Shown here piece by piece: positions 1 to 32,130 of a stretch of DNA of 32,130 nucleotides. This stretch comes from Bacteroidota bacterium (GTDB lineage: Bacteria > Bacteroidota > Ignavibacteria > UBA10030 > UBA8401). The position numbers and the translations under genes are program-made. Every line of letters starts with the position of its first letter. Position 1 is the stretch's first letter. The stretch is taken from assembly GCA_008933835.1 (NCBI GenBank), contig WBUG01000037.1:1-32130 (forward strand). The letters run 5' to 3'. Under the pieces are notes generated by a model that did no database searches, was not told the origin of the DNA, and saw nothing but the letters and a program-made list of their open reading frames with translations.

Positions 1-293
1 CCCTCCCTCCCTTCGCACAGATGGAAGATGAAATTGGCGGAGAGCGACGTGGAATCGAACGGCACGTTGCGGAAGACGGTGAAGGAGTATCCGTCGAACC
101 GGTGAAGACCGTTCGTGGTGCCGATCCAGAGGAAACCGGTCCGGTCCTGCAGGACGGTGTAGATCTCCGCGCTCGACATCCCCTGTTCGACGGAGTACGT
201 CTGGAACCGGTACGCGGGCGATTCTGCCGGCGCCGCGGACAACGGCAGGAAGATCAGCAGCAGATGGAACGGTATGACGCGGATGCGGAGCAT
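1..293 (-). CDS. Propeller-type two-component sensor, N-terminal fragment (cut by window edge)
   Basis: The reading frame opens at the ATG at 293 and runs off the left edge, giving about 97 residues. It has a signal peptide or membrane anchor (residues 1-22, hydrophobic HLLLIFLPLSA). Next comes a repeat of the Reg_prop type: a segment beginning YSVEQGMSS, then VLQDRTGFLWIGTTNGLHRF and a DGYSF turn. This is how the periplasmic sensor of a hybrid two-component system or a propeller histidine kinase begins, and the complete kinase at 6130-9066 starts the same way. No kinase domain is visible because the gene is cut, so a regulator without a kinase remains possible. No clear Shine-Dalgarno site precedes the ATG. 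It lies on the same strand as, and 111 bp downstream of, the haem/propeller gene. Confidence 0.75.
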   Translation of the reverse strand, partial: MLRIRVIPFHLLLIFLPLSAAPAESPAYRFQTYSVEQGMSSAEIYTVLQDRTGFLWIGTTNGLHRFDGYSFTVFRNVPFDSTSLSANFIFHLCEGRE

Positions 294-336
294 GGCGGGG
301 ACAACTTAGAAAGATTTGAGGAACGAATCAAACGCC

Positions 337-374
337 GGCGCCGGAGACGGAGGGGGTCGTTCCGTTCCGGCGCC
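337..374 (-). terminator. Possible terminator hairpin after the haem/propeller gene
   Basis: The 9-bp arms GGCGCCGGA (337-345) and TCCGGCGCC (366-374) are perfectly complementary around a 20-nt loop, 30 bp after the stop of the 405-2879 gene. The minus-strand sequence after the stem (GTTTGATTCG) is only weakly T-rich, so termination is a guess. Confidence 0.3.
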
Positions 375-404
375 CGGGGAGGATGTCCGTGAGGACACCG
401 GCGT

Positions 405-2879
405 TCAGCGCAGCAGGAGCATCCGCTTCGTTTCCGTCCGGCCGCGCGCCCTCAGCGTATAGAAATAGATGCCGCTGGAACGCCCCGCCGCATCGAAACG
501 GACACGGTGACGGCCGGCGGAACGCACACCGTCCGCCAGCACCGCCACCTGACGGCCGAGCATGTCGTGAACGGTCAGCGTCACGGCCCCGTCCTGCGGC
601 AACTGGAAAACGATGTCGGTCTCGGGATTGAACGGATTGGGATGGTTCTGTTCGAGGGCGAACACAGCGGGAGCGGCGTCACCGCGGACCGACATCAGTT
701 CGGCCTTCCAGTATTTCAACAGTGTCCGGAGCGCTTCGGGGGTGTTCTGCGGTTTCGGCGCGCCGGTCTGGTCCTTGGCGTTCACGCCGTGACAGGAAGC
801 GCAGGTACGGATCTCGCCCGGCTGGAAAGAGATCCAGTACCGTTCGCGGACGATCCCCTTTCCGCTCCCGTCCGTGAGCTGCCAGGTCATGGCGCGGTGC
901 GCCGGGACGAGGGAGGCCATGGAGCCGTCCGGACCGAGCTTCACCGAACCGGCCGGTCCGGTCTGGTTCGGAGGATTCTTCACCGCCGCATCGTGCATCG
1001 GTTGCGGAAGCACGCGCCGTCCCGGCCGCGGCGTGGTGTGCCCCCCCGCTCCGCCCTGCCCGCGGATGTGGTCCGCCTGGAACATTTGCAGGTACTTCAC
1101 TTCATACACCGTGCCGCCCGTCGGGACGCTCTGCACGCCGCCGGGAACGGAGAGGTTGAACGGCTGCATGTTGTCCGTGCGGTCACGGGTGGTGACGTTG
1201 CGGCTCACGGCGAGGGCGAGACCGTTCTGCTTCATCCAGGTACGGAACGCCGCGGGATCCACGTTCTCGTCGGCGAACGCCTGCGCTTCCGGCGCCGCGA
1301 GCGGTGTCTCGTACTTCAGCGGCGGTACGGGACGGCTCGCCACCTCCACGGGGTCCAGTTCCCACAGCGTGTCGGTCCGCTGCACCACGTAATCGTTCCC
1401 GTTATAGTAGTGGAGCGTCCGTACGATGCCGGGCGTGAGCGCCTGGTCCGCGACGAGGTACGAGACGCCGCCGATGACGGCGGATTTCACCGTGCGGAGA
1501 CGGAACGCATAGCGGACCTTCGGGAACTCTCCGCTCCCCTCGTTCTTGTTGGCGAACGTGCTCGCGGTGTGGCTGACGATGAGCTGCCCGTCGGACATCG
1601 GCAGCGGCGTGCGGTAGTGTCCGCTGTGGTTCGGGTCGGGGGTCTTCCCCTCTTCGGTCGAACCGGCGGTGACCGGATGCGTGAGACGGATGAGTTCCAT
1701 CTCCTCGGGATTCATCCCCTTCGCGCCGGTGAAGCGCATCAGCTGTCCGGCGGATTCGCGCGAGAACTCGCGGGCGTTCGCCGCGAAGTACACGCCGGGA
1801 TTCTTCGGGTCCTCACGGAGGTGGAAGAGGCCGGCGTCGGACGTGAGGTACGCCCGGTTCTTGATGATGTTCTCTTTCGGGATGAGATAGCTGAGGTTGC
1901 CGTCGAGGAGGAACGAGCGGTCCGAGTACGACCCGCCGAACTCATGCCGTCCCACGTGGTTCACGGTCTCCTCCTCGGTCCCGTCCTGGTTGATCTCCCA
2001 CGGGAAGAAATGATTGAACGTGTGCAGCGACATCGTGGAATCGTGGTCGGGATTGAGCTTGCTGCGCGGCTCGGGGAAGACCTCGGTGCGGTCGTTGAGC
2101 GGTACGCCGTCGGCGTGCTCGCTGGAATAGTTGAACGTGCCGTACGGCTGCCCGGCCCGGTCGAGGTCCGCCTGCTGGTCGCGCTGCAGGTGGTCCCACC
2201 GCGTGAAGATGACGCGGCCGTAGCTGTCCACCGTGGGATAGAAGGAACCGCTCGGCGAATGCTGCAGCAGCCGGAGGTCGCCGGCGGCCGGGTCGAGGCT
2301 CCAGAGTCCCGTCACCACGCGCGCGTTCTCGTACTCGTCCAGCTGCGGGTAGTGGTGCGGCTGTTTCGTCACCGGAAGGTCTGAGGTGAAGATGATGCGG
2401 CCGTCGCTGCCGTAGACGGGCGAGAGGTTGTTGTACTGCGCCGGCTGGTTCGGCACTTTCGTCACCACCGCCGTCTCCCCTTTCCCGAGACCGGTCACCT
2501 CGTAGAGCTGCCAGCGGAACTCCTTCGACTCCCACGCTTTCGTCGGGGCGCCGACGACCATGCTGAAGAGCGCCTTCGTGCCGTTCCAGTGCACGCACGG
2601 CTGCCGGACGGCGATGGAGGAGGCCCCCTGCATCACGGACGAATCGCCGTACCCCGCCTCGCACGTGAGGTTGCGCAGGGTGCCGTCGCCGTACCGGATC
2701 ATCAGGTCGCCGCCGCGCGGGGCATTGTCCATGGAGGGGACGTGATTGCTGAAGGTCTGCGTCACCGTGGTGAAGCCCGCGGCCGGCGTCTGCGTGACGA
2801 AGAGGATGGGGTTGACGGTCTGGACCGGCTGTGCCGAGAGGAGTCCGGTCATCACCGCGAGTGAAAGGGTTCGAAGCAT
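405..2879 (-). CDS. Secreted beta-propeller protein with one c-type haem motif and T9SS sorting domain; hydrazine-synthase-alpha-like
   Basis: 824 aa from the ATG at 2879, chosen because AGGA lies just upstream and a signal peptide follows at once (MLRTLSLAVMTGLLSAQP). An in-frame extension to 2954 would put a long basic tail before it. The body carries TolB/WD-like blade motifs (YNNLSPVYGSDGRIIFTSD, FYPTVDSYGRVIFTRWDH). Near residue 670 is a segment (TDGSGKGIVRERYWISFQPG) leading into a haem c site CASCH at about residues 693-697 (bases 789-803). The propeller plus single CXXCH resembles the middle/C-terminal part of the hydrazine synthase alpha-subunit family; such homologues occur widely outside anammox bacteria and their reaction is unknown. 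Residues 740-824 form a T9SS type A sorting domain (LEQNHPNPFNP to MLLLR), so the protein is exported to the surface or medium. No hydrazine synthase activity is claimed. Confidence 0.85.
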   Translation of the reverse strand: MLRTLSLAVMTGLLSAQPVQTVNPILFVTQTPAAGFTTVTQTFSNHVPSMDNAPRGGDLMIRYGDGTLRNLTCEAGYGDSSVMQGASSIAVRQPCVHWNGTKALFSMVVGAPTKAWESKEFRWQLYEVTGLGKGETAVVTKVPNQPAQYNNLSPVYGSDGRIIFTSDLPVTKQPHHYPQLDEYENARVVTGLWSLDPAAGDLRLLQHSPSGSFYPTVDSYGRVIFTRWDHLQRDQQADLDRAGQPYGTFNYSSEHADGVPLNDRTEVFPEPRSKLNPDHDSTMSLHTFNHFFPWEINQDGTEEETVNHVGRHEFGGSYSDRSFLLDGNLSYLIPKENIIKNRAYLTSDAGLFHLREDPKNPGVYFAANAREFSRESAGQLMRFTGAKGMNPEEMELIRLTHPVTAGSTEEGKTPDPNHSGHYRTPLPMSDGQLIVSHTASTFANKNEGSGEFPKVRYAFRLRTVKSAVIGGVSYLVADQALTPGIVRTLHYYNGNDYVVQRTDTLWELDPVEVASRPVPPLKYETPLAAPEAQAFADENVDPAAFRTWMKQNGLALAVSRNVTTRDRTDNMQPFNLSVPGGVQSVPTGGTVYEVKYLQMFQADHIRGQGGAGGHTTPRPGRRVLPQPMHDAAVKNPPNQTGPAGSVKLGPDGSMASLVPAHRAMTWQLTDGSGKGIVRERYWISFQPGEIRTCASCHGVNAKDQTGAPKPQNTPEALRTLLKYWKAELMSVRGDAAPAVFALEQNHPNPFNPETDIVFQLPQDGAVTLTVHDMLGRQVAVLADGVRSAGRHRVRFDAAGRSSGIYFYTLRARGRTETKRMLLLR

Positions 2880-2925
2880 GCTTTTCCTGATTGTGTGATG
2901 GAACGGTGAGCGATGGTGCTTCCGC

Positions 2926-2954
2926 ATGATAGCGCGAAAACCCCGCCGCGGCAA
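2926..2954 (-). promoter_or_regulatory. Sigma70-like promoter of the haem/propeller gene
   Basis: On the minus strand TTGCCG (2949-2954) and TATCAT (2926-2931) are separated by exactly 17 bp. They lie about 50 bp upstream of the chosen start at 2879. The 16-bp palindrome at 2955-2970 touches the -35 box. Confidence 0.5.
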
Positions 2955-2970
2955 CTGAACGTTCGTTCAG
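2955..2970. promoter_or_regulatory. 16-bp palindromic operator candidate
   Basis: CTGAACG-TT-CGTTCAG is a perfect inverted repeat with 7-bp arms and a 2-bp centre. The size and symmetry suit a homodimeric repressor such as a TetR-family protein. It directly abuts the -35 element of the haem/propeller promoter. No TetR-family gene is present in the window. Confidence 0.45.
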
Positions 2971-3004
2971 GAGGACGCGGATGTGATGCGGTGCACACGG
3001 CCGG

Positions 3005-3451
3005 TCATAGGGCCCGTTCCAGAGGCAAACGTCCGGCGGTCCGCCGTGCGTGCGCCGCCTCCTTCATCACCACCGTCACACGGACCGCGAAAGCGACCCA
3101 GGCGTTGTTCATCTCTTCGGTGTAGAGGGACCCGAGGGAACGTTCGAGGGTCCAGAGGAGCGCGCTGGCGGCGATGTCGTAGTGCGCCTCGGTGAATCCT
3201 GTCCGGGCGTTCTGTTCCGCCAGCGCCGCCAGTTCAGCCGCGGCGAGCTCGAACCGGTCCAGCGATGCGGCGAGCGCGGTGAGGCGCGCGACGAGCGCGC
3301 GCCCCTCCGAGCGGAGGTCTCGGCCGAACTGCGGCCGGAGGTACGGTGCGATGGTGAAGAGCCGGCCGAAGAAGAGCGCAGCGTTCTCATCCGCCTCCAG
3401 CGCGATGCGTTCGGCGGCGGCGTTCACCAGGGAGATCTGTCGTTCGGTCAT
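3005..3451 (-). CDS. Single-domain globin with proximal His replaced by Asn
   Basis: 148 aa, start ATG at 3451 with AGGAG 9 bp upstream. The fold signature of bacterial haemoglobins (Vitreoscilla/flavohaemoglobin/neuroglobin-like) is clear: ALFFGRLFTIAPYLRPQF for helices B-C and the CD corner, then the F-G region, then TEAHYDIAASALLWTLERSLG for G-H and AWVAFAVRVTVVM for H. Typical family members read (K/R)HCxxGV or RHVxYGV before xHYD, with the F8 histidine as proximal haem ligand. Here the aligned residue is Asn81 (codon AAC, bases 3209-3211) in AEQNARTGF. No FAD/NAD reductase domain follows. The gene starts 28 bp after the T9SS gene at 3480-5210 and is probably co-transcribed with it. It may be a non-haem or alternatively ligated sensor globin rather than an oxygen/NO binder. 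Confidence 0.8.
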   Translation of the reverse strand: MTERQISLVNAAAERIALEADENAALFFGRLFTIAPYLRPQFGRDLRSEGRALVARLTALAASLDRFELAAAELAALAEQNARTGFTEAHYDIAASALLWTLERSLGSLYTEEMNNAWVAFAVRVTVVMKEAAHARRTAGRLPLERAL

Positions 3452-3479
3452 GATATGAGGCTCCTGTCCCTGCGTTCGG

Positions 3480-5210
3480 TCATTTCATCAGGAGCATCTT
3501 CCGTGTGAGGGCCACGCCGCCCGCTTCGAGACGGTACAGATAGACGCCGCTCGAGAGCCGTTCCGCGTTGAACGGCACCGTGTGTACCCCCGCTTCCTGC
3601 GTTCCGTCCGCCAGCGTCGCCACTTCGCGGCCGAGCATATCGTACACCTTCAGTGTCACCGCTCCCGCCGAGGCGAGAGAGTACGACACGGTGGTGGAGG
3701 GATTGAACGGATTGGGAAAGTTCTGCTCCAGCGTGAACCGGTCCGGAACGCTCTTCGGCGCGGAGGGACCGACGCCGGTGAGCCCCTTTCCCCAGTTGTT
3801 CGCGACGCGGATGCCGTCCACGAGGAACGTCGCCCCCATGAGGGGCGAGGTCACGGGAAAGGCGCCGGAGTTCAACGCCACGCTCGCGGGGATCGGGGAG
3901 TCCGCCGGCATCGTGAGCGGTCCGACGGTCGCGAAAGGAGGCTCCGAGGAAGGCATGCCGGGGAGGAACGTATAAAGACTGATCTGGTCGTTGTTCGCGC
4001 CGGCGACGAAGCGGTACTTCAGCACCACGACGAACGTGTTGCTCACCGGATAGGCGAACGTGCCGAAGACGGCGGACGATGCGAGCGTCGCGCCGAGTCC
4101 GAAGCGAACGTACCCGGTGTCGATGCGCGCGTGGACCAGCGCCCGGTAGTTGCCGGAACCGGCGTTCGCGAGGGTCAGGAAGAAGCCGGGGAGCGCGTTC
4201 GTCCCCGAGAACTTCACCATGGCCGAGAGGTAGATGGTGGAATCCGACGCGTTCCAGTTGAACGGCCGGTAGAGCGCCTGGCTGCCGCTGCCGCCGACGA
4301 TCTTCAGCGCGCGGCCGATGCCGGAGCCGGGGTGTCCGCTGAACGACAGGCCGGACGTATCGACCTTCATCGGCACGCCGCCGTAGTAGACGTCCCAACC
4401 GTTCTTGCCGCGCAGCGTATCGTTGGGCTGATACAGGAAATCCTCGGCGAGGAAGACGTTCGCCGGTTCGTTCACGGTCTGCTGCCACGTCCGCCCCACT
4501 CGGATCTCGTCGAGCGTCACGAGCGAGCCCTTCAGTCCCGTCTGTACGGCGGAATTGTCGAGGTAGATATCGCCGATGTCCGCCGCATCGGCGCCGGAGA
4601 CGTCGATGGTGTCGGATTTCGCCGGTTCGGCGGAGGGAACGCCGCCGGAGAGGACGAACAACGCGGCCGTATCCTTCGCCGCCCCGGCGACGAACCGGTA
4701 CTTCGCCACGATGAGCAGGGTGTTCTTCACTTTGTACGTCTGCGGCGCATAGACCGGTCCCTGGGTCTTCGCGATGCCCAGACGGAACTCTTCGTTCGAC
4801 TGCCGCTGGATGTACACCCGGAAGCAGTTATTGGTGGTGCCGCCGAACTGGTCCATCGTCAGCTGGAAACCGCTCGTCGCGGTCGGGGCGAGGCTGTCCA
4901 CCCGAAGGAGGTATGAAACATAGACCGTTCCGGTGTCCATCTTTTCGAGCTGCCGCGAATAACGGTTCCCTCCCTCAACGTTCGAGAAGAACGCCGCATT
5001 ACCGGCACCCCCTCCGGCGTATCCGGCGTAGGTGAGCCCGGGTTTCACCACGGCCACTTTTCCCTTGGACGTTCCGGAGGCCTTCCATCCTCCCATGTTG
5101 TCCAGACTGTCGGAGACGGGATAGTCGAACGGCTCTTTGAGGATGTTCTGCGCGGGGAGCATGGAGAGGGAGACGAGAACGAGGAGAAACGAAGTGAGAC
5201 GAGGTCTCAT
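3480..5210 (-). CDS. Secreted T9SS-sorted protein with two repeated lectin-like halves
   Basis: 576 aa. The signal peptide is MRPRLTSFLLVLVSLSMLPAQ. Two related beta-sandwich-like segments follow: one starts near residue 24 (KEPFDYPVSDSLDNMGGW), the other near 255 (AEDFLYQPNDTLRGKNGWDV). Each continues through a matching SYLLRV/SAMVKF strand and a KYRFVAGA motif, so the ectodomain is an internal duplication, probably LamG/jelly-roll-like. Residues 492-576 are the T9SS type A sorting domain (LEQNFPNPFNPST to RKMLLMK). The protein is therefore expected at the cell surface or outside. No catalytic motif was recognised, and carbohydrate binding is only a possibility. A sigma70-like promoter lies upstream and the globin follows 28 bp downstream. 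Confidence 0.85.
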   Translation of the reverse strand: MRPRLTSFLLVLVSLSMLPAQNILKEPFDYPVSDSLDNMGGWKASGTSKGKVAVVKPGLTYAGYAGGGAGNAAFFSNVEGGNRYSRQLEKMDTGTVYVSYLLRVDSLAPTATSGFQLTMDQFGGTTNNCFRVYIQRQSNEEFRLGIAKTQGPVYAPQTYKVKNTLLIVAKYRFVAGAAKDTAALFVLSGGVPSAEPAKSDTIDVSGADAADIGDIYLDNSAVQTGLKGSLVTLDEIRVGRTWQQTVNEPANVFLAEDFLYQPNDTLRGKNGWDVYYGGVPMKVDTSGLSFSGHPGSGIGRALKIVGGSGSQALYRPFNWNASDSTIYLSAMVKFSGTNALPGFFLTLANAGSGNYRALVHARIDTGYVRFGLGATLASSAVFGTFAYPVSNTFVVVLKYRFVAGANNDQISLYTFLPGMPSSEPPFATVGPLTMPADSPIPASVALNSGAFPVTSPLMGATFLVDGIRVANNWGKGLTGVGPSAPKSVPDRFTLEQNFPNPFNPSTTVSYSLASAGAVTLKVYDMLGREVATLADGTQEAGVHTVPFNAERLSSGVYLYRLEAGGVALTRKMLLMK

Positions 5211-5260
5211 GGCGCGGCGGTCCTTTCTGTTGTGGTGGAGATGACGGAACGAACGCGACC

Positions 5261-5289
5261 AATATATTCTGCGGAGGGGGCGGGAACAA
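5261..5289 (-). promoter_or_regulatory. Sigma70-like promoter of the T9SS/globin operon
   Basis: Minus-strand TTGTTC (5284-5289), a 17-bp spacer and TATATT (5261-5266) sit about 50 bp upstream of the ATG at 5210. This is the only AT-rich spot in the gap. Confidence 0.45.
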
Positions 5290-5356
5290 CTGATGATATG
5301 TTCAGTTCGGCGGCGGTGTGACGCGGGTCAGCGCCTGAACATCCGTGCAGGTCTTT

Positions 5357-5395
5357 AAAACGGGAACGGTCCCGGCGCACACGCGAGCGGGACCG
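5357..5395 (-). terminator. Intrinsic terminator of the NarL-type regulator gene
   Basis: The 8-bp perfect stem CGGTCCCG (5367-5374) / CGGGACCG (5388-5395) has a 13-nt loop. On the minus strand it is followed by TTCCCGTTTTAAAG. It lies 25 bp after the stop codon of the response regulator at 5420. Confidence 0.6.
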
Positions 5396-5419
5396 ACCGG
5401 ACGGAAGACGGGGAAGCGG

Positions 5420-6073
5420 TCAGACGATCTTCTCTTTCATCACTTTCGCCACCGCTTCGGCGCGGGAGGAGACGTGCAGTTTCTCGTAGATGTTGTGGAG
5501 ATGGAATCGGACGGTATGAACGCTCACGAACAGTTTGTCCGCAATGGCCTTGTAACTGTGTCCCTCGGTGAGCGCTTTCAGCACTTCCGCTTCGCGGTCG
5601 GAGAGTCCGTGTCCGGTCTGCGCGGGGGCCGGACGCTGGAAGTACGTGAGCACCTTCCGGGCGATCTCGCCGCTCATCGGCGCCCCGCCGTCGTACGCGT
5701 CGCTCACCGCCTGCAGCACCTTGGCGGTGGGGGTCTTCTTGAGAATGTATCCGACGGCGCCGGCGCGGAGGGACTGGAAGATCTTCTCATCGTCCGCGTA
5801 CACGGTCTGCATCACGAACTGGACGCCGGGGTGGCGCTGTTTCAGCGTCTCGACGCATTCGATGCCGGAGCGGCCCGGCAGTCCGATGTCCATCAGCACC
5901 ACGTCCGGCAGGGACCGCTCCATCCCGTCGGCAGCCTCCGCGCAGTTACGGTACGTGCCGACACAGGAATAGCCGTCCGTGCGGTCGAGGATCCACTGGA
6001 GGCCGGAACGGATCTCCTCGTCGTCGTCCACGATGGCGACGGTGATGGTCTTGAAGGATGGTCGGGCGTTCAT
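5420..6073 (-). CDS. NarL/LuxR-family response regulator
   Basis: 217 aa from the ATG at 6073. The receiver domain (about residues 8-125) shows the acidic pair in IVDDDEE, the phospho-acceptor Asp62 in VVLMDIGLPG and the switch Lys in GYILKKTP. A LuxR-type HTH (about 150-215) follows, with LSDREAEVLKALTEGHSYKA and the recognition helix SVHTVRFHLHNIYEKL. It starts 56 bp after the stop of the propeller histidine kinase (stop at 6130), whose HisKA_3 domain is the usual partner of NarL-type regulators, so the two form a cognate pair. Several upstream in-frame codons exist, but this ATG is the first that places the receiver at the N-terminus. A terminator follows. Confidence 0.9.
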   Translation of the reverse strand: MNARPSFKTITVAIVDDDEEIRSGLQWILDRTDGYSCVGTYRNCAEAADGMERSLPDVVLMDIGLPGRSGIECVETLKQRHPGVQFVMQTVYADDEKIFQSLRAGAVGYILKKTPTAKVLQAVSDAYDGGAPMSGEIARKVLTYFQRPAPAQTGHGLSDREAEVLKALTEGHSYKAIADKLFVSVHTVRFHLHNIYEKLHVSSRAEAVAKVMKEKIV

Positions 6074-6129
6074 GGTGCCGGTAAAGTATGGAAATGCAGG
6101 AGACGAGACAACTGAACACTGGTGCAGTT

Positions 6130-9066
6130 TCACCGGCCGGCCGGAATGCGCGCGGTGACGGCGGCGCCCTCCCCGGGCCGGGTATCGATCGTGAGCGTTC
6201 CCCCCGCTTTCTCCGCCCGCTGCCGCATGTTCGTCAGGCCGTTCATGCGCGGAAGGTCGTCGGGCAGGAAGCCGGCCCCGTCGTCCGCGACGGTGAGGGT
6301 GAGCCAGCGGTCCCGGTGCTCCACCGACAGGGTGACGGAGCGTGCGCCGGAGTGCCGCACCGCGTTCGTCACCGCCTCTTTCACGATGAGCAGCACGGTG
6401 CGGATGCCGTCCGAACCGACCGGCGCATGCTCCGTTCCCGGCGCGATGCGGATGGTGAGCGCCATCTCGCGCGCCTCGCACATCTCCGTGGCGAACGCGG
6501 TGACGCGGTGGAGGAGGCGCTGCATGGACATGTTCTTCGGGTCGATGGAGAAGACGACGTCACCCATGGCGTCCACCAGCTCGCGCGAGATGCTCCCCAC
6601 CTTCTCGGTGAGCGCGGGGAGCGAGAAACGGGGATCGTCGGCGCCGCGGGATCCCTCCGCCTGGCGCCGCAGCAGGTCGCTGATGAGGGCGATGCGGGTG
6701 AGTCCGGAACCGATGTCGTCGTGAAGGTCCGCCGCGATGCGTGAGCGCATCTTCTCCAGCTCCAGCAGCCGCCGGACCCGGATGCGTTCCGCCCCCGCGA
6801 GCAGTGCGATGAACAGCGCCGCGGCGCCGGAGAGGAACCACCACTGCCGCCAGTACGGTGCGGCGATATCGAACACGAGCTGCGAGGTCTCCGCGGATGC
6901 GTTCCCGTCCCGGTCCGTCGTCCGGACGAGGAACCGGTATCCTCCCGGCGGAAGCGAGGCGAACGTCACCGCCCTCTGCATCGTGGGGGTGTGCCATCCG
7001 GTGTCGGCCGGTTCCAGTCGGTATTGGAAGAGGAGCGCGCCGGGTTCCGAGAAACGGACGGCGGTGTACTCCAGGGACACGGTGTTCTCTCCCGCGGAGA
7101 GCCGGAGCTCTTCATCGCTGAGGGGGCGTTCCTGTCCGTTCACTGTGAGCGACGTGAACTGCACCGGAGGGAGCACCGGTTCGCTGAACCGCACCGGCGT
7201 TTCGAACGCCACCGCTTCGAAGCGCGTGACCGCGTACGACGTACCGCGGTGGGACCAGACGGTGTTCACCGGAGCGGGTACCGCCGAACGGACCGGCAGG
7301 AAACGCACATCCGTCTCGTCGGGCACCGCCATGACGCCGGCCTGCGAACCGATGAGCAATCCCCCCTCCTCCGTCGCGTGCAGCGACCAGATCTGGTTCG
7401 TCAGCATCCCGTCCGCCGTCGTGTACCGGCGCACCGTTCCGCCGGCGATGCGTACGAGCCCGCCGTACCGCGTGCCGAACCAGAACGCGCCGCCGCGCGT
7501 CTGTACCGCGCTGCGGTACGTGCCGTACGGCAGCAACGCCCGCACCGTATCGGCCGGATCCTGCCGGTATCCGTCGCCGTCCGGCACGAACGTCTCAACG
7601 CCGGGATCGAATCCGAGCCCCCACACGCGCCCGCGGGCGTCCTCGGAGAACTCCCGCACGTCGCGGAGCGAGGTCTGCGAAGGATAGTCGAAGCGCTGCA
7701 GCAGACGGGGAGGACCGTTCACGTCCACCACCGCCGCGCCCCCGTCCTTCATGCAGTACCAGAGCCGGTTCCGCCGGTCCGCCATGAGCGTCACCGTCAA
7801 CGCCTTCGGGAATCCCCCCGCGGTGTCGAGACGGTACTCCAGCTTGAGGTCCGACGCCGAATGCGGGGTACGCTTCACCGAAACGCACTGCAGCGCGCCG
7901 TCCGGCACGGTGCACCAGAGCCTTCCGCGCGCATCGAACGCGAGGGCGACGGGAGAGAGGTAGCCTTTCGTGGAACCGACGAGATGGTACTGCCGCTGCC
8001 ACCGGTCCGAGGTGTCGCGGAAGAACTCGTACAGTCCGTGGTCCGACGCCGCCCAGAGATGTCCGGCGGTGTCGACCGCCGCCTTTCCGGTGAGTCCGGA
8101 GAGGGCGAAGAGCGTCGTCTTCGCCGGCTCGATCTTCGTCAGCCCGCGGCCGTTGGTGCCGCACCAGACGTTGTCCTCGCGATCGAAGAAGAGGGCGGTC
8201 ATCTCGTTGGCCGGCAGTCCGTTGTTCGTCGTCAGCAGCCGCTCGTCGAGCCCGAGGGCCGGAGGGGTGTGGAGGAAGAGTCCGGACGGTGTCGTCGTCC
8301 AGTACCGTCCGCGATGGTCCATCGTCACCATCGCCGCCACCTTCGTCGGAAGGACGATGGTGTGAACGACGCGCTTGTCCCGGACGATGCGGACGGACGC
8401 ACCGGCGACGGAGACCGCCACCGTGCTGTCCGGGAGCGGCGTCACCGCCAGCACGCTGTCGTCGGGAACGCCGGGGATGTCCGCCGGTGCGAGCGACTCG
8501 GTCCGCTCGTCGAAGATCCAGAGCCGCTGCTCGTCCGAACACCAGAGTCGTCCCTGCGCATCGCGGACCAGCGAGACGTACTGCGACAGTTCCGGCGTCG
8601 CCACTTTCGTCATGCTCCGCTCCCGGAACCGGTAGATGCCGTCATCGGTGGCGCACCAGAGCGTCCCTCCCTCCCCCTCCACGACGGAGTTCACACGGTC
8701 CGCCCGCATCGTTCCCGCCACAGGCATCGGCTCCATCACGCCCCGGCGGAACCGGACGAGCCCGCCGCCGTTCGTGGCGATCCACATCGTTCCCGGTTCG
8801 CTCCGGCTTTCGATGACGGCGTTCACCCGTCCCCATTCCCGCACATCGCCGAGCCGGTGATTACGGAATTGATATCCGTCGTAGACCGACACCCCTTCGT
8901 CCGTTCCGATCCACAGGTAGCCGCGGGTGTCCTGCGCGATGGCGCTCACGGAGTTGGAAAGCAGTCCGTCCCGCGTGGTATATACCTGCACCGGCAGACG
9001 CTGGGCCGTCAGCTCCGGTGAGAGATTGAAGATGAAAATGACGAAAAACAGCCGGTTTCGACTCAT
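6130..9066 (-). CDS. Periplasmic-propeller sensor histidine kinase (Reg_prop, Y_Y_Y, HisKA_3, HATPase_c)
   Basis: 978 aa. A signal peptide or anchor (residues 1-21) leads into a run of Reg_prop repeats filling about 25-640, with motifs such as RGYLWIGTDEGVSVYDG, GTMWIATNGGGL, DNVWCGTNGRGL and GAFWFGTRYGGL. This predicts two seven-bladed propellers. A Y_Y_Y immunoglobulin-like domain (about 645-735, ending GYRFLVRTTDRDGNAS) precedes the transmembrane helix at about 742-761. The HisKA_3 dimerisation helix has phospho-acceptor His782 in AADLHDDIGSGLTRI. The ATPase domain has an N box KEAVTNAVRH near 896 and DDGAGF near 928. It is a classical rather than hybrid kinase, because its regulator is the separate gene downstream. 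The ligand is unknown; in Bacteroidetes this architecture often senses glycans. It is transcribed divergently from the CarH-like gene. Confidence 0.92.
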   Translation of the reverse strand: MSRNRLFFVIFIFNLSPELTAQRLPVQVYTTRDGLLSNSVSAIAQDTRGYLWIGTDEGVSVYDGYQFRNHRLGDVREWGRVNAVIESRSEPGTMWIATNGGGLVRFRRGVMEPMPVAGTMRADRVNSVVEGEGGTLWCATDDGIYRFRERSMTKVATPELSQYVSLVRDAQGRLWCSDEQRLWIFDERTESLAPADIPGVPDDSVLAVTPLPDSTVAVSVAGASVRIVRDKRVVHTIVLPTKVAAMVTMDHRGRYWTTTPSGLFLHTPPALGLDERLLTTNNGLPANEMTALFFDREDNVWCGTNGRGLTKIEPAKTTLFALSGLTGKAAVDTAGHLWAASDHGLYEFFRDTSDRWQRQYHLVGSTKGYLSPVALAFDARGRLWCTVPDGALQCVSVKRTPHSASDLKLEYRLDTAGGFPKALTVTLMADRRNRLWYCMKDGGAAVVDVNGPPRLLQRFDYPSQTSLRDVREFSEDARGRVWGLGFDPGVETFVPDGDGYRQDPADTVRALLPYGTYRSAVQTRGGAFWFGTRYGGLVRIAGGTVRRYTTADGMLTNQIWSLHATEEGGLLIGSQAGVMAVPDETDVRFLPVRSAVPAPVNTVWSHRGTSYAVTRFEAVAFETPVRFSEPVLPPVQFTSLTVNGQERPLSDEELRLSAGENTVSLEYTAVRFSEPGALLFQYRLEPADTGWHTPTMQRAVTFASLPPGGYRFLVRTTDRDGNASAETSQLVFDIAAPYWRQWWFLSGAAALFIALLAGAERIRVRRLLELEKMRSRIAADLHDDIGSGLTRIALISDLLRRQAEGSRGADDPRFSLPALTEKVGSISRELVDAMGDVVFSIDPKNMSMQRLLHRVTAFATEMCEAREMALTIRIAPGTEHAPVGSDGIRTVLLIVKEAVTNAVRHSGARSVTLSVEHRDRWLTLTVADDGAGFLPDDLPRMNGLTNMRQRAEKAGGTLTIDTRPGEGAAVTARIPAGR

Positions 9067-9091
9067 ATCCCCATTGTACTCATTTCCCGCC

Positions 9092-9120
9092 TTGTTTGAA
9101 ACTAAATCAATGTGTAGCTT
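9092..9120 (+). promoter_or_regulatory. Candidate promoter of the CarH-like/carotenoid operon
   Basis: TTGTTT (9092-9097), a 17-bp spacer and TAGCTT (9115-9120) lie in the short AT-rich gap (9067-9163) between divergent genes. The -10 match is weak. The predicted start of transcription falls at the palindrome 9129-9143. Confidence 0.35.
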
Positions 9121-9128
9121 GTTAAAAC

Positions 9129-9143
9129 ATGCAAATCGTGCAT
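9129..9143. promoter_or_regulatory. Palindrome ATGCA-N5-TGCAT in front of the CarH-like gene
   Basis: ATGCA (9129-9133) and TGCAT (9139-9143) are perfect inverted arms with a 5-bp spacer, ending 20 bp before the ATG at 9164. The position suits an autorepression operator. A near-identical 15-mer (12 of 15 bases) occurs at 14501-14515. Confidence 0.4.
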
Positions 9144-9163
9144 CTCACTCTATTATTGTTGCC

Positions 9164-10072
9164 ATGAGATCGGGACTGCTTTCGACCGCCGAGGTCTCCA
9201 CCATGCTGAAGGTGAACGAATCCACCGTGAAGCGGTGGACCGACAAAGGTTCGCTCAAGTGCATCAAGACCCCCGGCGGTCACCGGAAGTACAAGATGAA
9301 GGATGTGGTGGAGTTCATGGACACGTTCGCCTATGACGTCTCCGAACTCCTCGCGCCGGGGAAGGAACAGCTGAGCGCCATCACAGTGTCGACGGACTAC
9401 GCCATCCTCTCCAAGGATTACGACGTCCTCGCCGAGATGCTCTACAACAACGTGCTGGAAGGGAACCGCGAGAACACCTTCCAGTTCCTCAGCCTGCTCT
9501 ACGCCAACCGCATCTCCCAGACCGACATCTTCGATCGGATCCTCTTCCCCGCCTTCTTCCGCATCGGCGTCAAGTGGATGAACGGCGAGATCGGCGTGGA
9601 ACAGGAGCACCTCGCCTCCAACACCGCCATGCACGCGGTGATGAAGCTGCAGGAACACGTGGTGAAGAAACCGAAGCACGGCGGCATCGCCCTGCTGGGA
9701 TGTCTGGAGGAGGAATACCACGAGATGGGGATCGCGTGCGTGAACGCGGTGCTCGAGGCGGGCGGATGGAGCACGTACTACCTCGGCGCCAACGTGCCGA
9801 CCGAATCGTTCATCGACGCGGTGGAGAACTACGTTCCGGACCTCATCTGCGTCTCCTCCCTCACCCCGAGATCAAAACGCTGGCTGGTGGAGCAGTGCGG
9901 CGCGCTGCGCGAAACGGCGCTCATCATCGGCGCGAAGCTGGTGGTGGGGGGAGCCGCCGCGTCCGACGCGCTCAAGAAGAAGGTGCCGGCGGACTTCGTG
10001 CCGTCCAGCATCGCCGAACTGAACGAGTACGCCGCCGCCCTGCCGCGGAAGAACGCCCCAGCCCGTGCGTGA
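9164..10072 (+). CDS. CarH-like B12-dependent photoreceptor transcriptional regulator
   Basis: 302 aa from the ATG at 9164; an earlier in-frame ATG would add residues before the HTH. Residues 5-45 form a MerR/excisionase-type winged HTH (LLSTAEVSTMLKVNESTVKR, then TPGGHRKYK). Residues about 75-165 are the helical B12-binding cap domain and 172-290 the Rossmann-type cobalamin domain. Two hallmarks of adenosylcobalamin photoreceptors are present: W138-x9-E148-H149 (WMNGEIGVEQEH) and the ExHxxG cobalt-ligand motif E184-Y-H186-E-M-G189. In Thermus CarH the residue after the Trp is the His that ligates cobalt after illumination; here it is Met139. Known relatives are tetrameric repressors in the dark that release carotenoid genes in light. 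The downstream overlapping gene is a carotenoid-type oxidoreductase, which supports the same role here. Confidence 0.85.
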   Translation: MRSGLLSTAEVSTMLKVNESTVKRWTDKGSLKCIKTPGGHRKYKMKDVVEFMDTFAYDVSELLAPGKEQLSAITVSTDYAILSKDYDVLAEMLYNNVLEGNRENTFQFLSLLYANRISQTDIFDRILFPAFFRIGVKWMNGEIGVEQEHLASNTAMHAVMKLQEHVVKKPKHGGIALLGCLEEEYHEMGIACVNAVLEAGGWSTYYLGANVPTESFIDAVENYVPDLICVSSLTPRSKRWLVEQCGALRETALIIGAKLVVGGAAASDALKKKVPADFVPSSIAELNEYAAALPRKNAPARA

Positions 10073-11522
10073 AGAGTTCGACCATATCGTCATCGGCGCG
10101 GGGATGGGTGGCCTGGCCGCCGCCTGCCTGCTGGTGAAGAAAGGACGACGCGTGCTGCTGCTCGAAGCGCACACCGCGGCGGGAGGCTGCGTGTCGTACT
10201 TCGCGCGGAAGAGGTTCCTCTTCGACGCCGGCGCCACGACGCTCAGCGGCATGGGACACGAACAGCCGGTGCAGCGCCTGCTCCGCACGCTGGGACTGGA
10301 CCTCCCCGTGCGCCGGTGCGACCCCGGCATGATCGTCCATACGGCCGGCGGTGCGATACCCCGCTGGAGCGACCCCGAACGGTGGGGCGAGACCGCCGCC
10401 CGCACGTTCGGAGGAGCGCGGCAGCGCGCGTTCTGGTCCAAGGTCCGCGAGGTCTCCTCCGAAGGATGGCGCGCCTCCGCGGCGCTCCCTTTCCTGCCGC
10501 TGGACTCCCTCTCCGCCGTCGCGTCGCTGCCCGGAGCGTTGCGGTTCGCGCCGCTCGGCCGGCATCTTTTCCGCTCCGTCGGCGACGTGCTGCGGGAACT
10601 CGGCCTCGGCGACGACCGGCGTTTCCGTTCGTTCATCGCCGAACAGCTCCTCATCACCGCGCAGTCGGACCCGGACGATACGCCGTTCCTGGTCGGGGCA
10701 ATGGGACTGGAGTATCCCGCGGACACCTGGTACGTCGACGGCGGACTGAACGCGCTGGCCCGCGCGATGCAGCAATGGTTCACGGAGAACGGCGGCACGC
10801 TGATGCTCCGCACCGCGGCGCTCTCGGTGCAGACCGGTCCGGTGCACGCCGTCACCACCGACACGAAGCGGGTCTTCCATGCGCGGAGCGTCATCTCCAA
10901 CGCCACGGGATGGAGCAACCGCGAGCTCTTCCCGTCGATGCAGCGCTTCTTTGACAAGGAATACGCCGGACTCGCCGGATGGGGCGCATTCACGTTGTAC
11001 GTCGGCCTCCGGAACGAATTCGACGACGGCGGCTCGCCGTTCCATCAGATCATCACCGACGAGCCGCTCCCGGTCACCGGCGGACGTTCGTTCTTCCTCT
11101 CCTTCTCCCATCCACAGGACGCTTCACGCGCTCCCGAAGGATACCGTACGCTCACCGTCTCGACCCATGTTCCCGACCCGCACCGGTGGCGCGAGCTGCC
11201 GGAACGGGAGATCGCCGAACGGAAACAGGCGCTGACCGACGCCGCTTTGGCGATCATCGGACTCCATCTTCCCGGATTCGCCGGTGCGGAGAAACCGGTG
11301 GTGATGACCGGAACGCCGGTGACGTTCGAGCACTTCACCCGCCGGCCGTTCGGTCAGGTGGGGGGCATCCCGCATTCCATGCATCGTCCCCTCTTCGCCT
11401 GGCCGGGCTGGCGTACCGGCACCAAAGGGGTCTCGCTCGTCGGTGACACGGTCTATCCCGGACAAGGAATCCCCGGCGTCTTCCTCGGCGCGCTGAACCT
11501 CGTCCGCGCTCTCGAATCCTGA
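10065..11522 (+). CDS. CrtI/CrtD-like FAD-dependent carotenoid desaturase/isomerase
   Basis: 485 aa, GTG start at 10065 overlapping the end of the CarH-like gene by 8 bases, so the two are translationally coupled. The N-terminus has the dinucleotide-binding motif IVIGAGMGGLAAACLL and the following EAHTAAGGCVSYF strand-loop. FLFDAGATTLSGMGHEQPV follows, as in phytoene desaturase, carotenoid isomerase and CrtD relatives. The C-terminus has the conserved FAD contact GDTVYPGQGIPGVFLGALNL. The length fits the family (about 480-510). Which carotenoid bond is acted on cannot be read from sequence; the N-terminal motif looks closest to cyanobacterial CrtD/CrtH types. Non-carotenoid members of the family exist, so the role rests partly on the neighbouring light regulator. 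Confidence 0.75.
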   Translation: MREEFDHIVIGAGMGGLAAACLLVKKGRRVLLLEAHTAAGGCVSYFARKRFLFDAGATTLSGMGHEQPVQRLLRTLGLDLPVRRCDPGMIVHTAGGAIPRWSDPERWGETAARTFGGARQRAFWSKVREVSSEGWRASAALPFLPLDSLSAVASLPGALRFAPLGRHLFRSVGDVLRELGLGDDRRFRSFIAEQLLITAQSDPDDTPFLVGAMGLEYPADTWYVDGGLNALARAMQQWFTENGGTLMLRTAALSVQTGPVHAVTTDTKRVFHARSVISNATGWSNRELFPSMQRFFDKEYAGLAGWGAFTLYVGLRNEFDDGGSPFHQIITDEPLPVTGGRSFFLSFSHPQDASRAPEGYRTLTVSTHVPDPHRWRELPEREIAERKQALTDAALAIIGLHLPGFAGAEKPVVMTGTPVTFEHFTRRPFGQVGGIPHSMHRPLFAWPGWRTGTKGVSLVGDTVYPGQGIPGVFLGALNLVRALES

Positions 11523-11603
11523 TCGTCCCCTTCCGTTCACCAACCGCGCTTCTCGCGTCCGCTCACTCCGGTTCCGGTCAGAACCTCGTGCCCTTGAAAT
11601 GAA

Positions 11604-11634
11604 GATCCCCGGTGTCCGTAAGACATCGGGGATC
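11604..11634. terminator. Hairpin between convergent genes
   Basis: GATCCCCGGTGTC / GACATCGGGGATC forms a 13-bp stem with one G-T wobble and a 5-nt loop, 81 bp after the carotenoid gene. There is no clear T-run on either side. Confidence 0.45.
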
Positions 11635-11672
11635 CATTCGTTCCGCCGCACAGCGCTCCAGCGTTGAAAGCA

Positions 11673-11698
11673 GGAAAGGCGGGCAAGCCCGCCTTTCC
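11673..11698. terminator. Strong bidirectional terminator hairpin
   Basis: The 12-base arms GGAAAGGCGGGC (11673-11684) and GCCCGCCTTTCC (11687-11698) are perfectly complementary around AA. The hairpin lies between the ends of two convergent genes, 20 bp from the stop of the T9SS gene. The T-tails are short. Confidence 0.55.
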
Positions 11699-11718
11699 CG
11701 TGGTTCTCCTTCACCGGA

Positions 11719-14301
11719 TCACTTCATGAGAACCATTTTCCGCACCTGGGACGAAGCGCCGGTCTCGAGCCGGTAGAGGTAGACGCCGCTCGCCAGGGAC
11801 GACGCGTTGAACGAGACCGTGTACTGGCCGGACGGCTGGAAGCCGTTCACCAGCGTCGCCACTTCGCGGCCGATGAGGTCGTACACCTTCAGGGTGACCG
11901 CACCGGCGGAGGGGAGCGCGTACCGGATGTTCGTGCTCGGGTTGAACGGATTCGGATAGTTCTGTTCCAGCGTGAACGAAGCGGGGGTGACCGCCTCACC
12001 GAACGTGACCGACGTCGTGCCGCTGATGGTGAAGTCCGCTCGCCCCGACATCGGATTGCCCGTGGCGATGTCGTAGCTGACGTTCACCGACACCACGCTC
12101 GATTCGTTGAAGCCCGGCTTGTCCACGAACGCGACGTACTGTCCCGGCGCCAGGCCGTTGATGGAGTAGTTCCCGTTCGGGTCGGTCAGCGCATAGCCCG
12201 CCACCGCGCCGTTGCGGTAGACGTAGACGATGCCTCCCGCCTTCGCACTTCCGCCGTTCTGTCCGTTCACGTTCACGGTGCCGAACACCGAACCGTAGCC
12301 GGCGATGACGGCAGAGGCCATCGGCTTCACGAAGATGTCGATGCCGTCAACGCTGTTGCCGTTGATGACGATCTTCGCCGCGCGCTTCCACCGCGCTGCC
12401 GTGGTGTCCGTGGCGGTGTAGAACGCCGGCGCATAGTTGCCGAGCGGAACAGCCATCACCACGTACGTGCCCGGGAGCAGCTCGGTGAACTCATAGGCGC
12501 CGGCCGAATCGGTGTCCGTCACGTACGCCCGCGCGATGCGGTGCTGGTCGTTGAAGCGCCAGCCGTCGCGGAAGGCGATGACGCGCGCCGGCACCGGCAC
12601 GTCGCTCACCGAATCGGTCACCGTGCCGCTGATGCCGCCCAGCACGACCGGCGGGAGCGGCGCGAGGGTGAAATGGATCCCGGAAGTGTCCGCCTGCACG
12701 CGGATGACGTCCGCCGAGAGGAGGTCCGCCTTCTCATGGAAGAACTCGGTCGAATAGCCGTGCGAGCGGGCGAAGGCGATGTACGCGCCCGGCACCAGTT
12801 TCACGGAGAAGTTCCCCAGCGAATCGGCGGAGCCCTTCACCACGTGCTCGGACGAACCTTCAAGCCGGAAATCGCCGTGCGCGTTCAGTTCGAAGTAGCG
12901 GCGGAAGTTCTCGGTGGCGATGGTCGCACCCGCGCCGATGTTCAGCGCGAACTCCGCCCGCACGAACACCACCCGCGTGTTGCCGCCGTTGATGGCGAGG
13001 CCGAGCGTGTCCTTCACGCTGCCGGTCACCGTGACCTTCGGGAGGTTGCCCGGACCGCCGCGGAGCTTCATGTTCGCGATGGTGACCGCCGGCGAGTCCT
13101 GCACGGCGATGACGTCCGCCTGGAACGCGTCCCGCTTCCCGTCGTACCACTGGCTCTGGAACTTGGGCGAGGGGGCGTTCGCCTTGAGCTTATAGGAGCC
13201 GGGGTCCACGCGGTTGATGACGTAGTTCCCGTTCTCGTCCGTCTTCGCCGAGTATGCGAAGGAGATGTTGTCGGTCTTGAAGAGCTCCACCAGCACGTTC
13301 GGGACGGGAGCATTGAGCGTGTCGGTCACTTTCCCCTTGATGACGCCGTTGCCGCCGGCGACGCCGACCGTGAACTCCTGCTTCGCGGCACCACCCTTGG
13401 ACGAGCGGGCCATGATGGAGACCTGGTAGTAACCCTTGAGCGCCGGCGTCCAGTTCACAGCGCCGGTGACGGAGTCGATGGCGAACCCGGTCTCGACCGT
13501 CAGCAGACCGAGCGTGGCGCGTCCGGAGTACCGCACGACCGCGGCCGGGTCGGACGAGACCGCGACCGCCGTATAGAGGTACGGCTTGCCGGTCTGTCCG
13601 TACTTCGGCGGAACGGAGGTGAACTTCATTCCGTCGCGGTTCAGTTTCGGATGGACGGTGAGCTGCAGGAACGTGCTCGTCACGATGTCACCTCCGGTGA
13701 GATGGGCGACGACGTAGTACGCCAGAACGACGGGTTCCGTCGTGCCGGGGGCGACCGGGATCGGCTGGACCGAACTCAGTCCGGTCGTCGAATCGAGACG
13801 CGGAAGCATCGGCGCCGCGATGGCCGCATTGCCGCCCCGTACGATGTAGTGGCTGATCCCTTCGAGCGCCGGCTTCTGCCAGGTGAGCTTCACCGTGCCG
13901 GTGTCGGTGATCCTGCCTTCCAGACGGAACGCGCCGAGCGGAGGGAGCGGAGGCACCGGAAGGAGCTGCACGTTGCTCTTCACCGTGGTGCCGTTCGCCT
14001 TGCCGAGAACGTAGTACGCGTACGAATTGCCGATGGAGGTCACCACCGACGGCACCTGGTCGACCATATAGTTGTCGTCGGTCGTTTTGATGAGGGTGAA
14101 CGAGGCCGAATCGGAGACCTTCGCCCGGTACACTTCGTACGTGATATGACCGTTGAGCAGGAGCGGCTTGGTCCAGACCAGCTTCACGTCGCCGTTGAGC
14201 TCGGTCTTGGCGATGTACAGTGCGAACGACGGGTCCGCCGTCTGCGCCTGCATCAGCACCGCCGCCAGCAGCATCAGCACCACCGTCACGAATCGTTTCA
14301 T
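11719..14301 (-). CDS. Large secreted multidomain protein with carboxypeptidase-regulatory-like repeats and T9SS sorting domain
   Basis: 860 aa from the ATG at 14301, fixed by a textbook AGGAGGT site just upstream and by a signal peptide (MKRFVTVVLMLLAAVLMQAQ). Two fibronectin-III-like segments occupy about 25-215 (LVWTKPLLLNGHITYEVYRA and LTWQKPALEGISHYIVRG). A putative Ig/cadherin-like module with a YGQTGKPYLYTAVA motif covers about 220-310. Three carboxypeptidase-regulatory-like (transthyretin-fold) domains follow, each with a G-x-V-x-D and DxxGxY pattern (VIKGKVTDTLNAPVPNV, GISGTVTDSVSDVPVPARV, SVFGTVNVNGQNGGSAKAGG). Residues 776-860 are the T9SS type A domain (LEQNYPNPFNPSTNIRYALP to RKMVLMK). 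No enzyme motif is visible. It is likely a surface or extracellular matrix/adhesion protein. The upstream gap holds a sigma54-like promoter and a palindrome. Confidence 0.88.
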   Translation of the reverse strand: MKRFVTVVLMLLAAVLMQAQTADPSFALYIAKTELNGDVKLVWTKPLLLNGHITYEVYRAKVSDSASFTLIKTTDDNYMVDQVPSVVTSIGNSYAYYVLGKANGTTVKSNVQLLPVPPLPPLGAFRLEGRITDTGTVKLTWQKPALEGISHYIVRGGNAAIAAPMLPRLDSTTGLSSVQPIPVAPGTTEPVVLAYYVVAHLTGGDIVTSTFLQLTVHPKLNRDGMKFTSVPPKYGQTGKPYLYTAVAVSSDPAAVVRYSGRATLGLLTVETGFAIDSVTGAVNWTPALKGYYQVSIMARSSKGGAAKQEFTVGVAGGNGVIKGKVTDTLNAPVPNVLVELFKTDNISFAYSAKTDENGNYVINRVDPGSYKLKANAPSPKFQSQWYDGKRDAFQADVIAVQDSPAVTIANMKLRGGPGNLPKVTVTGSVKDTLGLAINGGNTRVVFVRAEFALNIGAGATIATENFRRYFELNAHGDFRLEGSSEHVVKGSADSLGNFSVKLVPGAYIAFARSHGYSTEFFHEKADLLSADVIRVQADTSGIHFTLAPLPPVVLGGISGTVTDSVSDVPVPARVIAFRDGWRFNDQHRIARAYVTDTDSAGAYEFTELLPGTYVVMAVPLGNYAPAFYTATDTTAARWKRAAKIVINGNSVDGIDIFVKPMASAVIAGYGSVFGTVNVNGQNGGSAKAGGIVYVYRNGAVAGYALTDPNGNYSINGLAPGQYVAFVDKPGFNESSVVSVNVSYDIATGNPMSGRADFTISGTTSVTFGEAVTPASFTLEQNYPNPFNPSTNIRYALPSAGAVTLKVYDLIGREVATLVNGFQPSGQYTVSFNASSLASGVYLYRLETGASSQVRKMVLMK

Positions 14302-14434
14302 GGGACCTCCTGTGAATGGGAAAGATATATTGAGGAACACTCTATGGCGAAATTCACCGGACCGGAGACCGTTTCCGGCCTCCGGTCCGCCCCCGTACCG
14401 GCGGGATGAATGAAAGAACGACATCCCGTAGGAC

Positions 14435-14451
14435 TTCAATCCTTGTGCCAG
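14435..14451 (-). promoter_or_regulatory. Sigma54-like (-24/-12) promoter candidate
   Basis: The minus strand reads CTGGCACAAGGATTGAA: a perfect TGGCAC -24 element and TTGA at -12, where the consensus is TTGC, with the correct 10-bp GG-to-GA spacing. It lies about 135 bp upstream of the T9SS gene start at 14301. A sigma54 activator gene lies about 3 kb away at 17658. Confidence 0.35.
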
Positions 14452-14498
14452 CAACAATCGGTGTATTTTTTCCGTTTTCGGCCGTTTTCCGGTGGGCG

Positions 14499-14517
14499 CC
14501 ATGCAAAACATGCATGG
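14499..14517. promoter_or_regulatory. Palindrome CCATGCA-N5-TGCATGG, possible upstream activator site
   Basis: Perfect 7-bp arms with a 5-bp spacer lie about 50 bp upstream of the sigma54-like element and 20 bp past the stop of the gene at 14537. The core resembles the palindrome at 9129-9143. No T-run follows on either strand, so an operator fits better than a terminator. Confidence 0.4.
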
Positions 14518-14536
14518 TCGGCGCATCCTGTGCACG

Positions 14537-15316
14537 TCAAAAACGGATGGCGACGGTCACTTGATGACCACGGCCGTCCCCGGCGGCGGGATGCAGGGAG
14601 ATGGCCGGAGGGTCGTCGTCCGTGAAAACGTCGACCTGGGAGAGGCAGTACACGGTGGCAAAGGTGATGTAGGAATAGATCTCCGCTTTCCGGTATGAAT
14701 CGTACGTGTCGTAGCGGGAGGAGATGTCCGACGGCGTCACCGCGTCCAGGTAGCGTTGACGGGCGGAGGAGCGGAGAAGACCGAACGTCACGCCGGAGGC
14801 GAGCGAGACGGCGCCGGCGCCGAGGAACGCCGTCCCTTTCACCGTCCGTCCGCGGTGCAGCTGTTCCCATCCGGGGAAGAGCGCGGCACGGAAGGTGACG
14901 GAAGGCGCGGGCAGAACGACGGGACCGGAGACCGGCATGCCGGTCCGATGACGGGCGGCGTTGAACTGCGCGCGGGCGTCGTTGAACACCGCCAGGATCT
15001 TCGGCGAGGTGAGCACCGGATCGAGTTCCAGCTCCGGGTCCGTGGTGAGGGCGGCGATGAAACGTTCGCGCGCCGGGGCGGTGCGCCCCTGCGCGATGAG
15101 CGCGAAGGCGATCCAGCGGTCCGTCTGCACCGACGCCGAGTCGGTGAGGGAGGGCTCCTCCCGCAGACGGCGCGCTTCCAGTTCGGCTTCGACGTAGCGC
15201 GCGTTGTTATAGAGACGCTCGACCTCCGTGAGCACGGAATCGGCGCGGTGACCGTTCTGCGCGCGGAGCGCCGGCACGGCGAGGAGCATGAACAGGATGA
15301 CGGCGGCGTTTCTCAT
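14537..15316 (-). CDS. Signal-peptide TPR-like protein with C-terminal membrane helices (DUF5683-like)
   Basis: 259 aa. The signal peptide is MRNAAVILFMLLAVPALRAQ. Residues 25-120 are helical and TPR-like (VERLYNNARYVEAELEARRL, AFALIAQGRTAPARERFIAA). The C-terminal half matches the style of DUF5683 envelope proteins: SVTFRAALFPGWEQLHRGR, the helix AFLGAGAVSLASGVTFGLL, and a second hydrophobic segment IYSYITFATVYCLSQVDVF. Its ATG overlaps the stop of the Ser/Thr kinase gene as ATGA, so translation is coupled and a functional link with the kinase is likely. The exact role is unknown; members of this type are usually small envelope components of FCB bacteria. Confidence 0.7.
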   Translation of the reverse strand: MRNAAVILFMLLAVPALRAQNGHRADSVLTEVERLYNNARYVEAELEARRLREEPSLTDSASVQTDRWIAFALIAQGRTAPARERFIAALTTDPELELDPVLTSPKILAVFNDARAQFNAARHRTGMPVSGPVVLPAPSVTFRAALFPGWEQLHRGRTVKGTAFLGAGAVSLASGVTFGLLRSSARQRYLDAVTPSDISSRYDTYDSYRKAEIYSYITFATVYCLSQVDVFTDDDPPAISLHPAAGDGRGHQVTVAIRF

Positions 15317-16827
15317 TTCGCAAAGGTGATGGTGAGCCGCACCGTGTCGCGGGGCGGAACGGTGACGTCGCGGACGATCTCAGCGAAGTTCGGGTTCCGG
15401 AACCGGACCCTCCGGACGCCGGCGGTGACGATGAGCGGTTTCGCGAGCGGCGTCGTGTCCTTGTACACATCGTCCACGAACACCTCACCCCACGGCGCGA
15501 CGGTGCAGAGGAGATACCCGACATTCTCCAGGAAATCGCCGGTGACGGTCTGTTCCCTTCCCGCTTCCACCGTCACCATCCGTACGATCGGTTCGAACGA
15601 GGGATTGGAGAAGGTCACGGTGTGTACGCCCGCCGCGAGGACCACCGGACGCGCGATGGGGGTCTCGCCCACGAGCTGATTGTCCACGAACACCTTCGCC
15701 CACGGCGTGCTGGCGACGATGATGCGTCCCGAATCGGGAAGGGCCGAAGCGGTACGCGCCGCCGCCGGGGCGCCGTTCTTCTTTTCCGCCGGAAGCGGCT
15801 CTGACGCCGTTCGTGCACCCTCCTCCCGGCGCTCCGCCGGCACCGTTCCATCGTCCGCGACGCGTGCCGTATCGTTCTCCGGAACGGTCACGTTCGGCGG
15901 CTCCGTCCCGCCGAACGGCCATACTGCGGCGAAGACGGCCGCCAACATGAGCAGAGAAACGGCGGCGATGAGGAGGCTGCGCGGTCCGTTCCTCTTCGCG
16001 GCGGTCAACGGCGGAGCGAAGATGGCGGAGGGTCTCTCGTTGAGCGCTGCCAGCGCATCGTCCGCCGAGGCGAAGCGCTCCTCCCGCTTCGGATGCATCA
16101 GCCGCTTCAGGAAGGCGATGAACTCCGGCGAGGCGGCGGACGAGAATCGGTCCAGGTCCGCCGCCGTGAACGCGGAGACCTTCTTCATGCACTCCGTGAC
16201 GGTGCTCCCTTCGAACAGCCGTTCGCCGGTGAGCGCTTCGACCACCGTCACGCCGAGCGCGAAGAGGTCCGTACGGTGGTCCGTCTCGTCCCCCCGCACC
16301 TGCTCCGGCGCCATGTACGCCGGGGTGCCGAGCACCATCCCCTCCATCGTCACGGTCGGCGCCGCGGCGAACGAGGCGAGACCGAAATCGGTCACCTTCA
16401 TCGCGCCGTCCGACCCGACGAGGATGTTCCCGGGTTTGATGTCCCGGTGCACGATCCCCTTCGCGTGCGCGACGGCCAGACCGCGCAGCACATGGACGGC
16501 GGCGCGCCGGGCGAGCTCCATCCCCCGCCGTTCCGGCGCGGCGATGACCTCCTTCAGCGAGCGCCCCTCCACGTACTCCATCACGATGGCCGGCGCCCCG
16601 TCATGTTCCGTCAGGTCGTACACCTGCACGATGTGGTGGCTCCGGAGCGCGGCGCACGAACGCGCCTCCCGCACGAAGCGCGCGCGCAGGTCCGCGTCGT
16701 CGGCCAGATGCCGGTGCAGCACCTTCAGCAGCACGTGCCGGTGCAGCGACGGGTCGAACGCGCGGTAGACGGCGGTCGTGGCGCTTTCGTGAAGCTTGTG
16801 TTCGATATGGAGCTGGGAGGAATTCAA
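15313..16827 (-). CDS. Membrane Ser/Thr protein kinase with periplasmic PEGA repeats; degenerate glycine loop
   Basis: 504 aa from a TTG codon at 16827: an in-frame TGA lies only three codons upstream and no ATG or GTG exists near the N-terminus. The Hanks-type kinase domain covers residues 8-265: catalytic Lys35 (VLLKVL), alpha-C Glu54, catalytic loop HRDIKPGN (Asp129, Asn134), DFG at 147-149 and GTPAYMAPEQ at 167-176. The nucleotide loop, normally LGxGxxGxV, reads KLHESATTAV and has no glycine. A transmembrane helix (284-303) is followed by a Pro/Glu-rich linker and two PEGA domains (about 370-500; each with a WAKVFVDNQLVGETPI or WGEVFVDDVYKDTTPL core), presumably periplasmic. The start codon lies inside a 40-bp duplicated sequence. 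ATP binding may be atypical, but all catalytic residues remain. Confidence 0.85.
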   Translation of the reverse strand: MNSSQLHIEHKLHESATTAVYRAFDPSLHRHVLLKVLHRHLADDADLRARFVREARSCAALRSHHIVQVYDLTEHDGAPAIVMEYVEGRSLKEVIAAPERRGMELARRAAVHVLRGLAVAHAKGIVHRDIKPGNILVGSDGAMKVTDFGLASFAAAPTVTMEGMVLGTPAYMAPEQVRGDETDHRTDLFALGVTVVEALTGERLFEGSTVTECMKKVSAFTAADLDRFSSAASPEFIAFLKRLMHPKREERFASADDALAALNERPSAIFAPPLTAAKRNGPRSLLIAAVSLLMLAAVFAAVWPFGGTEPPNVTVPENDTARVADDGTVPAERREEGARTASEPLPAEKKNGAPAAARTASALPDSGRIIVASTPWAKVFVDNQLVGETPIARPVVLAAGVHTVTFSNPSFEPIVRMVTVEAGREQTVTGDFLENVGYLLCTVAPWGEVFVDDVYKDTTPLAKPLIVTAGVRRVRFRNPNFAEIVRDVTVPPRDTVRLTITFAK

Positions 16828-16845
16828 GGATGCTCACGCAAAGAC
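16806..16845. repeat. Direct repeat copy 1, overlapping the kinase start
   Basis: This 40-bp block matches 16937-16976 at 35 of 40 positions (131-bp period). It covers the TTG start and first seven codons of the kinase plus part of the left inverted repeat. Confidence 0.75.
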
Positions 16846-16854
16846 GCAAAGATG
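16833..16854 (+). repeat. Left inverted repeat of the GxxExxY cassette
   Basis: 22-bp sequence of the form CTCACGC-AAAGA-CGCAAAG. It pairs in inverted orientation with 17631-17652 (19 of 22). Confidence 0.7.
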
Positions 16855-16881
16855 AAAAGGAGCAAATCGATCACCGGTCAC

Positions 16882-16918
16882 CAAACTCCCGACAGGAGTC
16901 GGCGAAAGACCGAGTTTG
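16882..16918. repeat. Two-tier stem-loop inside the cassette
   Basis: The outer arms CAAACTC (16882-16888) and GAGTTTG (16912-16918) enclose an inner hairpin CCGAC-AGGA-GTCGG (16889-16902). It lies in the non-coding left flank (16855-17051), where no gene was seen. It could be a structured repeat or an RNA element. Confidence 0.45.
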
Positions 16919-16936
16919 ATCTGTCAAGCCGACCGG

Positions 16937-16976
16937 TATGGAGTTGGAAAGAGTTCAAAGATGCTCACGCAAAGAC
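16937..16976. repeat. Direct repeat copy 2
   Basis: 35 of 40 identities with 16806-16845. Read on the minus strand it would encode MNSFQLH, against MNSSQLH at the real kinase start, then diverges and meets a stop. It is thus a duplicated fragment of the kinase 5' end, or both are copies of one repeat. Confidence 0.7.
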
Positions 16977-17051
16977 ATAAAGGACCAATATGGGAGCGGA
17001 TGATTCAGAGACAATGTCCACTCCGAAAGCATGGTATACAGCAGCGAACCT

Positions 17052-17447
17052 TCATGCCGCGGCTTCATCGTCCAGCCCGTTGACCACCCGCTTAATGCCT
17101 TGTTTGATGTACGCGGAGCCGAAATTGATGAGCAGACCCAACCGGCAGCCGGACAGACGAAGATAGGTCAGCACCTGTTTGGCGTGGACCGGTTGGAGCG
17201 ACTCGACCGATTTGAGTTCCACGACCACTTTCCGCTCCACCAGAATGTCGACACGGAACACCGAAGAAAATGTACGACCTTCAAAGATGACCGGCATCGA
17301 TACTTCGGTCTCGATCGAAAGACCTCGTTCGCGCAGCTTGAATGCGAACACTTCCTGGTAGACCGATTCCAACAGCCCGGGACCGAGCGCATCATGCAGC
17401 TTGAACGCGGTATCCACAATGATCCGCGCCAGTTCGTTCTCCGTCAT
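17052..17447 (-). CDS. GxxExxY family protein (PD-(D/E)XK nuclease-like fold)
   Basis: 131 aa, full family length. The name-giving motif is G24-L-L-E27-S-V-Y30 within DALGPGLLESVYQ. A nuclease-like core follows: VDILV with Asp67 and VVVELKS with Glu77 and Lys79, then KQVLTYLRLSGCRLGLLINF, as in PD-(D/E)XK enzymes. The function of GxxExxY proteins is not established; they are often sporadically distributed and multi-copy. The gene stands alone within an inverted-repeat-bounded block between two regulatory genes, which fits a mobile or selfish cassette rather than a part of the kinase operon. Confidence 0.85.
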   Translation of the reverse strand: MTENELARIIVDTAFKLHDALGPGLLESVYQEVFAFKLRERGLSIETEVSMPVIFEGRTFSSVFRVDILVERKVVVELKSVESLQPVHAKQVLTYLRLSGCRLGLLINFGSAYIKQGIKRVVNGLDDEAAA

Positions 17448-17498
17448 GGATCCTCCGAACGGGCGCTGTGGATTTGATGCTGATTCCCTTCTGCCGTA

Positions 17499-17529
17499 CC
17501 GAAGGGAACGAGGTGCGCCTTCGGTTTTT
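17499..17529 (+). terminator. Orphan intrinsic terminator on the plus strand
   Basis: CCGAAGG (17499-17505) / CCTTCGG (17518-17524) with a 12-nt loop is followed directly by TTTTTCTTC. No plus-strand gene precedes it; it lies 50 bp upstream of the GxxExxY start on the opposite strand. Confidence 0.45.
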
Positions 17530-17630
17530 CTTCAGCACAATGTCCTTCTCCGGGCCCAGGCCGTCACTTCCTGCGCCGGGGCTCTCATCTCGCCGGCATT
17601 CGAATGCCTTCAAGTCCTCCTTCGGATACC

Positions 17631-17652
17631 CTTCTTTGCGCCTTGGCGTGAG
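17631..17652 (-). repeat. Right inverted repeat of the GxxExxY cassette
   Basis: On the minus strand it reads CTCACGC-CAAGG-CGCAAAGAAG, 19 of 22 identical to the left end. It begins 5 bp after the stop codon of the sigma54 activator gene. Confidence 0.7.
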
Positions 17653-17657
17653 ACACC

Positions 17658-19132
<1,475 letters not shown>

Positions 19133-19136
<4 letters not shown>

Positions 19137-20113
19137 TTCACCGTGAAGGAGGATTCTTTAGAGCGCGCGGAGTTGCCGAACTCGTCGACCACGGTCACGG
19201 ACCAGACGTAGGCCCCCTGCGCCAGCGGCACGTCGGCGGCGTCCGCCGGGTACGACAGCTTCTCGTTGAACGAATCGATGCCGGGATATGTTCGGATGAG
19301 CGTCGCCACTCCGCCGTCCACCCGCGAGAGCGCGACGGTGTACGTGTAGGTGAAGGTGACGTCGGGCGGGGACCATTTCAGGTCGAAGCCGGACGCGAGA
19401 CTGTCGGTGTTGGAGGCGATGGGAACGGCGGTCTGTTCGATCACCCGCGTTACGAAGAACGGCTCGCTGACGCTCACCGCCCCCTGCTTGTCACGGGCGA
19501 CGATGGTCAGCGCGCGCCCCACCAGCCATTGGATGGTGTTCGTCGGGAGCTGGTACTTGTAGATGGTGCCGATGAAGCGCGTGTCCGGAACCGAATAGCC
19601 GAGCGGGTAGCGGATGGTGTCGACGCCGAACCAGACCGAATCCAGGTCGGTGATGCTGTTCGGGTCGGTCACCGCCGCCGCGATCTCGACGTAGTACTGC
19701 GGACTGGGGAAGTACTGGTCGATCTTGCGCGTCAGGATGGAGCGGCTCACCGTCACCGGGGCCGCGTTCATTCCGCGCACCACGTGCACCGACGCGCGGT
19801 CCGGTATCTCGACCAGGAACGTATCGGGTGTGAAGTTCTCCTTCGTGCAGACGAAGCGGTGCGTTCCGGCGGCGACGTCGTTGAAACGGAAGTGTCCGAG
19901 CGAATCGGTCGTCACGCTCACTCCGGCGTCCGTGTCGAGCACGGCCGCACCGGCCACCGCCGTCGTCTGACCGGCGATGCGCACCACGCCTGTAAGACTC
20001 CCCTGCACGGAGTAACCGGGCGATTCCGGGTCGAGCGGATTATCATGCGGCGCATCGTCGACGCATCCGGTGAGCAGGACCGCTGTTAATATAGAGAGGA
20101 GGATAGAACGCAT
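19133..20113 (-). CDS. Lipoprotein with carboxypeptidase-regulatory-like and fibronectin-III-like domains
   Basis: 326 aa. The signal peptide ends in lipobox LLTGC with Cys17 as the lipidated residue. Residues 38-115 form a carboxypeptidase-regulatory-like domain (LTGVVRIAGQTTAVAGAAVL, then TDSLGHFRFNDVAAGTHRF). The C-terminal part (about 225-326) is fibronectin-III-like (LKWSPPDVTFTYTYTVAL to YVWSVTVVDEFGNSAR). After the Cys comes DDAPHDNPLDPESPGY, a motif common in outer-membrane lipoproteins of this group. Its stop overlaps the ATG of the sigma54 activator, so they are made together. No enzymatic function is suggested. Confidence 0.85.
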
Positions 20114-20117
20114 TGTC

Positions 20118-20145
20118 CGTCAATTTCGGTAAAAAAACGTCAATT
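20118..20145. promoter_or_regulatory. Pair of direct repeats in front of the lipoprotein/activator operon
   Basis: CGTCAATT occurs at 20118-20125 and again at 20138-20145, a 20-bp period (two helical turns), from 5 to 32 bp before the start codon. Binding here would block early transcription or translation. The rest of the 270-bp gap (20114-20383) is AT-richer and holds no gene that I can see. Confidence 0.4.
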
Positions 20146-20383
20146 GAAAAGCGGAAAACCTCGCCGGTCTCACAAACCGGGACATTTCTGTGATGTTCTG
20201 CATGCTGGAATGATGCATAAGAACGGATTCGGCATCCCACGGATTTCTTTCCATTCTTCTTCCGGGAGAGAGGAACGAAGGGACGGAAATGCGCGGCATA
20301 CACCGTTGACACTGCCGATAGCGTCACGATAACAGCGGGAAGGAACGGAATGTTCGGCAGGAAGAAAGAGGATCGGCGAAGCG

Positions 20384-21121
20384 TCAGCGGGCGCGGTCCT
20401 TCTTTTTCACGGTCGGGGCAACGTCCGAAACGACCCGCAGCGTATACCCGACGCCGCGGGTGTTGACGATGGAGACGTTCCGGTCGGAACGGAGATGCTT
20501 CCGGAGCTTGGTGATGTAGACGTCCATGCTGCGGGCGTTGTAGTAGGTGTCGCTCCCCCACGCCTGGGCGAGCACCGTATCGCGCGGTACGGGCCGGTTG
20601 AGATGCGCGGCGAGGATGCCGAGCACCGCCGCCTCTTTCGCGGTGAGAGTCACGCTCCCTCCTTCCCCCGTCAGGAGTCCGCGTGCGGTGTCGAACGAGT
20701 ACTTGCCGATCGGGACCACGGGAGGTGGCGGGAGGCCGGTCGACGGGGAACTTCTCCGGAGCACGGCATGGATGCGCAGCAGCAGTTCCTCCATGCTGAA
20801 CGGCTTCGTGACGTAATCGTCCGCACCGATGGTGAGTCCCTCGATGCGGTCCTCCTTCAGCGACCGCGCGGTGAGGAAGATGACCGGCGTGTCGCGGTCG
20901 GTCCGCCGCAGTTCCCGCACGGCGGAGAAGCCGTCCTTCTTCGGCATCATCACGTCGGCGATGACGAGGGCGAACCCTCCCTTCCGGAGCGCCGCCAGAC
21001 CGCTCTCGCCGTCCGTGCAGAGCGTCACGGTGAAGCCGTTCATCTCCAGATGTTCGCTCAGGATGAAGCCGAGGTTCGGGTCGTCCTCCATCAGCAGGAT
21101 GGAACGGCGGCGCGCGGTCAT
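20384..21121 (-). CDS. OmpR/PhoB-family response regulator
   Basis: 245 aa. The receiver domain (1-120) has MEDDPN, phospho-acceptor Asp56 in LVIADVMMPKKDG, the switch Thr in VIFLTARS and Lys in DDYVTKPFSMEELL. The winged-helix output domain (about 148-232) contains TLTAKEAAVLGILAAHLNRP, the recognition helix ARSMDVYITKLRKHLRSD and the wing INTRGVGYTL in the form IVNTRGVGYTL. A basic tail (KKKDRAR) follows. The ATG overlaps the kinase stop as ATGA, so the pair is co-translated. Such regulators bind tandem direct repeats at a 10-11-bp spacing, and exactly such a site lies upstream of the kinase gene at 22757-22791. Confidence 0.93.
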   Translation of the reverse strand: MTARRRSILLMEDDPNLGFILSEHLEMNGFTVTLCTDGESGLAALRKGGFALVIADVMMPKKDGFSAVRELRRTDRDTPVIFLTARSLKEDRIEGLTIGADDYVTKPFSMEELLLRIHAVLRRSSPSTGLPPPPVVPIGKYSFDTARGLLTGEGGSVTLTAKEAAVLGILAAHLNRPVPRDTVLAQAWGSDTYYNARSMDVYITKLRKHLRSDRNVSIVNTRGVGYTLRVVSDVAPTVKKKDRAR

Positions 21122-22716
21122 CTCCCGCTCCCGGCCGCCGGCAGCAGCACGTCGACGGTGGTCCCCTCCCCCGGCACGCTGTGGATGGAGACGCTGCCGC
21201 GGTGGAGCTCCGTGACGAGCTTCACGTAGCTCAATCCCAGACCGAACCCCTTCACGTCGTGCGTGTCGCCCGTCGGGACCCGGTAGTACTTCTCGAAGAG
21301 CCGCGGCAGATGCTCCTTCGCGATGCCGATGCCCCGGTCACGCACGGTCACCGCCAGCATCCCGTCACGGTCGGCGGTCGTGACCGTGACGGCGGGGGGA
21401 CCGGAGGAGTACTTCACGGCGTTGTCGAGGATGGTGTGCACGATGTTCGAGAGGTGGACCGGGTCGCCGGTGATCGTCGAACCGGCCGCATCGGTCCTGA
21501 CCGTGACGCTCCCCCCGCGCTGCTCCGCCGCCACCGCGGCGACGGAGGCCGCCTGCCGCACGACCGCGTTCATCTCCACCGGCTCCCGCTTCATCGCCGC
21601 ATCCCCCTCTTCGAGCACCGCGATCTGCAGCACCTTCTCCACCTGGCGCTTCATCCGCGCGTTCTCCTCCGCGATGACCCGGTTGTAGCGTGTCAGCCGG
21701 TCCCGGCTCCGCGCCGTCTCCGGACGCGCGATGGCCTCGGACGCCAGTGCGATGGTGGAGATGGGGGTCTTGAACTCGTGCGTCATGTTATTGATGAAGT
21801 TCACCAGGGACGACGCGGCCCGGCGCTGCGCGGCGAGGGTGCGCAGCACCGTCACGAACGCGGCCGCCGCCACAGCGATGAAGAGGCCCGAGAGCGACAG
21901 CAGCAGCGCCATCTCGCCCAACAGGTACGATGTGCGGTCCGGAAAGAGGACCGACAGCCGGTACTTGGACGAGAGCATGTCGTTGGGATAGAGCCGCGTG
22001 CTGAGGGACGAGGAGCGCAGCGCGTCCAGCCGGAGGGAATCGTTCGCCATCGCGGCGGTGTCGCCGCCGAACACGGCGTACGCGTACGGCAGACGGATGC
22101 CCGCTTCCGCGAACGAGCGGGCGAGCTGCGAATCGAGCCGGGCGCGTTCGAGCCGTTCGCCGAGCGGCTTCGTCTCGAGCAGGAAGAGCTTGTCCACCAC
22201 CTGCGACACGATGGCTCCGCGGCGGCGGCGGGCGGTGTCCTGCAGCACCAGCCGCACCGAATCGTCGAACGTCGCCGTCATCGTCATCCCCGGATCGCCG
22301 GTCCGGTACCGATAGCTCGAGGCGATGCGCCCCCCGCCCGGGCGGCCGTTCACCATCACCCGCGTCAGCGTGTCGATGCCGGAGGAATGGAACACCTCCA
22401 CCCGCATCGTCCCGTCCGTCCGGCCGGTGTCGGTGAAGACCCAGGAGAAGTTCTGTGCGGTCTTCACCGTCTTCCGTTTTCGGGAGGGGGGCGCCGGAGG
22501 GACCTGCATCGCCACACTGAAGATCTTCGACGCGGCTTCGTCCTTCTCGAGGGACTGTGCTGCGTCGTTCAGCGCCACGAGCACCGTGCGGTCGAAGGCC
22601 TGTTCCTTTTCGCGGTAGGACGCCGACAACAGGTACACCTGCAGGGCGATGAGTCCCGCCAGGGAGACGGTGACAAGGATGATGACCGCCGGGATGCGGA
22701 AGCGTTCTCGTTTCAT
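21118..22716 (-). CDS. Membrane sensor histidine kinase (HisKA, HATPase_c)
   Basis: 532 aa from the ATG at 22716; a GTG 15 bases upstream would overlap the promoter. Transmembrane helix 1 (about 9-30) and helix 2 (about 258-285, MALLLSLSGLFIAVAAAAFV) bracket a periplasmic sensor of about 225 residues with no recognised domain. The HisKA helix has His313 in NNMTHEFKTPISTIALASEA. The ATPase domain has N box ILDNAVKYS, G1 VRDRGIGIAKEHLPRLFEKY and G2 KGFGLGLSYVKLV. This N-THEFKTP type is common in Bacteroidota. Coupled to the OmpR-type regulator by a 4-bp overlap; its promoter appears to be leaderless and autoregulated. Confidence 0.93.
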   Translation of the reverse strand: MKRERFRIPAVIILVTVSLAGLIALQVYLLSASYREKEQAFDRTVLVALNDAAQSLEKDEAASKIFSVAMQVPPAPPSRKRKTVKTAQNFSWVFTDTGRTDGTMRVEVFHSSGIDTLTRVMVNGRPGGGRIASSYRYRTGDPGMTMTATFDDSVRLVLQDTARRRRGAIVSQVVDKLFLLETKPLGERLERARLDSQLARSFAEAGIRLPYAYAVFGGDTAAMANDSLRLDALRSSSLSTRLYPNDMLSSKYRLSVLFPDRTSYLLGEMALLLSLSGLFIAVAAAAFVTVLRTLAAQRRAASSLVNFINNMTHEFKTPISTIALASEAIARPETARSRDRLTRYNRVIAEENARMKRQVEKVLQIAVLEEGDAAMKREPVEMNAVVRQAASVAAVAAEQRGGSVTVRTDAAGSTITGDPVHLSNIVHTILDNAVKYSSGPPAVTVTTADRDGMLAVTVRDRGIGIAKEHLPRLFEKYYRVPTGDTHDVKGFGLGLSYVKLVTELHRGSVSIHSVPGEGTTVDVLLPAAGSGR

Positions 22717-22721
22717 GCCGT

Positions 22722-22730
22722 AGTATACCA
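22722..22730 (-). promoter_or_regulatory. Extended -10 promoter of the kinase/regulator operon, predicting a leaderless mRNA
   Basis: Minus-strand TGGTATACT is an extended -10 element (TGnTATAAT type). Transcription would begin at about 22715-22716, on the ATG itself. The -35 position (about 22745-22750) is poor, and the four-box operator lies just upstream of it. Confidence 0.45.
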
Positions 22731-22756
22731 CTCCCGCCGGAAAGATGCCTCCCCCG

Positions 22757-22791
22757 TTAACACTATTTAACGTCCGCTAACACTCATTAAC
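22757..22791. promoter_or_regulatory. Four tandem [T/C]TAAC boxes at exact 10-bp period: OmpR-type regulator operator
   Basis: TTAAC at 22757, TTAAC at 22767, CTAAC at 22777 and TTAAC at 22787 are each separated by 5 bp, placing all on one helix face. On the minus strand this is GTTAR-N5 repeated four times, the same layout as PhoP, PhoB and CpxR boxes. It lies between the divergent kinase and PDZ operons. Confidence 0.7.
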
Positions 22792-22820
22792 TATGAAAAC
22801 CGCATCCACCGCCGTATCAT
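22792..22820 (+). promoter_or_regulatory. Promoter of the PDZ/NEW3 operon
   Basis: TATCAT (22815-22820) lies 17 bp after a poor -35 (TATGAA, 22792-22797) that directly adjoins the last TTAAC box. Transcription would start near 22827, leaving a 38-nt leader with AGGAG before the GTG at 22865. A weak -35 touching the operator suits regulator-dependent activation. Confidence 0.4.
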
Positions 22821-22864
22821 GCTCCATCGTCATTTCCATCCACCATCACCGTTCAGGAGCCGCC

Positions 22865-23590
22865 GTGAAACCGTTCATCCTTCTCTTCGCTTTTCTCGCT
22901 CTGACCGCCGGAGCCGCGCAGGAGCCGAAGCGCATCACCCGCACCATCTCGCCGGACGACGCGGTCATCCTCCGCGAGATCGGCGCGGTCATCATGCCGA
23001 AAGAGGGATCGCTCGTCATCGAGGTCGTGCTCGGCAACACCGGCCAGCAGGAAGCGGACATCAAGGCGCAGGACGAGGTGCTGATGGCGAACGGCAAGCG
23101 GGTGAAGTCGCTCAAAGACCTGCGTGAACAGTACGACGACGCGCCGGTCGGGAAGGAATTCAAGATCGGCCTGAAGCGCGGGGAGAACCTGCAGATCGCG
23201 CGGTTCATCCGCAAGAGCGAAGAGGAACTGAATCAGGGTGGCGGGGGCGGCGGAGGCCGGACGATGACCTTCCGTATGGAACGCAAAGAAGGGGAAGAGA
23301 TGCTGCCGGCGCTCGGACTCGGCGTGTTGACGAAAGAAGGACGCGCCGTCGTCGGGAACGTCCTCCCCACCGCGGGGAACAACTTCACGGCGTTCACGCC
23401 GAAAGAGGGGGACGTCATCGTATCGCTGAACGGTACCGCCGTCGCATCGTCCGAAGCGTTCGTGAAAGGATACGACGGGCTGAAGGAAGGGGACGCCGTG
23501 ACCATCGTCTTCCGCCGCGGAGGGAAGGAATCGTCCGCCTCCTTTAAAAAACCGAAACCGATGGGCCGCATGATGATGATCACGAAATGA
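22865..23590 (+). CDS. Exported double-PDZ protein
   Basis: 241 aa from a GTG at 22865, chosen because AGGAG lies 5 bp upstream, the signal peptide starts there (MKPFILLFAFLALTAGAAQ) and the likely transcription start lies beyond the ATG at 22793. PDZ-like domain 1 (about 35-118) contains IKAQDEVLMANGKRVKSLKD. A glycine-rich linker (seven Gly, about 125-131) leads to PDZ-like domain 2 (about 148-225) with TPKEGDVIVSLNGTAVASSE. No serine-protease domain is attached, unlike DegP/HtrA, so it should act as a periplasmic adaptor binding protein C-termini. Its stop overlaps the next ATG (ATGA). It opens the operon that is divergent from the kinase. Confidence 0.8.
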   Translation: MKPFILLFAFLALTAGAAQEPKRITRTISPDDAVILREIGAVIMPKEGSLVIEVVLGNTGQQEADIKAQDEVLMANGKRVKSLKDLREQYDDAPVGKEFKIGLKRGENLQIARFIRKSEEELNQGGGGGGGRTMTFRMERKEGEEMLPALGLGVLTKEGRAVVGNVLPTAGNNFTAFTPKEGDVIVSLNGTAVASSEAFVKGYDGLKEGDAVTIVFRRGGKESSASFKKPKPMGRMMMITK

Positions 23591-25092
23591 GACACCGGGC
23601 GTTCACCATCGCATGCTGTCTGGCGCTGCTGACGGCGTTCGTTCCCGAACCCGTCCCCGCCCAGGCGAACCCGTATTTCAACCAGCGGGACGACAAGTAC
23701 CGCCTGCTCGGACTCAAACGCGCCAAGGAGGCGTACGAGTACAGCCGGCGCGAGTTCGACCGGCAGCAGGACCTCTATAAGAAGGGACTCCTCTCCCAGG
23801 CGGAACTGGAACGCTCGCGCGTGACGTTCGCCGACGCCGAGGTGAACTACCAGCAGTCGCTCCTGGCGGTGCTGTTCGAGACGCAGTTCATCTCGGTGGA
23901 AAAGGCGGTGAAGTACCAGAGCGCGGACGGACGGAAGCACGTGCGCCTCACCCTCGTGAACACCTCCGGCGGGAACGCCGAATTCCAGAAGCTCGTGAAG
24001 ATGGAGGACCAGCTCTTCCGCTCCCTGCAACCGGACGTCATCCCCAACATCTACGTCTCCATCGCCAACGGCGAGAACGCCATCATCAGCCAGCCGTACG
24101 AGGCGAAGATCGACGAGCTCCGGTTCGGGCGGCCCCAGCCGCTGGACTTCGTGCTGCTGCAGGACCTGGACGCCGTCACCGTCAACATCATCTACGGCAA
24201 CGGCTCCACCCGCAGCATGAAGATCTACCTGCAGAAGGACGCGTCGCAGAACCGGGTGCTCGTGCAGTCCCAGCAGTTCTCGCAGGAGGGGGAGCTCGGC
24301 AAGTCCGCCTCGTTCGACCTCACGCTCGAGCTCTTCAGCGGCACCGTGAACACGTTCGGCCTGGAGGTGGTGAACCTTCCGCCGCAAGTGGACCGGTTCT
24401 TCAAGGACCCGCAGACGCAGGCGCGGCTCAGCCAGTTCAAGTTCATCGAGAACGCCAACACGCGCCGGGCCGCACTGGAGGTCTCGCTGCCGGACCGTCC
24501 CACGAGCGACATCGTCATGGGCCGGCCCATCCCCTTCTACGTCCTCGTCATCCCGCGGGACCGGATGGAGGAGTTCCGCACCGCCGCGCCGAAGCAGTGG
24601 ACCGCCGAGGAGATCGAACGGCTCAACGTCGGCTATGTGAAGCTGGAGCTCGTCCCCCGCGGCAAGGGGCGCCTCCTCGTCCGCGCGCCGCAGCTCTTCC
24701 ACTCCATCAAACCGGACGGCACCGTGCGCCTGACGGTGGAACTGGTGAACGAAGGGACGCGCCGTCTGGACAACGTGCGCATCGAGGCGGACGTGCCGCT
24801 CAACTGGACCAAACGTATCGAACCGGCGGTGCTCCCCTCGCTCGACATCGCGGAGGAGCAGCGCGTGACGCTCGAATTCACCCCTCCGGCCGGCATCCCG
24901 AGCGGACGCTACGAAGTGCGGCTCCGGACCAGCGCGCTGTCCGACAATCAGCCGGTGAACGGCGAGGACAAGAGCGTGACGGCCGAGGTCCTGCCCGAAA
25001 CGAACGTGGCCGGAACGCTCATCATCGTGCTGCTCATCCTCGGCGTGGTGGGGGGCATCGTGTGGTACGGCGTGCGGTTATCGAAACGATAA
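23587..25092 (+). CDS. Membrane-anchored NEW3-domain protein with N-terminal coiled coil
   Basis: 501 aa. The signal peptide (to about residue 26, VPAQ) is followed by a strongly charged helical hairpin (about 38-95; AKEAYEYSRREFDRQQDLYK then KGLLSQAELERSRVTFADAE) like those of membrane-fusion (HlyD-type) proteins. A long beta-rich middle part follows, then a NEW3-like immunoglobulin fold (about 375-465; VRLTVELVNEGTRRLDNVRI, PLNWTKRIEP, VTLEFTPPAGIPSGRYEV). The C-terminal transmembrane helix (about 475-495) and basic tail would anchor it with the bulk outside the cytoplasm. NEW3 proteins often accompany ABC-2 transporters, and one starts 190 bp downstream. It is coupled to the PDZ gene by ATGA. 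Confidence 0.75.
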   Translation: MRHRAFTIACCLALLTAFVPEPVPAQANPYFNQRDDKYRLLGLKRAKEAYEYSRREFDRQQDLYKKGLLSQAELERSRVTFADAEVNYQQSLLAVLFETQFISVEKAVKYQSADGRKHVRLTLVNTSGGNAEFQKLVKMEDQLFRSLQPDVIPNIYVSIANGENAIISQPYEAKIDELRFGRPQPLDFVLLQDLDAVTVNIIYGNGSTRSMKIYLQKDASQNRVLVQSQQFSQEGELGKSASFDLTLELFSGTVNTFGLEVVNLPPQVDRFFKDPQTQARLSQFKFIENANTRRAALEVSLPDRPTSDIVMGRPIPFYVLVIPRDRMEEFRTAAPKQWTAEEIERLNVGYVKLELVPRGKGRLLVRAPQLFHSIKPDGTVRLTVELVNEGTRRLDNVRIEADVPLNWTKRIEPAVLPSLDIAEEQRVTLEFTPPAGIPSGRYEVRLRTSALSDNQPVNGEDKSVTAEVLPETNVAGTLIIVLLILGVVGGIVWYGVRLSKR

Positions 25093-25215
25093 AAAGACCG
25101 CACACAATGGCACAAAGAAAGGGGGGTCAACACGGCTCCCTGATCTGCACATTCTCAAGACCGTACTTACAACAGTACCTATCATTCGTGGTTCATTGAC
25201 CGCAGTGCCGTGAAA

Positions 25216-25269
25216 TGTGATTTGTGTTCACCTGTTCACTGTTCACTGATTACTGATTACTGTTCACTG
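25216..25269 (+). repeat. Heptamer array, left copy
   Basis: TGTGATTTG (25216-25224) is followed by five contiguous 7-mers at 25235-25269: TTCACTG twice, ATTACTG twice, TTCACTG. The array ends 13 bp before the ABC ATPase start; a related block occurs at 29184-29229. The remainder of the gap 25093-25282 shows no gene. Confidence 0.7.
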
Positions 25270-25282
25270 TAAAGGAGTTTTT

Positions 25283-26014
25283 ATGAGCGTTCACACGATG
25301 CTGGAAGCGGTCAACCTCTCCAAGCGGTACGAGGACGGCGCGCTGGCCGTCGACGACGTCTCCTTCTCCGTCCGTCCGGGCGAGATCTTCGCGATGCTCG
25401 GGGGGAACGGCGCGGGCAAGACCACCACCATCAACATCTTCCTGAACTTCCTGGAACCGACCGCGGGAGAGGCGCGCATCAACGGCATCGCCGCCCACCG
25501 GGCGCCGCTGGAGGCGAAGCGGCACGTCGCCTTCGTCTCGGAGAACGTGATGCTCTATCCGACCTTCACCGCAGTGCAGAACCTGGACTACTTCGCCCGG
25601 CTGGGCGGCAAGACACAGTACACCGCCGACGACTACCGCCGCGTGCTGCTCCGCGTCGGTCTGCAGGAGGAGGCGCACCACAAGAAGCTGAAGGGATTCT
25701 CCAAGGGGATGCGCCAGAAGTGCGGCATCGCCATCGCCATCCTGAAGGACGCTCCGGCCATCCTGCTGGACGAGCCGACCTCCGGACTGGACCCGAAATC
25801 CGGTTTCGAGTTCATGCAGCTCCTCGGTTCGCTGCGGGACGAGGGGAAGGCGGTGCTCATGTCCACCCACGACATCTTCCGCGCGAAGGAGACGGCGGAC
25901 ACCATCGGCATCATGCGGCAGGGACGCCTCGTGATGCAGCGTTCCCGCGCCGGACTGGCCGGTGAGGACCTGGAGCGGCTGTACATGGAACACATGGCCG
26001 GCGTGCACGAATAA
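25283..26014 (+). CDS. ABC transporter ATP-binding protein
   Basis: 243 aa, start ATG at 25283 with AAGGAG upstream. Walker A is GGNGAGKTTT (about residues 40-49), the signature is FSKGM (about 138-142, replacing LSGGQ as in many ABC-2 exporters), Walker B is AILLDEPTSGLDP and the switch His is in MSTHD. It is a single nucleotide-binding domain of the size usual for ABC-2 systems. It must work with the two permeases that follow, 9 and about 1,455 bp downstream. By family this is an exporter or an extracytoplasmic remodelling complex; the cargo is not known. Confidence 0.93.
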   Translation: MSVHTMLEAVNLSKRYEDGALAVDDVSFSVRPGEIFAMLGGNGAGKTTTINIFLNFLEPTAGEARINGIAAHRAPLEAKRHVAFVSENVMLYPTFTAVQNLDYFARLGGKTQYTADDYRRVLLRVGLQEEAHHKKLKGFSKGMRQKCGIAIAILKDAPAILLDEPTSGLDPKSGFEFMQLLGSLRDEGKAVLMSTHDIFRAKETADTIGIMRQGRLVMQRSRAGLAGEDLERLYMEHMAGVHE

Positions 26015-26023
26015 GGAGGACCC

Positions 26024-27442
26024 ATGCTCGTCCACATCATCGAAAAGGAACTGCGGGACATCGTCGGCTCCGCCAAGTTCGCGGTCAACTTCTCCATCGG
26101 CACCGCGCTCATCCTTCTCTCCTTCTACACCGGCGCGCAGAACCACCGCATCGCGCAGGAACAGCACGAAGCGGCCCTCGCCGCCAACGTACGGCAGTAC
26201 GAGGGGGTCACGGACTGGATGCGCGTGCAGTCCTTCCGTATCTTCCTCCCCCCGCAGCCGGTCGCCGCGCTCGTCAACGGCGTCTCGAACGACATCGGCC
26301 GCACGGTGGAGGTGCGCGGACGGGGGGAACTGCGCTCGCAGGACAGCCGCTACGGCGACGATCCCATCTTCGCCATGTTCCGGTTCCTGGACCTGGACTT
26401 CATCGTCACCGTCATCCTCACCCTCTTCGCGGTCCTGTTCGGCTACGATGCGGTCAACGGCGAGAAGGAACGCGGCACGCTCCGCCTCACCTTCGCCAAC
26501 GCCGTGCCGCGGACGGTGTTCATCACGGGCAAGTGCGCCGGGACGTTCCTCGGACTCGCCGTTCCGCTCATCATCCCCTTCCTCCTCGGCGCGCTCCTCC
26601 TTCCCGTGTTCGGCGTGCCGATGTCCGGTCCCGACTGGACCGCCCTGGCGCTCGTCACGGGGGCGGGACTGCTCACCATGGGCGCGTACCTCCTGCTGTC
26701 GGTCTGGGTCTCCGCACGCACGGAACGGAGCTCCACCTCGTTCCTCGTGCTGCTCTCCGTCTGGATCATGACCGTCATCGTCCTGCCGAGGCTCTCGGCG
26801 GCGGGGGCGGACCTGTTCGTGTCCGTACCGAGCATGGACGAGGTCAATTCGCAGAAGAGCCGGTTCATGTCCCAGCTCTGGAACGAGGACCGCACCAAGA
26901 TGAACGGCTTCACCCCGGCGAACAAGGGGGACGTGCAGGAGGTGATGAAGGAGTTCAACCGGTACATGCAGACGCTGGCGGACGACCGCGAGAAGCGGTT
27001 CAACGAGTTCGCCGGCCGGCTGAACGAGGAGCGGGCCAACCGGCAGATGGAACACCGGCGTCTGACGCAGTACCTCTCTTGCCTCTCCCCCGCCGCCCTC
27101 TTCACCCTCGCCGCGTCGGAGCTGGCAGGAACCTCGCTGCGGCTGGAGGAGGAATACCTCGCACAGGCGCGGGAGTACCAGAAGGAGTACGCCCGGTTCA
27201 TGAAGGAGAAGACCGGGACGAACACCGGCGGATTCGCCATGGTCTTCCGGATGGTCACGGACGACAACGCCGAGAAACCGAAGCCCATCAACATCGCCGA
27301 GGTGCCGGCGTTCCGGTTCGTCCCCCCGGCCGCGGAGGCGGGACTCCCACCGTTCACGATCTTTTCAGGCACGATCGCTTTGTACGCGCTCCTTTCCTTC
27401 GCCGGAGCGTACCGCGCATTCCGGACGTACGACGTCCGCTGA
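26024..27442 (+). CDS. ABC-2 type permease with large extracytoplasmic insert (first paralogue)
   Basis: 472 aa, with AAGGAGG directly upstream. An N-terminal transmembrane helix (about 20-38) is followed by an extracytoplasmic segment (about 40-125). Then come helices at about 127-150, 172-197, 205-232 and 240-262. A second large hydrophilic and partly coiled insert (about 265-445; RFNEFAGRLNEERANRQMEH) precedes a last helix (about 448-466). The cytoplasmic loop YDAVNGEKERGTLRLTFANA is the ABC-2 coupling-type motif. The layout matches DUF3526-like permeases. It shares blocks of near-identical sequence with the next gene, so the two are a tandem duplication and probably a heterodimer. Confidence 0.85.
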   Translation: MLVHIIEKELRDIVGSAKFAVNFSIGTALILLSFYTGAQNHRIAQEQHEAALAANVRQYEGVTDWMRVQSFRIFLPPQPVAALVNGVSNDIGRTVEVRGRGELRSQDSRYGDDPIFAMFRFLDLDFIVTVILTLFAVLFGYDAVNGEKERGTLRLTFANAVPRTVFITGKCAGTFLGLAVPLIIPFLLGALLLPVFGVPMSGPDWTALALVTGAGLLTMGAYLLLSVWVSARTERSSTSFLVLLSVWIMTVIVLPRLSAAGADLFVSVPSMDEVNSQKSRFMSQLWNEDRTKMNGFTPANKGDVQEVMKEFNRYMQTLADDREKRFNEFAGRLNEERANRQMEHRRLTQYLSCLSPAALFTLAASELAGTSLRLEEEYLAQAREYQKEYARFMKEKTGTNTGGFAMVFRMVTDDNAEKPKPINIAEVPAFRFVPPAAEAGLPPFTIFSGTIALYALLSFAGAYRAFRTYDVR

Positions 27443-27469
27443 GACGAACGCCAACACAGGAACACGACC

Positions 27470-28936
27470 ATGCTCGCCACCATCATCGTCCATGAACTGA
27501 AGAACATCCTCTTCAGCCCCAAGTTCTCCGTCACGGTCGCCGTCGCCTCCGTGCTCCTGCTCCTCTCCGTCGTCGCCGGCATCGGCCAGTACCGGGCCGC
27601 GGCGGCGCAGTACGAGACCACCACGCAGCTGGTGCAGCAGGAGATGCGCGAGGCGAGAGGCTGGATGGCGCTCACCAACAAGGTGCTGCGCCGGCCGGAC
27701 CCGATGCAGATCTTCGTCTCCGGCGTCGCCAACGACGTGGGACGCCTCTCCGGCGTGAACGCGTTCCAGGCCGTGAAGCTGTCGCACAGCACCTTCTCGG
27801 ACGACCCGGTCTACGCGGTGTTCCGCTTCATCGACCTCTCGTTCATCGTCGCCGTCGTCTTCTCGCTGTTGGCGGTCCTCTTCACGTATGACGCGGTGAA
27901 CGGCGAGAAGGAGCGCGGAACGCTCCAGCTCACCTTCGCCAACGCCGTGCCGCGCGCACAGTACATCCTCGGCAAGTTCGCCGGGGCGTGGCTGGGACTG
28001 GTGCTGCCGCTGCTGGTGCCGATGCTCCTCTCGCTGCTCCTCCTCGCGGTGACGGCGGTGCCGATGACCGCGGAGGAATGGGGACGCACCGTCCTGCTCT
28101 TCGGCGGCGCGGTGCTGTACGTGACCGTGTTCGTCGCGCTCGGCATCCTCCTCTCCACCCTCACCCCGCGCTCCTCCGCGTCGTTCCTCTACGCGCTCGT
28201 ACTGTGGGTCTGCGCGGTCTTCATCGTCCCCCGCGCCGGCACCACGCTCGCCGGACATCTCGTGCCGGTCCCCACGGTGGCCGAGACCGAAGCGCGGCGC
28301 GACGCCTTCGCGAAGGACCGGTGGGCGCAATACGAGGCGCAGATGCAGTCACGCTGGAAGGAACGGAACGCTCCGCTGGAGGGGATGACCAAGGAGGAAC
28401 GGGAGGCGTACCGGGACGAAAAGATGTGGGAGTGGATGGAGCAGGACGACCAGGACCGGAAGCAGGTGCAGACGGACATCGACGAACAGGCGCGCCGGCT
28501 GACGGAGGAACTGCGGAACCGGCGGATGGAGCAGGAGCGGCTCGCGTTCACCCTCTCGCGCCTCTCCCCCGCGTCGTCGTTCCAGCTTGCGGCGATGAAC
28601 CTCGCCGGCACCGACATCGCGCTCAAGACGCGGTACGAGGACGCGCTGAACGGCTACCGCACGCTCTTCAACGAGTACAAGGAGAAGAAGGCGAAAGAAT
28701 CGGGGAACTCCGGCGGATTCCGCATCGAGGTCAACTCCGACACCGGAGTGAAGATCGACGCGGGAAGGGAGCGCGGGGTGCTGGACCTGACCGGCATGCC
28801 GCAGTTCACGCATCCCTCCCCCTCCGCCGCCGAAACGATGCGCTCCGCGTTCATCGACCTCGGCCTGCTCGGCCTCTTCTCCCTCGCCGCCTTCGCCGGA
28901 GCGTTCGTCCGCTTCCTCCGCTACGATGTGCGGTGA
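27470..28936 (+). CDS. ABC-2 type permease with large extracytoplasmic insert (second paralogue)
   Basis: 488 aa. Same order of helices and inserts as its neighbour: anchor helix (about 20-38), first insert (about 40-125, with VSGVANDVGRLSG against VNGVSNDIGRTVE), membrane core with YDAVNGEKERGTLQLTFANA, then a long charged insert (about 265-455, rich in Glu/Arg/Gln and probably coiled coil) and a last helix (about 459-478). The start follows the previous stop by 27 bp with AGGA upstream. It is the last gene of the plus-strand operon. The inserts could contact the NEW3 and PDZ proteins encoded upstream. Confidence 0.85.
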   Translation: MLATIIVHELKNILFSPKFSVTVAVASVLLLLSVVAGIGQYRAAAAQYETTTQLVQQEMREARGWMALTNKVLRRPDPMQIFVSGVANDVGRLSGVNAFQAVKLSHSTFSDDPVYAVFRFIDLSFIVAVVFSLLAVLFTYDAVNGEKERGTLQLTFANAVPRAQYILGKFAGAWLGLVLPLLVPMLLSLLLLAVTAVPMTAEEWGRTVLLFGGAVLYVTVFVALGILLSTLTPRSSASFLYALVLWVCAVFIVPRAGTTLAGHLVPVPTVAETEARRDAFAKDRWAQYEAQMQSRWKERNAPLEGMTKEEREAYRDEKMWEWMEQDDQDRKQVQTDIDEQARRLTEELRNRRMEQERLAFTLSRLSPASSFQLAAMNLAGTDIALKTRYEDALNGYRTLFNEYKEKKAKESGNSGGFRIEVNSDTGVKIDAGRERGVLDLTGMPQFTHPSPSAAETMRSAFIDLGLLGLFSLAAFAGAFVRFLRYDVR

Positions 28937-28990
28937 TTCCGCGGTACGACCCGCCGGACATGCCGGAACAGAAGAATGGTCCGTTAAAAA

Positions 28991-29026
28991 TGAACATCCC
29001 CGTGTTCATTGAAGAAGACGGGGATG
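28991..29026 (+). terminator. Hairpin(s) after the ABC operon
   Basis: CATCCCCGT (28995-29003) and ACGGGGATG (29018-29026) form a perfect 9-bp stem. A competing stem TGAACA (28991-28996) / TGTTCA (29003-29008) shares its left arm. No T-run follows. The gap 28937-29233 otherwise holds no convincing gene. Confidence 0.4.
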
Positions 29027-29183
29027 ATGGGACAAGTACCGCTACTCCCTAATCCTCAACCCAACTTCTCATATACCTGGATGTTCGATTCTTGATGCCG
29101 CACACCGCATCATTGCCCATCCGGATTCATTTTCTCTGCCCATGTACCGCGGTGGATGTATCTGTGACAGGTGTTTTGTGACT

Positions 29184-29229
29184 TGTGATTTGCTGTTTCT
29201 GTTCACTGTTTACTGTTCACTGCTCACTG
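29184..29229 (+). repeat. Heptamer array, right copy
   Basis: TGTGATTTG (29184-29192), then 7-mers GTTTCTG, TTCACTG, TTTACTG, TTCACTG, CTCACTG (29195-29229). Same orientation and internal spacing as the block at 25216-25269, so the two bracket the ABC genes. Confidence 0.65.
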
Positions 29230-29233
29230 ATTC

Positions 29234-29737
29234 TCACCGATATCTCCTCCACGCGTACCTCAGCGTCCCCGTCGCCCCGTCGTACCATTGCATCGAGCCG
29301 CTCGGCGCTCCTTCCGAACCCAGTTTGTAGTATATGGACATCTCTTTCGTCGTGAATTCGATGATGTCCATCGTCGCGGTCCCGGCCGGCTGACCGATGA
29401 CCTTCATGCTCTTCCAGCGTCCGCTGAGGTTCTTCGGCCGGAGCGAATCGACGCCGAAAAAGAATCCATGGGTCGCCGTGAAGGTGGAGTCGCTCTTGAG
29501 CGTGAGCGAAGCGCTCTCGACAAATGACGCGTCGTTCGGCGAGGATGAGGATGTGAGGATCCAGGTCCCCGGGAATCCCGTGGTCACGACGCCGCCGTCG
29601 ACCGGACCGTCGTTACGGCATCCTCCCTCTCCTTCGAAGGCGCTGAAGAGCACCACCACGGCGGCGATGAGGGGGAACAGGCGATGGAGCCGGGTCGTAC
29701 CGGTCCGGAGCGGTGTGTTGTGCGGTGCCGTACTCAT
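29234..29737 (-). CDS. Small secreted or membrane-tethered protein, lipocalin-like layout
   Basis: 167 aa. A basic N-terminus and hydrophobic segment (LFPLIAAVVVLFSAF, about 20-34) precede a Cys in GEGGC, which is a poor lipobox, so lipidation is uncertain. The remainder (about 55-167) has the pattern of small lipocalin-like beta-barrels: GTWILTSSSSPNDASF, LTLKSDSTFTATHGF, LSGRWKSMKVIG and IIEFTTKEMSIYY. No ligand can be named. It starts 41 bp after the stop of the membrane protein gene at 29779, with AAAGG upstream, and is probably co-transcribed with it. Confidence 0.7.
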   Translation of the reverse strand: MSTAPHNTPLRTGTTRLHRLFPLIAAVVVLFSAFEGEGGCRNDGPVDGGVVTTGFPGTWILTSSSSPNDASFVESASLTLKSDSTFTATHGFFFGVDSLRPKNLSGRWKSMKVIGQPAGTATMDIIEFTTKEMSIYYKLGSEGAPSGSMQWYDGATGTLRYAWRRYR

Positions 29738-29778
29738 AGAAACCTTTGCGTTCTGCGATGACGTTGTTGGCCGGCGTA

Positions 29779-30180
29779 TCAGTGATTCTCTTTCCCTCCT
29801 CCCCGTTTCGCCTCGAAACCGCGGACGACCACGTAGGCGATGAGGGCGAAGAGGAAGAAGATGAGGAGCATCCAGGCGATGCTCTGCAGCGAACCGATGA
29901 CCGACTTGTAGATCTCAATGATCCACCGGTCCGGCGTGAGCTGCAGCAGGACCCCTTCCCTGTCCGGCGTGACGTACTTCTCGATGTCCCACAGCGGCAC
30001 GCCCCCCGAGATGCCCACCACGTACGTGGCGAAGAGGATGTACCGCTGCCAGGTGGGTGCGAGCTCCTCCGTGACGAGCCTGCTCAGGATCTTAAAAACA
30101 GGTTTCCGGAACAGCAGCACCACGAGCGTCGCCATCACCACGGCGATGGCGAAGGTGACCATCAGCAGTGTCGTGAACAT
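29779..30180 (-). CDS. Small membrane protein of unknown function, three predicted helices
   Basis: 133 aa, start ATG at 30180 with AAGGAG upstream. Hydrophobic segments are at about 5-24 (LLMVTFAIAVVMATLVVLLF), 46-62 (YILFATYVVGISGGVPL) and 97-119 (SIAWMLLIFFLFALIAYVVV). A short hydrophilic stretch (about 63-90) lies between the second and third helices, and the tail is basic (EAKRGGGKENH). I do not recognise the family. Good ribosome binding, coding-like composition and operon position support a real gene. Confidence 0.7.
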   Translation of the reverse strand: MFTTLLMVTFAIAVVMATLVVLLFRKPVFKILSRLVTEELAPTWQRYILFATYVVGISGGVPLWDIEKYVTPDREGVLLQLTPDRWIIEIYKSVIGSLQSIAWMLLIFFLFALIAYVVVRGFEAKRGGGKENH

Positions 30181-30211
30181 GACTTCTCTCCTTTCGTGTC
30201 GATCTGTTGCT

Positions 30212-30228
30212 CGGTCCGCGCCGGACCG
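30212..30228 (-). terminator. Short hairpin between lipoprotein and membrane protein genes
   Basis: CGGTCCG (30212-30218) / CGGACCG (30222-30228) with a 3-nt loop, 62 bp after the lipoprotein stop. There is no T-run, so attenuation or an RNA-stabilising role is equally possible. Confidence 0.3.
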
Positions 30229-30289
30229 GGATCCCCACCCCTCCCGTCACATCATCGAAGCGAACTGAGCACGTCCCGCAGGAAGACGC

Positions 30290-30961
30290 TCATTGTTCCC
30301 GGGGCCGTCCTCCCCCAGCGGAGGAGTTCCATTCGAGGCGGATCTGAGACATCGTTCCGCCGACCTTGTACTCGGTCAGCCGGAGATCGTCGTTCGGAAT
30401 CCATTCGCCCGATTCACCGATGATCCCCGTTTCGACTTTCACCTTCCCGATCCCGGGACAATAGTACGTTGTTTCATACACTGGTCCGGTAGACAGTGTG
30501 TGCACGCTCTGGTACACGACGCAGTAAAACCATCCCGCCGGCGTCTCGGTCTTCTGCATCGCATTGATCACCCGCAGCGTATCATACCGTCGAACGATGA
30601 GCTCATTCTGTCGTACAGGATATTTAATGTACAGACTCAGCGGCTCGCTTCCCGGGGAATAGCAGTACACCCCATCGCTTCTGTTGACGTAGTATTGTTT
30701 GAATCCGATGAACATCGAGACCATATCGCGTATCGAATAGAGCCTCTCTCCATCGATCACCGTATCACTATCGACCGCTTCGGTCCATTCCATCGAATAC
30801 GATATCCCGCCAGCGGAATCGAATTTCCGATAGGAATAGATCCAATAATTTCCGACTTCGAGGGGGATGATCTGACCGGCGGCGGACGGTCCCAACGGAC
30901 CATCACTGCAACCGGCGGACAGGACGATACAGCACATGATTCCTGATATGAGGTTCTTCAT
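30290..30961 (-). CDS. Lipoprotein of unknown function
   Basis: 223 aa. The signal peptide ends in lipobox LSAGC with Cys18. The mature part is beta-rich with many aromatic residues, starting IPLEVGNYWIYSYRKFDSAG, a motif common at the start of small FCB lipoproteins that measure about 200 residues. No catalytic motif or named domain was recognised. It lies 27 bp downstream of another lipoprotein gene on the same strand. GC content is lower than in the left two-thirds of the window. Confidence 0.75.
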   Translation of the reverse strand: MKNLISGIMCCIVLSAGCSDGPLGPSAAGQIIPLEVGNYWIYSYRKFDSAGGISYSMEWTEAVDSDTVIDGERLYSIRDMVSMFIGFKQYYVNRSDGVYCYSPGSEPLSLYIKYPVRQNELIVRRYDTLRVINAMQKTETPAGWFYCVVYQSVHTLSTGPVYETTYYCPGIGKVKVETGIIGESGEWIPNDDLRLTEYKVGGTMSQIRLEWNSSAGGGRPREQ

Positions 30962-30988
30962 AGGATCGTATGCTGGAAAAAAAGATTT

Positions 30989-31357
30989 TTATTCAGGACT
31001 GCCACTATACCCAGGACCACCGTTCGGTTTGATGTACAATATCGTCCCGGCATGTGAGTATCCTTTCACCCGAGATGATCTGACATCGTTCCCCCACGAT
31101 TCCATGAATAAATCCACCGAATCTGCCTGAGGATACGTAGATACTACGAATGACTCATCGATGAACTCCATTTGATACGGAGTTTCCGCTTCTATTTCTT
31201 TTGATCCTTCACCGGTTATTATCATGGCACGAAACGTGACATGAGTGATGGTATCCTCTTCGGCAAATCTGACCGAGACGATCTTGGAGGGTTTTTCTTG
31301 ACATGCCGATAGTGATACCATGACGATAACACCAACAATTGCCGTTTTCACTATCAT
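30989..31357 (-). CDS. Small lipoprotein of unknown function
   Basis: 122 aa from the ATG at 31357, which directly begins a signal peptide with lipobox LSAC (Cys19 in MVSLSACQEKP). An upstream in-frame extension to 31549 lacks any signal and is not taken. The mature protein is about 100 residues, beta-rich (VSVRFAEEDTITHVTFRAMI) with a glycine-rich C-terminus. No family was recognised. It is the first of two closely spaced lipoprotein genes. Confidence 0.7.
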   Translation of the reverse strand: MIVKTAIVGVIVMVSLSACQEKPSKIVSVRFAEEDTITHVTFRAMIITGEGSKEIEAETPYQMEFIDESFVVSTYPQADSVDLFMESWGNDVRSSRVKGYSHAGTILYIKPNGGPGYSGSPE

Positions 31358-31664
31358 ATCGAATCCTTTTGCTGTGCGCAATGACGGAATGCGGCTCACT
31401 GATGCGGCAGGTCTATCAACTTCTTTCACAACGGGAAGACATCGCGGCATCCCATGCCGCAGCTGTTGCACATCACTTCCGCACCACGTGTGTTTGAGCA
31501 GGCCCAACGCAGCATCAATGGGTCCGTGACTCATTCGATATCCTGGCAACGCGCAGACCGTTGATCGCTGATGTCGTTCTTGATGTTCGATTATTCTCTC
31601 ACTCCATTCTCATTGCAGAGTGAGCAGGGTGTTATTTGTCTGTTGTGATGCGCCGTGGGCATCA

Positions 31665-31690
31665 CCCCGCGATGTGTGCGGGGACTTTTT
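31665..31690 (+). terminator. Orphan intrinsic terminator-like hairpin
   Basis: CCCCGC (31665-31670) / GCGGGG (31678-31683) with a 7-nt loop is followed by ACTTTTT. No plus-strand gene precedes it. Confidence 0.45.
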
Positions 31691-31703
31691 ACTTGTTAAA
31701 GAG

Positions 31704-31718
31704 GTTAGGCGACACCAA
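31704..31718. repeat. Cassette-end inverted repeat with GTTAGGC core (left)
   Basis: GTTAGGCGACACCAA matches the reverse complement of 32113-32127 at 14 of 15 positions. On the minus strand it reads GCCTAAC (RYYYAAC type), 12 bp after the stop codon of the lipoprotein gene. Confidence 0.55.
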
Positions 31719-31722
31719 GGAT

Positions 31723-32112
31723 TTATGGAACAGTAACTGGGTTGCTCCAATTACTCACTACTTTTTCGTACACCGCACGAACTCGAAATGTATATTGAAC
31801 ACCGCTTGATACGGCGCCGATTCTGTAGGTTCTATTACCACCCGAATAGACTAACTCCCAACTCCAAGAATCTTTCTGTTTCTCTACCTCATACGACAAC
31901 GCATATGGACATTCGTACCAACTTATTGAAAATTTCCCTGACTCTATTCCTATGCCAACAAGTGGTTGTGGAACCGCTGTAGTATCTGAAACAGGTAGTG
32001 TTGAATACTGATAACCTGTGCTCTCAACTGGAGTTTTTGTTTCTATTTTACAACCACTAATAAGAACAATAAATAGTAGGTAATAATATATGGGCTTTAG
32101 TTGTATCTCCAT
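31723..32112 (-). CDS. AT-rich lipoprotein with fibronectin-III-like domain, in a cassette-like setting
   Basis: 129 aa. The signal peptide ends in lipobox LISGC (Cys21). Residues about 50-129 form one fibronectin-III-like domain (IESGKFSISWYECPYALSYE, VSSGVQYTFRVRAVYEKVVS). Base composition and codon use (TAT, AAA, AAT) are clearly more AT-rich than in the rest of the window, suggesting separate ancestry. The ATG lies 8 bp after a minus-strand GTTAGGC heptamer (32121-32127), and 12 bp after the stop lies GCCTAAC. This is the spacing of an integron gene cassette. The function is unknown. Confidence 0.75.
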   Translation of the reverse strand: MEIQLKPIYYYLLFIVLISGCKIETKTPVESTGYQYSTLPVSDTTAVPQPLVGIGIESGKFSISWYECPYALSYEVEKQKDSWSWELVYSGGNRTYRIGAVSSGVQYTFRVRAVYEKVVSNWSNPVTVP

Positions 32113-32127
32113 TTGGTGCCGCCTAAC
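32113..32127. repeat. Cassette-end inverted repeat with GTTAGGC core (right)
   Basis: Minus-strand GTTAGGCGGCACCAA runs directly into the ATG at 32112. It is the partner of 31704-31718. The window ends 3 bp beyond, so the site cannot be followed further. Confidence 0.55.
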
Positions 32128-32130
32128 GGA

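Follow-up and report, generated by a model that had tools for sequence, protein, structure and literature searches.

Sites for OmpR-family response regulators such as OmpR and CpxR of Escherichia coli are built from tandem direct repeats with a period of about 10 bp, and at some promoters they hold several dimers. Published work on relatives shows that OmpR/PhoB-family dimers bind paired direct repeats; E. coli ArcA uses two to five direct repeats, and four consecutive ones are protected as expected for two dimers (PMC3798270). The PhoB-like SphR of cyanobacteria binds tandem CTTAACCT direct repeats, the Pho boxes, upstream of the operons that it activates (PMC1906773). Within the Bacteroidota, a report on Riemerella anatipestifer PhoP gives a DAP-seq motif, described as ArcA-like, in which TTTAACA are the most conserved letters, and finds this regulator bound upstream of the operon that encodes it and also upstream of GLPGLI, outer-membrane and ABC genes (PMC9603813). 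Nearest by family to the regulator discussed below is RprY, of the RprXY system of Bacteroides and Porphyromonas; a limited look at the RprY literature turned up no binding motif for it.

The locus considered here belongs to a Bacteroidota genome and lies in a window of 32,130 nt, by which we mean the whole stretch of DNA that was analyzed. Four YTAAC boxes start at 22757, 22767, 22777 and 22787 of this window, forming an array of 35 bp with an exact 10-bp period, just as the original prediction had described them. They lie between two divergent gene sets, laid out as follows.

20384–21121, minus strand: RprY-like OmpR-family response regulator, the proposed binder (Pfam Response_reg and Trans_reg_C)
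21118–22716, minus strand: sensor histidine kinase (Pfam HisKA and HATPase_c; two membrane helices flanking a periplasmic part)
22722–22727, minus strand: TATACT, predicted −10 of the kinase/regulator operon, 29 nt from half-site 1; no −35
22757–22761, plus strand: half-site 1, TTAAC; TTAAC in 39 of 44 aligned loci
22767–22771, plus strand: half-site 2, TTAAC; TTAAC in 44 of 44 aligned loci
22777–22781, plus strand: half-site 3, CTAAC; NTAAC in most of the 44 loci, relatives varying at the first base
22787–22791, plus strand: half-site 4, TTAAC; TTAAC in 39 of 44 aligned loci
22802–22806, plus strand: GCATC, between half-site 4 and the PDZ −10, where relatives show a weakly conserved GCAAC
22815–22820, plus strand: TATCAT, predicted −10 of the PDZ operon, 23 nt after half-site 4; no −35; predicted transcription start at about 22827
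22865–23590, plus strand: first gene of the proposed target operon, encoding a secreted two-PDZ protein (Pfam PDZ_2, two stretches; start chosen from sequence)
23587–25092, plus strand: NEW3-domain protein (Pfam NPCBM_assoc; AlphaFold2 model, mean pLDDT 79.9)
25295–26014, plus strand: ABC transporter ATPase (Pfam ABC_tran; listed open reading frame from 25283, first ATG at 25295 chosen)
26024–27442, plus strand: ABC-2 type permease 1 (Pfam ABC2_membrane_2 and DUF3526)
27470–28936, plus strand: ABC-2 type permease 2 (Pfam ABC2_membrane_2 and DUF3526)

Compared with the described systems, the array shares its general layout with the OmpR and CpxR sites, whose half-site sequences differ from its own. 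The succession of direct repeats matches ArcA, but ArcA acts globally and mostly represses, and its boxes are defined by an 11-bp center-to-center spacing, from which the array departs with 10 bp in nearly all aligned loci (some distant loci have boxes at 0, 10, 20 and 31). The half-site agrees with the Pho boxes CTTAACCT of SphR (PMC1906773), which differ in combining 8-bp boxes with 3-bp linkers (an 11-bp period) in three copies and in serving the phosphate regulon. It agrees as well with the TTTAACA of Riemerella PhoP, likewise an OmpR-family regulator of a Bacteroidota member, for which 583 peaks were counted genome-wide, in contrast to the one strong site in the genome of the window (PMC9603813). 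As to RprXY, TTAAC repeats often precede the kinase gene by about 40 bp at related pairs across the phylum, whereas the regulator of the window scores below the cut-off of the RprY family.

First, could the array be a chance repeat, or a low-complexity AT tract in a GC-rich genome? It is intergenic, and short AT-rich words are conspicuous in such a composition. Shuffling, however, fails to reproduce it: the window contains the four-box pattern a single time and its 100 dinucleotide shuffles not at all, and when the 150 bp from 22716 to 22865 were shuffled 20,000 times, two boxes fell in phase in 80 shuffles and three in none. The GC-rich window holds only six plus-strand YTAAC words, four of which are the boxes of the array. 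Because not even three boxes fall in phase in the shuffles and the word itself is so scarce, and with the boxes kept over 44 loci in spite of drift in the intervening letters, we regard chance as practically excluded. The original prediction had proposed that a genome-wide scan for the box would define a regulon. In the 3.57-Mb assembly, a three-box pattern allowing up to two mismatches matched the array and one chance-like place only (a reversed control pattern gave nine matches), two-box sites were indistinguishable from chance, and the array profile gave no second match at E values up to 10. With this single site in its own genome, no regulon can be defined at the profile stringency used, and the regulator looks local and dedicated, with one strong site per genome.

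Second, the genes on either side bear on what the array might serve. The original prediction had placed an OmpR-family regulator in the gene pair transcribed from here, and the Pfam domains of the gene at 20384–21121 bear this out. Its best NCBIfam match is RprY (NF051850); the score, 259.8 bits, is below the cut-off of 370, and hence formal membership was dropped and we call it RprY-like rather than a certified RprY. Its recognition helix, RSMDVFISKLRKYL, is near-invariant in loci with the kinase–regulator pair. The hydrophobic segments of the kinase span residues ~8–30 and 266–292. Across the array, the AlphaFold2 model of the NEW3 protein shows a helical hairpin at the N terminus, beta domains, and a membrane helix at the C terminus, which would be in keeping with the periplasmic part of an inner-membrane transporter. 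Its two-helix hairpin motif, KGLISQAELDRSR..FADAEVNYQQ, we presume to resemble those of efflux-pump membrane-fusion proteins; a Foldseek search with the model returned only generic strings of Ig-like domains, at TM-scores of ~0.25, and was uninformative on function. Elsewhere in the window (8927–11522), a MerR-type regulator with an apparent B12-binding domain adjoins a CrtI-like desaturase, an arrangement as in light-dependent carotenoid control.

Over 44 loci from several phyla, the window included, aligned on the array, the PDZ side has, counting from where box 1 begins, TA at exactly +58 in 40 loci and TAnnnT in 36, and the kinase side has TAnnnT 27–29 nt from box 1 in 38. Hexamers resembling TTGACA at 16–18 bp spacing reached mean best matches of 2.86 and 2.55 of 6 on the two sides, against 2.35 in shuffled sequence, so that a −35 is near background on both. 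The poor −35 foreseen for the PDZ operon is thus found there, but not as a one-sided trait, the kinase side being near background too. An extended −10, proposed for the kinase/regulator operon, was dropped: the TG is not a conserved feature in relatives. A Bacteroidota-type promoter would have TAnnTTTG and, upstream, a TTG element. The −10s are TATACT and TATCAT in the window and TAnnTT(T)G in several relatives, and an upstream TTG is present on the PDZ side in three and on the kinase side in six of the 44 loci. The kinase ATG lies 5 nt after its −10 in the window and about 6 nt after it in most of the 44 loci, and hence the kinase mRNA should be leaderless, with a predicted transcription start at its ATG, at about 22716. 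The longest frame for the PDZ gene opens at an ATG at 22793, upstream of the −10 of its own promoter, and for this reason the most likely start is the GTG at 22865, after AGGAG.

Third, the array is conserved together with the locus. Thirteen genomes of the order, among them the one the window comes from, retain the divergent kinase/PDZ–NEW3 arrangement, and phased boxes occur in all 13 orthologous intergenic regions, weakly in one (G035); in two genomes (G039 and G049) no PDZ gene was found, and the kinase is directly faced by the NEW3 gene. The original prediction would have fallen had the boxes been absent from orthologous loci; the array is present at every testable orthologous kinase/PDZ locus. 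A wider scan of GTDB representative genomes with a NEW3 alignment yielded 63 loci labeled Bacteroidota/Ignavibacteriota, KSB1, Zixibacteria, Calditrichota, Krumholzibacteriota and a few others, labels that may be wrong as the genomes are mostly metagenome bins. All four boxes are kept in 32 of the 44 aligned loci and box 2 is invariant; half-site 3 begins with C in 15, A in 10, G in 7 and T in 6. The base that follows is conserved as well, A after boxes 1–3 and T after box 4. Past the array, aligned position +45 is G in 30 loci and +47 is A in 33, which marks the GCAAC element; in many loci it lies 15 bp past the first base of half-site 4, offset from the array's phase by half a turn.

The array and the kinase–regulator pair are also present or absent together. 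With a sequence-only profile of the array and a threshold of at least 21 bits, 41 of the 63 loci score as carrying it; 40 of them show the kinase on the same contig, and in the other (L062) the contig ends before the kinase would be reached. None of the 16 loci that lack an ortholog of the pair, each with at least ~2 kb of upstream DNA, exceeds 14.5 bits, and the remaining six offer too little DNA to judge. The array thus occurs in 40 of 40 loci with the pair versus 0 of 16 without it (Fisher's test, ~2e-14, a figure to be read with the loci being related by descent and the joint array/kinase label changing only four times on the NEW3 tree). Among 60 relatives, the full array occurs once per genome, only at the kinase/PDZ–NEW3 locus and in kinase-bearing genomes, and the best match in relatives without the kinase is partial (E 0.018). 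One genome (G020) has a kinase fragment without an array, the match lying at a contig end. This co-occurrence bears on whether the array is instead read by some other DNA-binding protein, such as a second regulator of the OmpR family or of ArcA/PhoP type in that cell. The same half-site is used by two OmpR-family regulators, Riemerella PhoP and SphR (PMC9603813; PMC1906773). Yet the array and the pair occur or are missing jointly, and stay together even where the target operon differs, so that a foreign binder appears quite improbable. At two further loci, TTTAC repeats about 10 bp apart lie upstream of NEW3 (L044:1729–1768 and L076:4677–4716); these PDZ/NEW3 loci have a different or no matching regulator, the helix in L076 being STRTVDVHVAWLRQKLE, and the repeats are possibly a diverged version of the four-box switch.

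We file the array, as a predicted operator, under the general class of OmpR-family direct-repeat operators. Such operators have at least two head-to-tail half-sites about one helical turn apart (here four, at 10 bp), a linked winged-helix OmpR-family regulator (here adjacent, 40/40 versus 0/16), and a place directly before a promoter whose −35 is weak (here with gaps of 23 and 27–29 nt).

We infer binding, the number of dimers, the dependence on phosphorylation and the sign of regulation from this sequence evidence, and give a probability of roughly 0.82 to the array being the operator of the neighboring RprY-like regulator, two dimers of which would activate the PDZ/NEW3/ABC operon and probably the regulator's own genes. 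The four half-sites (TTAACA), repeated head to tail at roughly every helical turn, would hold the two dimers side by side, on boxes 1–2 and 3–4, and the one array would be common to two divergent promoters, neither with a −35. Toward PDZ, 23 nt separate the end of half-site 4, at about position −36, from the −10, and from there an OmpR-family dimer could engage RNA polymerase; with the array edge within reach of the polymerase, the regulator would be expected to activate the PDZ/NEW3/ABC operon. Toward the kinase, the edge lies 28–29 nt before the −10, at about −41, which would fit autoregulation, probably positive. Two −35-less promoters with array edges at about −36 and −41 would, if the sign is read correctly, offer what OmpR-family activation needs. 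The earlier claim that the regulator activates both itself and the PDZ operon is largely supported, and better so than when it was made, its kinase side less surely than its PDZ side. Because the array has a fixed polarity and unequal gaps, 23 nt toward PDZ and 28–29 nt toward the kinase, regulation of the kinase promoter may take another form or be almost absent.

Might the same regulator bind the array and instead repress one or both promoters, for example by activating the PDZ operon and repressing its own, or by repressing both until a signal arrives? The gaps to the two −10s do differ, P. gingivalis RprY has been reported as a repressor of chaperone genes (PMC3646045), and among direct targets of Riemerella PhoP in the deletion strain, 34 rose and 16 fell (PMC9603813). 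Against this, neither promoter has a −35, and the boxes sit upstream and leave the core promoters uncovered, a layout that favors activation, at least of the PDZ operon. We consider the other sign unlikely, if still deserving of weight, and retain activation by the RprY-like regulator as the preferred reading.

Finally, the operator recurs in distant Bacteroidota facing other genes. The array profile was searched with strict filters, under which absence is weak evidence, against 395 genomes drawn from the phylum, and 31 of them gave a match at E ≤ 0.005, where about 2 would be expected by chance. Around matches outside loci of the window type, 32 stretches were examined; in 20, the array lies directly upstream of a related kinase–regulator pair, with the same box orientation relative to the kinase, and most of these keep gaps of 22–23 nt and 27–29 nt to two −10s. 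Nearly all the regulators concerned have the recognition helix RS(M/L)DV(F/Y)...(K/R)LR. The divergent genes there encode a GLPGLI protein and a TonB-type outer-membrane barrel in several families, family-less secreted proteins in another and, in one case, a T9SS-sorted protein. At RprY-family loci picked regardless of boxes, two TTAAC boxes lie near the kinase in only some, which makes the four-box form a subset of the RprY family. Two matches in one genome (L195 and L206, both in G152) each read TTTAACAnnnnTTAACAnnnnTTAACTAAAA and adjoin no such kinase–regulator pair; they are possibly members of a larger regulon in that genome. With geometry and helix kept while the divergent genes differ, the cassette would keep its operator and change its target. 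That a kinase, a regulator and a rigid, bidirectional operator of four half-sites are inherited as a portable unit across Bacteroidota and neighboring phyla, with the far-side operon exchanged, is a proposition to which we give about even odds.

In the open-access literature searched, no prior report of the array was found. The array is ordinary in kind and is notable for its conservation and its swapped targets. RprY-like regulators form a large group, so far little studied, in Bacteroidota and related phyla that are known chiefly from metagenomes; for them the array provides a candidate DNA target. It also links a sensor kinase with an uncharacterised envelope operon, PDZ/NEW3/ABC. The far-side operons seen, namely the PDZ/NEW3/ABC transporter, GLPGLI with an outer-membrane barrel, and lineage-specific secreted proteins, form a natural series in which the operator geometry is fixed and the facing operon replaced, useful for questions on the transferability of two-component promoters. 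If the portable-unit reading is true, what is conserved would be the promoter geometry, and what varies, the regulated genes.
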